The position numbers and the translations under genes were made by a program. A model generated the notes under the pieces. That model made no database searches, was not told where the DNA came from, and saw only the letters and a list, made by a program, of their open reading frames with translations. 64,000 bases of DNA from Actinomycetes bacterium (GTDB lineage Bacteria; Actinomycetota; Coriobacteriia; Anaerosomatales; Anaerosomataceae), in the NCBI GenBank assembly GCA_021372825.1, contig JAJFTR010000001.1, positions 1 through 64,000 on the forward strand. Direction: 5' to 3'. This document shows, one piece after another, positions 1 to 64,000 of the stretch (its first letter is position 1; the number at the start of each line of letters is the position of its first letter).

Positions 1-1
1 C

Positions 2-181
2 GCGCACATGGAGTCGTGGCACAAGTCGATGAAGTCGGACATGTATCACCGCCAGCACTTCATCGACGACCGGACGCTACGCTCGGCGCTTCGCAGCTAC
101 GTCGATTTCTACAACCAGCACCGCTTACACTCGGCCCTGGGATATCGTTCGCCGATCGAGTTCGAGGCCCAAGGTGTCTGA
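2..181 (+). CDS. IS3-family transposase, C-terminal fragment
   Basis: The frame is open from the left edge and encodes about 59 residues before TGA. The tail of an IS3-type DDE integrase core is visible: the segment [19 protein letters not shown] followed by an FEA ending is the standard C-terminus of OrfB transposases, which cut and join element ends. The gene is cut by the window edge, so the catalytic DDE residues and any programmed frameshift are not visible. The DNA just after the stop probably contains the right inverted repeat. Whether the copy is intact outside the window cannot be judged. Confidence 0.85.
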
Positions 182-189
182 CCACCGGC

Positions 190-221
190 GTCCACTTTTT
201 CGTAGGAACTCTCCCCCTGCA
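190..221. repeat. Probable right inverted repeat of the IS3-type element
   Basis: Just after the transposase stop the sequence runs GTCCACTTTTTCGTAGGAAC and continues to CTGCA. Read from the outside this starts with TGCAGGGGG, like terminal repeats of IS3-group elements (TG...CA ends). The left end lies outside the window, so the repeat cannot be paired. The exact boundary is inferred. Confidence 0.45.
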
Positions 222-507
222 AGTGACCGTGTGATGCGCGGGCGGCGGAGCGGATCGGTTGCAGTCGTGTATGCGGCCTTGGAGTGAGCCATGCAGGCTC
301 GCGGCTTGCGCCGCTCGAAAGCCCTGCTCACCCACCGGGGCGAAACCGCACGTTCAATCGGCGAGGATGGGCCAGAAGCGTAATCGGCTTGCTCGCTCCG
401 GCGACCGACACGTTTGCCATCGACGTTCGCGCGGTGCAACGCGGAAAAGGTCTCGGGGCGTCGGCGCAAGCGCGACGTTCGACCCCTGAAGCACGGAGGA
501 CGGCACG
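222..507. other. Spacer with no recognisable gene
   Basis: This stretch lies between the IS end and the cupin gene. Short open frames exist on both strands, but none has a convincing ribosome binding site, known motif or conserved-looking sequence. It may hold a remnant disturbed by the insertion. I see nothing firm here beyond the Shine-Dalgarno-like ACGGAGGAC just before 508. Confidence 0.5.
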
Positions 508-851
508 ATGAGCGACGCACAGGCGGCACCCGAAACGAAAGGCGTGGCGGTGAAGTTGCGTGCAACGGTCGACCTTGGCCCTGAGATCGAGGGCATGGCA
601 GGGCGCCAGCTTCGAATGCGTATGGTGACCATCGAGCCAGGAGGCGTCTTCGGGCCGATCCACGACCACAAGGGCAGGCCGGGCATCGTCTACATACTGC
701 AAGGTGCGATCACCGACCATCGGAATGGAGTCGCTACGGACTACGGGCCGGGGTGGGCTGGCCCGAGGACAGGAACACCACGCACTGGCTTGAGAACAGG
801 GGCGCGACTCCGGCGGTGGAGATCTCGGTCGATATCGTCAGGAACGAGTAG
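508..851 (+). pseudogene. Cupin-domain protein, frameshifted
   Basis: The frame starts at ATG 508 behind ACGGAGGAC and encodes a small cupin: EPGGVFGPIHDHKGRPGIVY carries the two-histidine metal-binding pattern of cupin motif 1, then VYILQGAITDHRNG. Near base 750 the reading jumps. The original frame turns into arginine-rich nonsense, while the next frame continues with a normal cupin ending (VGWPEDRNTTHWLENRG...VEISVDIV) to TAG at 849-851. One missing G in the run CCGGGGTGGG would restore a protein of about 114 residues. Either the gene is broken or this is a homopolymer sequencing or assembly error. The substrate is unknown. Confidence 0.7.
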
Positions 852-1030
852 AGAGACAGGGCCAGGTTCAGGTCTGCGCCAACCGCCACGACAGCCTGCC
901 GTTTCACCGCAGAGTGGCGAAATCGAACCCGGCAACGCCCGTCCCGGCGCAGGCATGCCCGGGCATGCGGACTTGGCCGCACGCCGCGCCGGGTCGTAGT
1001 CTGGGCGCTCGGGGCACGCGAGGCGCCTGC

Positions 1031-1459
1031 ATGCTGATCACTGGCCGCTGCCACTGCGGCAACATCGCGTTCACGCTCGACTGGACGCCGGAGCCGGCGG
1101 AGATTGCCTCGCGCGCCTGCACCTGCTCGTTCTGCACGCGGCACGGCGGGGTGTGGACGTCGTGCCCGGCCGGTTCGCTCGAGGTGCGCGTGCGCGATGC
1201 CGCGCACGTGTCGAAGTACGCGTTCGGCACGCGGACCGCCGAGTTCCATGTGTGCGCCGTTTGCGGGGTGGTGCCGGTGGCCACCAGCCGCATCGACGGC
1301 CGCCTGTACGCGGTGGTCAACGTGAACACCTTCGAGGGCGTGGCGCCCGCGCTGCTTTCCCGTTCGCCGGTCAGCCACGAGGGCGAGGCGTCGGACGACC
1401 GCCTGGCCCGGCGCAAGCGCAACTGGATCGCCCGCGTCGCCTATACCGGAGGCGGCTGA
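1031..1459 (+). CDS. GFA / CENP-V fold zinc protein
   Basis: A 142-residue protein of the glutathione-dependent formaldehyde-activating enzyme-like (GFA, DUF636) family. Three cysteine pairs typical of this zinc fold are visible: GRCHCG near residues 5-10, CTCSFC near residue 35, and CAVCG near residue 78. GFA-family members bind structural and catalytic zinc; some add glutathione to formaldehyde, but most small members like this one have unknown substrates. The start at 1031 was chosen because MLITGRCHCG is the usual N-terminus; a longer upstream frame is arginine- and proline-rich and unlikely to be translated. It stands alone upstream of the glnA promoter. Confidence 0.8.
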   Translation: MLITGRCHCGNIAFTLDWTPEPAEIASRACTCSFCTRHGGVWTSCPAGSLEVRVRDAAHVSKYAFGTRTAEFHVCAVCGVVPVATSRIDGRLYAVVNVNTFEGVAPALLSRSPVSHEGEASDDRLARRKRNWIARVAYTGGG

Positions 1460-1527
1460 CGCCATCGACGGCGGTCGGCGCATGGCGAACCCTGTCGTGG
1501 CGGTTGTGTTCATGGCTCCGCAATGAC

Positions 1528-1575
1528 GCACCATTTTGGTGCTTCATGCGCCCCGAACCTGCGTCATCATGGTGC
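1528..1575 (+). promoter_or_regulatory. NtrC binding sites upstream of glnA
   Basis: A perfect palindrome GCACCATTTTGGTGC at 1528-1542 matches the NtrC site (GCACCA-N3-TGGTGC). A weaker copy, GCGTCATCATGGTGC, lies at 1561-1575. The two sites are 33 bp apart centre to centre, about three helical turns, which would suit cooperative binding of NtrC dimers. They lie roughly 65-110 bp upstream of the sigma-54 promoter, the usual enhancer position. Confidence 0.85.
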
Positions 1576-1638
1576 GCTCGCACGGACGCCCCTGCCACAC
1601 TGCCGTGCAACCGATTGATCGGCAACGCAACCCATGGC

Positions 1639-1654
1639 TGGCGCGCCCCTTGCT
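1639..1654 (+). promoter_or_regulatory. Sigma-54 promoter of glnA
   Basis: The sequence TGGCGCGCCCCTTGCT matches the -24/-12 consensus TGGCACG-N4-TTGCW with one mismatch and the correct GG-to-GC spacing. It lies 38 bp before the glnA start and downstream of two NtrC sites, so glnA is predicted to be activated by phosphorylated NtrC under nitrogen limitation. The regulator pair is encoded at 7476-9901. Confidence 0.87.
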
Positions 1655-1691
1655 ATGGAAGGCGCATCCATCCACCGCACCGAGGTAGCCC

Positions 1692-3101
1692 ATGTCCGCC
1701 GATTCCGTGCTCAAGCTGATCAAGGACGAGGGGGTCGAGTTCGTCGACCTGCGCTTCGCCGACATGCAGGGCAAGCAGCATCACGTCACCTTCCCCGCGC
1801 ACGCCATCGACGCCGACACCTTCGAGGACGGCAAGATGTTCGACGGCTCCTCGATCGCCGGCTGGAAGGGCATCAACGAGTCGGACATGGTGCTGATGCC
1901 GGACCCGGCGACGGCGACCATGGATCCGTTCTCCGCGCACAAGCAGTTGATCCTTTCCTGCGACGTGCTGGAGCCGTCGACCATGCAGGCGTACGCGCGC
2001 GATCCGCGCTCGATCGCCAAGCGCGCCGAGGCCTACCTCAAGTCCACCGGCATCGCCGACACCGCGTTCTTCGGCCCGGAGCCGGAGTTCTTCATCTTCG
2101 ACGCGGTGCGCTACCGCAACGAGATGGGCCACGTGTCCTACGAGATCGAGTCGGCGGAAGCGGCGTGGGCGACCGGCCGCCGCCACGAGGACGGCAACCA
2201 CGGCCACGTGCCGGGCGTGAAGGGCGGCTACTTCCCGGTCAGCCCGGTCGACTCGCTGGGCGACCTGCGCGCCGACATGTGCAAGCTGCTGGAAGCGGCC
2301 GGCATCCCGGTCGAGGTACACCACCATGAGGTCGGCAACGCCGGCCAGTGCGAGATCGGCACGCGCTTCAACACGCTGGTGAAGAAGGCCGACGAGCTGC
2401 TGACCACCAAGTACATCATCAAGAACACCGCCCACCAGAACGGCAAGACGGTGACGTTCATGCCGAAGCCGATCGTCGGCGACAACGGCTCGGGCATGCA
2501 CGTGCACCAGTCGCTGGCCAAGGGCGGCGTGAACCTGTTCGCCGGCGAGCTGTACGGCGGCCTCAGCCAGCTCGCGCTGTGGTACATCGGCGGCATCTTC
2601 AAGCACGCGCGCGCGATCAACGCGTTCGCCAACTCCACCACCAACAGCTACAAGCGCCTGGTGCCGGGCTTCGAGGCGCCGGTGATGCTGGCCTATTCCG
2701 CGCGCAACCGCTCGGCGAGCTGCCGCATCCCGTTCGTGTCCAGCCCGAAGGGCCGCCGCATCGAGATCCGCTTCCCGGATCCGGTCAACTCCGGCTACCT
2801 CACCTTCACCGCGCTGCTGATGGCCGGCCTGGACGGCATCCTCAACAAGATCGACCCGGGCGCGCCCTCCGACAAGGACCTGTACGACCTGCCGCCGGAG
2901 GAAGAGAAGAACATCCCGACCGTGTGCTCCAGCCTCGACCAGGCGCTGGAAGCGCTGGACAAGGACCGCGGCTTCCTCAAGGCCGGCGGCGTGTTCTCCG
3001 ACGACTTCATCGACGGCTACATCGCGCTGAAGATGCAGGAAGTCACCCGGTTCCGCGCCTCCACGCACCCGCTCGAGTACCAGATGTACTACTCGATCTG
3101 A
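1692..3101 (+). CDS. glnA: Glutamine synthetase type I
   Basis: A full-length 469-residue GlnA that makes glutamine from glutamate, ammonia and ATP in the cytoplasm. It has the normal beta-grasp N-terminus ([20 protein letters not shown]) and the catalytic core with the [10 protein letters not shown] segment. The adenylylation tyrosine sits in [11 protein letters not shown] at residue 398 (397 after loss of Met), so activity is probably controlled by GlnE. The C-terminus [11 protein letters not shown] is intact. Transcription is predicted from the sigma-54 promoter at 1639-1654. The gene appears monocistronic; the 3' side holds repeated DNA before lpxO. Confidence 0.98.
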
Positions 3102-3408
3102 CGGCGCGCGCCGCCGCAAGGCGCCTGCTTCGTGGCGACGCTCGGGTCGCCCGCACACAGGCTCCTGCATGGGCGTCGCGGACGGTGATGCCACGGCGCT
3201 CGTCTCCCTCTCCCGCCGCCGGCGGGAGAGGGTCGGGGTGAGGGTGGCGGCGCCGCAAGGCGCCTGCCTCGCCGCGACGCCCGGGTCGCCTGCACGCAGG
3301 CTCCCACGAAAGCGCCCCCGCTCCGGCGCGGGGTGAACGGCGGGGGGCTTGGCCGCATAATGCGCGTTACGCCGCGCCGTCGCGCGCGCTGCTCGCACCC
3401 CGTCTGCC
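3102..3408. repeat. REP-like repeat cluster downstream of glnA
   Basis: No gene is seen here. Two similar copies of a unit starting GCCGCAAGGCGCCTGC and running to CACRCAGGCTCC occur at about 3113-3170 and 3249-3306. Between them lies an inverted element of the form TCTCCCTCTCCCGCC/GGCGGGAGAGGG followed by TCGGGGTGAGGG (about 3204-3245). A degenerate inverse copy of the first unit appears at 13809-13845. Such palindromic repeats are common between genes of this group of proteobacteria and may end glnA transcription. Confidence 0.7.
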
Positions 3409-4326
3409 ATGCACATCGACCTGCTCGGACCGAAGTTCCTGGTCCTGTACGCCTTCCTCGCCGCCGTGCTGGTCGTGCACCTGCGCGGCAAGGTGCGCCT
3501 GCCGTTCCTGCGCCAACTGGTGAACCACTCGGCGTTCCTCGCGCCGTACAACGTGTTCGCCTTCCTGTTCTCGAAAATGCCGGCGCGGCCGTACCTGGAC
3601 CGCGGCGCCTTTCCCGAGCTGGACGTGCTGAAGGCGAACTGGCAGGCCATCCGCGACGAGGCGTTGCGCCTTTCCGACGAGGGTTACATCCGCGCCGCGG
3701 CGAAGAACAACGACGCCAGCTTCAACTCGTTCTTCAAGGAAGGCTGGAAGCGTTTCTACCTCAAGTGGTACGACGAGCCGCTGCCGTCGGCGCGCGCGCT
3801 GTGCCCGAAGACGGTCGAGCTGGTGCGCGGCATTCCCTCGGTGAAGGCGGCGATGTTCACCCTGCTGCCGCCGGGCGCCAAGCTCAATGCGCACCGCGAT
3901 CCGTTCGCCGGCGCGGTGCGCTATCACCTCGGCCTGGTCACGCCCAACTCCGACGCCTGCCGCATCATCGTCGACGGCGAGCCGTATGCCTGGCGCGACG
4001 GCGAGGACGTGCTGTTCGACGAAACCTACGTGCACTGGGCCGAGAACCGTACCGGGCAAACGCGCGTGATCCTGTTCTGCGACGTCGAGCGCCCGCTGCG
4101 CACCGCGCCGATGCGCGCGCTGAACCGCTGGATCGGCGGCCTGCTCGGCCGCGCCACCGCGACGCAGAACCTCGACAGCGACCGCGTCGGCGTGGTCAAC
4201 CGCGTGTACGGCTTCGCCCACACGGCCGGCGAATACCGCAAGCGCCTGAAGCGCGCCAACCGCCCGCTCTACCACGCGCTGCGCGTGGCGCTGGTGGTCG
4301 GCGTCGTCTGGTTCTTCGTGCGCTGA
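3409..4326 (+). CDS. lpxO: Lipid A 2-hydroxylase-like Fe(II)/2OG dioxygenase
   Basis: A 305-residue member of the aspartyl/asparaginyl beta-hydroxylase family, closest in layout to LpxO, which 2-hydroxylates a lipid A acyl chain at the inner membrane. An N-terminal membrane segment (residues 6-24, LGPKFLVLYAFLAAVLVV) and a hydrophobic C-terminal end flank the catalytic domain. The iron ligands are probably the His in LNAHRDPFAG and the distal His in ETYVHWAENRTG, with the Arg of GQTRVILFCDVERP binding 2-oxoglutarate. It ends 10 bp from the stop of a convergent dioxygenase gene. Confidence 0.85.
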   Translation: MHIDLLGPKFLVLYAFLAAVLVVHLRGKVRLPFLRQLVNHSAFLAPYNVFAFLFSKMPARPYLDRGAFPELDVLKANWQAIRDEALRLSDEGYIRAAAKNNDASFNSFFKEGWKRFYLKWYDEPLPSARALCPKTVELVRGIPSVKAAMFTLLPPGAKLNAHRDPFAGAVRYHLGLVTPNSDACRIIVDGEPYAWRDGEDVLFDETYVHWAENRTGQTRVILFCDVERPLRTAPMRALNRWIGGLLGRATATQNLDSDRVGVVNRVYGFAHTAGEYRKRLKRANRPLYHALRVALVVGVVWFFVR

Positions 4327-4336
4327 CGCGCGCCGC

Positions 4337-5059
4337 TCAGGCGCGGCGGAACGTCACCACCAGCACGTCGCGGCAGGCCGGTTGCGCGGCATCCAGCGGC
4401 TGCACCGCGGTGACGCCGTGGAACACGCGGCGGTCGTCCACCAGCGCGGCGTCGAACGGATCGGCCAGGGTGAAGCTGCCCAGCGCCGCGCCGCCCGGCG
4501 CGTGGATCGTCGTGGTGCCGCTGGCGATGTTGCGGCGGCGCACCAGCAGCACCAGCACGTAGTCGACGCCGTCGCGGTGCACGCCTTCCGGCGTCGGCAA
4601 ACCGGGTTCGCCGGCGCGCGCCTCGATGCGGAACTGGTGCACTTCGATATGCCAGCGCCGCACCTCGGGCGCGAGCCCGCCGAACAGGGCGCGGCAGTAC
4701 GCAAGCACCGCGCGCAGCGTCGCGCCCGCGCCGATCGCGTCCTCGATTGGCGCGAACCAGCGCTCGACGCCGCCGTTCAGCGGGTTGTACTCGCGGCTCT
4801 GGTAGTGCGGCTGGTGCGGCTGCCGCGCAATCGCGCCGCCCGCGTCCGCCGCGAACACCGCGTGGCGGCGGCGCCGGTAGCGGCCGTGGTCGGCCATGTA
4901 GGTGTCGGGCTCCAGCGCGTCCCAGCTCGCCGCGAACGCGTCGCCGTCGGCGAGAGCGCCGTGCGCCTCCAGCCGCGCGCGCATGCGCGCGGCGGGAACG
5001 AAGGCGAAACCGTCGGCGAGAAGCGTTGCATGCAATCCGTCGTGCCGCGTCGTGTCCAT
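4337..5059 (-). CDS. 2OG-Fe dioxygenase family protein (BsmA/IDO-like)
   Basis: A 240-residue protein of the 2OG-Fe_Oxy_2 family (the group with BsmA and amino-acid hydroxylases such as isoleucine dioxygenase). The core is visible near residues 155-225: PTPEGVHRDGVDYVL provides the HxD iron ligands, SGTTTIHAPGG follows, and DDRRVFHGVTAV carries the distal His. Members hydroxylate free amino acids or act in biofilm and stress traits; the substrate here cannot be read from sequence. The gene is convergent with lpxO and its start lies about 160 bp from the next gene. Confidence 0.75.
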   Translation of the reverse strand: MDTTRHDGLHATLLADGFAFVPAARMRARLEAHGALADGDAFAASWDALEPDTYMADHGRYRRRRHAVFAADAGGAIARQPHQPHYQSREYNPLNGGVERWFAPIEDAIGAGATLRAVLAYCRALFGGLAPEVRRWHIEVHQFRIEARAGEPGLPTPEGVHRDGVDYVLVLLVRRRNIASGTTTIHAPGGAALGSFTLADPFDAALVDDRRVFHGVTAVQPLDAAQPACRDVLVVTFRRA

Positions 5060-5221
5060 GGAGCCACCCCTCGAGCGATGCGTCCGCAGATGAGGGCGGC
5101 TGTGCGTTTTCGCAATCGCGGCCCGGGCAGCGGCTAGCTGCCGCGCCTGGAGTCGACCGGCGGCACGGTCGGCGCCGCCGGTCGAGGTGGATGCATTACG
5201 ATTCGAAGTCGCGGCCGCAGC

Positions 5222-5656
5222 TCAGGGCCGGCACTCTTCCGCGGACCGCACGCAGCGGTTGCCGTACACGCACCACGTACGGCCGCCGGCGCACTGGTCG
5301 GAATTGGCCGCGCTGGTCCGGCACAGACCGCTGACCGGTTCGCAGGTGTAGCCCGCCGCCGCGCAGTCGTTGCGCGCGCCGGCGCTGTTGGCGCTCACCG
5401 TCGGCGTCTCGCAATAGGCGTGCACCTGGCTGCCGCCCTTGCGCGTCCACGCCTCCAGCTGCGCATGCAGGCTGGCGTTCTCCTCGCGCAACTGCTGGTT
5501 CTTCGCCCGCTCCTGCTCCCACTGCGCCCGGTAGTCGATCTGCACGGTATCGGCGACCTTGGGCACCACCATCGGCCTCACGGTACCGACGTTCTGCGCC
5601 GACAGCGGCGCGGCAAGCAACAGCGACAGCAGGAAACCGCCGGCTACGTACCTCAT
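5222..5656 (-). CDS. Secreted Cys-rich hypothetical protein with coiled coil
   Basis: A 144-residue protein with a clear signal peptide (MRYVAGGFLLSLLLAAPLSA, cleavage likely before QNVG). Residues 40-72 form a short coiled coil rich in Q, E and L (WEQERAKNQQLREENASLHA). The last 60 residues hold eight cysteines in a loose pattern (CETP, DCAA, TCEP, LCRT, QCAG, WCVY, RCVR, ECRP), suggesting disulfide bonds in the periplasm or outside. I do not recognise the family. It stands alone between genes on both sides. Confidence 0.65.
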   Translation of the reverse strand: MRYVAGGFLLSLLLAAPLSAQNVGTVRPMVVPKVADTVQIDYRAQWEQERAKNQQLREENASLHAQLEAWTRKGGSQVHAYCETPTVSANSAGARNDCAAAGYTCEPVSGLCRTSAANSDQCAGGRTWCVYGNRCVRSAEECRP

Positions 5657-5867
5657 CGCAACGCTCTCCCCAAAGACCGCCCCGTGGCGGTTTCAGTGCC
5701 GAGCATAACGGCAGAGGTGTCGGTCAGTCCTCGAGCAGAGAAGTCACTGAAGCCAATCCCGCGATACTCGCAGCCTGAGCACCGACAACGAAGCCCGGGC
5801 ATCAGGTAGTTACTCAACTTTTACAGCAGTTATCCAACGATGGCCGAGCGAGGCAACGCGGCGACCG

Positions 5868-5893
5868 CAATTCAAACGCGCAATTCAAACGCG
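5868..5893. repeat. 13-bp tandem duplication
   Basis: The unit CAATTCAAACGCG occurs twice in perfect tandem, 35 bp beyond the stop codon of the 319-aa membrane gene on the minus strand. It marks the left edge of the lower-GC islet. It may be a replication slip or a trace of integration. Confidence 0.7.
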
Positions 5894-5927
5894 TGTAAGT
5901 GAACCTGATACCGTTTTCCAACAAGGG

Positions 5928-6887
5928 TCATGATCCTTCACTATCAATAACACTCGCATAAGCCAGTAGCGCTGTCATCAATATCCAAAAAACTGAAACG
6001 AGCCACCACGAAAAATATGCGACTGGAGCCAATCCCGCCAGCGCACCGCAGAAGCTCCAGTAAAGTCTTTCACTTTTAGTCGTGGGCTGGCCTGCGGCGC
6101 GTTCGACGCGCGCATTGCTTGCACCACTTACGGTGTCTGCTCCTTCGGGAACACTCGCCGACGAAGAAGATGTTCCGCCATTCAGGAACCGCTGAACATA
6201 GATGTTTAGGTCGAATGCATGAGCCGAGACAATCTCGGAGGCAGGAACAATGATGTCGAAGTCTTCCCGCCTAAAGTTCTGTTGGGAACCGCCGGCATGT
6301 AACCAACTGTAGTCAGTCGTGTCTACGAACTCCTGATCATTATCTCTATAACCGGAAAGCAGTGGCTCGATCCTGACCCAGTCCTTCTTACCCCGCGAAG
6401 CATTAGCCTCAAGCGAAAATCCTACATAAACCTTTCTTGATGCCAACGTTAGCATGACAGGCAAATTTCGAGCGCTTGTGATCAGGAGAAACTCTTCGAG
6501 TTCACCGAGGCAACTCAACCTCAAGTAAAGTTGAACGCGAAGAAACGACGAGAATCGGATAGGGACATTCAGCAGAGTGAAACTAATAGCCGCGATCGGA
6601 ACGGACCAGACAGCCGTCACTCCAAGAACGCTCAGTTTGTTTTCTGTAGCGAATGCGGATAGCACTCCGGAAATCTTCGCATTAAATTGCACCCCAAGCG
6701 CTCCGGACCTCTCGACAATTTCTCGGAGGATGTCGGCCTCGACCGCGAGAACGATAGAGGCCACAACCACACTGAAGTAGAGTGCGTGGCCATCCCAGCT
6801 TAGCGCGTGAGGCCTGGTGATCGACCAACGGCGCAGGAGCAAATATCCGCTCGAAAGAAAAATCAGCGCAAAGACTGCTGGGCCCAT
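5928..6887 (-). CDS. Membrane protein of unknown function, low-GC islet
   Basis: A 319-residue protein I do not recognise. Hydrophobic segments are near residues 3-18 (AVFALIFLSSGYLLLR), 36-50, 88-110 and two close to the C-terminus (LAGLAPVAYFSWWLVSVFWI and LMTALLAYASV). The middle is soluble, with an acidic, serine-rich stretch (TSSSSASVPEG) before the last two segments. The start at 6887 follows GGGGAG at a good distance; a TTG 24 bp upstream is the alternative. Base composition is clearly lower in GC and codon use differs from both sides, so recent transfer is likely. It follows the 61-residue gene at 6942-7127 and the two may form one unit. Confidence 0.6.
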   Translation of the reverse strand: MGPAVFALIFLSSGYLLLRRWSITRPHALSWDGHALYFSVVVASIVLAVEADILREIVERSGALGVQFNAKISGVLSAFATENKLSVLGVTAVWSVPIAAISFTLLNVPIRFSSFLRVQLYLRLSCLGELEEFLLITSARNLPVMLTLASRKVYVGFSLEANASRGKKDWVRIEPLLSGYRDNDQEFVDTTDYSWLHAGGSQQNFRREDFDIIVPASEIVSAHAFDLNIYVQRFLNGGTSSSSASVPEGADTVSGASNARVERAAGQPTTKSERLYWSFCGALAGLAPVAYFSWWLVSVFWILMTALLAYASVIDSEGS

Positions 6888-6941
6888 CCCTGTTGCTCCC
6901 CCTGGAGACAAAATTGGGCCCGATGGGGCCCAATCGCTGCG

Positions 6942-7127
6942 TTACTTTACTTTTTCCTTCCGATGTTCCTTGAGCACTGTCAATGCCTGGACTTGGCGCT
7001 TATAGCCGTCAGAATCATGGAGCTTACTGCGTTCAACGACCATCGCCCCGTTGCTCGCCATCTTGAAACCCGAAAACATGGCGCGCCCACTGGCAGCTGT
7101 GGTTTTGACCGTCCCCTTTGTAGCCAT
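6942..7127 (-). CDS. Small basic hypothetical protein, low-GC islet
   Basis: A 61-residue protein (MATKGTVKTTAASGRAMFSG...) rich in Lys, Ser and Ala, with no membrane segment and no motif I know. A GAGG ribosome binding site lies 8 bp before the ATG. It shares the lower GC content of the next gene downstream, which starts 54 bp further on, and probably travels with it. The promoter region contains an 11-G run. Confidence 0.5.
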   Translation of the reverse strand: MATKGTVKTTAASGRAMFSGFKMASNGAMVVERSKLHDSDGYKRQVQALTVLKEHRKEKVK

Positions 7128-7458
7128 CGGTTGTTCCTCATGTCCGCCCGTGGATGAAATCCTACACTCCTAATGGGCCGTTCGTGTAAGGGGGGGGGGG
7201 TCGCTAGTGGCGATTTCGACCGCTACGCCGCGCTGCAGTTTTGGGGACGTCGCCAATTAATCCTCTCCACCCTGTGGCTCCGCCCCGCCGTGCTCCGCGC
7301 CACAGTGTGCGCTGTCGGTTCCCGCCAAATGCACGCCGCGATCTTGCAGGGCGTGTACACCCGGGCCGCAAACCCTGCCCAGGCGAGCACACGATTGCCA
7401 CAGCGAACTTGAGCACGATCACGGCGAAACACATGCCGGAGCGGTCAGCCGCCATGAA
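7128..7458. other. Intergenic stretch with 11-G homopolymer, upstream of glnL
   Basis: No gene is seen here. The run of 11 G at 7190-7200 lies 63 bp upstream of the small islet gene. GC content returns to the high background right of this tract. The rest has short arginine-rich frames only and leads into the glnL control region. Confidence 0.6.
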
Positions 7459-7475
7459 TGCACTATCATGGTGCA
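7459..7475 (+). promoter_or_regulatory. NtrC site abutting the glnL start
   Basis: TGCACTATCATGGTGCA is a near-perfect NtrC palindrome (TGCAC/GTGCA arms with TA...TG inside). It ends one base before the proposed glnL ATG at 7476. A site this close to the start suggests repression of glnLG by NtrC rather than activation, as in negative autoregulation of ntrBC in enteric bacteria. Confidence 0.8.
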
Positions 7476-8494
7476 ATGCACCCCCATGGCCCCATCGACG
7501 CCGCGCCCCTGCTCGACCAGCTCGCCACCGGCGTCGCCTGGCTGGATGAGGGGCTGGTCCTGCGGCGGGTGAATCCGGGGCTGGGCGAGCTGGTGGGAGT
7601 GGGCGCGGCGCGGCTGGTGGGGAAGCCGCTCGGCGTGCTGGCGCCGGCGGAGCCGGTACTGGTCGAACTGGCGCGGCGGGCGCTGGACGAGCGCCGCCTG
7701 CTGCGCGTGCGCGGCCTGGCGGTGTGCGCGGCGCCGGGCGCGGAGGTGCGCCTCGACCTCTGCTTCAACCCGCTGCCGCAGGGCCTGCTGCTGGAAGCGC
7801 AGCCGGCCGCGCCGGCGCAGGCCGAGGCGCCGCGGCTGTCGGAGTCGCTGCGCGGCTTCGCGCATGAGGTGCGCAATCCGCTGGCCGGCGTATCGGGCGC
7901 GGCGCAACTGCTGCTGCGCAAGCTGGACGAGCCGGCGCAGCGCGCGCTGGCCGAGCTGATCCTCACCGAAGCCGGCCGCCTCGCCGCGCTGACCGAACGC
8001 CTGCTGGGCGCGCGCGGCACGCTGGTGCCGGCCAGCGTCAACCTGCACGGCCTGCTCGACCGCCTCGCCGCGCTGCTCGGCGCCGAGCGCGCCGATCTCG
8101 CGGTGGTGCGCGACTACGATCCCAGCCTGCCGGCGGTGCGCGGCGACGCCGACCGCCTGCTGCAACTGCTGCTGAACCTCGGCCGCAACGCAGTCGAGGC
8201 CGGCGCGTCGCGCATCGTGCTGCGCACGCGCGCCGAGGCCGGCGTGCGCGGCGGCGGCGCACGGCGCTGGCTGCGCGTCGAAGTCGAGGACGACGGCCGC
8301 GGCGTGCCGGCGGCGCTGGAGGCGACGCTGTTCCTGCCGCTGGTGTCGGGCCGCGCCGAAGGCAGCGGGCTCGGGCTGGCGCTGGCGCGCGAGATCGCGC
8401 GCGAGCACGGCGGCGAGCTGGAACACCTGCGCCGCAACGGGCTGACCTGCTTCGTGCTGCGCCTGCCGAGCGAAACCGCCGACGAGACGCCGCG

Positions 8495-8498
<4 letters not shown>
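7476..8498 (+). CDS. glnL: Nitrogen regulation sensor kinase NtrB
   Basis: A 340-residue soluble histidine kinase of the NtrB type. A PAS-like domain spans about residues 8-110. The H-box GFAHEVRNPLAG places the phosphorylated His at residue 130; the N-box is LLLNLGRNAVEA, G1 is DDGRGVP and G2 is GSGLGLALAREI. NtrB phosphorylates and dephosphorylates NtrC according to PII (GlnB) state. The start at 7476 was preferred to an ATG at 7458 because the latter lies inside the NtrC palindrome. The 3' end overlaps glnG by 4 bp (ATGA), so the two are translationally coupled. Confidence 0.94.
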
Positions 8499-9901
<1,403 letters not shown>

Positions 9902-9909
9902 GGACGACG

Positions 9910-10368
9910 ATGAGCGAGATCCTGATCCGCGACGCCAGCCGCGCCGACATTCCCCGCCTGGTCGAGTGGAACGCCGCGATGGCGCTGGAGACCGAGGCGA
10001 AGACGCTGGACCGCGCGGTGCTGACGCGCGGCGTGACGCGCGTGTTCGACGAACCGGCGCGCGGCTTCTACCTGATCGCCGAGCGCGGCGGCGAAGCGGC
10101 CGGCTGCCTGCTGGTCACGCACGAATGGAGCGACTGGCGCGACGGCGATTTCTGGTGGATCCAGAGCGTGTACGTCGCCGCGCACGCGCGCCGCGGCGGC
10201 GCGTTCCGCGCGCTGTACGCCGAGGTCGAGCGCCGCGCGCGCGCGCGCGGCGACGTCTGCGGGCTGCGCCTGTACGTCGAAACCGAGAACGCGCGCGCGC
10301 AGGCGACGTACGCGGGCCTCGGCATGCAGCGTTGCCACTACTACATGTACGAGGCGCTGCTGCGCTGA
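9910..10368 (+). CDS. GNAT family N-acetyltransferase
   Basis: A 152-residue GNAT domain protein. The acetyl-CoA site is visible in IQSVYVAAHARRGGAFRALY (motif A, with the R/Q-x-x-G-x-G/A loop altered to ARRGGA) and YVETENARAQATYAGLGM is motif B. The acceptor substrate is unknown. Starts at 9898 (overlapping the glnG stop) or 9910 are both possible; 9910 gives the usual N-terminus MSEILIRDA. It is probably read through from glnLG and ends just before a large palindrome. Confidence 0.82.
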   Translation: MSEILIRDASRADIPRLVEWNAAMALETEAKTLDRAVLTRGVTRVFDEPARGFYLIAERGGEAAGCLLVTHEWSDWRDGDFWWIQSVYVAAHARRGGAFRALYAEVERRARARGDVCGLRLYVETENARAQATYAGLGMQRCHYYMYEALLR

Positions 10369-10397
10369 ACGCGCCGCGCGCGCACGTGACGTAGGCT

Positions 10398-10475
10398 GGG
10401 CGTAGGGTGGGCTTTAGCCCACCATCGGATTGTCGTCGCGATTACCCATGGTGGGCTAAAGCCCACCCTACGCCC
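10398..10475. repeat. Long inverted repeat (REP/BIME-like), likely bidirectional terminator
   Basis: GGGCGTAGGGTGGGCTTTAG and on to CCCACCAT is followed after about 24 bp by its exact inverse ATGGTGGGCTAAAGCCCACC to TACGCCC, giving a 28-bp arm. Each arm itself has an internal palindrome GGTGGGCTTTAGCCCACC. It sits between convergent genes. Such GTAGGGTGGGC repeats are dispersed in many proteobacterial genomes. Confidence 0.88.
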
Positions 10476-10495
10476 ACCACCCGCGCGCGGTGGCG

Positions 10496-11635
10496 CTAGT
10501 GCGTGGCGGCGGTCGCCGGCACGGCCAGCGCGCGCGCGTCAGCGTCGAGCACGATGCGCCCCAGCCGCTGCAGGTGCGGCGCGGCGCGGTAGCGCAGCGC
10601 CAGCGTTTCGCACAGCGCGCCCAACGCGGCGCGCGTCAGCGGATAGCCATGCGCGAGCAGGTGCGCGCCGTCGGGCGCGGCCTGCGCCACGCTGACCGCG
10701 ACCACGCCGAGGCCGGGCGCCTCGTGCGCGTGCAGCGTCGGCGTGCCCAGCTCCGGACGCGCGGCGGCGAGCGGTTCGATCGCGTAGCCGTCGCGCGGCA
10801 CCTCGCCGCCGATCCGCAGCGGCAGGCGATGCGCGGCCAGCAGCGCGGCCGACTGGCGCAGCTCGAACAGGGTGCCGGCCCAGGCGTGCGCGCGTTCGTC
10901 CGCATCCACGCCCTGCCCGGCCGCGGCGTACCAGCGTTCGAAGCTCGGCAGCTCCGCCGCGATCGCGCCGTCGGCATAGGCGTAGGTGATGCCGCGCGCG
11001 GACATCGCCGCGTGCCGCTGCGACGGGCTGAGCAGGGCGATCTCGATCAGCTCCCACAGCGCCGCCAGCGAGGCGTGCTCGTACTGCACGCAGGTCACCG
11101 CGAGCAGGTCGTGGCGGGTCAGGTAGCGCGCGTGCTCGAGGCGCACGCCGAGCAGGCGCATCACCAGATCGGAGGTGCGCTCGCCGGCCTGGCCCTGGCC
11201 GATCAGCTCGGTTTCCATCGCCTCGCCGAGCCGTTGCGCCAGCTCGGGCGACGCCTGCAGCGACCACGGCAGGTAGCGCATCGGCGCTTCCGCATAGGCG
11301 GGATCGGGCGTCAGCGCGGCGGTCGGCATGCGGCCGTCGTGCGCGCCGAAGGTGAGCACGTGCGCCTCGTCGGCGCGCGGCGCGCGCGCGGCCAGCGCGT
11401 CGAGCGAGGCCCACACCGGGAAGCCGGGGCGCAGCAGCTCGACCGCGTCGAACATCGCGCCGCCCAGCACCAGCCGCGCCTGCGCGATCTCGGGCAGCAC
11501 CGCGCGCAGGTCCTCGGCGATGTGCGCGGCCAGCGCGTCGGCCTGGTCGCGGTCGAAGGTCAGGCGCGGCGGCGCCTCGCCGGGCATGAACTCGAGGGCG
11601 AGCACGGCGGGACAGGCGACGGTTTCGGTGGACAT
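10496..11635 (-). CDS. Conserved-looking hypothetical protein, 379 aa
   Basis: I do not recognise this protein. It is soluble, rich in Ala, Leu, Arg and Glu, without signal peptide, membrane segment or catalytic motif that I can name. The opening MSTETVACPAVLALEFMPGE and the evenly folded-looking sequence with good codon bias argue that it is real. It stands alone, convergent with the GNAT gene and separated from the divergent thiolase by about 230 bp. Confidence 0.6.
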   Translation of the reverse strand: MSTETVACPAVLALEFMPGEAPPRLTFDRDQADALAAHIAEDLRAVLPEIAQARLVLGGAMFDAVELLRPGFPVWASLDALAARAPRADEAHVLTFGAHDGRMPTAALTPDPAYAEAPMRYLPWSLQASPELAQRLGEAMETELIGQGQAGERTSDLVMRLLGVRLEHARYLTRHDLLAVTCVQYEHASLAALWELIEIALLSPSQRHAAMSARGITYAYADGAIAAELPSFERWYAAAGQGVDADERAHAWAGTLFELRQSAALLAAHRLPLRIGGEVPRDGYAIEPLAAARPELGTPTLHAHEAPGLGVVAVSVAQAAPDGAHLLAHGYPLTRAALGALCETLALRYRAAPHLQRLGRIVLDADARALAVPATAATH

Positions 11636-11862
11636 GCGCGACTCCGGCAGACGCGGGATTCTGGATGCTTCATCGAAGCGGGCGCGCGGCGTCGGCCGCG
11701 AATCGCCCGTACCTGTGGGAGGGCCTCAGCCCCGAATCGCTGTCCCGAAACCGCAGCCGAAACCGCTCCCGGAAGCAGGAAATTTTAGCAGACCGCGCAT
11801 GCACGGACTTCCGCGCCGCCGCCGCGCGCGCTAGCCTTGCCTCATTTGCGAGGACCGCGACC

Positions 11863-13149
11863 ATGCAGCAGACCCTGAAGCGCGTCGGTGTGGTGGGCGG
11901 CGTGCGCATCCCGTTCTGCCGCAACAACACCGCCTACGCCGACGTCGGCAACTTCGGCATGTCGGTGAAGGTGCTCGGCACGCTGGTCGAGCGCTACGGC
12001 CTGCACCGCGTCGAGCTGGGCGAAGTGGCGTTCGGCGCGGTGATCAAGCACAGCTTCGATTGGAACCTGGCGCGCGAGGCGCTGCTGTCTTCCGGCCTGG
12101 CGCCGACCACGCCGGGCATCACCACCGCGCGCGCCTGCGGCACCTCGCTGGACAACGCGATCATCATCGCCAACAAGATCGCCACCGGGCAGATCGAGGC
12201 CGGCATCGCCGGCGGCAGCGACACCACCAGCGACGTGCCGATCGTCTACGGGCGCCGGCTGCAGCAGCGCGTGCTGGCGGTGAACCGCGCCAAGACCTGG
12301 CAGGACAAGCTGAAGGCCGCGCTGTCGGGCTTCTCGTTCGGCGAGCTGAAGCCGAGCTTCCCCGGCGTGGCCGAGCCGCGCACGCACAAGTCGATGGGCG
12401 ACCACTGCGAGCTGATGGCGCGCGAGTGGAACATCGCGCGCGAGGCGCAGGACGCATTCGCGCTGGGCAGCCACCAGAAGCTCGCGGCGGCCTACGCGGC
12501 CGGCTTCTTCGACGGCCTGCTGGTGCCGTTCCGCGGACTGGAGCGCGACGGCTTCCTGCGCGCGGACACCTCGATGGAAAAGCTGGCCGCGCTGAAGCCG
12601 GCGTTCGACAAGACCTCCGGCCGCGGCACGCTGACCGCCGGCAACTCGACCGGCCTGTCCGACGGCGCCGCCGCGGTGCTGCTGGCCAGCGAGGACTGGG
12701 CGGCGGCGCGCGGGCTGAAGGTGCAGGCCTACCTGAGCCACGCCAAGGTCGCCGCGGTCGACTTCGTGCACGGCGAGGGCCTGCTGATGGCGCCGACCAT
12801 CGCCGTCTCGCGCATGCTCGACGAGGCCGGGCTGGCCCTGCAGGACTTCGACTTCTACGAAATCCACGAGGCCTTCGCCGCGCAGGTGCTGTGCACGCTG
12901 CGCGCGTGGGAATCGGCCGACTACTGCCGCAACCGCCTCGGCAAGGACAAACCGCTGGGCGCGATCGATCCGGCCCGGCTCAACGTCAACGGCTCCTCGC
13001 TGGCGGTCGGCCATCCGTTCGCCGCCACCGGCGCGCGCCTGGTGGCGTCGCTGGCGAAGACGCTCGAGCAGAAAGGCTCCGGCCGCGGCCTGATCTCGAT
13101 CTGCACCGCCGGCGGCATGGGCGTGACGGCGATCCTCGAGCGGCCGTAG
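11863..13149 (+). CDS. Acetyl-CoA acyltransferase (thiolase), FadI-like
   Basis: A 428-residue thiolase. The nucleophilic Cys is in ARACGTSLDNA, the His in FYEIHEAFAAQ, the NGSSLAVGHPFAATGAR glycine loop is intact, and the second catalytic Cys is in SICTAGGMGVTAI. Length and the HEAFAAQVLCTL segment fit the FadI/trifunctional beta group, which cleaves 3-ketoacyl-CoA during beta-oxidation; an acetoacetyl-CoA thiolase role is also possible. No FadJ-like partner lies next to it. The start at 11863 is the first ATG matching thiolase N-termini. Confidence 0.88.
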   Translation: MQQTLKRVGVVGGVRIPFCRNNTAYADVGNFGMSVKVLGTLVERYGLHRVELGEVAFGAVIKHSFDWNLAREALLSSGLAPTTPGITTARACGTSLDNAIIIANKIATGQIEAGIAGGSDTTSDVPIVYGRRLQQRVLAVNRAKTWQDKLKAALSGFSFGELKPSFPGVAEPRTHKSMGDHCELMAREWNIAREAQDAFALGSHQKLAAAYAAGFFDGLLVPFRGLERDGFLRADTSMEKLAALKPAFDKTSGRGTLTAGNSTGLSDGAAAVLLASEDWAAARGLKVQAYLSHAKVAAVDFVHGEGLLMAPTIAVSRMLDEAGLALQDFDFYEIHEAFAAQVLCTLRAWESADYCRNRLGKDKPLGAIDPARLNVNGSSLAVGHPFAATGARLVASLAKTLEQKGSGRGLISICTAGGMGVTAILERP

Positions 13150-13271
13150 GGCGCCGCCCCGCGGGGCGGTTCGCGCGCGCGATTCCGCCACGCGCCGCAC
13201 ACACTCGCCGGCCGTTCAGCGCGACCCTGGCATGCTGCGGGCGAACCCGTCGCCCACACTTCCGGCGCCCC

Positions 13272-13790
13272 GTGTCGCATACCCGCCTGATCTGGCTGCT
13301 GACCCTGCTGCTGCTCGCCGGCAGCACGCTCGGCGTGGCTTGGCTGAGCGGCGCGCCGTTCGCGTTCGGCGGGACGCCGGCTTTCACCCTGCCGCCACCG
13401 CCGCCGCACGCCGCACGCCCCGCGCCGGTGCGCCCGACGCATCGCGCCGCGCGCCCGCACGCACCGCACGTGGCGCCCGCGGCGCCCGCGGCGCCCGCGG
13501 CCAGTGCGGTCGAAGCGCCGGGCATCGTGACGACGAGCGCGCCGCACTATCCGATCGCGGCGCTGCGCGGACATCACGAGGGTGTGACCGTGGTGCATGT
13601 CCAGGTAGACGCGGACGGCCAGGTCGAGGCGGCCACGCTGGCGCAGTCGAGCGGCTGGCCCGAGCTGGACCAGGCCGCGGTGGAATCGGTGCGCCAGTGG
13701 CGCTTCCGCGCCGCGCGGCGTGACGGACAGGCGATCGACGGTGCGCTCGACGTGCCGGTACGCTTCCGCATCGACGCCGGCGGCGGTTGA
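13272..13790 (+). CDS. TonB C-terminal family energy transducer
   Basis: A 172-residue protein starting at GTG (VSHTRLIWLL). It has one N-terminal membrane anchor (residues 5-22), a Pro/Ala/His-rich periplasmic spacer (residues 35-80) and a TonB C-terminal domain with YPIAALRGHHEGVTVVHVQV and the conserved QWRFRAARRDGQA ending. TonB proteins pass proton-motive energy from ExbBD to outer-membrane receptors; short versions like this can also be accessory. No exbB/exbD is adjacent. Confidence 0.8.
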   Translation: MSHTRLIWLLTLLLLAGSTLGVAWLSGAPFAFGGTPAFTLPPPPPHAARPAPVRPTHRAARPHAPHVAPAAPAAPAASAVEAPGIVTTSAPHYPIAALRGHHEGVTVVHVQVDADGQVEAATLAQSSGWPELDQAAVESVRQWRFRAARRDGQAIDGALDVPVRFRIDAGGG

Positions 13791-13990
13791 CGGACGCACG
13801 AATTGCTCTGGTGGCAGCCTGCGTGCAGGCGACCCCCCGACGCCCCCGGAACACGCGTGGCGGAAGCGCCGCTGCGCGGCGATTCCGCCCTACGGATGCC
13901 GGCAGGCGACCCGCGGGGCGCTCGCCGGGCACGTGGAAGGCGCGCCCGCGTGTCCGGGGCGGGACTCTTTCGGACTTTGCCCGACAAACC
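13791..13990. repeat. Intergenic REP-like repeat
   Basis: No gene is seen. Around 13809-13845 the sequence GTGGCAGCCTGCGTGCAGGC is a degenerate inverse copy of the unit seen twice downstream of glnA, followed by GCGGAAGCGCCGCTGC / GCGGCGATTCCGC palindromic DNA. It lies between convergent genes and may act as a terminator. Confidence 0.6.
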
Positions 13991-14563
13991 TCAGGACACG
14001 CGGAACAGCACCGGCTGCCAGGCGCCGCCGGCATAGGCGTCGCGGCGACGGCGGCGCATGCGCTCGATCGACTCGATGCGGCGCGCCTCGGCCCAGTCGA
14101 CGCGCTTCAGCATCAGCCTGGCCGGCTCCTCGCCGTGGCGCGCTGCCTCGCCGGCGCGCCAGTCGCGGAAGTCCTCGTAGGCTTCCAGCTCGTGGCGCAG
14201 CTCGCGCACGCACAGCTCGATCATGATCGCGTCGTCGAGGAAACCGAGCACCGGCACGGCGTCGGGGATGACGTCGTTCGGGTTGGCGAAGTAGGTCAGC
14301 GCGGCGAGCACGTGCGCGCGGTCCTCGTCGGGCAGGCCGAAGCCGACGTCCTCGACCATCGCGATCATGGTCTCGAGACGGCCGAGGCGCGAGGCGACGA
14401 AGTCCGGCACGGCGACGCCGCCCGTCTGCGCGAGCAGTCCGCGCGCGGACTCGATCACCTGCGCGTCGGTCAGATTGCGGGCGCGATCCCGCGCCTGGCG
14501 CATGCCGGTGACGAAATGCGCCAGGTCGGCGTCGCTCAGGGTGATGCTGATATCCATGCTCAT
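13991..14563 (-). CDS. YkvA / DUF1232 family protein
   Basis: A 190-residue protein with a DUF1232 core: YFANPNDVIPDAVPVLGFLD followed by DAIMIELCVRELRHELEAYE. The family is found next to membranes in many bacteria; its function is not known. The start MSMDISITLSD follows GGAG at 8 bp and is preferred to upstream arginine-rich sequence. The C-terminal 30 residues are strongly basic (RMRRRRRDAYAG). Confidence 0.75.
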   Translation of the reverse strand: MSMDISITLSDADLAHFVTGMRQARDRARNLTDAQVIESARGLLAQTGGVAVPDFVASRLGRLETMIAMVEDVGFGLPDEDRAHVLAALTYFANPNDVIPDAVPVLGFLDDAIMIELCVRELRHELEAYEDFRDWRAGEAARHGEEPARLMLKRVDWAEARRIESIERMRRRRRDAYAGGAWQPVLFRVS

Positions 14564-14801
14564 GGCAGGGCTCCGGCGAAAGGCGATGAGCCTAGGCCAG
14601 GGCCGGAGAAGCGTCAACGGCGGATCGTCACCTGCGGCGCGGGTCGGCAGACGGGCGCCCGCAGCGCGTTTCCGCGCACGCCGAAGGGTCGAGTCCCCGC
14701 GCAGCGGGGCGGGGATTGCCGCCGCCTGCAGTGCCCGCCCGATGCGCACCCTGCGGCGCCCGCCTTGCGCCCCGGCTTCCATCGGGCGATCCGGGCCTTC
14801 C

Positions 14802-16634
14802 TCAGAGGATGCCCGTGAGTCCGGCGCCGAACGCGGTGAAGATGCGCGTGTAGATGCTCTTCAGCGGCAGGTCGACCTCGGGGAAGTCGCCGACCGGCAC
14901 ATAGCACTGCTGGAACTTCGGGTCGAACGGCGACAGCGGCTGGCAGCCGGGCCTCAGCTCGTAGCTGGTGGCGTAGCGGAACGGCCACAGGTCGAACAGC
15001 GGCAGCGCCGCGGACAGGTCGCCGATCGCGTTGCTGATCCTGGACAGCACCGGGATGTGCGGCCGCTTCGCCACCACCCAGGCGTTCTGCGGCGCGGTGT
15101 CGCGCAGGATCGAGTCGCGCAGCGCGTCGGCGAACGCGGCGTCGTAGACGATCACGCCGGACTCGGTGTTGTAGCGGTCCGAGCGCGGGTCGAAGTTGTG
15201 CGAGCCGACCAGCGCCAGCTTGCCGTCGACCACGATCGACTTGGCGTGCAGGCCGAGGCGCAGGCCGCCGGTCTTCAACGGCACGCGGCCGGTGCGGCTG
15301 CCGCGGCTGCCGGTGCCGGTGCCCTGCTCGGCGCCCTCGCCGGTCAGCTCCTCGTAGTGCGCGACCAGCAGCGGTGCCTCGGCGGGATGCGGCTTGAACT
15401 CGTGGATCTCGAAGCCGTAATGCTTGAGGTAGCGCTTCTTGTGCTTGTGGTAGAGCGCGTACACCGGGAACGCGTCGGTGGCGGCCAGCGAGTTGGTGGA
15501 GACGATCACGCGCAAGCCGGCGCGGTCGCGGCGCAGCTCGCGGAACAGCCGGCGCGCACGGCCGCTGATCACCAGGTACGGCGTCTGCATCACCACCTCG
15601 CGCTCGGCCGCGGCGACCAGCTTGACGATGTGCCGGGTCAGCTCGCGCTCGTCGGCCGCGTCCGGATCGAGCGGCTTGTCCGGCAGGTCGGAGAAGTAGT
15701 CGACACGGCCGATTTTGAACACGTGCGCCAGCAGGTGCTGCTGCAGGTACTGCGGATCGTCCGCGGCGGCGGCGAGGCGCGCCACGCGCGCGGCGTTGGC
15801 GTAGCCCGGCGGGCTCCACGCCGCCGCGCCCGGGCCGTCGGCGAGGATGCGCGCGTTGACGTCGCGCAGGTGGGTCAGCGGCACCGCGCGCGGGTGGTTC
15901 CAGAACGTCTCGAAGCTGGTGCCCATCGCGCGCGCGGCCGGGCCCATCACCAGCACGTCGCGGTCGCGGTAGTCGTAGCGCTCGTTCCAGTCGTAGTAGT
16001 CGTTCTGGTAGTTGCGCCCGCCGGTGATGCCGGCCGCGTCGTCGACCAGCAGCAGCTTGTTGTGCATGCGCTGGTTGAACGAGGAGAAGCAGCAGACGAC
16101 GCCGGCGGCGAACTCGACCGGGCCGGTGCCGGCCTCGTCGAAGGTCGGGTTGTACAGGCGGATCTCCAGGTTGGCGTGGGTACGCGCCAGCCGCGCCAGC
16201 CAGGCCGGGTCGGAGAACGAGAACAACTGGTCGGCGAGGATGCGCACGCGCACGCCACGCCGCGCCGCGCGCACCAGCTCCTCCAGCACCAGCCGGCCGG
16301 CGTCGTCGTCGACCCAGATGTAGGTCTGGATGTCGATCGAGCGGCGCGCCGCGCGGATCAGGTTGATGCGCGCGGCCAGCGCGTCCTCGCCGACGTCCAG
16401 CATCGCCACGTAGTGCTCGGGATGCTGCGGCGTCGACTGCGCCAGCGCCTGCGCGGCGAGGTCGAGCAATGGCGAAGGCTCGGCGCAGGCGTCGGCGCGC
16501 GTGCAGGTCACCGTGCGGTCCGCCGCCAGCGCCAGCACGGCGTCGGCGCGGCGGATCTGCCCGCGCGACAGCGTGCAGCCGGTCAGGGCCAGCAGGGCCA
16601 GCGCGAGCAGCGGCAGGAAATGGCGGCGAGGCAT
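14802..16634 (-). CDS. Phospholipase D-like lipoprotein (cardiolipin synthase C type)
   Basis: A 610-residue protein with a lipoprotein signal (LLALALLALTGC, lipidated Cys at about residue 19) and two HKD motifs, HNKLLLVDDAAGITGGRN and HAKSIVVDGKLALVGSHN, as in PLD/cardiolipin synthases of the ClsC/YmdC type. Such enzymes exchange phosphatidyl groups between phospholipids in the envelope. The second motif is followed by FDPRSDRYNTE, typical of the family. It is the last gene of the sixA-yceI-PLD run, 22 bp after the YceI stop. Confidence 0.88.
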   Translation of the reverse strand: MPRRHFLPLLALALLALTGCTLSRGQIRRADAVLALAADRTVTCTRADACAEPSPLLDLAAQALAQSTPQHPEHYVAMLDVGEDALAARINLIRAARRSIDIQTYIWVDDDAGRLVLEELVRAARRGVRVRILADQLFSFSDPAWLARLARTHANLEIRLYNPTFDEAGTGPVEFAAGVVCCFSSFNQRMHNKLLLVDDAAGITGGRNYQNDYYDWNERYDYRDRDVLVMGPAARAMGTSFETFWNHPRAVPLTHLRDVNARILADGPGAAAWSPPGYANAARVARLAAAADDPQYLQQHLLAHVFKIGRVDYFSDLPDKPLDPDAADERELTRHIVKLVAAAEREVVMQTPYLVISGRARRLFRELRRDRAGLRVIVSTNSLAATDAFPVYALYHKHKKRYLKHYGFEIHEFKPHPAEAPLLVAHYEELTGEGAEQGTGTGSRGSRTGRVPLKTGGLRLGLHAKSIVVDGKLALVGSHNFDPRSDRYNTESGVIVYDAAFADALRDSILRDTAPQNAWVVAKRPHIPVLSRISNAIGDLSAALPLFDLWPFRYATSYELRPGCQPLSPFDPKFQQCYVPVGDFPEVDLPLKSIYTRIFTAFGAGLTGIL

Positions 16635-16656
16635 GCGCCGATGATAGCCGGCGCGC

Positions 16657-17301
16657 TCAGCCGGACGACGTGGCCTCGGCGGGCTGGGCCGCGGTTCCGG
16701 CCGCGGCAGGCGCGGCGCCGGCGGCGGGCGCGGCACCGTCCACAGGACGGATCACGATGGCGAGGTCGAGCCTGACCGTATCGGACAGCGTCGCGCGATG
16801 GGCGCGCATGCCGAAATCGGAGCGGCTGACCGCGCCGTGGATCTGCAGGGGGCAGTCCGCGTCGGCCAGCGGCACGCAGTCCCGCGGCGCCAACTGCAGG
16901 CTGACCGGGCCGCTGAAGCCGTGCAGGGTCAGCCGCCCGGTCACGGCGCCGCCCCGCTGCAGCGCGTCCAGCGGAAACGGCTCGGAACGGAAGTGGATGC
17001 GCGGATAGCGCTCCACGTCGAAGAATTCCGCCGAGCGCGCCCAGGCGTCGTAGCGCGGGTTGTGCATGTGCAGGCTGGCCGCGTCGATCCAGGCCTCGAC
17101 CTGCGCGGTGCCGGTGGCCGGATCGGTTTCGAGCGTGCCGGACACGCCGTCGAACCATCCGTCCACGCCGAACACCAGCAGTGCGCGCAGGGAGAAGGCG
17201 GCGCGCGAGTGCGCGGCGTCGACCACGTAATCGGCCGCGACGGAGACGGGCGCGGCGGCCGCCAGCAGCAGGAGCAGCAGCAGGCGCGCGCGCGCGCTCA
17301 C
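16657..17301 (-). CDS. YceI family periplasmic protein
   Basis: A 214-residue YceI-fold lipocalin-like protein. A signal peptide (residues 1-23, ending VSVAA) precedes DYVVDAAHSRAAFSL, the family opening; the beta-barrel continues with FDVERYPRIHFRSEPF and TGRLTLHGFSGPVSL. YceI proteins bind isoprenoid or fatty ligands and are made under base or salt stress. The GTG start overlaps the sixA stop (GTGA), indicating translational coupling. An Ala/Pro tail (AAPAAGAAPAAAG) ends the protein. Confidence 0.87.
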   Translation of the reverse strand: MSARARLLLLLLLAAAAPVSVAADYVVDAAHSRAAFSLRALLVFGVDGWFDGVSGTLETDPATGTAQVEAWIDAASLHMHNPRYDAWARSAEFFDVERYPRIHFRSEPFPLDALQRGGAVTGRLTLHGFSGPVSLQLAPRDCVPLADADCPLQIHGAVSRSDFGMRAHRATLSDTVRLDLAIVIRPVDGAAPAAGAAPAAAGTAAQPAEATSSG

Positions 17302-17768
17302 GGCGACCAGAACGCGTGCAGCCGGCCCGCGCCCGGCTCGAGCGCGCCGTCCAGCCGGATCCAGGCGATCGCCGCCGGCGGCATGCCGCGATAGTCCACC
17401 GAGCGGCCGCTGACCAGCAGCGCGACCAGCCGCTCGAGGCCCGGGTTGTGCCCGACCAGCATGGCCTGGGCGGCATCCGGCAGGGCGTCGAGCAGCACCA
17501 GCAGCTCGCCGGGGGTGGCGTCGTAGATCGCCGGCTCGTAGTGCGGGCGCAGCGGGCCGAGCGTGGCCAGCACGCGCTCGACGGTCATCTGCGCGCGCCG
17601 CGCCGGCGAGCACAGCACGTGTGCCGGGTGCGCGCCGCGGGCGAGCAGCCAGCGGCCGGCGGCGGTCGCCTCGCTCTCGCCGCGCACGCTGAGCGGCCGC
17701 TCGCGGTCGCTGCCGTCGGCGGCGGCCTGCATCGCTTCGGCGTGTCGCACCAGGATCACTTCGCGCAT
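17298..17768 (-). CDS. sixA: Phosphohistidine phosphatase SixA
   Basis: A 156-residue histidine-phosphatase-family protein. The catalytic motif VILVRHAEAM holds the RHG-type Arg and His at the N-terminus; the second His is in MLVGHNPGLERL. SixA removes phosphate from phosphohistidine on PTS-Ntr or phosphorelay proteins, which would fit the nitrogen-regulatory theme of this part, although no target is adjacent. A good site (GGAGGTGGACG) precedes the ATG. Confidence 0.88.
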   Translation of the reverse strand: MREVILVRHAEAMQAAADGSDRERPLSVRGESEATAAGRWLLARGAHPAHVLCSPARRAQMTVERVLATLGPLRPHYEPAIYDATPGELLVLLDALPDAAQAMLVGHNPGLERLVALLVSGRSVDYRGMPPAAIAWIRLDGALEPGAGRLHAFWSP

Positions 17769-17874
17769 CGTCCACCTCCGGCGCGCCATGATGCCGGATC
17801 GCGGCCGCGGCGACAGCGGCGGCCGTCACCCCGCGGGCTCCTGCGTGGAGGACGGCGCAGCGCGCGCGGGCGTT

Positions 17875-18969
17875 TCAGTCGAACAGGGCGAGCTGGGGAT
17901 CGGGCGCCTGGCCGGGCGGGCGGAAGCGCGAGGCGTCCAGCGCCAGGTCGCGCGTGCGCGCGTAGCCGAGGCGCCGGCAGGCCACCTCGAAGCGGCGGCG
18001 GATCAGCGCGGCCAGCGGTCCCTGCCCGCGCATGCGCGCGGCGAAATCGGGGTCGTAGTCGCGCCCGCCGTGCAGTTGCCGCACCAGGCTCATCACGTGC
18101 TCGGCGCGCTGCGGCACGTTGAGTTCCAGCCATTCGCGGAACAGCCCTTTCAGCTCGTGCGGCAGGCGCAGCACGGTGTAGCCGGCGACCTTGGCGCCGG
18201 CCGCGGCGGCGTCTTCCAGCACGTGCTCGAGGTCGCGGTCGTTCAGCGCCGGGATGATCGGCGCGACCAGCACGCCGCAGGGCACGCCCGTGTCGGCCAG
18301 CGCGCGGATCGCTTCGATGCGCCGATGCGGCGCGCTGGCGCGCGGCTCGAGGCGGCTGGCGAGGCGGTTGTCGAGGCTGCCGACCGAGACGAACACCTGC
18401 ACCAGGCGCTCGCGCGCCATCGGCGCCAGCAGGTCGAGGTCGCGCTCGACCAGCGCGTTCTTGGTCACGATCGTGCACGGATGCCGGCACTCGGCCAGCA
18501 CCTCCAGCACCTGGCGGGTGAGCCGCCAGCGCTTCTCGATCGGCTGGTAGGGATCGGTGTTGGCGCCGAGGTTGATCGGCGTGCAGCGATAGCCGGGGCG
18601 CGCCAGCTCGCGGCGCAACTGCGCGGCGGCGTTGCCCTTGGCGAACAGGCGCGTCTCGAAGTCCAGCCCCGGCGACAGGTTGAGGTAGCTGTGCGAGGGC
18701 CGCGCGAAGCAGTAGGCGCAGCCGTGCTCGCAGCCGCGATACGGATTGATCGACTGCTCGAACGGCACGTCCGGCGAGTCGTTGCGGCTGATGATGCTGC
18801 GCGCGCGCTCCTCGCGCACCGTGGTCGGCGGGCGCGGGGCGGGCCCGGATTCGGCGCCCCAGCCGTCGTCCTCGGCCCGGTACGCGACGGACTCGTAGCG
18901 GCCCTCGCGGTTGGACGCGGCGCCGCGGCCCTTGATGCGTTGCGGTTCGGACGGAGAGCGTGGATCCAT
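17875..18969 (-). CDS. PA0069-family radical SAM protein
   Basis: A 364-residue radical SAM protein with the [4Fe-4S] motif CEHGCAYC near residues 90-97, in NPYRGCEHGCAYCFARPSH. Other conserved parts are NLGANTDPYQPIE and VTKNALVERDLDLL. The family (PA0069, SPL-related Rv2578c-like) has no confirmed reaction; similarity to spore photoproduct lyase has suggested DNA repair. The start MDPRSPSEP was chosen over an upstream basic extension. Confidence 0.83.
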   Translation of the reverse strand: MDPRSPSEPQRIKGRGAASNREGRYESVAYRAEDDGWGAESGPAPRPPTTVREERARSIISRNDSPDVPFEQSINPYRGCEHGCAYCFARPSHSYLNLSPGLDFETRLFAKGNAAAQLRRELARPGYRCTPINLGANTDPYQPIEKRWRLTRQVLEVLAECRHPCTIVTKNALVERDLDLLAPMARERLVQVFVSVGSLDNRLASRLEPRASAPHRRIEAIRALADTGVPCGVLVAPIIPALNDRDLEHVLEDAAAAGAKVAGYTVLRLPHELKGLFREWLELNVPQRAEHVMSLVRQLHGGRDYDPDFAARMRGQGPLAALIRRRFEVACRRLGYARTRDLALDASRFRPPGQAPDPQLALFD

Positions 18970-19130
18970 GCGGCACCTCGCCGCGCGAGCGTGGGGACCG
19001 GCCGTCTCGGCGGCTGCGACACGGCGACCCGATCCGCGCCCCGTCCCCCGCATCGAGGGATGCCAACGATAGCGCGTCGACGGCGCGGACGCTGCGCTAT
19101 GATGCCGCCGCCGCACCGTGGAGCGCACCG

Positions 19131-19382
19131 ATGCGCTGGATCCTCGCCGCCACCGCCCTGCTGGGCCTGCTGATCGCCCTGGCCACGCGCTCGCCCGGCT
19201 GGATGGGCCTGGGCCTGATGCTGGCGCTGCTCGGCGCGATCGCCGCCGTGTTCGCCTTCGCGCAGGCGCGCATCGACGCCAGTTCCCGCCCCGAACAGCT
19301 CAGCGACGGCGAGATCGCCGCGCTCAAGGCCACGCTGAAACCCCCGTCCGCGCGGGACCCGCAGCCGCCCGCCGCCGCCTGA
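19131..19382 (+). CDS. Small two-helix membrane protein
   Basis: An 83-residue protein with two hydrophobic helices (residues 3-17 and 25-44, ILAATALLGLLIALA and LGLMLALLGAIAAVFAFAQA) and a polar C-terminal tail. I do not know its function. It lies 70 bp upstream of the GlsB/YeaQ gene and may be co-transcribed with it. Confidence 0.6.
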   Translation: MRWILAATALLGLLIALATRSPGWMGLGLMLALLGAIAAVFAFAQARIDASSRPEQLSDGEIAALKATLKPPSARDPQPPAAA

Positions 19383-19452
19383 TCCGCCGCGCGCCGCCAC
19401 CGGGGGCGGACGTCGCGCGTTCGCTTGCCGCCCTCGCTGCGAGGAGAGCGCC

Positions 19453-19701
19453 ATGGAATCGCTGCTCGTGTTCCTGATCGTCGGCGGCATCGCCGGCTGG
19501 CTGGCCGGGCTGGTCGTGCGCGGCTACGGCTTCGGCCTGTTCGGCAACATCGCGGTCGGCATCGTCGGCGCGTTCCTCGCCGGTTGGCTGCTGCCGCGGA
19601 TCGGCCTGGTCATCGGCGGCAGCATCGTCGCCGCGATCGTCCACGCGCTGATCGGCGCGATCATCCTGCTGCTGGTCATCGGCCTGATCCGGCGCCGCTG
19701 A
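19453..19701 (+). CDS. GlsB/YeaQ/YmgE family stress membrane protein
   Basis: An 82-residue, three-helix membrane protein of the transglycosylase-associated (GlsB/YeaQ/YmgE) family. The glycine-rich pattern GGIAGWLAGLVVRGYGFGLF and then GNIAVGIVGAFLAGWLLP is diagnostic. Members are induced by general stress; their molecular job is unclear. An AGGAGAG site is visible at 19440-19446. The 3' end faces the MFS gene, with a shared hairpin between. Confidence 0.88.
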   Translation: MESLLVFLIVGGIAGWLAGLVVRGYGFGLFGNIAVGIVGAFLAGWLLPRIGLVIGGSIVAAIVHALIGAIILLLVIGLIRRR

Positions 19702-19711
19702 GCGCGCCGGG

Positions 19712-19746
19712 GAAAAAACGGACGCCGGCACCCGGCCGGCGTCCGT
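19712..19746 (-). terminator. Rho-independent terminator of the MFS gene
   Basis: An 11-bp stem ACGGACGCCGG / CCGGCGTCCGT with a 7-base loop. Read on the minus strand it is followed by TTTTTT, so it ends transcription of the MFS gene that stops at 19760. Confidence 0.85.
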
Positions 19747-19759
19747 CGCGGTGCGTGGA

Positions 19760-21424
19760 TCACTTGGCGATGTCGACGTCCTTGGTCTCGCGCAGGAACA
19801 GCAGGCCGATCACGAACGTCATCAGCGACACCACGATCGGGTACCACAGGCCGGAGTAGATGTTGCCGGTCCAGGCCACGATGGCGAAGGCGGTGGTCGG
19901 CAGGAAGCCGCCGAACCAGCCGTTGCCGATGTGGTACGGCAGGCTCATCGAGGTGTAGCGGATGCGGGTCGGGAACATCTCGACCAGCCACGCCGCGATC
20001 GGGCCGTACACCATGGTCACGTAGATCACCAGCAGCGTCAGCAGCACGATCAGCATCGGCTTGTTGACCTGCGCGGGATCGGCCTTCTCCGGGTAGCCGG
20101 CGTCGGCCAGCGCGGCGCCGACGCTCTTGCCGAACGCCTCGCTGCGCGCCTTGAAATCCGGCTTGGCCAGGCCGCCGCCCTCGAAGGCGTCGATCGCGGT
20201 GCTGCCCACCTTCACCTGCGCCAGCGTGCCGGTGGGCGCGGCGACGTTGTCGTAGGGAATGCCCTTCTTGGCCAGGTAGCTCTTCGCCACGTCGCAGGAG
20301 TTGGTGAAGGTCTTCTTGCCGATCAGATCGACCTGGAAGCTGCAGGTGGCGGGATCGGCGATCACCGTCACCGGCGCCGTCGCGCTGGCCGCCTCGATCG
20401 CCGGGTTGCCGTAGTGGGTCAGGCCCTTGAAGACCGGGAAGTAGGTGACCGCGGCCAGCAGGCAGCCGGCCAGCACCACGGTCTTGCGGCCGATGCGGTC
20501 GGACAGCCAGCCGAAGAACACGAAGAACGGCGTGCCGATCAGCAGCGACGCGGCGATCAGCAGCTGCGTGGTGGTGCTGTCGATCTTCAGCGTCTGGCCG
20601 AGGAAGTACAGCGCGTAGAACTGGCCGCAGTACCACACCACGGCCTGGCCGGCGGTTGCGCCGAGCAGCGCCAGGATCACCACCTTCAGGTTGCCCCAGC
20701 GCGCGAACGACTCGGTCAGCGGCGCCGTCGAGCCTTTGCCCTCGGCCTTCATCTGCTGGAACATCGGCGACTCGGCCAACTGCAGGCGGATGTACACCGA
20801 CACCGCCAGCAGCACCGCCGAGATCAGGAACGGCACGCGCCAGCCCCAGGTGGCGAAGGCGTCGCCGAACCAGGCCTTGCAGCCGAGGATCACCAGCAGC
20901 GACAGGAACAGGCCGAACGTCGCGGTGATCTGGATGAAGCTGGTGTAGAAGCCGCGCTTGCCCTGCGGCGCATGCTCGGCGACGTAGGTCGCCGCGCCGC
21001 CGTACTCGCCACCGAGCGCGAGACCCTGCAAGATCCGCAGGAAGATCAAGATGATGCCGGCAATCGGGCCGATCTTATCGATGGTCGGCAGAAGACCGAC
21101 GCCGAACGTGCACAGACCCATGATGGTCATCGTCACGAGGAACGTGTACTTCCGACCGATGAGGTCGCCGATGCGGCCGAACACCACCGCGCCGAAAGGC
21201 CTGACGATAAAGCCGATCGCGAACGCCGCGAGCCACGCGATCATGTTCCCGAGAGGCGTTCCCGTCTGGTAGAACTTGCTCGAGATGACAGTCGCGAGAC
21301 TCCCGAAGATGTAGAAGTCGTACCACTCGATCATGGTGCCTGCCGAGGAGGCCGCGATGATCTTCGTCATCTCCTTCCTTGGCAAGACGTAGTCTTGGGC
21401 GGCAGCAACCGCTGTGTCAGCCAT
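19760..21424 (-). CDS. MHS-family MFS transporter, compositionally hybrid gene
   Basis: A 554-residue major facilitator of the metabolite:H+ symporter type (ProP/KgtP/ShiA-like), about 12 membrane helices. Family marks are SAGTMIEWYDFYIFG near the N-terminus, RPFGAVVFGRIGDLIGRKY in loop 2-3, and GLALGGEYGGAATYVAEHAP in helix 4. A long soluble insert (about residues 330-420, with TCSFQVDLIGKKTF) separates helices 8 and 9. The substrate cannot be read. Codon use changes sharply at about 21,005-21,020: the first ~140 residues use TTG/CTC/GGT as do the genes to the right, and the rest uses CTG/GGC as do the genes to the left. The frame is intact across the switch. The start at 21424 follows GGAGG by 5 bp. 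Confidence 0.85.
   Translation of the reverse strand: MADTAVAAAQDYVLPRKEMTKIIAASSAGTMIEWYDFYIFGSLATVISSKFYQTGTPLGNMIAWLAAFAIGFIVRPFGAVVFGRIGDLIGRKYTFLVTMTIMGLCTFGVGLLPTIDKIGPIAGIILIFLRILQGLALGGEYGGAATYVAEHAPQGKRGFYTSFIQITATFGLFLSLLVILGCKAWFGDAFATWGWRVPFLISAVLLAVSVYIRLQLAESPMFQQMKAEGKGSTAPLTESFARWGNLKVVILALLGATAGQAVVWYCGQFYALYFLGQTLKIDSTTTQLLIAASLLIGTPFFVFFGWLSDRIGRKTVVLAGCLLAAVTYFPVFKGLTHYGNPAIEAASATAPVTVIADPATCSFQVDLIGKKTFTNSCDVAKSYLAKKGIPYDNVAAPTGTLAQVKVGSTAIDAFEGGGLAKPDFKARSEAFGKSVGAALADAGYPEKADPAQVNKPMLIVLLTLLVIYVTMVYGPIAAWLVEMFPTRIRYTSMSLPYHIGNGWFGGFLPTTAFAIVAWTGNIYSGLWYPIVVSLMTFVIGLLFLRETKDVDIAK
21000..21020. other. Composition switch point inside the MFS gene
   Basis: Around the codons for LALGGEYGG the codon habit and taxonomic flavour change together. 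To the left all genes look gammaproteobacterial; to the right all look actinobacterial. The point falls in the most conserved motif of the transporter family, where two unrelated genomes could share a long exact match. Confidence 0.75.
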
Positions 21425-21646
21425 CATTCCCTCCTTCACCTTTTTCCGGGGGACGCGCTACCGGGCCCTGGCAGCGGCGTCCCTATGTGCGCATGCTACG
21501 GCCACACGTCCGTAGGAGGGAGATGTCGCGCCGGGGTCGGCGGTAAGCGCTCGGAGAGCGGAAAGCAAGCCTAGGCGAGCGGCGGCAACCGGCAGGTGAA
21601 CGGCATGGAGCGCCGGATGGACTGGCGGTCTAGAAAGAGAGTGCCC

Positions 21647-24211
21647 TCACTTCTTCGAGCCCCCCTGTCGCCCGCGCACGGCCTTGTAGACCTCGAACCA
21701 TGCGACGCCGGCGAATCCCGCCACTAGCGGGATCAGAACTTCTGCGGGATCGATCGGGCCGAAGTGGAACGCCTCGCGCGCGCCAGGTACGGCGAGGAGG
21801 AGCACGAGCAGAACGGTCGCCACCCCAAGGATCCAGTACAGCGTCGTGTTCTTGCGCTCCTTGAACGATCGCGCGATCGACAAGTGCCACGAACGGTTGA
21901 CAAGGATCAGCGCGAGGTTGCCTACCACAAGCGTCGCGAAGGTGAGCGACCGCACGACCCCGTCATCGTGGCCATCGAGGATCGACCACAGGTAGACGAC
22001 GAAGACCGCAAGGAGCACGGACGCGCCCTGGAGGAATGCGATAGACAGCACTTGGCGCCCGAACATCGGCGCGTCGACCGGCCGCGGGGGCCGGTCCATG
22101 ATACCCGGGTCGACCGGCTCGGCTTCGAAGACCACCGAGCACGCCGGATCGATGATGAGCTCGAGAAACGCGATCTGCACCGGCAGGAGCACGAGCGGCC
22201 AGTCCTTCACGAAGACAGGGATGAGCGACATGCCCGCGATCGGCACGTGCACCGCGATGATGTACGACATCGCCTTACGGAGGTTCTCGAAGATGCCGCG
22301 TCCTTGGCGCACACCCCCTACGATCGAGGTGAAGTCGTCGTCGGTGATGACGAGCGCCGCCGCCTCCCGGGCTACGTCGGTACCTCTCGCGCCCATGGCG
22401 ATACCGATGTCGGCCGCCCGCAGCGCCGGAGCGTCGTTCACACCGTCACCTGTCATGGCCACGACTTCGTCGTTGGCCTTAAGAGCGCGGATCAGCTGCA
22501 GTTTCTGCTCGGGCACCATCCGGGCGAACACCGAGACGGAGCGGACGCGGCGCGCGAGTTCCTCATCCGGCATCGACTCGAGCTCGGGGCCGGTGATACA
22601 ACCGGCCTCGCCATCCAGCCCGATCTCCCTCGCGATGGCAAGCGCGGTGCCGGGGTAGTCGCCGGTGATCATGACCACGCGTATGCCCGCACGCTTGCAC
22701 TCGGCCACCGCTTCCGGCACGCCGGGACGGACAGGGTCGTGCAGCCCCGCCAGACCGATGAACTCGAAGTCGAAGTCATGCTGGATGGGCGGAAGACCTT
22801 CGTCCACCGAGAAGTACGCGCGCGCGACGCCGAGCACACGCTGCCCGTTGGCGGTCGCCGCCTCCACGGTCGCGGTGAGCGCAGCGAGCTGCCCGGAGTC
22901 GAAGTGGCACAGGTCAGCTATCGCCTCGGGCGCCCCCTTGGCCGCGATCACGTAGCGATCGCCCTCGGGTGAGCGCCACACATGCGAGAGCGCCAACAGA
23001 TCCTCCGAGAGCGGATACTCGCGCACAAGCTCCCAGTCCGCATGCAGGTGTTCCGTCTCGGCCAGGTACTTCTCGCCAAGGACCTTGAAGGCCGTGTCCA
23101 TCGGGTCGAAGGGGTCGACAGGCGAGGCGAGCGTCGCGAACTCGGCGATCGCGTGGAACCGCTCGGGGAGAGGGCTCTCACCTATCTGGAACGACTCGCC
23201 GTCGACGATGAGCTCGCGCACCGTCATCTGGTTCATCGTGAGAGTGCCCGTCTTGTCTACACAGATGACGGTGGCCGACCCGAGCGTCTCGAGCACAGGT
23301 GTCCGCCGTGTCAGCACGTGCCGCTGCGAGAGCCTCCACGCCCCAAGCGCAAGGAATACCGTGAGCACCACGGGGAATTCCTCGGGGAGCATGGCCATCG
23401 CCGTGCCGATCCCCGCGAGCAGACCCTGCAGCCACTCACCACGCGTGAGGCCGTACACCACGACCACCACGACCGCGGCGCCCACGCCGAGCAGCGCGAC
23501 CATTCGCACGAGCCTGTCGACTTCTTTTTGCAGGCGGGTCCGTTCGGGTTCGATGGTCTTGAGCGCCGTGCCGATGCGGCCGAGCTCTGTCTGCTCACCC
23601 GTCGCTTTTGCCAGCATGATGCCCTGGCCCTTGACGACCAGGGTGCCCGAGAAGACCCACGGCGTTGCGTCACCGCCGGGGCGTCCCATCGGCTTTGCGG
23701 CAGCGTCCCGGCCGCACTGGACTTTGCGCACCGGCACGGACTCGCCGGTGAGCGCCGACTCGTCTGCGGAGAAGTTCATACACTGCAACAACACCCCATC
23801 GGCGGGGACGCGGTCCCCCTCGGCGAGAAGGACATAGTCGCCACGTACGACCTCGCGGCCCGGGATGCGCACGCGCTGGCCGTCCCTGAGGACGAGCGCG
23901 CGGGGCGAAGACAGATCCCGAAGCGCGGCGAGCGCGTTCTCCGTCTTGTGCTCCTGGTAGACCTCGATGCCGATGACCACGATCACGAAGAACATGAGCA
24001 TCGCGCCGTCGAGTGGTTCGGCGAGCAAGAAGTTGATGGTGCCCGCGCCGAGCAAGAGTAGGAGCATGGGCTCTCGCATGACGTCGAGCGCCTGCTGAAG
24101 GAGGCTGCGCTTCTTGGCAGCCGGAAGCTCGTTGGGGCCATCCGCCGCCAGCCGCTCCGCCGCCTCAGCGGATGTAAGTCCCTGGTATCCGATCTCTTCC
24201 AGTTCCGTCAT
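21647..24211 (-). CDS. Cation-transporting P-type ATPase (P2-like, PEEFP type)
   Basis: An 854-residue P-type ATPase. In order: an N-terminal cation-ATPase domain (LTSAEAAERLAADGPNELP), actuator motif SALTGESVPV, membrane motif AMLPEEFPVVLTVF, phosphorylation site VDKTGTLTMN with Asp319, the MITGDYPGTA loop and the hinge MTGDGVNDAPALRAADIG. Six C-terminal helices are present. Calcium pumps of this class normally have PEGLP in helix 4; here it is PEEFP, seen in a little-studied subgroup, so the ion is uncertain. It starts 41 bp after the stop of the ChrB-like gene and is probably co-transcribed with it. Confidence 0.87.
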   Translation of the reverse strand: MTELEEIGYQGLTSAEAAERLAADGPNELPAAKKRSLLQQALDVMREPMLLLLLGAGTINFLLAEPLDGAMLMFFVIVVIGIEVYQEHKTENALAALRDLSSPRALVLRDGQRVRIPGREVVRGDYVLLAEGDRVPADGVLLQCMNFSADESALTGESVPVRKVQCGRDAAAKPMGRPGGDATPWVFSGTLVVKGQGIMLAKATGEQTELGRIGTALKTIEPERTRLQKEVDRLVRMVALLGVGAAVVVVVVYGLTRGEWLQGLLAGIGTAMAMLPEEFPVVLTVFLALGAWRLSQRHVLTRRTPVLETLGSATVICVDKTGTLTMNQMTVRELIVDGESFQIGESPLPERFHAIAEFATLASPVDPFDPMDTAFKVLGEKYLAETEHLHADWELVREYPLSEDLLALSHVWRSPEGDRYVIAAKGAPEAIADLCHFDSGQLAALTATVEAATANGQRVLGVARAYFSVDEGLPPIQHDFDFEFIGLAGLHDPVRPGVPEAVAECKRAGIRVVMITGDYPGTALAIAREIGLDGEAGCITGPELESMPDEELARRVRSVSVFARMVPEQKLQLIRALKANDEVVAMTGDGVNDAPALRAADIGIAMGARGTDVAREAAALVITDDDFTSIVGGVRQGRGIFENLRKAMSYIIAVHVPIAGMSLIPVFVKDWPLVLLPVQIAFLELIIDPACSVVFEAEPVDPGIMDRPPRPVDAPMFGRQVLSIAFLQGASVLLAVFVVYLWSILDGHDDGVVRSLTFATLVVGNLALILVNRSWHLSIARSFKERKNTTLYWILGVATVLLVLLLAVPGAREAFHFGPIDPAEVLIPLVAGFAGVAWFEVYKAVRGRQGGSKK

Positions 24212-24252
24212 CGCTCCCCAGCGCCTTTCGCGTCATCGACCACGAACTCCCG

Positions 24253-25032
24253 TCACCACCGTATGTCGATCCTAAGAGAGTGCTTGCCCGCACGCTCGGA
24301 GTAGTCAAGATCCACCGCTGCGGCGTCCTGCGGCGGCTCGACACGCGTGTCGGCCACCTGCAACGTACCCGCTTCGAGTTCTTCGAGTGCACGGCGAGCG
24401 CCATCGATGACGTCGTTCGCGGCGCCTTCCGCCCGCACATGCGCGCGGCCATGCCGAGTGGCGGCTCCGCTCTTGTCACTCTTGGACGCCCGCAGGTCCC
24501 CGTGGTCTGGCCGCACATGGCGGGCGAAGGCGGCGAGCCGCTCTTCGCATGCACGCACCGCTTCGGTCGCCCCCTCCCGGCGTGGTGAGCCGAAGTAGTC
24601 ACGCGCGAGGATCGCTTCGAAATGCGTGCGCACGCGCGCCACATCGGAGCGCGCGTCTAAGAGTTCCTCCCGGTCGAAGTGCTGACGCTCCGTCTTGCGC
24701 TCGATGCGGTGGGTCATCTCTTCGCAGTCGTCGATGATCTCCTCGTACTCCTCGTCCCTCAGGCGGGCCAGCCCCGAGACGAACGCGGCCTCGGTTTTCG
24801 CGTCCACGCTCGGAACCTCAAGGAGCACAGCTTCCCCGCCCCCCTGTTCAACGAGTTTCCCGATCTGCGCAAGCCCCTCACGCACGTCCGGACGGTCCGG
24901 GAAGGCGTAGGTGGATTGCTGGAGCGGAAGCCCGCCGAGCTCCTTGACCTGCTTCCACACGCTCACACGCAACGTCGACGGCTTGGAGGGCAGACGATAG
25001 ATGACGTTCAGCCACCCATGGGACGACGGCAT
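24253..25032 (-). CDS. ChrB-like N-terminal domain protein
   Basis: A 259-residue protein whose first half matches the ChrB N-terminal domain (WLNVIYRLPSKPSTLRVSVW, then GLPLQQSTYAFPDRPDVREG and GGGEAVLLEV). ChrB proteins sense or help resist chromate in chr operons. The C-terminal rhodanese-like half of classical ChrB is missing; instead there is a charged helical region. It precedes a P-type ATPase, so a role in controlling or aiding metal transport is plausible but inferred. The start follows GGGGGG and sits beside nested palindromes at 25052-25072. Confidence 0.7.
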   Translation of the reverse strand: MPSSHGWLNVIYRLPSKPSTLRVSVWKQVKELGGLPLQQSTYAFPDRPDVREGLAQIGKLVEQGGGEAVLLEVPSVDAKTEAAFVSGLARLRDEEYEEIIDDCEEMTHRIERKTERQHFDREELLDARSDVARVRTHFEAILARDYFGSPRREGATEAVRACEERLAAFARHVRPDHGDLRASKSDKSGAATRHGRAHVRAEGAANDVIDGARRALEELEAGTLQVADTRVEPPQDAAAVDLDYSERAGKHSLRIDIRW

Positions 25033-25051
25033 ATGAACCCCCCGAGAACGG

Positions 25052-25072
25052 TTGTTGTGACAACAATTGTTG
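25052..25072. promoter_or_regulatory. Overlapping palindromes upstream of the ChrB-like gene
   Basis: TTGTTGTGACAACAA (25052-25066; 6-bp arms, 3-base centre) overlaps the perfect palindrome CAACAATTGTTG (25061-25072). They lie 20-40 bp before the ATG, where a repressor would block transcription or initiation. The bound protein is unknown. Confidence 0.6.
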
Positions 25073-25124
25073 GCCACGATACAACGCGCATCGCGCGGAT
25101 GCAAGGGCTTATGACGCGGCCATG

Positions 25125-27386
25125 CTACAGCCCGCGCCGCCGCATCTCTTTGACGATGAAGCTCGCGACATCCACGCCTTTGGCCTTACGCCCGAATCCC
25201 GCGTCCATACCCCACGCGCGCGCGAGCTCGTCGGTGACCTGAGTCCCGCCGCTGATGAGCAGCAGCTTGTCGCGAACGCCTTTCTCCTCGGCAAGGCTGC
25301 TGAGCTTCTCCATCATCTCGCGGTGGACTTCGGCGTGCGTGATGATCGTCGAGATCAGCACGACGCTCGCCGCGTGTTCGATGGCAGCGTCCAGCACCTT
25401 CTCGACCGGGACCGACGTTCCCAGGTAGGTGACCGAGAATCCCCACTTCTCCAGCCCGCCGTGTTTGATGTCGATGATCTCGCGCATGCCGACCGAGTGC
25501 TCGTCGTTGCCGACCGTCGCCGCGACGCACCGCACTTGGTGCGCGTGCACGAAGTCGCGGATCTCTTCGTCGGAGAGCGTCTCAGGCGGCAGCGGGATGG
25601 TGAGCGTCGTAGGATCGATCGCCACATCCAGCCTGCCTTTGAGCTCGATCAGCGTGCCCTCGGCGGGGTGCATCACGCGCTTGTGGATGACCTCACGATC
25701 GGTGAGGTTCATTGCGCGTCCGAGCTCGAGAGCGGCAGCTTCGGCCACCGCCTCGCCAGCAGGCAAGAACATCGTGACAGCCACGACGCCGTCGCCGGCC
25801 CACTCCACCTCGGGCTTGATGAGCCCCTTGTGTCGCAGCTCGGCCGTCTCGGCAAGCCGCACGGCGGCGTTGTCCACAGGATCGAGCTCGTCGATGTAGG
25901 GCACCTTCGCGTCATCGCACAGGGTGCACTTTCCGATGAGGTCGCACGGGCTCGCCTCGCCGAACTCGGCGCCGCGATAGCCCTGGGGCAGATGGTTCTC
26001 GCCGAAGTGGTGGCACACGGGCGCCATGTAGTCGTCCGCACGCTCCACGACCGTGCCCGCCGCCACTCCACCGTCACTCTTGCGCGCGATGCCGTCATCG
26101 TGTGTCTCGGGGTACTCGCCCGAATCCACGAAGTAGGCCTGCTCCACAGCCGAGAAGTACCCGCCGTCCCGGAGCATCGCCTCCAAGAACAGGACCGCGC
26201 GCTCTTTAAGCTCACGCACGCGAGCCTTGAGTTCCGCGCTCTCTCGGTCCACGCGCACCATCTCACGCAAGCCGTCCATGCCGACAAGCGCTTGCTTGGC
26301 GGTGTCCACCGCTGCGACGTTGTTGTAGTGCCAGGGGACGTTGCGACCCTCGTCGGGAGTGATCGTGGATTGGATGTCTGCCGAGGTGAGCCGGGAGATC
26401 ATGAGGTTCATCACGTGAGAGACGGTCGCGTCTCGGCCATCCGACTCCATGTAGCGCGTGTTCTGCTGCGCGCGCATCTTGTAATCGCCGAAGAGGTCGC
26501 GAAGCGCGAGCGCGTAGGGCAGGTCCATGCGCATGCACGGCGCAGGCGCCGCGTCCGGCGGGACGGTGGAGAGCGCGATACGCTGCTTGGGAATGCCGGC
26601 GGCCTGGGAGTAGGCGCAGTTGATGGCGTGCTGCACGAGGAGCTCCGGCATGACCTTCCACGCCTTGACGGCGGTGGCGTTCGCGTTGTGCGCGCCATCG
26701 ATCTGTAGCATGCCCGCGGCCGCCATCACATGCTTGGCTTCGGCCGCGTCCACGAAGCTGCGGTACATGTTGATGTTGCGGTACAGCACGTTGTACTGCG
26801 GGTCCTGGTGCGCGCCGTTGACGCCTTCCTCGGCGAAGAGCACCGCCATCTCCGGCCCCGCGACACCGCTCACGTAGCTATGGAAGTCGATCGGCCTGCC
26901 GACCTCGTCCTCGATCAGATCCAGCGCGCGCCGCGTGAACCTCAGCTGTTTACGCGTGATGGCGATACCGCCGACACCTTCTGGAGTACCTTCAAGCAGG
27001 CCGTCCATGTGGCTCTGGCCCGCCGTGCGGATCACCATGATGTGGTCCGCGCCATGCCACGCTGCCATGCGCATACGGCGGACGTCGTCTTCGGGGCGGC
27101 CCGAGGCGATCTCGGTGGTGATCACGCAGTCGGGCTGAGGGTCGATGTTGTCGAAGTAGTGGGCCGCCGGCAGCGGCACAAAGCGCGTGAGCGGCTCGGA
27201 CGTCTCATGATACGTGAACTCATACATGCGCTGGCCGGGTACCGGCGTACGCCACGTCCACCCCTTGCGGCGCGGGCGATAGTGCTCCAGATCCTTGAGC
27301 AGCGCCTCAACGTCGAGCTTCTCGTCGGGCCGCAGCGGCGGGTCGGACAGGGGCCTGCCGAAGCGCACATCGACCGGCTCGCTCAT
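25125..27386 (-). CDS. oraE: D-ornithine 4,5-aminomutase, large subunit
   Basis: A 753-residue OraE. With OraS it moves the 5-amino group of D-ornithine to C4, giving 2,4-diaminopentanoate, using adenosylcobalamin and PLP. The C-terminal cobalamin domain has NDEHSVGMREIID (DxHxxG; His630 as lower cobalt ligand), and the PLP lysine is Lys641 in DIKHGG, 11 residues later, exactly the His618-Lys629 spacing of the clostridial enzyme. LLISGGTQV completes the B12 fold. The barrel domain spans about residues 80-600. It is the last gene of the ord-ortA-ortB-oraS-oraE run and overlaps oraS by 4 bp. Confidence 0.96.
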   Translation of the reverse strand: MSEPVDVRFGRPLSDPPLRPDEKLDVEALLKDLEHYRPRRKGWTWRTPVPGQRMYEFTYHETSEPLTRFVPLPAAHYFDNIDPQPDCVITTEIASGRPEDDVRRMRMAAWHGADHIMVIRTAGQSHMDGLLEGTPEGVGGIAITRKQLRFTRRALDLIEDEVGRPIDFHSYVSGVAGPEMAVLFAEEGVNGAHQDPQYNVLYRNINMYRSFVDAAEAKHVMAAAGMLQIDGAHNANATAVKAWKVMPELLVQHAINCAYSQAAGIPKQRIALSTVPPDAAPAPCMRMDLPYALALRDLFGDYKMRAQQNTRYMESDGRDATVSHVMNLMISRLTSADIQSTITPDEGRNVPWHYNNVAAVDTAKQALVGMDGLREMVRVDRESAELKARVRELKERAVLFLEAMLRDGGYFSAVEQAYFVDSGEYPETHDDGIARKSDGGVAAGTVVERADDYMAPVCHHFGENHLPQGYRGAEFGEASPCDLIGKCTLCDDAKVPYIDELDPVDNAAVRLAETAELRHKGLIKPEVEWAGDGVVAVTMFLPAGEAVAEAAALELGRAMNLTDREVIHKRVMHPAEGTLIELKGRLDVAIDPTTLTIPLPPETLSDEEIRDFVHAHQVRCVAATVGNDEHSVGMREIIDIKHGGLEKWGFSVTYLGTSVPVEKVLDAAIEHAASVVLISTIITHAEVHREMMEKLSSLAEEKGVRDKLLLISGGTQVTDELARAWGMDAGFGRKAKGVDVASFIVKEMRRRGL

Positions 27387-27745
27387 CGCTGCCCTCCCCA
27401 GGTCGACTCAGGCACGTCCCAGCCGTCACCTGCGGCGAGCCTGGCTGCAGCGGTCGGTGCATCCACGCCCCACGCCTGCATGCACACAAGCACCACGTGC
27501 CCGGCGCCATGTCCGAGCAGCCCGCGCTTCTCACACTCCGAGACGACCGCCACGCCAACAGGAGAGGCGATGCCCATGCGCATGAGCACGCTGCGCTCGA
27601 TGGAGGGTGACGTGTGCGTGCGCGCAAGTTCCACCAGCGGCTCCACGACCTTGTGCGAGAGATCCCAAAAACGGGCCTCAAGCTCGGCGTCTGTGAGATC
27701 CGCGAGGTGCTCGCGCACTTCGTGGAACGTATCGGGACGAACCAT
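27383..27745 (-). CDS. oraS: D-ornithine 4,5-aminomutase, small subunit
   Basis: A 120-residue OraS, the normal length. The conserved stretches SVLMRMGIASPVGVAVV, KRGLLGHGAGHVVL and AWGVDAPTAAARLA are present. OraS pairs with OraE and is needed for stable activity, though the cofactor residues are in OraE. Its stop overlaps the oraE start by 4 bp, so the subunits should be made in matched amounts. ortB ends 38 bp upstream. Confidence 0.94.
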   Translation of the reverse strand: MVRPDTFHEVREHLADLTDAELEARFWDLSHKVVEPLVELARTHTSPSIERSVLMRMGIASPVGVAVVSECEKRGLLGHGAGHVVLVCMQAWGVDAPTAAARLAAGDGWDVPESTWGGQR

Positions 27746-27783
27746 CTTCGCCTCCTTGGCGTCAGCCTGTGCGGACCAGGGCT

Positions 27784-29196
27784 TTACTCCGCTTTGAGCT
27801 TCGCGATGATCTCCTCGACCACGTCGGGCGTGGTCTTGGTGTCCGCGGCGAGGAACTCGAGGTCCTCATCCGTCGGCGTGTATCCGGCTCCGGCGTGATC
27901 AAGCGCGTTGCGTATGTAGCTGCGCCTCATCTTGGCAAGCGGGAAGTCCTTGGCGCGGACCTGCTCGGGACTCGTCGGGATGATGATGTTCTTGCCTGGG
28001 ACGTTCTCGGCGGGGTCGCCTGCGCGCACCTCGATACCTTGCGCGCGCGCGAAGTTGAGCTGCGCCCAGTGATGTTTGCCCGCGCCGGTGTACTCCGTCT
28101 CTTGGACCACCACCGTCGCCTTGCTCGGCAACTCCCGCGCAAGCGAGAGCGCCGCGGCCATGGCGGTGTTCCCGCTCGGCCCGCGCTCAAGACCTTCGAG
28201 CTTGGCAAGCGCCTCGGTCACGTAGAAGACCTCACCCTGGGAGACGGTGAGGTAGCGGTCCATGTAGCGCAGCGCCCGCGCGGCGTTGCGCGGGACGTCC
28301 GCACGGTCGGGCCACGTGGCGAAAGGCACCCCGAAACCCGTGTGCCCGGTGGTGAAACTCTTGCGGTTGAAGTCGGTGTCACTTGCCATGTGCAATCCCG
28401 AGAGGTCCACGCTCGCGCTCACGACCTGGGTGCTGGTGGCGCCCGCGCGTGCGAGCCCCCGGGCGGTGCCCGTCGTATTGCCCCCGCCCGCGTGTGTCAC
28501 GACCACGTGCGTGGGCGGCGCACCGGTGAGCGCGGTCATCTCCTGCGCGAGTTCATAGCCGAGCGTCTCGATGCCCGACACACCGAACGCCGAGTACAGC
28601 GAGGCCGCCAGATATCCGGTCTCATCGAGGAGTTCGAGCATGTGGGAGAAGAGCTCCGGGCCCACCGTGAGTTGCACGACTTCAGCGCCGAACGCTTCGC
28701 ACAGCCGCGACTTCTCGATGATCTCTGGCTGGCCCACGTGGCGCGAATCGAACGCCTCTTGCACGATGATGCATGCAAGGCTCGCGCGCGCGGCCTGACT
28801 CGCGACCGCCGCGCCGTAGTTGCCACTCGTCGCTGCGATGACGCCCTCGTAGCCCTTCTCTCTTGCCACGTGGATGCTGATCGACGCTCGCCGGTCTTTG
28901 AACGAGCCCGCCATGTTGGCGGCTTCATCCTTCACAAAGATCCGGGCGCCGTGCCCCGGCTCGGCGTAGGACCGGACGAGATCGGTCATGTTGCGGAGTT
29001 CGAGAAGGGGGGTCTTGCCCACACCACCAGCGCGTTGGATCGCGATGATGTCCTCGAGTGAGTACCCGTGCGCCGCCATCATCCCCTCGTAATCGAACGC
29101 GATGGGAGAGCGCTCGAACGCAGCGTAGTCCATCCCGAGCGCCCGCTTCATGATGTCGCCCTTACGGGCGAGGATCTCCTCGGTTCGCCCGGGCAT
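27784..29196 (-). CDS. ortB: 2-Amino-4-ketopentanoate thiolase, beta subunit
   Basis: A 470-residue PLP fold-type II (threonine-synthase-like) enzyme. The PLP lysine is Lys100 in NMAGSFKDRRAS; the phosphate loop is THAGGGNTTGTA and the start FERSPIAFDYEGMM is typical. With OrtA it cleaves 2-amino-4-ketopentanoate with CoA to acetyl-CoA and D-alanine, the energy-yielding step of oxidative ornithine breakdown. The start at 29196 leaves one base after the ortA stop, so the subunits are coupled. Confidence 0.95.
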   Translation of the reverse strand: MPGRTEEILARKGDIMKRALGMDYAAFERSPIAFDYEGMMAAHGYSLEDIIAIQRAGGVGKTPLLELRNMTDLVRSYAEPGHGARIFVKDEAANMAGSFKDRRASISIHVAREKGYEGVIAATSGNYGAAVASQAARASLACIIVQEAFDSRHVGQPEIIEKSRLCEAFGAEVVQLTVGPELFSHMLELLDETGYLAASLYSAFGVSGIETLGYELAQEMTALTGAPPTHVVVTHAGGGNTTGTARGLARAGATSTQVVSASVDLSGLHMASDTDFNRKSFTTGHTGFGVPFATWPDRADVPRNAARALRYMDRYLTVSQGEVFYVTEALAKLEGLERGPSGNTAMAAALSLARELPSKATVVVQETEYTGAGKHHWAQLNFARAQGIEVRAGDPAENVPGKNIIIPTSPEQVRAKDFPLAKMRRSYIRNALDHAGAGYTPTDEDLEFLAADTKTTPDVVEEIIAKLKAE

Positions 29197-29197
29197 C

Positions 29198-29533
29198 TCA
29201 CTCACCCGCCTTGTGGACAGCTTCTCGCGCACGGTATGCGGCCACGCGTTCGCGCAGGTCCCGGCCAACGCGCGTGAGCTCGGGCGCGGGCTTCCCGAAC
29301 GTGTGCGTGTATCCCGGTTCCACCTCGGTAAGCGTGCCGAGCACGACACGGCCGGTCATGGTCTCGACTTCCACCTCGTCCCCGAGTGCGGCCTCGCTTC
29401 GAGCGAAGCCTTTGACCCACATGCGTAGCGGCTGAGCCGCCGTGTCTTCAGGCAGGTTCTCCGAGCGGTCAGCGGGCTCGAGCAGGACTCTTTCCACTTC
29501 CACCCACTGACCCGGTGTGCATCGGCCGGTCAT
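29198..29533 (-). CDS. ortA: 2-Amino-4-ketopentanoate thiolase, alpha subunit
   Basis: A 111-residue OrtA, close to the clostridial length. The opening GQWVEVERVLLEPADRSENL and the central WVKGFARSEAALGDEVEVET are characteristic. It partners with OrtB; the alpha subunit has no cofactor of its own. The start at 29533 was chosen because GAGGAG lies 7 bp before it; a longer frame with extra cysteines upstream overlaps ord and is less likely. Confidence 0.92.
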   Translation of the reverse strand: MTGRCTPGQWVEVERVLLEPADRSENLPEDTAAQPLRMWVKGFARSEAALGDEVEVETMTGRVVLGTLTEVEPGYTHTFGKPAPELTRVGRDLRERVAAYRAREAVHKAGE

Positions 29534-29543
29534 AGCACACTCC

Positions 29544-30554
29544 TCACACAGACGGGGCAAGGAACCGCGGGAGCGGAAGGTCCACCACGGTGACGATGCC
29601 TGGCTTCGCGTCTAGCACGAGCGGGATGTAGTTGCCGGTGCTCGCATACGTCCCCTTGCCTCCGGGGACCTCGGGATTCGTCGACATGCGGATTTCCGGG
29701 TCACCGACGATGCGAATGTAGTCTCCCGTCGACACGCCCTCCATCTCGGGATGGATCTGCTGGGGATGGATGAGCTCGACTCTGAGCTCATCTCCCACAT
29801 ACCCGCGGCCGATCTGCGTGCAACCCGCTACGTCACCCGGCCTGACGGTGACGTGCGGGGTCGAACGCTCCACGGTGGTGACGATCGGCTCGCGCGTCTC
29901 CTCGATATGGTCGATCTGCCACCCCAATGCACGGCCTATCAGGTGGATGGACTCAGGAAACCCGATGTGACCCACGATCGAGCCGTCCGCGACGCCCGCG
30001 TAGAACTCCTCCACGGTCGTACCCACGCCTTGCGTGCGCATCACGGTGGGGCCGAACGGCGAGAGATCGTTCACGCGCTTGGCCTCGATGCGGTCCACCT
30101 GCAGACACACCGAAGTCCACATGACGACAAGAGCATCGAGGATGAACCCCGGGTTTATGCCGGTCCCTAGGATGGAGACCCCGTGCTCCTTGGCAAGGGC
30201 ATCGAAACGGTCGGCCCACTCAGGATCGCTTGCCCATGGGAAGCTCAGCTTCTCGGCGATAGAGATCACGTTCGCACCAGCACGCACGCAGGGTTCGACC
30301 TGACTGGAGATCTCATGAAGGAAGCTCTGCGTGCAGACACAGACGACGTCCGGCCGCAACGCGAGCACGGAGTCGTAGTCCATCGTCATCTTCACATCGC
30401 ACGGCCTGCCGAGAAGCTCGCCGACGGTCTTGCCCTCCTTGGCCGGGTTGGTGACGATCGCTCCCACGAGTTGCAGATCGCGTTCGCGGTCAAGGATGAA
30501 GTTCAACAGACCCTGACCCATCATGCCCGTACCCCACACGGCGACTTTGATCAT
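29544..30554 (-). CDS. ord: 2,4-Diaminopentanoate dehydrogenase
   Basis: A 336-residue Ord. An N-terminal Rossmann domain (KVAVWGTGMMGQGLLN) binds NAD(P); the DapB-like arrangement continues with GTGINPGFILDALVV, and the end TGNYIPLVLDAKPGIVTVVD matches the family. It oxidatively deaminates 2,4-diaminopentanoate to 2-amino-4-ketopentanoate plus ammonia. It is the first gene of the five-gene ornithine operon; a palindrome at 30580-30595 lies in its promoter region. An ornithine racemase, needed to supply D-ornithine, is not in the window. Confidence 0.95.
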   Translation of the reverse strand: MIKVAVWGTGMMGQGLLNFILDRERDLQLVGAIVTNPAKEGKTVGELLGRPCDVKMTMDYDSVLALRPDVVCVCTQSFLHEISSQVEPCVRAGANVISIAEKLSFPWASDPEWADRFDALAKEHGVSILGTGINPGFILDALVVMWTSVCLQVDRIEAKRVNDLSPFGPTVMRTQGVGTTVEEFYAGVADGSIVGHIGFPESIHLIGRALGWQIDHIEETREPIVTTVERSTPHVTVRPGDVAGCTQIGRGYVGDELRVELIHPQQIHPEMEGVSTGDYIRIVGDPEIRMSTNPEVPGGKGTYASTGNYIPLVLDAKPGIVTVVDLPLPRFLAPSV

Positions 30555-30579
30555 GCGGGCTCTCCTTCGTCGCGATACA

Positions 30580-30595
30580 GAAACGACAGCGTTTC
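30580..30595 (-). promoter_or_regulatory. Palindrome upstream of the ornithine operon
   Basis: GAAACG-ACAG-CGTTTC is a perfect 6-4-6 inverted repeat located 26-41 bp before the ord ATG, in the 85-bp gap after the COG2509 gene. It lies between a weak -35-like TTGCAT and -10-like TGTATC, so it may be an operator of the ornithine genes. Confidence 0.5.
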
Positions 30596-30639
30596 ATGCA
30601 ACAATACCGCGCCCACGCGCCCGGCGACAGGGGAGCCGA

Positions 30640-32022
30640 CTACCTGCTTTGCAAGATGGCCCGTGCCGCGACGAGTCCGCTCGCGCTCGACTGCACGAGA
30701 CCGCGTGTGACGCCTGCGCCGTCACCGATCGCATACAAGCCCGCGACCCGGGTCTGGAGAGTGGCGTCAAGCTCCACGCGCGACGAGTAGAACTTGACCT
30801 CGACGCCGTAAAGGAGGGTGCCATCCGAGGCCACGCCAGGCACGAGGGTCTCCATCGCGTCCAAGAACTCCAGGATATCGGCCAGGTGACGGTAGGGCAG
30901 CACGAAGGACAGGTCTCCCGGCGTCGCGCTTGGCATGGTCGGCGCCACGACGGACTCTGAGATGCGCTTGGCGGTCGACCGTCTTCCCGCGCGCAAGTCG
31001 CCGAGGCGCTGCACGATGATGCCCTCGCCAAGAAGGTTCGCTAGACGCGCGATGGAGCGGCCATAGGTGATCGGCTCATGAAAAGGCTCGGTGAACGACT
31101 GGCTCACGAGCACCGCGAAGTTGGTGTTTGCGGTCCTTTCCTCCGCGAACGAGTGACCGTTCACGGTGACGATGTCTCCGTACGATTCAGTGGTGACCTC
31201 CCCGTACGGGTTCATACAGAACGTTCGCACCTGGTCGCCGAAGCGCCGCGAATAGGAGATGAGCTTGGCCTCATAAAGCTCGTCGGTAAGAGGCTCCATC
31301 ACCGGCGCAGGGACTTCTACCCGCACGCCGATATCGACAGCGTTGTTGACGAGGCTGATTCCGAGCATGCGCGCTTGCTCCGCGAGCCAGTCAGCACCGT
31401 CGCGGCCTGGCGCCGCGATGACCGTCGTAGCCGCGATGCGGGTCCCATCGCCGAGCTCGACACCGGTGACCCTGCCCTCTTCCGCCAAGATCTTCGTGAC
31501 CGCACAGCCCATCCGTATCACGACCCCTTGGGCGATGAGGTGGTCATGCATCGCCTGGAGCACCGCGGGCGACCTGTCAGTGCCTATGTGGCGGATGCGC
31601 ATCGGGACGAGGCGCATGCTCGCCAGGGTAGCCTGCCGGGTCAACCGCTCTACCGATGCGGGATCGGGTTCATGCACCTCGCTTGTCGCACCGAACTCCA
31701 GCCACAAGCGGTCGGCGTCACAGACCAGTTGCTCGAGGCTCTCGGTGCCGACATAGTCACCGAGCCACCCGCCCACCTCAGTCGAGAGCGTGAGCTTGCC
31801 ATCCGAGAATGCGCCCGCACCGCCCCAGCCGGTCATGATCGAGCAGGCCTCGCAGCCTATGCAGTGCGTCCGGCGGGCCGGGCATGCACGTTTCGAGATA
31901 GGCTTGCCGCGTTCCGCGATGAGGATACGGCCAAGGCGATGCGAGTGCGCGAGCTCGAGCGCGGCAAAGATCCCCGCGGGGCCCGCACCGATGATCACGA
32001 CGTCGAATCTGTCCTCGGCCAT
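30640..32022 (-). CDS. COG2509-type FAD-dependent dehydrogenase
   Basis: A 460-residue flavoprotein with an N-terminal FAD motif (DVVIIGAGPAGIFAALELA) and a closing FAD segment (GLYAIGDGAGVTRGLVQSSASG). A Cys-rich loop, RACPARRTHCIGCEACSIMTGWGGAGAF, follows the first Rossmann strand as in the uncharacterised FAD-dependent dehydrogenase family COG2509. The substrate is unknown. It lies just upstream of the ornithine operon in the same direction and is divergent from the selenoprotein glutaredoxin gene. Confidence 0.8.
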   Translation of the reverse strand: MAEDRFDVVIIGAGPAGIFAALELAHSHRLGRILIAERGKPISKRACPARRTHCIGCEACSIMTGWGGAGAFSDGKLTLSTEVGGWLGDYVGTESLEQLVCDADRLWLEFGATSEVHEPDPASVERLTRQATLASMRLVPMRIRHIGTDRSPAVLQAMHDHLIAQGVVIRMGCAVTKILAEEGRVTGVELGDGTRIAATTVIAAPGRDGADWLAEQARMLGISLVNNAVDIGVRVEVPAPVMEPLTDELYEAKLISYSRRFGDQVRTFCMNPYGEVTTESYGDIVTVNGHSFAEERTANTNFAVLVSQSFTEPFHEPITYGRSIARLANLLGEGIIVQRLGDLRAGRRSTAKRISESVVAPTMPSATPGDLSFVLPYRHLADILEFLDAMETLVPGVASDGTLLYGVEVKFYSSRVELDATLQTRVAGLYAIGDGAGVTRGLVQSSASGLVAARAILQSR

Positions 32023-32091
32023 GCTTCTCCTCTCTTGTGTACCGACACGTACTTACCACACGTTCCACATGGCGGTCACAAGCCGGTGCTA

Positions 32092-32130
32092 GAATACTCG
32101 TTCACTCGGGAACGAATACTCTGTCACTCG
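32092..32130. repeat. Direct repeats in front of the selenoprotein glutaredoxin
   Basis: GAATACTCGTTCACTCG (32092-32108) and GAATACTCTGTCACTCG (32114-32130) are 17-bp direct repeats with two adjacent mismatches. Their 22-bp period equals two helical turns. They lie 16-54 bp before the ATG of the glutaredoxin in the divergent promoter region, so they may be a tandem operator. Confidence 0.65.
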
Positions 32131-32145
32131 AATCGGAGGTGTCCC

Positions 32146-32388
32146 ATGTCCCAAGCCGAAGAAGTCACCATCTACACGACGCCGAGTTGACCCTACTGCA
32201 CGCAGGCGAAGAGGTACTTCGCTGAGAAGGGGATCGCGTACAAGGACGTCGACGTGTCGCGCGACCGGGCGGGACTGGAGAAGATGGTGGCGATCACAGG
32301 TCAGTATGGAGTGCCAGTCATCGTCATCGGCGGCAGAGCCATGGTCGGGTGGCATCCGGGGGAGTTCGAGAAGTTCCGTTCGGCGTAG
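32146..32388 (+). CDS. Selenocysteine-containing glutaredoxin (NrdH/Grx type)
   Basis: An 80-residue thioredoxin-fold protein read through an in-frame TGA at 32188-32190. The sequence around it is TIYTTPS-U-PYCTQAKRYF, so the TGA replaces the first, nucleophilic Cys of the glutaredoxin CPYC active site: Sec15 and Cys18. The rest is a complete glutaredoxin (GVPVIVIGGRAMVGW, GEFEKF) ending at TAG 32386-32388. A site GGAGGT lies 6 bp before the ATG. A SECIS-like hairpin follows the TGA. Sec-glutaredoxins are known from some anaerobes such as Alkaliphilus. The product should reduce disulfides faster than the Cys form. A broken gene is unlikely because both sides of the TGA are intact and conserved. 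Confidence 0.92.
32203..32224 (+). promoter_or_regulatory. SECIS-like hairpin for UGA recoding
   Basis: Starting 12 bases after the TGA, CAGGCGAAG pairs with CTTCGCTG (one bulged G) around the loop AGGTA. A stem of about 8 bp with a GGU-containing apical loop 22-26 bases from the UGA is the layout of bacterial SECIS elements read by SelB. Confidence 0.8.
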
Positions 32389-32444
32389 GGAAGCTTCTCC
32401 TCGCGAAGGAACACAAGGACCGCACGAGGACGGATAAGCGCACC

Positions 32445-33803
32445 CTACGGCACGTTCTTGGCCAGTGGGACGAACTTGGTGTAGCGGTCGAGGAAGGCGA
32501 CGTGACAGCTGTCGACCGGTCCGTTGCGATGCTTCGCTACGATTATCTCGGCTTCCCCCTTGGGGGGCATGCTGGACGGCCGGTCATCCGCGTAATCGTC
32601 GGCGCTCCCCCCGCTTCCCAACGTGTCTCGGTGGATGAACATGACGACATCGGCGTCCTGCTCGATGGCGCCCGACTCCCGCAAATCCGAGAGCATCGGG
32701 CGCTTGGACGTGCGCTGCTCGACGGCGCGCGAGAGCTGCGAGAGGGCGAGTATCGGCACTTGTAGTTCCTTCGCAAGGACCTTCAGCCCTCGGGAGATGT
32801 CCGCGATCTCCACCTGCCGGTTCTCGGACCGGCGGTTTTGCGGTTGCATGAGCTGGAGATAGTCGATGACGATAAGCCCCTGCTTCTTGTCGCGGAACAA
32901 CCGGCGAGCCTTCGCTCGAATCTCGACGATCGAGATCGAAGGAGTATCGTCGACCCACAGCGGGGCGTCGTTGAGCCGTCCCATCGCCTGCATGATCTGG
33001 GGCCAGTCGCTCTCATTCAGATACCCCGTGCGCAGCCGCTGGGAGTCTATCCGCGCCTCCGCACACAGTATGCGCTGGACCAGTTGCTCGCTTGACATCT
33101 CCAGGCTGAAGATGGCGACGGGGAACTGCCTCTTGGCGGCCTCCACCGCGATATTGAGCGCGAATGCCGTCTTGCCCACCGATGGACGCGCCGCCAGGAT
33201 GATGAGGTCCCCCGGATGCAGCCCTGCGAGGATCGCGTCCAGATCGGGAAAGCCGGTGGGAACCCCGGTGATGTGCTCCTTGCGGTCGTAGAGTTGCTCG
33301 ATCTGCTCGAAGCCGGTGGTCAGAAGTTCGTTCAGGGTGCGGAAGTTGCTCGACACCCTCTTGTTCGTGACGTCGAAGACGGCCTTCTCGGCCTTCTCGA
33401 TCGCCGCGTCCAAGTCATCGACACTCTCGTACCCCAAGGAGACGATACTCGTCCCTGCGGTGATGAGTTGCCGCAGCACCGAGGTCCTCTTCACGATCTC
33501 CGCGTAATAGGACGCGTTCGCAGCGGTCGGCACCATGCTGGTGATGTCGAGCAGATACGGCTTACCACCAGCGTGGTCCAGCTCTCCCACCGCCTCGAGG
33601 CGGTCTGCCACTGTCACCTGATCGACTGGCTCTCCGCGAGCATAGAGGTCTCGGATAGCAGTGAAGATCTTGGCGTGCGCGGCGCGGTAGAAGTCCTCTG
33701 GACCCACCATGTCCAGACCGACCTCGACTGCTTCAGAAGACAGGAACATGGAGCCGAGCAATGACTGCTCGGCCTCCAGGTTATGTGGCTGGACCCTGTC
33801 CAT
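32445..33803 (-). CDS. dnaB: Replicative DNA helicase DnaB
   Basis: A 452-residue DnaB. The N-terminal domain (QPHNLEAEQSLLGSMFLS) is followed by a linker and a RecA-like motor with Walker A ARPSVGKTAFALN, Walker B LIVIDYLQLM and the motif DLRESGAIEQDADVVMF. It unwinds DNA at the replication fork as a hexamer. The start at 33803 (MDRVQPHNLEAE) is typical; upstream residues are unlike DnaB. No intein is present. It is the last gene of the rpsF-ssb-rpsR-DUF2232-rplI-dnaB operon. Confidence 0.97.
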   Translation of the reverse strand: MDRVQPHNLEAEQSLLGSMFLSSEAVEVGLDMVGPEDFYRAAHAKIFTAIRDLYARGEPVDQVTVADRLEAVGELDHAGGKPYLLDITSMVPTAANASYYAEIVKRTSVLRQLITAGTSIVSLGYESVDDLDAAIEKAEKAVFDVTNKRVSSNFRTLNELLTTGFEQIEQLYDRKEHITGVPTGFPDLDAILAGLHPGDLIILAARPSVGKTAFALNIAVEAAKRQFPVAIFSLEMSSEQLVQRILCAEARIDSQRLRTGYLNESDWPQIMQAMGRLNDAPLWVDDTPSISIVEIRAKARRLFRDKKQGLIVIDYLQLMQPQNRRSENRQVEIADISRGLKVLAKELQVPILALSQLSRAVEQRTSKRPMLSDLRESGAIEQDADVVMFIHRDTLGSGGSADDYADDRPSSMPPKGEAEIIVAKHRNGPVDSCHVAFLDRYTKFVPLAKNVP

Positions 33804-33916
33804 AGTGTGTGGTCCGCTTCCTCGTTTGCCTGCTTCAACTCTTGCTTCTACTACTTCTCGGGACGCCCGTCGGAGCATCGTCGAAGCGGGAGGACCCGCT
33901 ATAGCGGTGCAGAGGC

Positions 33917-34501
33917 TCAGTCCGTCTCGGCGGGAGCCTCAGGAGCCTCGGTTTGCTCGGGCTGCTCCTCGGCCGCTGCGGCGGTCTCTTCGAACGGAGC
34001 TTCGGCAGACGTCTCCTCGTTATCCTTGGTGACCGGGGCGACCGCGGGTGCGCTGCCCTCGGGCACGACGCGGACTGTGACCTCCGCGACGACATCCTGA
34101 TACAGGTGCACTTCCACAGGATGGTCGCCAACGACCTTGATGTGGCCGTGCGCGTCGAGCCTGCGACGATCAACATCCACTCCGAGCTGCGCCGAGAGAG
34201 CGTCGGCCACCATCCCCGGTGTCACCGACCCGAACAGCTTGCCCTCCTCGCCCGCCTTGGCCTCGATCACCACGACCTTGCCGCCCAAGGCCTCAGCGAG
34301 CGTCTCGGCCTGTGAATGCCGCTCGGCTTCGCGCTTGCGGATATTGTGCATGCGCGCCTCAAGCTGCTTGATGTTGCCCGGCGTCGCCTCTATGGCGATC
34401 TTCCGAGGCAACAAGTAGTTCACCGCATAGCCACGGGCGACCTCGATCACATCGCCCTCATTGCCCCGACCCTTGACGTCGGAGAGCAGGATGACCTTCA
34501 T
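33917..34501 (-). CDS. rplI: Ribosomal protein bL9 with acidic C-terminal extension
   Basis: A 194-residue bL9. The N-terminal rRNA-binding part MKVILLSDVKGRGNEGDVIE with VNYLLPRKIA, the long helix and the C-terminal domain (KLFGSVTPGMVADAL) are normal and end near residue 148. A tail of about 45 residues rich in Glu, Ala and Pro follows (EEQPEQTEAPEAPAETD). GGAG precedes the ATG. It sits between the DUF2232 gene and dnaB. Confidence 0.96.
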   Translation of the reverse strand: MKVILLSDVKGRGNEGDVIEVARGYAVNYLLPRKIAIEATPGNIKQLEARMHNIRKREAERHSQAETLAEALGGKVVVIEAKAGEEGKLFGSVTPGMVADALSAQLGVDVDRRRLDAHGHIKVVGDHPVEVHLYQDVVAEVTVRVVPEGSAPAVAPVTKDNEETSAEAPFEETAAAAEEQPEQTEAPEAPAETD

Positions 34502-34599
34502 TGTTTCTCCTCGTTCGTCCTTGCATCCGGACATCGCCCGGCTGCTCGGTATGTCCACTCTAGTATCGACCGCGCACGTTCGCTACGGCTTTCCCCTCT

Positions 34600-35622
34600 T
34601 CACCGGGGATCCATCCCATGCGGGTGGTCCTGCTCCTCGGTACCCACGATGCTGCCGGAAGAACCGTGCCCGTCCCGCGGCAGCTTACGAAGGTTGACCC
34701 ATATGTCGACCAGTCCCGTGAGGCTCACGAGCGGCAACAGCAACTCCGTGAAGACGAGCAGCGTGTATCCGAACGCCTTCGACAGCCGCGAGAACCCTGC
34801 TCGCTTGTACAGGCCCGCGAAGACCGCGAGACCTTGCGCGAACATCACCCACCTCGTCACTTGAAGCAGATTCTGCCCCACCGTGCCGAGAACTTGCCCG
34901 TTCCACCCGCCTGAGAACTTATCGACCGCGATAAACGCCACTGCAACGATAAGCCCCCACACGACCTTCGGGTCCAGGTCGAACTCCTCCAGCGGTCGCG
35001 ACGGGACCACATCGGCACCCGCGCGTGTGGCGACCAGCCTGACCGCTCCCACGGACAGGAGCGCCGTCAGCGCGGCGAGCAGCGCTATCATCGCCGGCCA
35101 CAGGCGAGTGAACGTCTCTTCCATCAGCTGCGCCTGATCCGCCAGTACCGTGGAGTCCTGACCAGCCGATGACGCCTGGTCCATCGCCTGTTGTATCGCC
35201 TGTTCAGAGAGCGATCGCATGTAGCCCTGTACGCTCATCTGCTGTGCAGATGCCACGCCTGCGAGGAGCGCCACCCACACCACCGTGTTGAAGACGGCGA
35301 TGAGAACGACCACCGACATGACCGAGCGCTTCTTCACGAGAAGCGCCGTGACAGGTCCGGCAAGCACAAGCCACGGCACCACGTACAACGGTCCCGCCGG
35401 ATCCACCTGAAGCGTGAGAAGCCCTGCGGCTATCACTGCCAGAAGCGCAGGCCCCGGCATCCGCCGGTACCATAGCCAGGCGCTCGCACCTGCGGCGAGC
35501 GGAACACCGAGGAACGGCGCTCCAAGCGAAAGCAGTGCACCAACACAGACCAGACCCGTCGCTACCGCGATCCCCAGCGGGCGCACTCGTCGAGCCTCGC
35601 TGCTAGCGTCGACCCTTGCCAT
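34600..35622 (-). CDS. DUF2232 (YybS-like) membrane protein
   Basis: A 340-residue integral membrane protein with about eight helices, e.g. [49 protein letters not shown] and [23 protein letters not shown]2232/YybS proteins are encoded beside rpsR, rplI and dnaB in many Gram-positive bacteria; the S component fold suggests a transport role, but function is unproven. The ATG at 35622 overlaps the rpsR end by 20 bp; a GTG at 35634 is possible. Confidence 0.8.
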
Positions 35623-35866
35623 CGACCCTTCCACTCACGACTGGGACGGTATAAGGCACGAGCGCCATCTCGCGTGCCCGCTTGATGGCCATCGCCAGCA
35701 GATGCTGATGCTGAGCGCAGTTCCCCGAGACACGGCGTGGCTTTATCTTGCCGCGGTCGGTCATGAACTTGCGCAGCGTGTTCACGTCCTTGTAGTCGAT
35801 GTACTCAACGTGGTCCTTACAGAAGACGCAGTACTTGCGCTTCGGCTTGCGTGCGTACTCACTCAT
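35603..35866 (-). CDS. rpsR: Ribosomal protein bS18, zinc-binding form
   Basis: An 87-residue bS18. Cysteines in [16 protein letters not shown] and [12 protein letters not shown] form the zinc-ribbon pattern of the C+ paralogue. The core [17 protein letters not shown] is normal. AGGAGG lies 9 bp before the ATG at 35866. It is translated from the rpsF operon and its 3' end overlaps the next gene. Confidence 0.96.
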
Positions 35867-35962
35867 GTTGTCCAACCTCCTTTCTGGGGCCGGTTCCGGC
35901 CGTTGTTCATCTTGGCGCCCCGGCGGGAGGGTACCGCCGGGAACATATGGTCTTGCGAGTAC

Positions 35963-36373
35963 CTAGAACGGTATCTCCTCACCATCGAGATCGGGCGTAG
36001 GCGCGTCGGCCGGGGGCGTGTAGCTGCCTCCCGCGTTCCCCTCGCGTGAGCTCATGAACTCGACCTCGTCGGCGACTACCTCGAGTTTGTTGCGCTTCTC
36101 ACCCTGGGGAGTCTCCCACTGACTCCACCGGAGCCTCCCCTCGATGGCCACTCGTGACCCTTTCGAGAGGAACCTGGAGAGGGGCTCGGCACGATTGCCG
36201 AACACTGTCACGTCCACGTAATTGGGGACCTCTTCCCACTCTCCGGTGCTTTGGTTCTTACGGCGATCGTTCACGGCGACGCCCAGTTTGAGGACGCTCA
36301 TGCCGCTTCCCGTGGCACGGAGCTCCGGGTCACGGGTGAGGTTGCCGGTGATGATGACCTTGTTGATACTCAT
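35963..36373 (-). CDS. ssb: Single-stranded DNA-binding protein
   Basis: A 136-residue SSB with an OB fold (MSINKVIITGNLTRDPELRA, GKR-like GSRVAIEGRLRWSQWETPQG), a short linker and the acidic tip DGEEIPF that recruits replication and repair partners. It coats single-stranded DNA as a tetramer. It sits between rpsF and rpsR, the common arrangement that ties replication to ribosome synthesis. Confidence 0.97.
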   Translation of the reverse strand: MSINKVIITGNLTRDPELRATGSGMSVLKLGVAVNDRRKNQSTGEWEEVPNYVDVTVFGNRAEPLSRFLSKGSRVAIEGRLRWSQWETPQGEKRNKLEVVADEVEFMSSREGNAGGSYTPPADAPTPDLDGEEIPF

Positions 36374-36433
36374 GGGATTCCACCTCGTTCATGCGGCTGG
36401 TCGCCGCGCTCGGTCCGCTCGTGCGCTCGCAGA

Positions 36434-36727
36434 CTAGTCCAGATCGTCACGGCGCAAGATCATGAAGCGCACGACTGGGTCAGTGATATGCATGACGCGG
36501 TCGAGCTCGGCGATTGCAGCGGTGGTCGCGTGGAACATGACGACGAAGTAGTCGCCGTCGGCGAAGCCCCGTATCTCGTAGGCGAGATGACGCTTCCCCC
36601 ACGGATCTTCGGAATCCACGACGCCCCCGTCGGCAGTGATGACGCCCCGGACCTTCTCCAGGACAGCCTCACGTGCCTCGTCGTCGAGGGTGGGGTTCAG
36701 GATGAGCATGAGTTCATAAGCCTTCAC
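36434..36727 (-). CDS. rpsF: Ribosomal protein bS6
   Basis: A 97-residue bS6 (MKAYELMLILNPTLDDEARE, then WGKRHLAYEIRGFADGDYFV). It binds the 30S platform with bS18, encoded downstream. It is the first gene of the six-gene operon ending in dnaB; a good promoter lies 76 bp upstream of the ATG. The bS6-bS18 pair often represses its own mRNA leader, and the untranslated leader of about 70 bases here leaves room for such a site, though I cannot define it. Confidence 0.97.
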   Translation of the reverse strand: MKAYELMLILNPTLDDEAREAVLEKVRGVITADGGVVDSEDPWGKRHLAYEIRGFADGDYFVVMFHATTAAIAELDRVMHITDPVVRFMILRRDDLD

Positions 36728-36802
36728 GTATTCACCTCCCTTGGACTGAGCGGCCCCGGGACTGCGAAGGCGTGAGCCCGGAGCAGGAAATGAAGCCCTC
36801 GC

Positions 36803-36831
36803 ATAGTATCAGAGTCCGACCGCGTCTTCAA
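36803..36831 (-). promoter_or_regulatory. Promoter of the rpsF-dnaB operon
   Basis: On the minus strand TTGAAG is followed after exactly 17 bases by TACTAT, a good housekeeping promoter. It lies 76-104 bp upstream of the rpsF start in an AT-richer patch. Confidence 0.72.
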
Positions 36832-36871
36832 ACATCCAACCTCACACCTCTGACACATGCGGTTCCCTGCA

Positions 36872-37792
36872 CTATCCCACCTCCCGTGAGAGGACAGCGG
36901 TGAGCCGACGGCGCGCGATGGCCACTGCGGCGATGCTGCATGTAACAAGTGCGCTCAGGAGGGGCGGCTCTGCGTGCGGTGATACGCCTCGCCACGTCAC
37001 AGGACTAGGAGGCCGCACGAACTCACGAGTTGTGTGAGGACGACGGCAGCGAAAGGCGTCGATACTCACCCGGTAGGCATGCTGGATCCGCATGCGGTCC
37101 TCGGTGTCCGCAAGCGACGTGTCGGCCTGGATGACCCTCGGAGACACCCCTGGAAGCTGCGCGCCCGCGTCCATCGACCTGGTGCCGACACGTACCACAG
37201 TCTTTCCCGTCGTCGACGCGGACCCGTACTCACTGCGAGTCGGCGCAGTGCCCTGGTCCGTAGGCTGCTGGTATGTGCCGGGAGCCGGCCGCTGTGTGCC
37301 CGGACCTGCCTCGACGTCCTCGGTGAGCATTGCCGACGGGTCGACGTACACGCCTCCGGAACGCACGCTCAGGTGGACATGTACCTCGCGAGTAGACCCG
37401 TCTCCTGTGGGGGCAAGCGTCCCTACTGTGTCACCGGGACTGATCTGGTGGCCGACGCACACCGACACCCTCGCCAGGGGCGAGACAGTAACCAGCGCGT
37501 CGCCGGGCGTGGAGACCGTGACGGCGCCCACGCGACCACCACCATCAGCCGGTACCTCACCGGCGAACGTGACAGTGCCCGCACACGCTGCATGCACCGT
37601 CTCGCCTGCCACTCCCCTGAAGTCGAGACCCCGATGAATGTGCTCATGGCCTGTCTCGGCATAGGGCTCTCCGAAAGCAAGACATATGTCGCCGGGGACC
37701 GGCGGGACAAGGGGCTCGAGTGCAAGAGCGCCGCCGGGCCAGCACATCACGAGCATCACAGCCGCGACCATCACATGAAAACGCCGTCCCAT
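36872..37792 (-). CDS. Secreted M23-like (LysM-free) metallopeptidase-fold protein
   Basis: A 306-residue protein with a signal peptide (residues 1-24, ending GGALA) and a peptidase M23/lysostaphin-like domain. The pattern HIHRGLDFRGVAGETVHAA matches the first zinc-ligand region (HxGxD), and VHVHLSV the second (HxH). A Pro/Thr/Ser linker follows (about residues 185-235), and the C-terminus holds one membrane helix (LLSALVTCSIAAVAIA) with an Arg-rich end. M23 proteins cut peptidoglycan cross-bridges or regulate such enzymes. GGAGG lies 7 bp before the ATG. Confidence 0.75.
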   Translation of the reverse strand: MGRRFHVMVAAVMLVMCWPGGALALEPLVPPVPGDICLAFGEPYAETGHEHIHRGLDFRGVAGETVHAACAGTVTFAGEVPADGGGRVGAVTVSTPGDALVTVSPLARVSVCVGHQISPGDTVGTLAPTGDGSTREVHVHLSVRSGGVYVDPSAMLTEDVEAGPGTQRPAPGTYQQPTDQGTAPTRSEYGSASTTGKTVVRVGTRSMDAGAQLPGVSPRVIQADTSLADTEDRMRIQHAYRVSIDAFRCRRPHTTREFVRPPSPVTWRGVSPHAEPPLLSALVTCSIAAVAIARRRLTAVLSREVG

Positions 37793-37932
37793 GTCACACC
37801 TCCACCGAGTCCATGCCGTGGAGGTGAGGGGCGGCGACATCGAACCTATGTTCGATAGGATAGACACCTGCGGCGCTCTGGGCAAGTCCTTAGATGCCCG
37901 ACGGATATCTCGAGCGACGAAAGACGGCACAA

Positions 37933-37950
37933 GGCCGCCGAACGGCGGCC
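37933..37950 (-). terminator. Terminator hairpin after tRNA-Gly
   Basis: GGCCGCC-GAAC-GGCGGCC forms a perfect 7-bp stem 13 bp beyond the tRNA 3' end; on the minus strand a partly T-rich stretch (TTGTGCCGTCTTT) follows. Confidence 0.7.
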
Positions 37951-37963
37951 TCGAGAGTGCGAA

Positions 37964-38039
37964 TGGAGCGGGCGACGGGTCTCGAACCCGCGACCTAGAG
38001 CTTGGGAAGCTCTCGCTCTACCAACTGAGCTACGCCCGC
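37964..38039 (-). tRNA. tRNA-Gly (anticodon CCC)
   Basis: The 76-nt cloverleaf is complete: acceptor GCGGGCG/CGCCCGC, D arm GCTC...GAGC, anticodon stem AGAGC/GCTCT with loop TTCCCAA (anticodon CCC, reads GGG), T arm GCGGG-TTCGAGA-CCCGT, and an encoded CCA after the discriminator T. A promoter precedes it and a hairpin follows it. Confidence 0.97.
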
Positions 38040-38048
38040 GTGACGCGT

Positions 38049-38077
38049 ATTGTATGTCAGCTCCTGGTGAGCGGCAA
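38049..38077 (-). promoter_or_regulatory. Promoter of tRNA-Gly
   Basis: On the minus strand TTGCCG and TACAAT are separated by 17 bases, ending 9 bp before the tRNA 5' end. This is a good housekeeping promoter. Confidence 0.75.
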
Positions 38078-38078
38078 A

Positions 38079-38672
38079 TCACCCCTTGCGTACACGCGGC
38101 GCTATTTCACCTCGCTGGCCCCAAACGCGATTGGCGGCGAAAAGCGCACCCGCCAGGAGCGCCAGCGCCACGGCCAGCACGGCCTTCCCCGGCTTGATGG
38201 GGTCTGCCGCACGGTGCCCCGGCTGCACGACCTCAAGGGCTGTCGCGTGGATGTCCATGTCCCCGCCATGCTCCGGACATGCCGCGTGGAACTCACCCGT
38301 GACGGTCACGACATCGCCCTCGTGCTTGTAGTCACCGAAGGTCGTGATCTTGCCCGCCTCACCTGCTGGAAGCCACACCGGCATGCCCGCGTTGTACCCG
38401 CCGAGCTGCGCTCCCTCCTCGACGTTCTTGAGGTAGTACGCATCGTCGTTGAGGTGGACCCATGCGTTCTCTCCGCGCACCATCACTTCGCCGATGGCTT
38501 CGCCCGTGAAAGTGACCGTCGAGCCGTCGTACTTCTTCGGCTCTTCGACGAGGCCGCTGCTCGAGGGCGTGTTCGGACTGGGCTCGGGTGTCCCCTGAGC
38601 CCGGCATCCGGCTGCCATCACGAGAGCGCCGCCGAGCACGAACGCTACCACGAGCCGCAGCCAGTGTCGCAT
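38079..38672 (-). CDS. Lipoprotein with OB-like domain and C-terminal helix
   Basis: A 197-residue protein with a lipoprotein signal (VLGGALVMAAGC, Cys at about residue 23). The middle reads like a small beta-barrel (STVTFTGEAIGEVMVRGENA, then DVVTVTGEFHAACPEHGGDM), the OB pattern seen in cytochrome-assembly-like proteins. CPEHGGDMDIH may bind metal. One C-terminal membrane helix (AVLAVALALLAGALFAA) follows. It starts one base after the trkH stop and is the last gene of the potassium-uptake run; its role there is unknown. Confidence 0.65.
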   Translation of the reverse strand: MRHWLRLVVAFVLGGALVMAAGCRAQGTPEPSPNTPSSSGLVEEPKKYDGSTVTFTGEAIGEVMVRGENAWVHLNDDAYYLKNVEEGAQLGGYNAGMPVWLPAGEAGKITTFGDYKHEGDVVTVTGEFHAACPEHGGDMDIHATALEVVQPGHRAADPIKPGKAVLAVALALLAGALFAANRVWGQRGEIAPRVRKG

Positions 38673-38673
38673 A

Positions 38674-40176
38674 CTACTTCCCCCTCACGATCGAGACGGC
38701 ATAGCCCGCGAGCGCGAAGACCGACATGAACTCTAGGCGTCCCAACCACATCGCCACGATGTAGAGGACCTTCATCACCGCCGGCATTCCGGGGGAGGTG
38801 ACGCCGCACGACAAGCCGGTGTTCGACGCCGCGGACACGCCTTCGAAGGCTGCCTGAAGGAAGTCGTAGCCATAAAGCGTACCCACGATAGCCGTGAGCG
38901 CATACAGCACCAGATACGCGATCGTGATGGTCATCGCGGAACGCACGAGCCCGTCTTCCAGATACACGTCGTGCACGTGGTGATACTTCGCCCGCACCAC
39001 CGCCGACTCAGGTGAGATGGCCTTGCGTATGTCCTGCATGAAGGCCTTGAAGATCACCCCCATGCGTATGCCTTTGATACCGCCGGCTGTCGAACACGCC
39101 GATGCCCCTATGGCCATCGCGATCGTCGTAGCCATGACGCCGACCGGACCCCACTGTGTGACGAACGCCCGCGAGTAGATGGTCGAGAAGCCGGTGGTGG
39201 TGTGACCGGACGCAAGCTGGTAGAACGCCTTCCGGAACAGCGTCATCGCATCCGGGTAGACGCCCGCTTTGGCAAGCCCGAACGTAGCGATGAGCACGGT
39301 AAGGGTGAGCGTGATGGAGAACGAGACGGTCTCGACGTTGCGCAGGATCTCCTTGCGCTTGCCCGTCCACACCGCCCAGTGCAGCGCGAAGTTGAACGAG
39401 CCAGCAATGAAGATGACTACACTTATCACCTCGTAGGTGAGCGAGTGATACCACATCGTGTTGTACGACTGCGGAGCGAACCCGCCTGTCGACCAGGCAC
39501 CCATGAACACCCAGAGGCCATGAAGGAACGCCCGCACGGGCTCTTGCCCAAGCGCCATACCCGTGATGAAGAGCGCCAGCGTGCCCACGCCGAGCCATGC
39601 GAGCGAGACCAGCCATATCGCGCGAGCGGTCTGTACGACGTTGGGAAGGAGCCGCTCGTCCTTGCCCTCACCCACGTACACCTTGTAGGCGCCAGCGGTC
39701 CCTTTGAACAGGAACGTGAGGGCGATGACCACTATCCCCTGACCACCGGCATACGTCAGCAGGTGCCGCCACATGTTCAGGCCGTAACTCACATGATCGA
39801 GGTCTTGAAGAAGGTACAGCCCTGTGGTCGTGTACCCGCTCATGACGTCGAACATCGCATCGAGGTAGGTGCCCTCGTGGCCCGAGAGCCAGTGGGGGAG
39901 AGCGCCCAGAACGGTGGCCATGCCCCACGAACCCGATGCCACGACAAGACCGTGACTCCAGCTGAGGTCCTTCTCGGTGCGGCAGAGAAGCTGCGTGCCG
40001 AACCCGAAGATGAGGCACGCGGCGATCGAGATGACGAAGTCGACCACGGTGTCCCACTCGCCTAAGACGATCGAGGTGATCATCGGGACCACCATGAGCA
40101 GCCCCACACCGGTGATGACCTTGCCCGTGTACTTGCCGATGACGAGGTGGTCTTCTTTACGAGGACGGACGATCAT
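38674..40176 (-). CDS. trkH: Potassium uptake channel subunit TrkH/KtrB
   Basis: A 500-residue membrane protein with the four pore repeats of the TrkH/KtrB superfamily: MSGYTTTGLYLLQDL, GAWSTGGFAPQSYNT, ASGHTTTGFSTIYS and VSAASNTGLSCGVTS, each with the selectivity-filter Gly. It lets K+ (or Na+) into the cell under control of cytoplasmic RCK rings. The two TrkA proteins are encoded upstream on the same strand. Its start overlaps the end of a 49-residue membrane protein by 4 bp. Confidence 0.93.
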   Translation of the reverse strand: MIVRPRKEDHLVIGKYTGKVITGVGLLMVVPMITSIVLGEWDTVVDFVISIAACLIFGFGTQLLCRTEKDLSWSHGLVVASGSWGMATVLGALPHWLSGHEGTYLDAMFDVMSGYTTTGLYLLQDLDHVSYGLNMWRHLLTYAGGQGIVVIALTFLFKGTAGAYKVYVGEGKDERLLPNVVQTARAIWLVSLAWLGVGTLALFITGMALGQEPVRAFLHGLWVFMGAWSTGGFAPQSYNTMWYHSLTYEVISVVIFIAGSFNFALHWAVWTGKRKEILRNVETVSFSITLTLTVLIATFGLAKAGVYPDAMTLFRKAFYQLASGHTTTGFSTIYSRAFVTQWGPVGVMATTIAMAIGASACSTAGGIKGIRMGVIFKAFMQDIRKAISPESAVVRAKYHHVHDVYLEDGLVRSAMTITIAYLVLYALTAIVGTLYGYDFLQAAFEGVSAASNTGLSCGVTSPGMPAVMKVLYIVAMWLGRLEFMSVFALAGYAVSIVRGK

Positions 40177-40322
40177 CGGTAGATCACCTGTGCGATCACC
40201 GCGAGCAAGAACGCGACAAGCGTGAGGCCAAGGATGAATCCTGTCTCGGTGAGGATGCCGCCGATGTAATCAGGCCAGCGCTTGATGTGGGTGATGCCGT
40301 TCTCACCCCGACGTCTGGACAT
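40173..40322 (-). CDS. 49-residue single-helix membrane protein in the Trk operon
   Basis: A small protein, MSRRRGENGITHIKRWPDYI and onward, with a basic N-terminus and one C-terminal membrane helix (GFILGLTLVAFLLAVIAQVI). It starts one base after the upstream trkA stop and overlaps trkH by 4 bp, so it is almost certainly translated. I know no named family. By position it could be a TrkH-associated small subunit, in the way KdpF stabilises KdpFABC; that is inference. Confidence 0.72.
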   Translation of the reverse strand: MSRRRGENGITHIKRWPDYIGGILTETGFILGLTLVAFLLAVIAQVIYR

Positions 40323-40323
40323 C

Positions 40324-40992
40324 TCAGTCGCTCCCCGTGAGGGCCTTCTTGAGCGTGCTCTCGTGTTCCACACGGGTGAACGCGATCACGACATCCCCTG
40401 CATCGAGCTCGGTGTCGCCATGCACGGTGATCACTTCATCTCCCCGAATGAGCGCGACGAGGATGCAGTCTACCGGCAGGTTGAGTTGAGCTACCTGCTT
40501 GCCGCAGACGACACACCGGTCGGTAGGCAACTCGACCTCCACGATCGCCATCTTGCCCTTGCGCAGGCTTGTGAGGGTGCGGATATCGCCGATCGTGGTT
40601 TCCTCTTCGATCATGCGGGAGATGATTGTGGTCGAGGAGATGGCCTCGATACCGAGAGCATTGAAGATGCGCTCGTTCTTGGGGTTGTTCACGCGAGAGA
40701 CGGCGCGCGGGACACCGAACGCGATCTTCGCGAGTTGGCAAGAGACGAGGTTGTCGTCATCGTCACCCGTCGCGGCCACGAACACGTCCGCGCGCCCCAC
40801 GCCCGCGTCCTCCTGGTAGGCGACGTCGCATCCGTCACCCTGGATGATGAGTGGGTTGGAGGGGAGCTCCGCGGCCAGCTTATCCACGACTTCCGCCCTC
40901 TTCTCGATAAGGGCAACCGCGTGGCCGCGGTCGAGAAGTTGACGGGCGAGATATGACGCGACCTTTCCGCCACCATTGATCACGACGTACAT
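40324..40992 (-). CDS. trkA: TrkA-type K+ channel regulatory protein (second copy)
   Basis: A 222-residue RCK protein: an N-terminal Rossmann domain (MYVVINGGGKVASYLARQLL; NAD(H)/ATP site, with acidic partner QGDGCDVAYQEDAG) and a C-terminal TrkA-C domain (GDEVITVHGDTELDAGDVVI). Such rings gate TrkH by nucleotide binding. It starts two bases after the stop of another TrkA. Insertion CVVCGKQVAQ adds a CxxC pair that might respond to metal or redox. Confidence 0.92.
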   Translation of the reverse strand: MYVVINGGGKVASYLARQLLDRGHAVALIEKRAEVVDKLAAELPSNPLIIQGDGCDVAYQEDAGVGRADVFVAATGDDDDNLVSCQLAKIAFGVPRAVSRVNNPKNERIFNALGIEAISSTTIISRMIEEETTIGDIRTLTSLRKGKMAIVEVELPTDRCVVCGKQVAQLNLPVDCILVALIRGDEVITVHGDTELDAGDVVIAFTRVEHESTLKKALTGSD

Positions 40993-40994
40993 GG

Positions 40995-41636
40995 CTACTC
41001 CTCCATGTAACGCTCGACGCGGACGAACATCTCATCCTTTACAGCCGCGACTACCACGTCTCCCGCGTGCAGAAGTGTGTCCTCGCCAGGCACGAAGCTA
41101 GTGGATCCGCGTGTCACGGTGACGATACGGAAGGCGTGATCGATCTCGATGTCGTGGACCTTACGGCCCTCGACGGCGTCCGCACACTTGAACTCGATGA
41201 TCTCGACGTCCCCGACCGTGTGGACATGATGGCCATGTCCCGATTTGATCTTCTCAAGCAGGGATTCAGCCACCAGAGTCGTGCCACAGACGTAGTCGAC
41301 TCCCAGCTGCTGATATGTGCGTTCACGTACGGGGTTGTAGAGGCGGGCAACCGCGTGACGCACCCCGAAGAGCCTACGCGCGACCTCGGCCGCCATAAGA
41401 TTCGTGTTGTCCAAGTCCGTCACGGCAGCGAAGGCGTCCGCCTCCCGGATGCCCGCCTCCTCGAGGACCTCTTCGTCGAACCCCAAGCCCCGGATCGTCA
41501 CGCCATTGAAGGTGCTCCCCAGCCTCCTGAAGGCACCCTCGTCACGATCGATCACGGTGACGTTGTGGCCCTCGACAGAGAGCATGGTCGCCAGCTGTGA
41601 GCCCACGCGCCCGCACCCTACGACGATGATGTTCAC
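40995..41636 (-). CDS. trkA: TrkA-type K+ channel regulatory protein (first copy)
   Basis: A 213-residue RCK protein starting at GTG (VNIIVVGCGRVGSQLATML). The nucleotide-binding Rossmann motif and the TrkA-C domain (FVPGEDTLLHAGDVVVAAV) are complete. The two TrkA copies differ strongly, so they probably form a hetero-ring under one TrkH, as in other Gram-positive Trk systems. It is the first gene of the compact run trkA-trkA-small protein-trkH-lipoprotein. Confidence 0.91.
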   Translation of the reverse strand: MNIIVVGCGRVGSQLATMLSVEGHNVTVIDRDEGAFRRLGSTFNGVTIRGLGFDEEVLEEAGIREADAFAAVTDLDNTNLMAAEVARRLFGVRHAVARLYNPVRERTYQQLGVDYVCGTTLVAESLLEKIKSGHGHHVHTVGDVEIIEFKCADAVEGRKVHDIEIDHAFRIVTVTRGSTSFVPGEDTLLHAGDVVVAAVKDEMFVRVERYMEE

Positions 41637-41742
41637 CGCAGGAAACCCCCAGTCCACGGGCCCATTATCGGACCCCGCCGCAGAACAACATCTGTGCACA
41701 CTAGGCGTGCCCGATAGAGGCGTCAATACCCTTTGTTGAGAA

Positions 41743-41806
41743 GTACGGGCCCGCCGTACGGAGAAGCGCTACGGGTACCGTCCAGGACGACGCCCGTAGC
41801 GCTTCT
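41743..41806. terminator. Paired hairpins between trkA and the DUF5679 gene
   Basis: A perfect 14-bp stem AGAAGCGCTACGGG / CCCGTAGCGCTTCT (41762-41775 and 41793-41806, 17-base loop) lies beside a second small palindrome GTACGG-GCCCG-CCGTAC (41743-41759). They follow the DUF5679 stop and precede the trkA promoter region. A long T run is absent, so termination is likely but not certain. Confidence 0.6.
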
Positions 41807-41831
41807 TACCGAGGATCCGAATCGCCTGAAA

Positions 41832-41978
41832 CTACTTGCCGATCTTGAATATCTTCGTCCCACATACGGGGCAGACGCCCTGGGTCGCCGGACGGCCGTT
41901 CTTCATCGTGATCTCTTGTGCGTCCTTGATCTCACGCTTGGCCTTGCACTTGACACAGTACCCTTCCTTCGCAGCCAC
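41832..41978 (-). CDS. DUF5679 zinc-ribbon mini-protein
   Basis: A 48-residue protein starting at GTG after GAGGAGG. Two CxxC pairs (GYCVKCKAKREI and GVCPVCGTKIFKIG) make a zinc ribbon of the DUF5679 family, common in actinobacteria and Chloroflexota. The part TMKNGRPATQGVCPVCG is the family core. Function unknown; nucleic-acid or protein binding is plausible. Confidence 0.85.
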   Translation of the reverse strand: MAAKEGYCVKCKAKREIKDAQEITMKNGRPATQGVCPVCGTKIFKIGK

Positions 41979-42097
41979 AGCCGCACCTCCTCGTATGGTG
42001 GATACCAGTGCTTCCGGCGCCCCTTGACCGGTCGCTGACCCCCTCAGTGGGAGTGTCCTCCAGGGCAAGTTTACACATATTCACGCCATTGTGAATC

Positions 42098-42760
42098 TCA
42101 ATCATCACAGCGTGGCGCCTGGAGAGCCCTTAACCTGCGCCCCACGACGATGAAGCCAGCACAGCCCAGCGCAACGAGCACGCCGAGAAGCACGGCGGCT
42201 CCGATCCAGAACTTCACCGGGAATATGCGAATGATGAGCGCGTCCGCAGGGAACATCCACGTGCCCGCAGAGAAGAACAGCGAGTGAAAGGCCGCGAAGA
42301 ACGCATCGAAGTCCAGGGCCCCCGCCACGGCAGTCAGCATCAACACGGCGAGCAGCACATAACCTGCCTCAATGAATCCGCGCGCAAGCGCACGCTGAGC
42401 GTTATGGGCGACGGCGTGCGCGATGAGCACGCACAGACCCACCAGAGCAGCGAGTGTGATCCATCGCGCTGCGATCACCACGTCCCGTACGTCGCGGAGG
42501 TGAGCGACGGCGGCGGCGTCGAATGCAGGTCTTCCTTCGATCTCGGCGGGAAGTGCCCCGCCTGCGTGCGTCACGAAAGAACGGACCTGCTCGGCCACGC
42601 TCAGCGTCTGGGCGGGAGATAGGCCGCTGAGTTCATAGGCGCCCGAAGCCGGCACCATGACCGCGGTGAACCACGGCATCAACAGTATCGCCACCGACAC
42701 TCCGACTATCACGACCGCCGTCGAGATCGCCACCAGCGTCGAACGCAGCCCGCCGCTCAT
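42098..42760 (-). CDS. TIGR01906/DUF1461 family membrane protein
   Basis: A 220-residue protein with about four to five membrane helices. The signature near the C-terminus, FFAAFHSLFFSAGTWMFPAD, followed by ALIIRIFPVKFW, is typical of TIGR01906 (DUF1461) integral membrane proteins, whose function is unknown. It overlaps the stop of the diguanylate cyclase gene by 4 bp and so is its operon partner. Confidence 0.8.
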   Translation of the reverse strand: MSGGLRSTLVAISTAVVIVGVSVAILLMPWFTAVMVPASGAYELSGLSPAQTLSVAEQVRSFVTHAGGALPAEIEGRPAFDAAAVAHLRDVRDVVIAARWITLAALVGLCVLIAHAVAHNAQRALARGFIEAGYVLLAVLMLTAVAGALDFDAFFAAFHSLFFSAGTWMFPADALIIRIFPVKFWIGAAVLLGVLVALGCAGFIVVGRRLRALQAPRCDD

Positions 42761-44001
42761 AGCACGCTGTCTTCACCCTGAGCGAGAGCCTCGGAGCCCT
42801 CGACGCGGTTCCCACCCGCTGATGCGGCACGCTCGAGCGCGTCATCGGCCGCATCCAGCAGCGTGTCGGCGCTGTCTCCATCATCGGGGAAGACCGCAAC
42901 GCCCACACTCACGGTAACGCTCAGTCCGTGAACGACGAGCCGCTCCACGCGGCTGCGGTACTCCTCGGCCAAGGCTCGCGTGCGCTCACGTACCGGTATG
43001 GCGTCCTCCTCCGGCCCTGCAACTTCAGGAACGACGACCGCGAATTCTTCACCGCCGATACGGCACACCACGTCCACCGGATACACCCCAGGGACCGAGC
43101 CCTTCTCGGTGACGTCGCGAAGGATCTCGCCGAGTCTCGCGAGCACCTCGTCCCCGATGTCGATGCCGAAGGTCCGGTTGAACTCACCGAACCGGTCCAC
43201 GTCCACGATCACGACGCCAAGCCCCCGGCCATCGCGGCTCGCGCGCTCGACTTCAGTGGAAAGCACGCGATGGAAGTACTGACGGTTGAACAAACCTGTG
43301 AGTTCGTCGGTGAACACGCTTCCGCGCAGCTCGTTCTCACGCTGGTGGATGGTCTGCATCATGAGGATGCCGATGAGAGCCGCGCCCGCGTACATGGTGA
43401 CCTCCCACAGGTACCGGACCATGGTGTAGGTGCCGTTCTCCTGTAGCTCGTTGGAGACGAAGGGCAGAGCCACGTGGGGGATCCATCCCAGATAGACGGC
43501 GAGAAGCACGAGCCCGTACAACACCCCAGCCACTCCCGTGAGCAGCCACACCTGGCTGCGCTTCGGCAAGATGAACGCGCCTTCCAAGATGAACAAGATG
43601 TACATGGAGGAGAACCACGAGTACACCCCGCCGCTGTAATACACCAGGACCGTCGCGACGATCATGTCGAAGATGAGCTGGGCCTGGTTGAGGTAGGCGA
43701 TGTTGCCGACCTTGCGATATGTCGCCTGGTAGACCACGTTGTACCCGAGCACGAAGACCAGTGCGAGCGCGGGGATGAACATGTTCGCGCAGAACTGATC
43801 GAAAGGTACCGCGCTTGCATAGATGGTCGCTCCCGCTACCGAGAAGACCGCCAGAGCAGCGACGATCGCCCATCGGACACGGATGACGAGCCCCACCCGC
43901 TCGATGTTCGCACGCAGCGCCTCGATGTCATACTGCGTGGGCTGCTCGCGCCACGACACGACGGCCGTGCGAGCGAGCGCCTTCGCGATCTTGTTCTGCA
44001 C
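42757..44001 (-). CDS. Membrane-bound diguanylate cyclase (GGDEF)
   Basis: A 414-residue protein. About six N-terminal membrane helices (residues 25-220) form a sensor of unknown signal. A GGDEF domain follows: DELTGLFNRQYFHR, then the active site CRIGGEEFAVVVPE (GGEEF, active form), ending with VSVGVAVFPDDG. It makes cyclic di-GMP from GTP. No RxxD inhibitory site is obvious before the active site. The GTG at 44001 lies 5 bp after GGGAGG and is preferred to upstream ATG/GTG codons. Confidence 0.88.
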   Translation of the reverse strand: MQNKIAKALARTAVVSWREQPTQYDIEALRANIERVGLVIRVRWAIVAALAVFSVAGATIYASAVPFDQFCANMFIPALALVFVLGYNVVYQATYRKVGNIAYLNQAQLIFDMIVATVLVYYSGGVYSWFSSMYILFILEGAFILPKRSQVWLLTGVAGVLYGLVLLAVYLGWIPHVALPFVSNELQENGTYTMVRYLWEVTMYAGAALIGILMMQTIHQRENELRGSVFTDELTGLFNRQYFHRVLSTEVERASRDGRGLGVVIVDVDRFGEFNRTFGIDIGDEVLARLGEILRDVTEKGSVPGVYPVDVVCRIGGEEFAVVVPEVAGPEEDAIPVRERTRALAEEYRSRVERLVVHGLSVTVSVGVAVFPDDGDSADTLLDAADDALERAASAGGNRVEGSEALAQGEDSVL

Positions 44002-44075
44002 ACGTGCCTCCCGACACATCGCCACCGCTCGTGTCAGACGCCCGAGGACAACGAGTGTAACACTCGTTCAGCCGA

Positions 44076-45782
44076 TCACAGGTCGCGGATGACCTTTGCG
44101 ACGAAATCGGCCGCGAGCTCCAGGCTCTCCTCGGAAACCACTTCGACGGTGTCTTCGTACGTGTGTTGATAGGGCACTCGGCCGTTGATATCGAACGCGG
44201 TGAATGTGAGGGCCTTGAACCTCCGCGCAAGCGCGAAACCTGCATCCGTCATCGTCTTCGTGTTCTCCGCTGGACGCACGGGCAGGTCCTCATCACGTGC
44301 CACGCGCCGCGCAGAGGAAGCCAGCCGGCGATCCGAATGATACCGCCGCACGATGCCTTCGGAGGTCGTCCAGCCGAGCTTCCCGACCCCGACGCTGTCA
44401 AGGTTGATGATGAGGGCGTGTCGCGCTTCCTCTTCGTACTGGGAGAGGAACGCTCGCATCCCCCAACACCCGGATTCCTTGGCGCCGGTCGCTACGAACC
44501 AGATCTCTTTTTCGACAAGCGCGCGATCGACCGACGATGTCACGCGGCGACGGATCCTCGCGGCCTCTTGCGCCGCGAAGTCGGGCTCCTCGAACGGATC
44601 CGCGCCCCCGGCGCTTCCGCCTTTGAACCCGAAATCGTCCTCCTCCTCGCCAAAATCGTCCCAGCTCCCTATCCTGCGACCCTCCCTGCGAGCATCGAAG
44701 CCCTTGCCGAGGCCGAGCCAATCACTGACGCCACGGCGCTCCTCCCGTCGACCCCGGTGCTCTTCGGATGGCTCAGGAGCGAGTTCGTCGTCGAAGGACG
44801 CCTGCCCGAAGGACGGCTCTTCATCCTCCTCGTCCGCCCACAGCGCCTTTGTCCGGATCTCGCTGCCCGTGCGGTCTGATGCGCGAGGGAAGTCATCGTC
44901 CCACTCCACATCGTCGAACGTACCGATCGAACGCCGCTGCGGTTCGTCGATGTCCGCGACCACGGGCGTGTAAGTGAGCAACGCATCCTCGATCACCACG
45001 TCCGCCTCGCGTGCCACATCAGGTGTGCGCCGCACGGGGCCCGACGAGCCGAGACGCAGCGTGTCCGGCTCCGGGACCACGCGTTGTATGATGCCGAGAA
45101 GAGCCGCCACGCCCGAAGCGTTGTCGTTCGCACCGTCAGTGGCATGCGCAAGCAGCTGTTGGTGCACACTCACCACGAACGGTAACAACAGATATGCCGC
45201 TGGCACGAGTGTGGCGTACCAGGTGTACGGACTCCATCCGGAGGCAAAGGGCATCCGGCCGAGGAGTATGAGGACGGGCACGAGAGCGGCCGCGAGCCGC
45301 GTCACGAACAGGCTGGCCGCTCGACGCTTCACCATGCTTGGCCGGTACATCAGCGACGCCTTCGCAGAATCGTAGTGCGCGACCACGATCACGCGCTTCA
45401 GCCGCTCACCCCGCCGCGCCTTGGGCACATGACGGGCGATGATGTTCTGACTCGGCCCCTTGGGAAGCAGTCGGGACAGACCCCACCTGCCCGCCAGATC
45501 GAAGTGCATCACGACCGCGACCAGCGTCGCCACCGCGAAGGCCGGCCACAGAAACGCGCTCCACCGGCTCGCGACCGCCGCAACGATCGTGAGAAGGTGA
45601 TACACGACGAACGCGGCGGCGTCATCACGAGCGGCGTCGAAGTCCTGGCGCTCCACATCCAGTCCGCGATCGCGCATCACGCCTTCGATGTAGTCGGCAG
45701 CGCGAGCTTCCGCGTCGGTGGTCGCCGGACGGGGTCCTATCACGTCCGCCAGTTGTCTGAGATGTTCCGCGAGCTCGGCCAT
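44076..45782 (-). CDS. M28 family metallopeptidase with membrane segments and acidic insert
   Basis: A 568-residue protein with the zinc-peptidase ligands of family M28 in order: VVAHYDSAKAS (His, Asp), TDGANDNASGVAALLG (bridging Asp), FVATGAKESGCWG (Glu pair region), LIINLDSVGVG (Asp) and YQHTYEDTVEVV (His). Hydrophobic segments near residues 60-100 and 165-220 anchor it in the membrane. An insert of about 150 residues rich in Asp, Glu and Arg separates the second and third motifs. M28 enzymes are aminopeptidases; the substrate is unknown. AGGAGG precedes the start. Confidence 0.82.
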   Translation of the reverse strand: MAELAEHLRQLADVIGPRPATTDAEARAADYIEGVMRDRGLDVERQDFDAARDDAAAFVVYHLLTIVAAVASRWSAFLWPAFAVATLVAVVMHFDLAGRWGLSRLLPKGPSQNIIARHVPKARRGERLKRVIVVAHYDSAKASLMYRPSMVKRRAASLFVTRLAAALVPVLILLGRMPFASGWSPYTWYATLVPAAYLLLPFVVSVHQQLLAHATDGANDNASGVAALLGIIQRVVPEPDTLRLGSSGPVRRTPDVAREADVVIEDALLTYTPVVADIDEPQRRSIGTFDDVEWDDDFPRASDRTGSEIRTKALWADEEDEEPSFGQASFDDELAPEPSEEHRGRREERRGVSDWLGLGKGFDARREGRRIGSWDDFGEEEDDFGFKGGSAGGADPFEEPDFAAQEAARIRRRVTSSVDRALVEKEIWFVATGAKESGCWGMRAFLSQYEEEARHALIINLDSVGVGKLGWTTSEGIVRRYHSDRRLASSARRVARDEDLPVRPAENTKTMTDAGFALARRFKALTFTAFDINGRVPYQHTYEDTVEVVSEESLELAADFVAKVIRDL

Positions 45783-45845
45783 CGAGCCTCCTGGGTCACG
45801 TCTCGCCTTCTTCCGGCTCGCGACCATGATACCCCGAAGAGCCGT

Positions 45846-46169
45846 TCACGCGTGACAGCGACCGCACTCCCGGATGCGGAAGCGTGAGTGCTCCGCCTGC
45901 ACGACCGCGTCATCGCTGTGACAGACGCATCCCGGCACCGGGACCACGAACACGGGCTCCAGGGCAGGAGCCCGGTTCGCGGTCACTCTCTCATCGTAAG
46001 CCGCCTTCATCGCCGAAGTCCGGACCCACATGCCCCCGAACGCGTAGAGGAACGCGCCCAGCGTTATGAGGGCAGCCGCCACCCATGACACGAGCCGCAC
46101 TCCACGCCGAATCCTTAAGCGCGTTCGACCGGCGGGGAGGTTGACTGTGGTGTCTGTGCGCTGGTCCAT
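45846..46169 (-). CDS. Membrane-anchored mini-cytochrome-like protein next to hcp
   Basis: A 107-residue protein with one membrane helix (VSWVAAALITLGAFLYAFGG, residues 28-47) and an outer tail. The C-terminus reads GCVCHSDDAVVQAEHSRFRI and ends RECGRCHA: a heme c motif CxxCH (CGRCH) is placed two residues before the end, and an odd CxCH (CVCH) lies about 25 residues earlier. It starts 3 bp after the hcp stop, so it is co-translated. It could pass electrons between the quinone pool and a periplasmic partner, or bind NO. I know no named family. Confidence 0.6.
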   Translation of the reverse strand: MDQRTDTTVNLPAGRTRLRIRRGVRLVSWVAAALITLGAFLYAFGGMWVRTSAMKAAYDERVTANRAPALEPVFVVPVPGCVCHSDDAVVQAEHSRFRIRECGRCHA

Positions 46170-46172
46170 GGG

Positions 46173-47801
46173 TCAGCCGAGGATCGCCGTAAGATCCTCG
46201 GAGGCCGAGGCGCCGATGGGCTTGATCGAGAACTCGTCCACCAAGACCTGGAGCACCGCGGGCGTGATGAAGGCGGGCAGGGTCGGCCCAAGGCGGATGT
46301 CTGTGATGCCGAGGTGCAGGAGTGTGAGAAGGATAGCCACCGCCTTCTGCTCGTACCACGACAAGACGAGTGACATCGGGAGTTCGTTGACGCTCACCCC
46401 GAAGGCGTCGGCAAGAGCAAGCGCGATCTTGATGGCCGAGTAGGCGTCGTTGCACTGGCCGACGTCCAAAAGACGCGGGATCCCGCCGATCTCGCCCAGC
46501 TGGTGGTCGAAGAAGCGGAACTTACCGCATGCGAGTGTGAGCACCACGGTATCGGCTGGAGCCTGGTCCACGAAGTCGGTGTAGTAGCTGCGGCCAGGCT
46601 TGGCGCCGTCACAGCCGCCGACGAGGAAAAAGTGGCGGATGGCCCCGCTTTTCACCGCCTCGATCACGGCCGGTGCGACAGAGAGGACCGCGTTGCGCCC
46701 GAATCCGACCGTGACAGAGCCGCCATCGACCTCGTCGGTGAAACCCGGGAGCTCGAGCGCTCGCTCGATCACCGCGCCGAAGTCGCCGTTTGCCACGTGC
46801 GTGGCGGCCGGGTGCGCAACGCGACCCGTCGTGAAGATGTTGGCGGCGTACGTGTCGCGAGGGTTCTGAATGCAGTTGGTGGTCATGAGGATCGCGCCGG
46901 GGAACTCGTCGAACTCCTTGCGCTGGTTCTGCCAGGCGGTCCCGTAATGGCCGTAGAAGTGCGGGTACTTCTTGAGCTCCGGGTAGCCATGCGCCGGCAA
47001 CATCTCGCCATGGGTGTACACGTCGATGCCGCGGTCTTCGGTCTGCTCGAGAAGGTCGGCCAGGTCCTTGAGATCGTGACCCGAGATGAGTATCGCCTTG
47101 TTCGGCCGGTGTCCCAGCGGCACGCTCGTCGGCGCTGGGTGGCCGTAAGCGCCGGTGTTGGCGGCATCCAGGAGCTCCATAACGCGCAGGTTGACCTCTC
47201 CCGTCTTGAGAACCAGGCCGATCCAGTCCTCACGCGACAGTGACGTGTCCTCAAGCGCGGCAAGAAGCTCATGCATGAACTCGTACACCGCCGGATCCTC
47301 ATGTCCGAGGATCCGCGCATGGTCCGCATACGCGGCGAGTCCTTTGAGCCCGTACACGGCGGTCTGCTGGAGCGACTGGACGTTCTCGTCGCGGCTGTGG
47401 TCCGAGAAGATGCCCACCGCCTCACCCTGTGCGACCATTCCCGGGATGTCATGCGCGGGTTCGAAATCCACGCCGGGCGCGGCAGGGACCTCGGCGCCAG
47501 CCGCTTCGACTTTCTCTCGCAACGCGCGCTTGACTTCGGCTCCCTGCACGATCACATCGGCCATGTGCTCGGCATCGAAGTCGACGTTGGTCACCGTTGT
47601 GAAGAGTGCCTCGGCCGTGAAGACCTGCGCGTCATGGTCGACGACCCCTGCCTTCTCACCTGCCACCGCGATCGCGGCGATACCCTTGAGCTCATGCAGC
47701 AGCAGGTCCTGCAGTACGGCGACTTCGGCAGTCTTGCCGCACACGCCCACTGTGGTGCATCCCACACCCTTGTTCGTCTGTTCACACTGATTGCAGAACA
47801 T
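46173..47801 (-). CDS. hcp: Hybrid cluster protein (hydroxylamine reductase)
   Basis: A 542-residue class I Hcp. The N-terminal cluster motif MFCNQCEQTNKGVGC and onward gives Cys 3, 6, 15 and 21 (Cx2Cx8Cx5C), the anaerobe [4Fe-4S] type. Hybrid-cluster ligands are visible in TNCIQNP, VGGCDGAKPGRSYY, LACGKFRF and GQCNDAYSA. Hcp reduces NO or hydroxylamine and protects against nitrosative stress; a trans-nitrosylase role is also reported. AGGAG precedes the ATG. It lies downstream of a ferredoxin and YgbA-like gene under a DNR-like box. Confidence 0.95.
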   Translation of the reverse strand: MFCNQCEQTNKGVGCTTVGVCGKTAEVAVLQDLLLHELKGIAAIAVAGEKAGVVDHDAQVFTAEALFTTVTNVDFDAEHMADVIVQGAEVKRALREKVEAAGAEVPAAPGVDFEPAHDIPGMVAQGEAVGIFSDHSRDENVQSLQQTAVYGLKGLAAYADHARILGHEDPAVYEFMHELLAALEDTSLSREDWIGLVLKTGEVNLRVMELLDAANTGAYGHPAPTSVPLGHRPNKAILISGHDLKDLADLLEQTEDRGIDVYTHGEMLPAHGYPELKKYPHFYGHYGTAWQNQRKEFDEFPGAILMTTNCIQNPRDTYAANIFTTGRVAHPAATHVANGDFGAVIERALELPGFTDEVDGGSVTVGFGRNAVLSVAPAVIEAVKSGAIRHFFLVGGCDGAKPGRSYYTDFVDQAPADTVVLTLACGKFRFFDHQLGEIGGIPRLLDVGQCNDAYSAIKIALALADAFGVSVNELPMSLVLSWYEQKAVAILLTLLHLGITDIRLGPTLPAFITPAVLQVLVDEFSIKPIGASASEDLTAILG

Positions 47802-47900
47802 GCCGACTCCTCTCATGGACCGATCATGACCGGGTATGCTCACGCCCGCGATGGCACATGGACCCTCTCCTCGGCGGGGGCCCATGTATTCACTCGCCCT

Positions 47901-48287
47901 CTACCCGTGGATCAACGATGGCAGGCAGCGCATACACACCCACGTGCTCTCACCCGCGCTGCGCACGGGCAGCAACGGCACGTCGTCTTCGGACGTCCCG
48001 CAACGAAAACAATGCTGGGCGACGTAGGTGGCGCGCTTCTCGGCGATAAGCGGCTCGGCAGCCTCGGGATCGAAGGGCGCCGCCTCGCGCACGTGCACAG
48101 TGAGGGCGCCTGTCGGGCACACTCCCAGACAGAAGCCTGCACCGTCACAGAGCTCCTCTCGCAGAACTCTCGCTTTGCCGTTGACGATCTGGATCGCGCC
48201 TTCGGCACAAGGACTCACGCACTGACCGCAGCCGGTGCACAGGTCCTCGTCGATGCGCACGATCTGTCGTGCGACAGTCACAGACAT
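47901..48287 (-). CDS. 2[4Fe-4S] ferredoxin with C-terminal CxxC ribbon
   Basis: A 128-residue ferredoxin. The first cluster motif is DLCTGCGQCVSPCAEGAI, the second ELCDGAGFCLGVCPTGAL (the CDGxGxCLGxCP variant). After residue 90 two more cysteine pairs appear (HCFRCGTS and VCMRCLPS), suggesting a zinc or rubredoxin-like site. This ferredoxin type often accompanies hcp and is its likely electron donor. It lies between the YgbA-like gene and hcp. Confidence 0.88.
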   Translation of the reverse strand: MSVTVARQIVRIDEDLCTGCGQCVSPCAEGAIQIVNGKARVLREELCDGAGFCLGVCPTGALTVHVREAAPFDPEAAEPLIAEKRATYVAQHCFRCGTSEDDVPLLPVRSAGESTWVCMRCLPSLIHG

Positions 48288-48291
48288 CGTG

Positions 48292-48747
48292 TCACTCCTC
48301 ATGTGTCGAGCCGCTGGCCGCGGCCTTGCGTGCCTTCTTGGTGTATGTGATCGCCTCGACGGCATGTCTCAAGCCATCGAGCGCGTGACCGTGGAACACC
48401 GCGCGTGGACCGGAGAAGCGCATCATCTGGCGCTGCCACGCGGACTCCGCCGGTGAGTAGCAGTGCGTGTCGCAGTGCGCACAGAACGGTTTGGGATCCT
48501 TGCGGCAGTACGCCCGGCGCTTCTCGGCATACGCGAGATGCTGTGCGCACTCGTCACACACCACAGGCGCCTTGTCGCCGTACACTCCGAGGCGCGCCGC
48601 GTCTGTGATGGCCTGCGACCGGGTCCGATCACGATGATGCGCCGCGCAGTAGATGCCGATGAAGTCGCCCACTGTGCGGATGTCGTGAGCGACGCTTCGA
48701 TCGCCCATCCTCTCGGCGAACCGTTCACTTATCTCGTGCGTGCCCAC
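48292..48747 (-). CDS. YgbA-like nitrous oxide-stimulated promoter family protein
   Basis: A 151-residue protein of the YgbA_NO family. The Cys-rich signature is clear: CDECAQHLAYAEKRRAYCRK, then KPFCAHCDTHCYSP and QMMRFSGPRAVFHGHALD. E. coli ygbA is induced by NO and needed to recover growth after NO stress; its role is linked to iron-sulfur protection or repair. The GTG start at 48747 follows AGGAGGAGGG; an ATG at 48771 would lie at the predicted transcription start. First gene of the set YgbA-ferredoxin-hcp-mini-cytochrome. Confidence 0.82.
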   Translation of the reverse strand: MGTHEISERFAERMGDRSVAHDIRTVGDFIGIYCAAHHRDRTRSQAITDAARLGVYGDKAPVVCDECAQHLAYAEKRRAYCRKDPKPFCAHCDTHCYSPAESAWQRQMMRFSGPRAVFHGHALDGLRHAVEAITYTKKARKAAASGSTHEE

Positions 48748-48776
48748 TTCCGATCCCTCCTCCTGCGTCATGACCA

Positions 48777-48818
48777 AGCCTACGGCTGCGCGTCGCGCAA
48801 CGCCTTGACTCATGTCAA
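48777..48818 (-). promoter_or_regulatory. DNR/FNR-type box and class II promoter
   Basis: TTGACTCATGTCAA at 48805-48818 is a perfect palindrome (TTGAC-N4-GTCAA). On the minus strand a -10-like TAGGCT lies at 48782-48777. A start near 48770 places the box at -41.5, the activation position for Crp/Fnr proteins. It lies in the gap to the divergent regulator gene, which it may also autoregulate. Confidence 0.82.
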
Positions 48819-48848
48819 AATCAGCGACATGGATACCTTGGACAAACG

Positions 48849-49565
48849 ATGACCCCCGTGAGACCCGCGCGTCCTGACGTCGTGGCAGCGCTCCGCGCGT
48901 GCCGGCTGTGGCGCGCCGCGACAGACACCGCCATCGAAAGACTTGCCGCATCCGCCACCGTCGAGCAGGCCGCACGCGGTACCGCGCTCGCCTCCGAGGG
49001 TGAAGTGGCCGATCGTTTTGCTGTCGTGGTGGCCGGCAAGGCTCGCGTTTACCATCTCCAAGCCGATGGCCGCATCATCACCTTTGAGACCGTCGAAAGC
49101 GGCGAGCCACTCGCCGCCGTGGCGTCGCTGGCGGGCGCGCGCTACCCGGCGAACATCGACGCCGCCACAGACGCGACCATCGCGTGGCTTTCGCGCGACG
49201 CGCTCTTCACGCTGATCGCCGAGGAGCCTGACGTAGCGCGCTCCGTGATCGCCGACCTTGCTGGGCGGGTCGTGAACCTCACAGCGGTGGTGCAGACCCT
49301 CGCGCTCGATGTTCCCGCACGTGTCGCACGCTACCTGTTCCAGCGCTCGCTGGCGGTGGGGGAAGCTACGCCGGAAGGCTTGCGGGTCTCCCTCGGCATG
49401 ACCAAGACCGAGCTCGCACACTCCCTCGGGACGGTACCCGAGACCCTCTCGCGCGCGTTCGCGAGACTGAAGGGCGACGGAGTGCTCGACGTGCGCGGCC
49501 CGGACGTGATCGTCCACGATGTCGGAGCCCTCGCTCGCCTCGGATCCGGATACGCCGAGGAGTGA
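48849..49565 (+). CDS. Crp/Fnr-family regulator, DNR/NnrR-like
   Basis: A 238-residue regulator. An N-terminal cyclic-nucleotide-like beta-roll (ALASEGEVADRFAVVVAGKA) and dimer helix lead to a winged helix: MTKTELAHSLGTVPETLSRA, with the E-x-x-S-R recognition pattern that binds TTGA-type half sites. The N-terminal cysteines of FNR are absent, so it should not carry an oxygen-sensing [4Fe-4S] cluster; a heme or other NO sensor as in DNR is more likely. It is divergent from the hcp locus and is its likely activator. Confidence 0.86.
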   Translation: MTPVRPARPDVVAALRACRLWRAATDTAIERLAASATVEQAARGTALASEGEVADRFAVVVAGKARVYHLQADGRIITFETVESGEPLAAVASLAGARYPANIDAATDATIAWLSRDALFTLIAEEPDVARSVIADLAGRVVNLTAVVQTLALDVPARVARYLFQRSLAVGEATPEGLRVSLGMTKTELAHSLGTVPETLSRAFARLKGDGVLDVRGPDVIVHDVGALARLGSGYAEE

Positions 49566-49625
49566 CGGCGCTCTTGGACTCCCGCGCTCCGGCCCGCACG
49601 TGGCCTTGGTCCGTTCTTGCGGGCG

Positions 49626-50573
49626 CTACTTCTTGGGTTCGCTCTCGCTCAACGCCTTGATGCGAGCGTCGGCGCTGCGAGCGGCCTCGCGCGCGTCGAA
49701 GTAGGCGGCTATATCCGCGGCCGTCAGCTTCTCATAGGCCTTCGAAAGCACCTCGGTGGGTGAGCCGGGAAGAGCCTTCGCCATTGCGACGACCTTCTTC
49801 TCCTCGGCGTTGTATGCGTCCAAGAGTTTGTTCGCGTCTTCGATCTTGCCCGCAAGCCACGTGGCGTCGATCTTCTTGGAACGTGCCAGGAGCTTGAGCT
49901 TGGCATCGACGTACGACACGAACGGCGCCATGTCCGCCTCGGGGAACTCAGCTGTGACAGTAGCCAGAGCGGACTTGGCCGAGGCCAGCTTGGCCTCTGC
50001 TTGCGCGGTGAGACTGGTCGATTGTGAGACACTGGCCTTGGTGTGCTTGTTATAGGAGGCGACCGCGCTGTCGGAGAGCGTCTCCGCCTCGCTCACGAGC
50101 CGCCACGCCTCCGCAGCCGGGCCCACCGCTCGCGCTGCCCGCCTGTCGGTCTCAAGGATCGGACGTGCGTGGTCGAGCATCGCGAGACGCTGCCTGATCG
50201 CATCCTCGAGCGCATCGGCAAGCTCGACATCGTCCTTGGAGAGGTCCGGCCGTGTTGCCTCGACCTCCTCGAGCGCGCGCGTGAGAGCCTGGGTCGCGGG
50301 ATCGATCTTCCCAAGTGCTGCCTTCGCGCTGTCCGCGAGCGCCGAGGTCACTTCGCTACGCACGGCGTTGTCGATAGCGAGCACGTCGGGCTCGGCTTCT
50401 GAGAGCATCGCTGACGCCTGCGAAAGCCTGGCACGCGCCGCACGCGGGCGGTCAAGCGCGCGCACTGCCGCATATGCGGCTGCACCGACAGCGAGCGCAA
50501 CCAAGAGCACGAGCACACTTCGAGCGGCGCGTCCTCGTCCAGGAGTCGCCGTCACATCATCGTCGTCTGCCAT
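49626..50573 (-). CDS. Membrane-anchored coiled-coil protein of unknown function
   Basis: A 315-residue protein with one N-terminal membrane helix (residues 19-38, SVLVLLVALAVGAAAYAAV) and an outer part that is almost all alpha-helical, rich in Ala, Glu, Lys and Ser with heptad-like repeats. No Cys and no catalytic motif are visible. It overlaps the end of the degenerate sensor kinase gene by 22 bp and is probably made with it; it might be the partner of that protein. I do not recognise the family. Confidence 0.62.
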   Translation of the reverse strand: MADDDDVTATPGRGRAARSVLVLLVALAVGAAAYAAVRALDRPRAARARLSQASAMLSEAEPDVLAIDNAVRSEVTSALADSAKAALGKIDPATQALTRALEEVEATRPDLSKDDVELADALEDAIRQRLAMLDHARPILETDRRAARAVGPAAEAWRLVSEAETLSDSAVASYNKHTKASVSQSTSLTAQAEAKLASAKSALATVTAEFPEADMAPFVSYVDAKLKLLARSKKIDATWLAGKIEDANKLLDAYNAEEKKVVAMAKALPGSPTEVLSKAYEKLTAADIAAYFDAREAARSADARIKALSESEPKK

Positions 50574-52099
50574 CGTTCCTCCTCGGGTATGCCCTTGGGT
50601 GCTGCCGGGTACTCGATCGTCACACGCGGAGCCGCGCTCTGTCGCCGCGTGATGCTGATACCGCCACCGTGTGCCTCGGCCACGATACGGGCGAGGTGCA
50701 ATCCGAGACCTGCCTCTGTGACCGGCTCTTGCTCGGCCAAAGAGGTGAGTTCCGCGAAGAGGTCCTCGGCGGCGCTCGCCTTCTCTCGCGTATCGATGGT
50801 GAGCAGCGTCCGCTCGTCTTCCGACGAGACCGTGAACGCGACCTCTGCGTCACGACTGCAGGTGCGGGCAAGACTGCGCAACAATCCGAGCACGGAACGC
50901 TCGGCGCACGCCCGGTCGACGAGCGCCGTACCGCTCCCGCTTATCCTGCACGCCGAGAAACGGCCGTCGCCTCCGACGTTCTCGCGCGTGCTCACAAGAG
51001 CCCGCACCATCCCCGCGATATCGACTTCCTCTACGTGGAGTCGCGGCGCGCTCTGGAGCCCGCTCATCAACGACAGGTCATCCAGGAGCGAGGCCATCTC
51101 CTCACAGCGGGCAACCATGTTACGCGCGATCCGCTCGCGCCGCTCGGGGTCCTCCGCGATACCCGATCTTGCGAGGAGCTGGGCGTAGCCGGTGACAGCG
51201 GTCAACGGGCTCGTAAGCTCTCGCACGACAAGGGATGCGAGGTACTCGTCACGGGGAGCCACTCCGGCGTCGGAAGCCACCCATTCCCGCAGGAACATCA
51301 GCATCACCGCCGACGCCTTGGCGTCGCGATCGAAAAGCGGCAGAGCGTGCACGAGCGTCTGCCGGGAACTGCCGTCCTTGCACGCCACATCAAGCGCGAT
51401 CTCAGAGATCTCTGTCTTGGACGCGACTCCGCGAACCGCTCGCACGAACGACCTCCGACGTTCGGCCCCGCACGCGGGAAGCACACAGCCAAGGACTTCG
51501 TGGCCCGCCCATCCGGTGAGGCGCTCGCATCCCTCGCTCCACTTCCTCACACGTCCGTCCAAGTCCACGACAGCCCATCCCTCGTACATGCTCGCCAGGG
51601 AGTGGGTGATGTCGTTGTTGGCCTGCAGCAGCTGCCCGGCTCTGGATCGTACCGAGTCAAGATCGTGCTCCTGCGCAAGCGCCGCGCCGAGAGCGTGACC
51701 GTGCACGGCGAGCATTCTCAGGCCCGATCCGGATGGCACGACGCGGGTCACGATCACGAGGGCCCCGACTGGACCTTCGCCGTCCCACAACGGCACGAGG
51801 ACGACGACGTCGTCGGCCTCATCGCGCTCGACCCAACTGCGAAGCACGGACACTTCGTCCGCGTAGATGAGGTCGATGGCCTGGGGATGCGCCTCGGGAT
51901 CCAGGCGCGGTGCACGTGCATGGTCCGCCGGAGCGACCGCCACACAATGGTACGAACCGTCCCTGGCGAGGATGTAGCCGTACACCGCCGTCGCGGAGAT
52001 CGCATGCAAGATCTCTCTTACGGCACGCTCGAGGACCGATGCCCCTTTGGTGCACCGTGCGCTCCCGGCCCGTTTGACGACCCGTCTTTCCCCTGCCAT
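50552..52099 (-). CDS. Degenerate histidine kinase (GAF/PAS, no phospho-His)
   Basis: A 515-residue soluble sensor-like protein: a GAF-like region (about residues 20-145), a PAS domain (165-275, EGWAVVDLDGRVRKWSEGCE), a HisKA-like helix pair and an HATPase-like end. The H-box reads LASLVVRELTSPLTAVTGYA, with Arg293 where the phosphorylated His should be. The N-box lacks its Asn (GLLRSLARTC) and the G1 box DxGxG is replaced by DTREKA, while G2 GLGLHLARIVAEAHGG is kept. It is therefore unlikely to autophosphorylate and may be a regulatory pseudokinase. GGGAGGG precedes the start. Confidence 0.82.
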   Translation of the reverse strand: MAGERRVVKRAGSARCTKGASVLERAVREILHAISATAVYGYILARDGSYHCVAVAPADHARAPRLDPEAHPQAIDLIYADEVSVLRSWVERDEADDVVVLVPLWDGEGPVGALVIVTRVVPSGSGLRMLAVHGHALGAALAQEHDLDSVRSRAGQLLQANNDITHSLASMYEGWAVVDLDGRVRKWSEGCERLTGWAGHEVLGCVLPACGAERRRSFVRAVRGVASKTEISEIALDVACKDGSSRQTLVHALPLFDRDAKASAVMLMFLREWVASDAGVAPRDEYLASLVVRELTSPLTAVTGYAQLLARSGIAEDPERRERIARNMVARCEEMASLLDDLSLMSGLQSAPRLHVEEVDIAGMVRALVSTRENVGGDGRFSACRISGSGTALVDRACAERSVLGLLRSLARTCSRDAEVAFTVSSEDERTLLTIDTREKASAAEDLFAELTSLAEQEPVTEAGLGLHLARIVAEAHGGGISITRRQSAAPRVTIEYPAAPKGIPEEERWQTTMM

Positions 52100-52171
52100 C
52101 GACCCTCCCGTTCGCGTCTACGTTGTATACTGCCGGGCTCGTAAGGGCAAGGCTTCGGGTGCTTCTGCCCC

Positions 52172-52186
52172 CTTGCATGTTGCAAG
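52172..52186. promoter_or_regulatory. Palindrome CTTGC-N5-GCAAG upstream of the pseudokinase
   Basis: CTTGCATGTTGCAAG lies about 75 bp upstream of the pseudokinase start and about 45 bp upstream of the candidate small-RNA start. It may be an operator shared by both directions. Confidence 0.4.
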
Positions 52187-52215
52187 TCTTGGTTGTATTC
52201 AAGTGGCACGCACGT

Positions 52216-52224
52216 TGCTATACT
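52216..52224 (+). promoter_or_regulatory. Extended -10 promoter of a candidate small RNA
   Basis: TGCTATACT is an extended -10 element (TGn-TATACT). No good -35 is present at 17 bp; TTGTAT lies 20 bp upstream. Predicted start about 52231. Confidence 0.55.
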
Positions 52225-52230
52225 ATGTGC

Positions 52231-52331
52231 GGGATCGAGCGACCCGTCCTCTCCTCCCCCCCTCAGAGACGGGGACCGCCGATTCCGTGTAAACGAGGTG
52301 CGCTCCCCCCGCGCACCTCGTTCCTCTTTCT
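52231..52331 (+). ncRNA. Candidate small RNA with C-rich loops
   Basis: A roughly 100-base transcript is predicted from an extended -10 promoter to a strong terminator. It folds into two hairpins. The first, CCCGT(C)CTCT / AGAGACGGG at 52243-52273, has a 12-base loop CCTCCCCCCCTC. The second is the terminator stem with loop TCCCCCC. C-rich loops of this kind in Gram-positive small RNAs pair with Shine-Dalgarno sequences. No coding frame is plausible. It lies between the pseudokinase and pafB, on the + strand. Confidence 0.5.
52292..52331 (+). terminator. Strong hairpin terminator
   Basis: A perfect 12-bp stem AACGAGGTGCGC / GCGCACCTCGTT with a 7-base loop, followed by CCTCTTTCT. It ends the candidate small RNA on the + strand. 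Confidence 0.8.
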
Positions 52332-52340
52332 CATAGATGG

Positions 52341-52369
52341 TTCGCACACGACTCCACGCATCGTAGAAT
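52341..52369 (+). promoter_or_regulatory. Promoter of pafBC
   Basis: TTCGCA and TAGAAT are separated by exactly 17 bases; the -10 lies 27 bp before the pafB GTG. It starts after the terminator, so pafBC has its own promoter. Confidence 0.65.
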
Positions 52370-52396
52370 CATGCGGGATGCTCTAGGAGGTGCTGT

Positions 52397-53365
52397 GTGA
52401 TCGATTCCAGCGAACGGCTTGTGAACCTGGCCCTGTACCTTGCGAGCGTGCGGCATGCAGTCACTGCTGAAGACTGCCGCGCCGCGGGTCTTGGGTACCC
52501 TGACGACCAAGATGACGCGGCCTTCATCCGCATGTTCGAGCGCGACAAGGAGGCACTGCGAGCCGCGGGCATCGCGATCGTGGTCGACGAAGACGAGAGG
52601 TATCGTGTCGACCCCGAGGCCACGTTCTCCACACAGGTGACATTGACCGCGGACGAAGCAGCCACTCTGCGCACATCGGCAGCTGCGCTTTCAGGCGATG
52701 AGTCGTTCCCGTTTGCTGCGGACCTCTCGATCGCACTCGCGAAGCTAGGACAGGGCTCTGGGGCATCGTCGATAGCGGTGAGCGCGCTTTCTGACGAGGA
52801 TCCTCATATTCAGGGCTCATCGGCGGGCATCATAGCCGAGGCTATCGCAGCCCGGAAACTGGTGAGCTTCGACTACACCAACGCGCGGGGTGAGTCCCGG
52901 CATCACGAGGTGGCGCCCTACGGGCTGTTCTTCCGCGAAGGCCGTTGGTACATGGTGGCGCTTGACACAGGGATCGGCCGTATCCGCGTCTATGCACTCG
53001 CACGCGCTGCGGAGCTGCAGACGAACCCGTCGTCACCCAAGACCCCTGATTTTGAAAGGCCACGAGGGTTTTCAGTAGACGATTACTCCTTGCTACCGTT
53101 CCAGTACGGTCCCGAGGAAACCGAAGCCGTCGTGCGTTTCTCTCCCGAAGACGCGTGGCGCGCCCAGCGCCTGACGGGCGGGCGCGGCACACTCGAGGAA
53201 CAAGACGACGGGAGTGCGCTGTGGCGCGTGGCGATGGGCGAACCCCGCGCCCTTGCGGCATGGTGCATCGAGAACGGCCCTGGCATCACTCCACTGGAGC
53301 CTGACACGGTCGTGATGACTGCGCGCCTTGGACTAAAGGAGGTGCTTGCACGCCATGACCGCTAG
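52397..53365 (+). CDS. pafB: PafB-like WYL-domain regulator
   Basis: A 322-residue protein with an N-terminal helix-turn-helix (ERLVNLALYLASVRHAVTAE, DDAAFIRMFERDKEALRAAG) and a WYL domain (KLVSFDYTNARGESRHHEVA, EGRWYMVALDTG) with a WCX C-terminus. PafB and PafC together activate LexA-independent DNA-damage genes in actinobacteria, with the WYL domain sensing single-stranded DNA. The GTG start follows AGGAGG by 6 bp. Its stop overlaps pafC. Confidence 0.88.
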   Translation: MIDSSERLVNLALYLASVRHAVTAEDCRAAGLGYPDDQDDAAFIRMFERDKEALRAAGIAIVVDEDERYRVDPEATFSTQVTLTADEAATLRTSAAALSGDESFPFAADLSIALAKLGQGSGASSIAVSALSDEDPHIQGSSAGIIAEAIAARKLVSFDYTNARGESRHHEVAPYGLFFREGRWYMVALDTGIGRIRVYALARAAELQTNPSSPKTPDFERPRGFSVDDYSLLPFQYGPEETEAVVRFSPEDAWRAQRLTGGRGTLEEQDDGSALWRVAMGEPRALAAWCIENGPGITPLEPDTVVMTARLGLKEVLARHDR

Positions 53366-54314
53366 GACTCCCACAGCCAGTCGAGCTCGCAGGCTGCTCG
53401 CGCTGCTGCCATACCTTACGCAAGGGGCCACGATACCGCTCACGAAGCTGGCTGAGAACGTCTCGTCCACAGTGCCTGAGGTGATTCGGGACCTCACGAC
53501 GCTCACCATGTGCGGCGTGCCACCGTTCACCCCCGATGAGATGATCGACCTCGCGATCGACGAAGAGTACGTCACCGTGTACGCCGCGCCTCCCGCGCTC
53601 GATCGGCCGTTGCGGCTCTCACCACGCGAAGCTCGCGCACTGGTCGCTGCCCTCGAAGCGACCGGTCATGGTTCTGACGATCCGCTCGTGGCCAAGCTCT
53701 TGGATGCCGCCTCATCGGGCTTCGACCTGGACGACTTCGTCGCGACGCTTCGCGCAGGAGAGAAGGGCGTGGGCATCGCGGGAATCTACGCTACGCTCGC
53801 TGAGGCCATCGACTCGCACAAGAAGGTCCGCATCGCGTACTTCACGGCCTCTCGCGGAAGCCACTCGACCCGCGTCATCCAGCCGCATTCGCTCGTGAAC
53901 GAACGAGGCGTGTGGTACGTGAACGCGCTGTGTGAGAACGCCGAAGGACCGCGAACGTTCCGCCTCGACCGCATCCGCGATGCCGTTCTCACCACGGAGA
54001 GCTTCGATGCGCCTCCCGAGGCGAGCACCGAGATCCTGCCGGCCACGGCGGGTCTTCCTGTGGCGACGCTCAGACTCGCACCCGGTGCGCCGCATACCGA
54101 GGAACGCGACTGGCCAGGGGCCACCTTCACCATCAAGCCTAACGGCGCCGTCTTCGCCGACGTGCCCTACGTGTCGGCCTCGTGGGTCGCCCGGCGTGTC
54201 GCTGCCGGTCTCGGGATGATCGACGCGATCTCCACCGATGAGGTTCGCGCCGCGGTACGCCAGGTCGCCGAAGCGGAGCTCCGAGAACTGCCCCGATCTC
54301 CGGCGCAAGCATAG
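53355..54314 (+). CDS. pafC: PafC-like WYL-domain regulator
   Basis: A 319-residue partner of PafB: an N-terminal HTH (RARRLLALLPYLTQGATIPL, TKLAENVSSTVPEVIRDLTT), then a WYL domain (KVRIAYFTASRGSHSTRVIQ, ERGVWYVNALCENAEGPR). The ATG overlaps the pafB stop by 11 bp; a TTG at 53346 is closer to AGGAGG and also possible. The absence of proteasome genes here matches the role of PafBC in DNA-damage response rather than the proteasome. Confidence 0.87.
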   Translation: MTARTPTASRARRLLALLPYLTQGATIPLTKLAENVSSTVPEVIRDLTTLTMCGVPPFTPDEMIDLAIDEEYVTVYAAPPALDRPLRLSPREARALVAALEATGHGSDDPLVAKLLDAASSGFDLDDFVATLRAGEKGVGIAGIYATLAEAIDSHKKVRIAYFTASRGSHSTRVIQPHSLVNERGVWYVNALCENAEGPRTFRLDRIRDAVLTTESFDAPPEASTEILPATAGLPVATLRLAPGAPHTEERDWPGATFTIKPNGAVFADVPYVSASWVARRVAAGLGMIDAISTDEVRAAVRQVAEAELRELPRSPAQA

Positions 54315-54340
54315 GTCACACCCCGCACAACCCTGGCGGG

Positions 54341-54919
54341 TCAGCTCTTCGTGCCGATCCACGTCCCGGCGTCTGCTCCGGCCGCGATGAGCCGCCCTCT
54401 CAGGAGCGAGGCATGGTGCTGGACGTGCCGGATGTTGTCGATGTGCTGCTCGAGCCTTGGCCTTTGCGGGCAATGCCAACTGAAGCCCGTCGTTGCAGCG
54501 GTGAGATCGGCTCTTGCCACCTCATGGTCCACCATGTCGTCCACAAGCTCGAGATACTCGCGTATGTCCGCTGGCGTGAGGGCCGCTACACGTCGAGGAG
54601 CGGGATCCGGCCCTTCGAGGATGTCGTCCAGCTCAGGCGGACCGGGCACACCGTCGAGGTGCTGCATGTACCGCTGGTGGAACCGGCACGGGTGGAAGTC
54701 GCTCTCGGTGGGCCGAAGATATAGGTCCGCGTAGTACAGCGTGTGGTACGCCACCTGCCAGAAAGGCACGTCACCCGTCTCCCACAGGTCGTGGGGACAT
54801 CGCGTCACCACATCGCGCAGCATCGCCAGCACCGCGTGATACTGGCTCGCAAGACTCTGCCGCACGATGCCTGCGGGAACGAACTCCTCGTGCGGATGCT
54901 CGACCGTGTCGCCAGTCAC
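54341..54919 (-). CDS. DinB-like four-helix metal-binding protein
   Basis: A 192-residue protein of the DinB/YfiT superfamily. Features are FWQVAYHTLYYADLYLRPTE (first His ligand) and LEQHIDNIRHVQHHASLLRG (the HxxxH-like ending with the other His ligands). These proteins include bacillithiol- or mycothiol-dependent transferases; the substrate here is unknown. The start is uncertain: the GTG at 54919 gives a normal DinB length, while the frame is open to about 55054. Confidence 0.72.
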   Translation of the reverse strand: MTGDTVEHPHEEFVPAGIVRQSLASQYHAVLAMLRDVVTRCPHDLWETGDVPFWQVAYHTLYYADLYLRPTESDFHPCRFHQRYMQHLDGVPGPPELDDILEGPDPAPRRVAALTPADIREYLELVDDMVDHEVARADLTAATTGFSWHCPQRPRLEQHIDNIRHVQHHASLLRGRLIAAGADAGTWIGTKS

Positions 54920-55266
54920 TCGTCGTCTCGTTCCGAAGTCGTGGCCATTCAGCCGATTCGCAGGCCGAGCAGCTTCCGGAGCGTGCCTGCCGTGGTGAGC
55001 CTGGGTTTGCAGGGACGCGAGTCCACCGACCGCTGGGATGTCACGACCACGCATCGGTCCTGCTGACGGCTACGCGCAGGGTACTCCTTGCAGTACTTGC
55101 ACCACACTCTCACGTGAACGCCTCTGATCGCATCGGCAACAAGAGCACGGGTATGCTCTTGGTTCGTCAGAGAGTAACGTTAGCCGTAATGGCGACGCTT
55201 GCGAAGTGCCCAAGGTCGCACATCACACGACGATGTGGTCTTCCGGACCCTTGCAGGAGGTACACG
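54920..55266. other. Intergenic stretch with a small hairpin
   Basis: No convincing gene is seen. A perfect 8-bp hairpin CAAGAGCA-CGGGTA-TGCTCTTG sits at 55140-55161. The left part could be an N-terminal extension of the DinB-like gene. The right end holds AGGAGG for the next gene. Confidence 0.5.
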
Positions 55267-55554
55267 GTGATCAAGGCTCACATGGACCTTACTCGGAACG
55301 GAGAGAAACTCGCGACTCTCTCGTGGCATGCAAGAGATGCGGATGGCAACACGCTGCCCATCGGCTTCGAGTGGACGGACGCTATCGACGACGACATGAA
55401 GGAGCGCGTGGTGGCGGTATGCTCCAAGCCGGTGCCCCTCACCGGACCCAACGGTGTCCGCACGGGTATGGCACAGCCCGGCAGTAGTAAGCATTTCGAG
55501 AACCTTGCGCGCCACATCGAGCGACTAGGGTGCCGCACCCACTACTACTACTGA
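55267..55554 (+). CDS. Hypothetical protein, 95 aa
   Basis: A small protein beginning at GTG after AGGAGG (6 bp spacing). It reads VIKAHMDLTRNGEKLATLSW and on, ending in RTHYYY. It is soluble and looks like one beta-rich domain followed by a helix (KHFENLARHIERLG). I recognise no family. The good ribosome site supports translation. Confidence 0.6.
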   Translation: MIKAHMDLTRNGEKLATLSWHARDADGNTLPIGFEWTDAIDDDMKERVVAVCSKPVPLTGPNGVRTGMAQPGSSKHFENLARHIERLGCRTHYYY

Positions 55555-55628
55555 GATGCGACACGTGTAGCGGCTGCGTCGCCGCGCCCGCGACATCCGC
55601 TTCTTCGGGACCAGGCATGAAAGCATCC

Positions 55629-56171
55629 CTAGCACACGTGAGGGATGAATCGCTTGGTGTGCCGCATGTACTCGGCATACCCGGGCAGATGGATGGCAAG
55701 CCATTTCTCCTCGGCGTGGGTCCGGATCACGATGCCTGCGAGTCCCGCGGCCGTGGCGATCCAGGACAGGTGAGCACCAGCGATCATCGGTGACCCGATG
55801 AAGAGGAGGGCTAGGCCGAGGTACAGTGGATGCCGAATCGTCGAGTAGATGCCGGTCGTGACCAGCATGTGATCCTTATGCGTTTCGACGCCCGCAGAAA
55901 ACGAAGGTCCCAAAGCGCGCACCCCCGCGAATCGCAACACCGCCGCCGCGGTCACACACAACCCGCCCACGATCACTCCGTGGATCGAAGGCGTAGCAAT
56001 GCCTGCGGCGATCTCGACGGCAGGGCCCACCAGACACACGTAGTAGGGAACGGTGACGGCCCACCACGTCCACTCCCGACGCTGACGCCCCACCGGAGCG
56101 CCGGACATCGCGAACGCGATGCGGTCAAGGAGCACATATGCACCAACCGCGATGATGTAGGCGACAGGCAC
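55629..56171 (-). CDS. Isoprenylcysteine methyltransferase-like membrane protein
   Basis: A 180-residue membrane protein of the ICMT/PEMT superfamily. The family motif is visible near the C-terminus: GIYSTIRHPLYLGLALLFIG and then THAEEKWLAIHLPGYAEYMR (the E-E-x8-PxYxxY pattern). About four to five helices. Bacterial members are of unknown substrate. The GTG at 56171 follows GGAGG by 6 bp; the longer frame upstream is less likely. Confidence 0.8.
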   Translation of the reverse strand: MPVAYIIAVGAYVLLDRIAFAMSGAPVGRQRREWTWWAVTVPYYVCLVGPAVEIAAGIATPSIHGVIVGGLCVTAAAVLRFAGVRALGPSFSAGVETHKDHMLVTTGIYSTIRHPLYLGLALLFIGSPMIAGAHLSWIATAAGLAGIVIRTHAEEKWLAIHLPGYAEYMRHTKRFIPHVC

Positions 56172-56359
56172 AGGCAGCCTCCATGATCGAGAGCTGACCA
56201 CCGGCCTGGCAGACCGGCGGTGCCACTGCGGTGTATACAGTAGCGCTCGCGCCGCTGAAGCGCGAAGCCCTTTCTTGGGGCCAAAACGCTGCGAGCCGTA
56301 TACTCGACAGCCAGAGTCGAGATCACGTGTCGTTGTTCCCGTGAGGAGATCGAGATCAC

Positions 56360-57184
56360 ATGATGCCCACCTCACGCCCTTCCGCTCGATCCGGTCCGGT
56401 CCGGATCGGATACGCACTCGGCGGAGGCGCCGTGCGAGGCGCTGCGCACCTGGGTGTCTTGTCGGTGTTGGAAGAAGCGGGCATCCGACCGTCGGTCATC
56501 GCCGGCACGAGCGCGGGAGCGATCGTCGGCGCGGGGTATGCGGCAGGCGTGGGCATCGATGAGATGGCCGAGATGGCACGGGTCGCGTCATGGCGCGAGA
56601 TCACCGGACGCCCCTGGAAGCGGCGTCTGAGCGTGTTCGAGACCACGCCCTTGCGCGGATGGATCGCGAGCGCCATCGGTGATGTCACCTTCGAGGAGCT
56701 CTCGGTGCCGCTGGCCGCGGTCACGTGCAACATCGCCGACGGCAGCCGAGTGGTGTTACGTGAGGGAGAGGTCGTGGAGGCAGCGGTAGCAAGCTCCGCG
56801 ATCCCGGGGCTGTTCGCACCTGTCCGCAAGGGAGACCTGTATCTGGTAGACGGCGGGCTCGTGGATAACTTACCTGTAGGCGTCGCAAGGTCGCTCGGCG
56901 CCGATCTGGTGATCGCGGTCGATGTGAGCCCCGTTCTGCGGACGGCTCGCCATCCTGAAGGGCTACGCGATGTGATGACATCGGTCATCAACATCATGGC
57001 AAGCAGCACGCAAGTGGAGTCTCGGCGAAGAGCCGACATCCTCGTGCAGCCGAAGACCGAGAGTTTCGCGCTGTGGGAGTTCAGTGCCATCACGCAGATC
57101 ATCGAGACCGGCCGTCAGGCTGCGCTCGAAGTGCTGCCCGAGTTGCTCGCTGCCGTCGGCCGAGAAGGGAGACAGGATGGATAA
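56360..57184 (+). CDS. Patatin-like phospholipase (RssA type)
   Basis: A 274-residue patatin. The oxyanion loop is LGGGAVRGAAHLG, the nucleophile elbow GTSAGAIVG (GxSxG), and the catalytic Asp is in DGGLVDNLPVGVAR. These are complete, so the enzyme should hydrolyse acyl esters of lipids in the cytoplasm. GAGGAG lies about 14 bp upstream of the ATG. Its end overlaps the next gene by 8 bp. Confidence 0.88.
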   Translation: MMPTSRPSARSGPVRIGYALGGGAVRGAAHLGVLSVLEEAGIRPSVIAGTSAGAIVGAGYAAGVGIDEMAEMARVASWREITGRPWKRRLSVFETTPLRGWIASAIGDVTFEELSVPLAAVTCNIADGSRVVLREGEVVEAAVASSAIPGLFAPVRKGDLYLVDGGLVDNLPVGVARSLGADLVIAVDVSPVLRTARHPEGLRDVMTSVINIMASSTQVESRRRADILVQPKTESFALWEFSAITQIIETGRQAALEVLPELLAAVGREGRQDG

Positions 57185-57749
57185 CTACCGGGTCGGTTAC
57201 ATCGTGGGCAGCCTCGCGACCGAATCGATCAATCGCAGGCTGGCACGGGCGCTCGTACTTCTCGCGCCACCTTCGCTCACGTTCACCGAGATCGCGATCA
57301 AGGACCTGCCGCTGTACAGCTATGACTACGACGTGGATTACCCGCCCGCGGCGCGCGCCTTCAAGCAGGCCCTTCTCGACTCGGACGCCATCATGTTCGT
57401 CACGCCCGAGTACAACCGCTCCATCCCAGGAGCCCTCAAGAACGCCATCGACTGGGCCAGCAGGCCCTACGGGACCAACGCGTTGGCGCACAAGCCGTGC
57501 GCGGTGATCGGCGCGTCGTCAGGCAAGATCGGCACGGCCATCGCGCAGCAGCATCTCCGGAGCGTGCTCGGCTTCTGCGATGCGTTCCAGATGAATCACC
57601 CCGAGGGGTACATCCAGTTGACGCCGGGACTCATCACCGATGAGGGAGAGGTCACGGTCGACTCGACGCGCGACTTCCTGCGCGTGTACATGCAGGAGTT
57701 CGCCGGCTTCCTCGAACGCTTCTTCCGCGGACAGTCACACGACGAGTGA
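57177..57749 (+). CDS. NADPH-dependent FMN reductase family protein
   Basis: A 190-residue flavodoxin-like oxidoreductase. The FMN phosphate loop is GSLATESINRRLARAL, followed by TPEYNRSIPGALKNAIDWAS, the strongest family mark. Such enzymes reduce quinones, azo dyes or chromate using NAD(P)H and FMN. It is translationally coupled to the patatin gene. AGGGAGACAGG precedes the ATG. Confidence 0.88.
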   Translation: MDNYRVGYIVGSLATESINRRLARALVLLAPPSLTFTEIAIKDLPLYSYDYDVDYPPAARAFKQALLDSDAIMFVTPEYNRSIPGALKNAIDWASRPYGTNALAHKPCAVIGASSGKIGTAIAQQHLRSVLGFCDAFQMNHPEGYIQLTPGLITDEGEVTVDSTRDFLRVYMQEFAGFLERFFRGQSHDE

Positions 57750-57755
57750 TCGTCT

Positions 57756-58232
57756 CTAGACGGGGTCCTGGCTTACGGCACCGCCGTCGGAGACCGACGA
57801 CGTCCATCGCGCGCCATCCCAGTACCGAAGCTGGTGCCGGCCCGCCGGGTCGGCATACCAGCCCGCCGGAGTGATCGCGGCGCCGGCCGCTCCCGTCGCC
57901 TTCGGGTCCGCGCCGAATCGATTGGGACCCGGCGTCCCGTCCATGACCGCGAAGACGAGGTTCACAATCGGCACGAGGATCCACCATCCGCTGTGATCGG
58001 TGTCGTGCATCCTGCGCACGGCCACAGCGAGCGAGGGGAGCAGCACGGCGAGCGAGTAAATCCCGCTCAGAGGGCCGTTGCCCTGGCTGTTCGTGAGGCC
58101 GAGCGCGTTGTCCACGAACACCAAGATGTACGAGGCCAGCATGTTGAAGAGGAAGAACATCCAGTACTCTTTGCGGCGAGCGCGTCCCGTGAAGGTCGCG
58201 TACTTCTTCCAGACTCCCAGATACCAGTCCAC
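57756..58232 (-). CDS. DUF805 membrane protein with C-terminal DUF2510
   Basis: A 158-residue protein. DUF805 comes first (YATFTGRARRKEYWMFFLFN, RRMHDTDHSGWWILVPIVNL), with three or four helices. A short linker leads to a DUF2510 domain (PAGWYADPAGRHQLRYWDGA), which is almost restricted to Actinobacteria and so marks this half of the window. Function unknown. Confidence 0.88.
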   Translation of the reverse strand: MDWYLGVWKKYATFTGRARRKEYWMFFLFNMLASYILVFVDNALGLTNSQGNGPLSGIYSLAVLLPSLAVAVRRMHDTDHSGWWILVPIVNLVFAVMDGTPGPNRFGADPKATGAAGAAITPAGWYADPAGRHQLRYWDGARWTSSVSDGGAVSQDPV

Positions 58233-58356
58233 ATGTCCTCCCAGGGCTCACGTGCATGTCGGTTGAAGGCTTTCTCGTCCGTGCCGCGACACCGTGTCAT
58301 CTGAGCTTACGACACCGGAGTCGCGGCCGGAAGCACGACCTTGACGGACAGAGCAC

Positions 58357-61254
58357 TCATCTGCCATGGCGCCCGAACCGCCGCTCTATCGCCGCCACCA
58401 CCTCGTCGGCAGGAAGACGCTCGACCTCGCGAACGGGCAGAGCACTCAAGAACCTCGTCGCATACGCTCGGCTGCTCACAAGACGGGAGTCCGCGAGCAC
58501 GAGACAGCCCTCGTCGGTTGACGAGCGGATGAGTCTCCCTGCCGCCTGCTTGAGTTCGAGGATGGCCTCGGGCAAGTAGTAGTGCTCCCACCACGCCCGA
58601 TCGCGTTCCTTGCGTTCCTCCAGCACCGGGTCGTTGAGCGGTCCGAAGGGCAAGCGCGGGATCACCACGCAGCGAAGCGTGTCGCCCTTGGCGTCGAATC
58701 CCTCCCAGAACGACTTCGTCGCCATGAGCGATACGCGCTCGTCGGCCAGGAACTCATCGGCCACGCGCTTGCGCGAGACGCCAGCGGTCTGCGAGACGAG
58801 CCTCAATCCCGCTCGCTCGAGCGGCCGAGCGAGGCGGCGATACAACTCGTCCATCTCGCGGCGGTTCGTGAAGAGCGTGAGCACGCTGCCGCCCATCGCG
58901 ATGTGGACTCCGAGCAACAGCTGCTCCAGGTCGTCGACGTAGCGCCTGTGTCCGGGTTCCGCGATGTCGCGGGGAACATACACGGCCATTTGCCGCTCGA
59001 AGTCGTACGAGGATGCCAGCCGCAGCGTGCGGCGGACCTCGGGGGCAAGATGCGCCAGCCCCACGCTACGCTCGAAGTGTGAGAAATCCTCGCCCGCAGC
59101 GATCGTCGCGCTCGTGAACACCACCGATCGCACGCGGGGATAGAACTCCTCGGCAAGCGCCTCGCCCACATCGAGCAGCGCCGCCTGGACCGCTTCCTCC
59201 TGCGCGTCTCGTCGACGATTGACCGTGGCCGAGTAGACCATCCGCTCGTCCTCGCCATCCAACACCAGTACGAGTCCGTCCATCTGCGACGCAAGACCGG
59301 TCATCTGACCCACCAGATCGGCGCGCAGGTCGTCGAATCCCTCGCCCGCCTCCTCGAGCAGCGTCACTATCTCGCTGCCGAGACGCACCGCCCGGTCGAG
59401 GTGTCTCACAAGCGAACGGCCCACTGCGATCGCACGGCCCCACGGTCCGGACTCCCGAACGAGCGGTGTGAGCCGTACGCGCGTGCGGTCGTAGTCGCTC
59501 TCGCTCTGTTCACCCAGGTCCTTCACGAGATCGAAGAAGTTGTCCGAGATGCGCGCGGTCTCTTCCACCACCTCGCGCAGCTCGTCGATCTTGCCGAGAA
59601 GGTCTCGGGGCACGTCGTCACCTGACAGCGTGACCTTTGTGCGCAGTCCGTCGAGCGTGCCGCCGCGTCCTCTTGCGTGCAGTCCCGCAAGGGTGGCCTT
59701 GCACTCGGACCACGAGGCCCCACGACTCAGCTGGGCACGGGCCTCGCTCTCGGCAGCATGCGCCTCGTCCACCACCCAATGGCGGATCGGCGGAAGGATC
59801 CCGCCCCCGGTCATGAGGTCGCGGAACAGCAGCGCGTGGTTGGTGACGACGATGTGCGCGTGAGCGGCACGTCTGCGCTGTCCGTGCAAGTAGCATGCAT
59901 GCGGATAGAATCGGCAGCGCGTCTTGGTGCAGTCGGCCACCGAGGCCGCGACCGACTGTCTAAGAGAGCTGCCCCAGTGAAGGTTCACCGCATCCAGGTC
60001 ACCCCACGCCGATTGCGCTACCCACGCGAGCAACATCGCGATACTTGCGCGGATGTCGTTCTCGGAGTCAGCGGCCGAGTCGACGACCCGCTGGAACTTA
60101 CGCAGACACATGTAGTGCTCGTATCCCTTGAGCGCGACATAGCGCAACTCGCCTTCGAGTTGACGCGCAAGGTCGGGCAGCTCCCGATAGAGGAGCTGGT
60201 CCATGAGGGTGTTCGTCTTGGTGGCCACGCCCACAGCGACACGGTTCTCAAGCGCCAGGTGGGCAGCGGGGACGAGATACGCGACCGACTTGCCCACACC
60301 GGTCCCCGCTTCCACCGACAGGTGCGTATCGGTCGTGAACGCATCCAAGACCGCGCGTGCCATCTCGAGCTGTTCGCCGCGCGCCTCGAATCCTTCGTAC
60401 ATGCGTCCGACCGCTCCGCTCTCGGCGAACTCGCCGAGGACGTTCTCAGCCTCCGGTCGCGCAAGGTCGAGATCCGCCGCGTCGAGCATCTCTTCGCCCT
60501 CATCATGCCGCAGCTGCTCGTGCCGAAGCGTCATGAGGTTGAGGGGGGGACGCGACCGGGCCGCCGCCATGTGCGAGAAGACTCGCGCGAGAGGCCACTC
60601 GGTACCGTCAAGCTCCGCGATGGCCCCCAGCACAGCGTCTGGCAGGTCGTCCAAGGCGACGAGCATCACGCGCCACAGCGCGGCAAGGGCCTCCGCGTCG
60701 TCAGGCGCACGATGGGCGCGCGCCTCCGAAAGGCCGAACGCGCGGGAGAGATCGGCCAAGCGGTGCGAGCGCAGACGCGGAAGAGCGATGCGCGCAAGCT
60801 CGAGACTGTCGAGCCACGTGCCGCGCAGCCGCGTGGGGCCACATCCCGCTGCCTCGAGGAACTCGCGATCGAAGCGAGCGTTGTGAGCCACCAGGTCCCG
60901 CGCGCCGACGAACTCAACGAGCGGGGCGATCACGGCTTCGATCCCGGGAGCGGTCGCGAGCATCTCCTGGGTGATCCCTGTGAGCTGAGTGGTCTCGTGA
61001 GGAATCGCGCCGCGAGGGCGCACGAGCGTCTCGAAACGAGCGAGCACGTCAGGCCCGCGGGCGATGACCGCCCCCACCTCGATGATCTCGTCGCGCGCAG
61101 GATCGAACCCGGTGGTCTCCACGTCGATGAAACACAGTTCTGGCTCGAAGCCGAAGACCGCACTGTGGGCACGCTCCGCAAGCGTGGCGTACCGCTCGGC
61201 CACCTCCGGGCCGGTGCCAGGCTGTAGAACGGTGCGTAGCGCCCCTGGGTCCAT
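58357..61254 (-). CDS. dinG: DinG-family helicase with N-terminal exonuclease domain
   Basis: A 965-residue fusion. Residues 35-195 are a DEDD 3'-5' exonuclease (CFIDVETTGFDPARDEIIEV, HNARFDREFL). The helicase follows: SVEAGTGVGKSVAYLVP (Walker A), DEAH box WVVDEAHAAESEAR, and C-terminal motif AAGRLIRSSTDEG. An XPD-type iron-sulfur cluster is expected from the cysteines in YMCLRK and DCTKTRCRFYPHACYLHG. It probably unwinds DNA with 5'-3' polarity in repair or R-loop removal. Confidence 0.9.
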   Translation of the reverse strand: MDPGALRTVLQPGTGPEVAERYATLAERAHSAVFGFEPELCFIDVETTGFDPARDEIIEVGAVIARGPDVLARFETLVRPRGAIPHETTQLTGITQEMLATAPGIEAVIAPLVEFVGARDLVAHNARFDREFLEAAGCGPTRLRGTWLDSLELARIALPRLRSHRLADLSRAFGLSEARAHRAPDDAEALAALWRVMLVALDDLPDAVLGAIAELDGTEWPLARVFSHMAAARSRPPLNLMTLRHEQLRHDEGEEMLDAADLDLARPEAENVLGEFAESGAVGRMYEGFEARGEQLEMARAVLDAFTTDTHLSVEAGTGVGKSVAYLVPAAHLALENRVAVGVATKTNTLMDQLLYRELPDLARQLEGELRYVALKGYEHYMCLRKFQRVVDSAADSENDIRASIAMLLAWVAQSAWGDLDAVNLHWGSSLRQSVAASVADCTKTRCRFYPHACYLHGQRRRAAHAHIVVTNHALLFRDLMTGGGILPPIRHWVVDEAHAAESEARAQLSRGASWSECKATLAGLHARGRGGTLDGLRTKVTLSGDDVPRDLLGKIDELREVVEETARISDNFFDLVKDLGEQSESDYDRTRVRLTPLVRESGPWGRAIAVGRSLVRHLDRAVRLGSEIVTLLEEAGEGFDDLRADLVGQMTGLASQMDGLVLVLDGEDERMVYSATVNRRRDAQEEAVQAALLDVGEALAEEFYPRVRSVVFTSATIAAGEDFSHFERSVGLAHLAPEVRRTLRLASSYDFERQMAVYVPRDIAEPGHRRYVDDLEQLLLGVHIAMGGSVLTLFTNRREMDELYRRLARPLERAGLRLVSQTAGVSRKRVADEFLADERVSLMATKSFWEGFDAKGDTLRCVVIPRLPFGPLNDPVLEERKERDRAWWEHYYLPEAILELKQAAGRLIRSSTDEGCLVLADSRLVSSRAYATRFLSALPVREVERLPADEVVAAIERRFGRHGR

Positions 61255-61286
61255 GTGCGTCAGCGTAGCACGCTCCTCTGACAGGA

Positions 61287-61316
61287 GCGGGGCGCCCGGA
61301 AGACCGGACGCCCCGC
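61287..61316 (-). terminator. Hairpin downstream of the 184-aa anchored protein gene
   Basis: GCGGGGCG-C-CCGG-AAGA-CCGG-A-CGCCCCGC forms a 12-bp stem with one mismatch. It lies just after the stop at 61346 (minus strand) and before dinG; no T run follows. Confidence 0.55.
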
Positions 61317-61345
61317 GGCAAGATCGTCCACTCGCGTGCGAGAGC

Positions 61346-61900
61346 CTACTGCCCCATCCCGGCGAGTTCGCGACTCTTCACAACCCACTCGCCATCCACC
61401 TTGGTGAACGTCCACACATATTCGAAGTCTCCGCCCGGCATCGTCGCCGTGGCGTTGACGATGGTGTCATCGCCTGATGTGGTGGTCTTGCCCAGCTTGT
61501 AAGCGGTGATTCCATAACCCGCGAGCTGCTGACCGAAGCTCTCGGCATCTTGCGCCGCCTTCTTGTCCGCAGGAAGGAGGTCGTAAGCCTTCGTGTAGTC
61601 ACCTGCGATGACCGCCTTGAAGTACGTCTCGACGTGCTGCTCAGGGGTCACGCCCTTGCCGAGGCGAGTCGCGGTCGTCGGATCGAAGACGCCCGTAGCC
61701 GCAGGTGGCATCGCGCCGCCCGAGGTGGTGGTCGAACCAGTCGCCGTCGTCTCTGTGGTTGCCGTGTTCGTGGTCGTCGTCTTGTCGCCCTGGGTCAGAA
61801 TGATCGCAACGATCACCACAAGAAGCACGACGATCACGCCGAGCAGCGCGACAACGCCCTTGTTCATCCCACCCGGACGGCCGGTCTCACTCTCTTCCAT
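61346..61900 (-). CDS. Membrane-anchored protein with Thr-rich linker and NTF2-like domain
   Basis: A 184-residue protein. One membrane helix (GVVALLGVIVVLLVVIVAII, residues 14-35) is followed by a Thr-rich linker (TTTTNTATTETTATGSTTTS) and an outer domain (HVETYFKAVIAGDYTKAYDL, ending TFTKVDGEWVVKSREL) that looks like the DUF4878/NTF2-like fold. Such domains bind small ligands or partners outside the cell. It is divergent from sdaAB, 110 bp away. Confidence 0.68.
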   Translation of the reverse strand: MEESETGRPGGMNKGVVALLGVIVVLLVVIVAIILTQGDKTTTTNTATTETTATGSTTTSGGAMPPAATGVFDPTTATRLGKGVTPEQHVETYFKAVIAGDYTKAYDLLPADKKAAQDAESFGQQLAGYGITAYKLGKTTTSGDDTIVNATATMPGGDFEYVWTFTKVDGEWVVKSRELAGMGQ

Positions 61901-62009
61901 AGTGCATCCTTCCTTCTCGCTTGCCTGAACAACGCGTTTGCGCTGAAAAAGCATAGCCGCCTGACCGTGACATAACAACCGCACGCCGGATTCCATATAC
62001 AATCACCAT

Positions 62010-62681
62010 ATGTCTCGGCAACGTTCGCTCTTCGACATCGTGGGACCGGTGATGATCGGCCCCTCGTCCAGCCACACCGCCGGTGCGGCACGCCTCGGCG
62101 CGCTGGCCCGCGCGATCATCGGTGAGCCGCCTACCCAGGTGGAGGTCGGCCTGCACGGTTCGTTCGCGACGACGGGCCCGGGACACGGCACAGACCTCGC
62201 GATCGTGGCGGGTCTGCTGGGAATGACACCGGACGATACTCGCCTGCCGCTTGCGCGCCAGATCGCGCGCGAACAAGGTATCGCGATCACCTTCCACGAG
62301 TGTGACTTGGGCGAGGTCCACCCCAACACCGCGCGGTTGGAGTTGGTGGCCGCAAGCGGCCGCAAGTATCTCGTGCAAGGCTCCTCGCTCGGCGGAGGTG
62401 ATGTCGTCATCACGCTCGTGGACGACTTCCCCGTCGAGATCACCGGCGAGCTGCCGATGCTGGTAGTGGTCCATCACGACCAGCCAGGCGTTGTGGCAGC
62501 AGTCACTGCGCGGCTCGCCGCTGACGTCATCAACATCGCCGCGATGCAGGTCTCGCGCGAGCAACGCGGGGCCCGTGCCCTCATGCTCATCGGCACCGAC
62601 GAACCCGTGCCTGATGATGTCGCCGCGGGCATCGCCGCAATCGACGGCGTCGCGGAGGTCCGCGTCGTCCCGCGGGTGTGA
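62010..62681 (+). CDS. sdaAB: L-serine dehydratase, beta subunit
   Basis: A 223-residue SdaAB: the beta domain (FDIVGPVMIGPSSSHTAGAA, LHGSFATTGPGHGTDLAIVA) and a C-terminal ACT domain (LPMLVVVHHDQPGVVAAVTA). With SdaAA, which carries the [4Fe-4S] cluster, it turns serine into pyruvate and ammonia. The alpha-subunit gene does not follow; the next genes run the other way, so sdaAA must lie elsewhere. This fits an amino-acid-fermenting lifestyle. Confidence 0.92.
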   Translation: MSRQRSLFDIVGPVMIGPSSSHTAGAARLGALARAIIGEPPTQVEVGLHGSFATTGPGHGTDLAIVAGLLGMTPDDTRLPLARQIAREQGIAITFHECDLGEVHPNTARLELVAASGRKYLVQGSSLGGGDVVITLVDDFPVEITGELPMLVVVHHDQPGVVAAVTARLAADVINIAAMQVSREQRGARALMLIGTDEPVPDDVAAGIAAIDGVAEVRVVPRV

Positions 62682-62724
62682 CGCGGGGCCAGCACCCAGC
62701 TCTGCTCGATCCGAGAAGGGGCGC

Positions 62725-62922
62725 TCAGTCCTTGTCGCACCGAGCCGCACAGGTCCGGCAGCTGCCCGAACATGACGCGAGCTTCAGGGTGTTGCAGCGC
62801 GGACAGCGAACCGCCCGCGAGACCATCCCGCAGGTAGGGCACGGCGTAGCAGGGCCGACCACCGCGGTCTCTTGTCGTGTGTCGATACCGCTCGCCCGCT
62901 CGCCACTCTTGGCGGACCTCAT
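62725..62922 (-). CDS. Cys-rich mini-protein coupled to FeoB
   Basis: A 65-residue protein whose ATG overlaps the feoB stop (ATGA). The second half is a cysteine cluster: PCPTCGMVSRAVRCPRCNTL, SCSGSCRTCAARCDKD, nine Cys in all. The first two CxxC pairs look like a zinc ribbon; the last four could bind iron. It may serve FeoB as a FeoC-like or iron-sensing partner, but I know no named family. Confidence 0.7.
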   Translation of the reverse strand: MRSAKSGERASGIDTRQETAVVGPATPCPTCGMVSRAVRCPRCNTLKLASCSGSCRTCAARCDKD

Positions 62923-64000
62923 GACAAGGTCTCCAGAAGTCGCGTGAGCAAGCCGCCCACGAAGAACGCGCCGCTCACCGAGAGAAGCACAAGCCCGGTG
63001 AAGTACCGCCACCCGCGCTCCTTGACGATCACCATCATGCTGGCCACACAGGGCACGAAGAGCGTGATCGTGACCATTGCCACGAGCAGCTGCGTTGCGC
63101 TGAGATGCATCGTGAAGAACCCCGCAGCGCCGAAGTCGCGACGCACGAATCCCATCACGAAGGCCGTGGCGGCCTCGGGTGGGAGATGGAGCCAACTCAC
63201 CGTGAGCGGCCGCGCGACCGCCTGGATCCATGAGAGTGCGCCGGTGACTTGCAGCGTCGAGATGAGCGCAGACCCGACGAGGAAGAAGACCGAGACCTCC
63301 TTCATGAAGTGCCAGACTTTCATGGCGCTCTTGCGCACCACGTTCTGCGGACGCGGTACGCGAAGAGGCGGAAGATCGATCAACAGGTCGGTCGATACCC
63401 CGGGAGTGATCTTGTTGAGCACCGTGCCCAAGACCACGAAGATCACCACGAGGACGGCGAAGTAGACCAGGGCGTAGGCGCCCCCCACCCGGGACATCAG
63501 CGCCGAGATCACCGCGATCTGCGCCGAGCACGGGACCGCGATAGCCATGAGCGCTGTCGCGATGAAGCGCTCGCGCTTGCTGCCCAGGATGCGCGTCGTG
63601 AGTGTGCCCATGGTCACGCACCCCAGGCCGAGGATGAGGGGGATCACCGCTCGGCCATTGAGGCCGAGCGCGGTGAGCGAGCGGTCGGCAAGAGCGGCGA
63701 TGCGTGGCAGGTACCCTGAGTCCTCAAGCACGGACATGAGCAGGTAGAAGCCGGCCACGAGCGGAAGGATCACGCCGATGAGGTAGGTGACGGTCATCGT
63801 GAGCACGCCGAACTCACCGGCCAGGAACGTGTGGGGGGCGCTGCCGGCTGCGAACGCGCGACCCACGAGTCCGCGCACGAATGGCTCGTAGTAGCCCTTC
63901 ATCACGGTCGTCTCCATGAATCCGACCACGTCGCCCGCCAGCCACTCGCCCAGCACTTTGTAGATCAGGTAGAGGAGCACTCCGAGCGCCGGGATACCCG
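62919..64000 (-). CDS. feoB: Ferrous iron transporter FeoB, C-terminal part
   Basis: The membrane domain of FeoB, cut by the right edge (about 360 residues visible). Two Gate motifs are clear: GRAVIPLILGLGCVTMGTLT (with the pore Cys) and ATQLLVAMVTITLFVPCVAS (second pore Cys). Between lies a core segment ending in RRDFGAAGFF. The N-terminal G domain lies outside. FeoB imports Fe2+ and is favoured in anaerobes. A Cys-rich mini-protein is coupled to its 3' end. Confidence 0.92.
   Translation of the reverse strand, partial: GIPALGVLLYLIYKVLGEWLAGDVVGFMETTVMKGYYEPFVRGLVGRAFAAGSAPHTFLAGEFGVLTMTVTYLIGVILPLVAGFYLLMSVLEDSGYLPRIAALADRSLTALGLNGRAVIPLILGLGCVTMGTLTTRILGSKRERFIATALMAIAVPCSAQIAVISALMSRVGGAYALVYFAVLVVIFVVLGTVLNKITPGVSTDLLIDLPPLRVPRPQNVVRKSAMKVWHFMKEVSVFFLVGSALISTLQVTGALSWIQAVARPLTVSWLHLPPEAATAFVMGFVRRDFGAAGFFTMHLSATQLLVAMVTITLFVPCVASMMVIVKERGWRYFTGLVLLSVSGAFFVGGLLTRLLETLS

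Follow-up and report, generated by a model that had tools for sequence, protein, structure and literature searches.

A short reading frame in the window, as we call the whole 64,000-nucleotide stretch of DNA analysed here, is interrupted by a TGA at the point where a glutaredoxin would carry its nucleophilic cysteine. Is this codon a stop, or is it read as selenocysteine (Sec)? The frame runs from ATG to a TAG at 32386–32388 and contains this one in-frame TGA only, which corresponds to residue U15 (Table 1). When the TGA is read through, the Pfam Glutaredoxin model (PF00462) spans it, matching residues 7–64 with an E-value of 1.8e-18 (66.9 bits over 22.9), and the best-scoring relatives of solved structure are glutaredoxins, NrdH proteins and thioredoxin-like proteins. 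The original prediction had described an 80-residue glutaredoxin with TGA in place of the nucleophilic Cys, the family motifs kept after the TGA and a good ribosome-binding site ahead of the ATG. The read-through translation, the Pfam match, the conservation of the protein on both sides of the TGA in the alignment with orthologues, and the GGAGG with its 6-nt spacer all bear this description out.

A long forward-strand frame at 31078–32190 lies antisense to the gene of the FAD oxidoreductase, and we consider it an artefact. A consensus scan around the glutaredoxin gene found neither a sigma-70-type promoter nor an intrinsic terminator, and when the window was scanned coarsely for further frames with a single read-through TGA, four candidates came up, none of them convincing.

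Table 1. Features of the glutaredoxin locus (positions in the window) and of the selenocysteine machinery (positions in contig C3 of the same genome).
Feature	Position	Strand	Evidence
FAD-dependent oxidoreductase, divergent neighbour	30640..32022	-	Pyr_redox_2 64 bits, FAD-depend_C 39.6 bits
Ribosome-binding site GGAGG, 6-nt spacer to ATG	32135..32139	+	sequence read directly
Predicted Sec-glutaredoxin gene, 80 aa, active site U15-P-Y-C18	32146..32388	+	read-through translation, Pfam, 10 TGA orthologues
UGA codon, predicted to be read as Sec in place of the catalytic Cys	32188..32190	+	the aligned codon is TGA in all 11 Sec genes and TGC/TGT in the 14 Cys orthologues
SECIS core hairpin with 6-bp stem GCGAAG/CUUCGC and, at 32212-32216, the loop AGGUA	32206..32222	+	fold, 11/11 identical stems, frozen synonymous sites
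Replicative helicase DnaB (presumed), convergent neighbour	32445..33878	-	presumed from the translation
selD	contig C3 12594-13511		372 bits over 125
selA	contig C3 14115-15476		617 bits over 268
selB	contig C3 15510-17381		389 bits over 242
tRNA-Sec (selC)	contig C3 17476-17568		73 bits over 47; anticodon TCA by ARAGORN

The search for orthologues covered 68 further genomes from this order. TGA stands at exactly this codon in 11 genomes, namely this one and 10 of the 68 relatives, and 14 other genomes have TGC or TGT at the same position. Among the members aligned, the Sec proteins share 61–75% identity with the window protein and the Cys proteins of the order 41–57%. The resolving Cys of U-P-Y-C is kept in all 11 Sec genes. 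A true stop, with the remaining frame a remnant left by gene decay or a sequencing error, would have to recur at one codon in 11 orthologues from separate assemblies, each with an intact and conserved downstream frame. A check of homologues for TGA at unrelated positions found it at exactly the same codon instead. One apparently decayed copy does occur at this locus in a relative (L054), which speaks for decay. This copy (genome G036; 1501–1680, minus strand of the locus) sits in the same slot between FAD oxidoreductase and DnaB, has CGA at the Sec codon and Arg for Cys18, and its frame ends early; GCGAAG AGGUA CGUCGC can still be made out in it as a SECIS-like sequence.

Elsewhere in the phylum, 11 further glutaredoxin genes (L082–L092) carry TGA at the equivalent codon, a count that excludes three more stretches retrieved for an in-frame TGA, one whose C-terminal region differs (L095) and two that the motif search left unresolved (L093 and L094). 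These 11 genes belong to other families of the phylum; several have UAYC or UAFC rather than UPYC, and most show SECIS-like hairpins in a shifted register. A protein tree of about 80 columns requires four label changes between Sec and Cys (bootstrap range 3–5) and settles neither the direction nor the number of the exchanges.

Bacterial SECIS elements have been modelled with a loop of 3–9 nt, an upper stem of 4–16 bp, a distance of 16–37 nt from the UGA, a G within the first two bases of the loop, the next base often being G or U, and a minimum free energy of at most −7.5 kcal/mol (PMC13188914). The hairpin downstream of the TGA agrees with this model in its 5-nt loop AGGUA, its stem of 6–7 bp and its spacing of 21 nt from TGA to loop, and its energy lies narrowly below the limit (−8.9 kcal/mol for a 41-nt stretch, −7.6 for the hairpin alone). 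A SECIS-like hairpin with a GGU loop had been predicted to begin 12 bases after the TGA; the hairpin and its GGU are present, but the stem begins at 15 nt. The geometric part of the model holds for all 11 Sec genes of the order in a single register, with GCGAAG at nt 19–24 and CUUCGC at nt 30–35, counted from the U of UGA. The loop is AGGUA in nine of them and AGUUA in two, its G being conserved. Among the 14 Cys genes, nine lack such a hairpin, two form only a stem of 4 pairs with a 9-nt loop, and in three a hairpin lies elsewhere. Since the stem is invariant within the order, covariation is uninformative there, and a count of pairs at fixed register fails in the distant Sec genes because their stem register often shifts; a clean compensatory change was found only in one distant gene (L082).

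Against shuffled sequences, the hairpin does not fold with significantly lower energy (z from −1.27 to +0.31). The case that the hairpin exceeds chance is instead comparative, and it rests on the TGA at one codon in 11 genes together with the absence of synonymous diversity. At hairpin codons 6–10 (Ala GCG, Lys AAG, Arg AGG, Tyr TAC and Phe TTC), synonymous diversity among the 11 Sec genes of the order is zero, against an average of 0.44 over 39 further conserved codons (p 0.0001 by permutation). The same codons in the Cys orthologues have a diversity of 0.46 versus 0.43 elsewhere (p 0.57). The Sec sequences are related, so that their p value cannot be taken as an exact probability; however, the Cys control is equally affected and yet shows nothing. 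The freeze stops with the stem, as the third base of Ala codon 11, the first base beyond it, varies freely. The loop Arg codon is AGG in 9 of 9 Arg codons of the Sec genes, whereas AGG makes up 9% of the Arg codons of eleven genes nearby. Invariance in the Sec genes extends to positions 2 and 3 (Tyr TAC and Cys TGC) and to two Glu codons close to the C terminus; thus, one codon that does not vary is not diagnostic by itself, while a run of five is. From this pattern, the hairpin is evidently under selection as RNA. Synonymous sites frozen exactly across a hairpin are not what a dead remnant would show, and the stop-codon reading is, in our judgement, very improbable. Folding energy alone would have missed this SECIS, which synonymous-site constraint reveals.

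Could UGA have been reassigned to an ordinary amino acid throughout this genome? In favour of such a reading, selD too has an in-frame TGA, at codon 15 in the context T-K-S-G-U-A-A-K (L026 1489–1533). Against it, TGA serves as the ordinary stop of 4 of the 11 neighbouring genes, no internal TGA occurs in selA or selB, and the genome holds a complete Sec machinery, so that we give genome-wide reassignment next to no chance. The presence of selA, selB, selC and selD had been proposed as a check of the Sec reading, and all four were found, together on one contig (Table 1). Given the TGA in its gene, SelD is probably a selenoprotein as well, the second one in this genome. Of 69 genomes of the order that were searched, the present one among them, 54 have selA, as do 8 of the 10 relatives with a TGA glutaredoxin gene. 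The other two (G026 and G029), in which selA was not found, are assemblies about 86% complete, and G029 has selB.

With the codon, the hairpin and the machinery in place, the interpretation as a Sec-glutaredoxin is supported by the sequences, and we consider it very probable that the gene genuinely encodes such a protein. Translation would start at the ATG and pass through the UGA, where SelB bound to the downstream hairpin would deliver Sec-tRNA-Sec. The predicted product is a protein of thioredoxin fold in which Sec would act as the nucleophile of U-P-Y-C. Its selenolate would attack a disulfide or another oxidised target, and Cys18 would resolve the resulting selenenylsulfide.

The chromosomal setting relates the Sec and Cys genes of the order to each other. 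On one side, the FAD oxidoreductase adjoins the glutaredoxin gene at all 11 Sec loci and at 12 of the 14 Cys loci (L039–L045 and L047–L053). On the other, the neighbour whose translation we take to be the replicative helicase DnaB has a homologue at 10 of the 11 Sec loci, the eleventh lying at a contig end, and at 13 of the 14 Cys loci. Both neighbours were found at 10/11 Sec and 11/14 Cys loci, and the remaining three Cys loci have one of the two. As they occupy one chromosomal slot, the Sec and Cys genes are positional orthologues with different active sites rather than unrelated paralogues. The Cys proteins have Cys for Sec, mostly in a CxWC motif, and their genes lack a hairpin in the Sec register. 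An order-wide exchange of Sec and Cys at a fixed position is a little unusual. The locus is a clean natural setting in which to compare the Sec and the Cys form of one protein at one genomic position, useful for the question of why some lineages spend selenium on glutaredoxin. Gene callers to which every TGA is a stop would cut the gene in two or miss it, and would hide part of the redox system of the order.

The glutaredoxin of Clostridium sp. OhILAs is reportedly a documented Sec-glutaredoxin. The family appears in an earlier list of bacterial selenoprotein families, with three entries at the time, and the hosts named are Geobacter sulfurreducens, Alkaliphilus and Moorella (PMC1794560); later lists give it with the motif UxxC (PMC9312934, PMC13188914). 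The window protein belongs to this same UxxC family (PF00462), with Sec predicted at the nucleophilic Cys, and like the known hosts its bacterium has the Sec machinery. The reading as a selenoprotein therefore stands, while the novelty attached to it in the original prediction was overstated, the kind being already documented in other bacteria and only this instance being new. The gene differs from the known ones in coming from a different lineage.

Sec could also be inserted into a protein that works not as a dithiol oxidoreductase but as a ligand or transfer protein for a metal or metalloid. Such a metal-ligand role has been suggested for the UXX-star selenoproteins (PMC13188914), and the window protein scores 71.2 with the NCBIfam model of the Uxx_star family glutaredoxin-like (seleno)proteins (NF041212), over the curated cut-off of 66. 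Only two of the five Sec proteins scanned pass this cut-off, the second being L034 with 67.6, whereas L030 (59.6), L031 (63.3) and L038 (65.9) fall below it. Moreover, UXX-star family 1 is listed with UxxT (PMC13188914), in contrast to the Sec proteins of the order and their conserved resolving Cys. The best-scoring model for the window protein is TIGR02196 (GlrX_YruB), at 83.9 bits and under its cut-off of 88.55. We regard the metal-ligand role as unlikely; both the family and the U-P-Y-C motif point to a thiol-disulfide oxidoreductase whose nucleophile would be a selenolate.

What would reduce such an oxidoreductase? In this genome, which is rated 99.5% complete, no glutamate-cysteine ligase was matched by either GCS2 (PF04107) or Glu_cys_ligase (PF04262), and no MsrA gene was found, which sets it apart from the known Sec-glutaredoxins. 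MsrA is named as a partner of the clostridial Sec-glutaredoxin in the title of a study cited in PMC9312934. Both absences make glutathione-dependent chemistry and the known pairing with MsrA unlikely here, although the host may take up glutathione. Without glutamate-cysteine ligase, we infer that the reductant is more likely thioredoxin reductase or another flavoprotein than glutathione, and the divergent FAD oxidoreductase is a candidate by position only. A broader picture is tentative and rather unlikely: the Sec-glutaredoxins would form an order-wide lineage independent of glutathione, Sec and Cys would be swapped at one locus, and the FAD oxidoreductase would possibly serve as the dedicated reductase.

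Beside the FAD oxidoreductase, at 29544–30554, lies a gene for 2,4-diaminopentanoate dehydrogenase of ornithine degradation (NF040740, 464 bits over a cut-off of 400). The ornithine context claimed for this host is thus real, and this neighbour is in keeping with an amino-acid-fermenting anaerobe. The first part of the window differs in composition. Positions 1–21500 have a GC content of mostly 0.65–0.76, with third-codon GC of 0.92–0.97 for most genes, and from 21.6 kb on third-codon GC is 0.70–0.87. This deviating part could be an island or a sign of a chimeric contig. An integrase-core fragment lies at 8–181.
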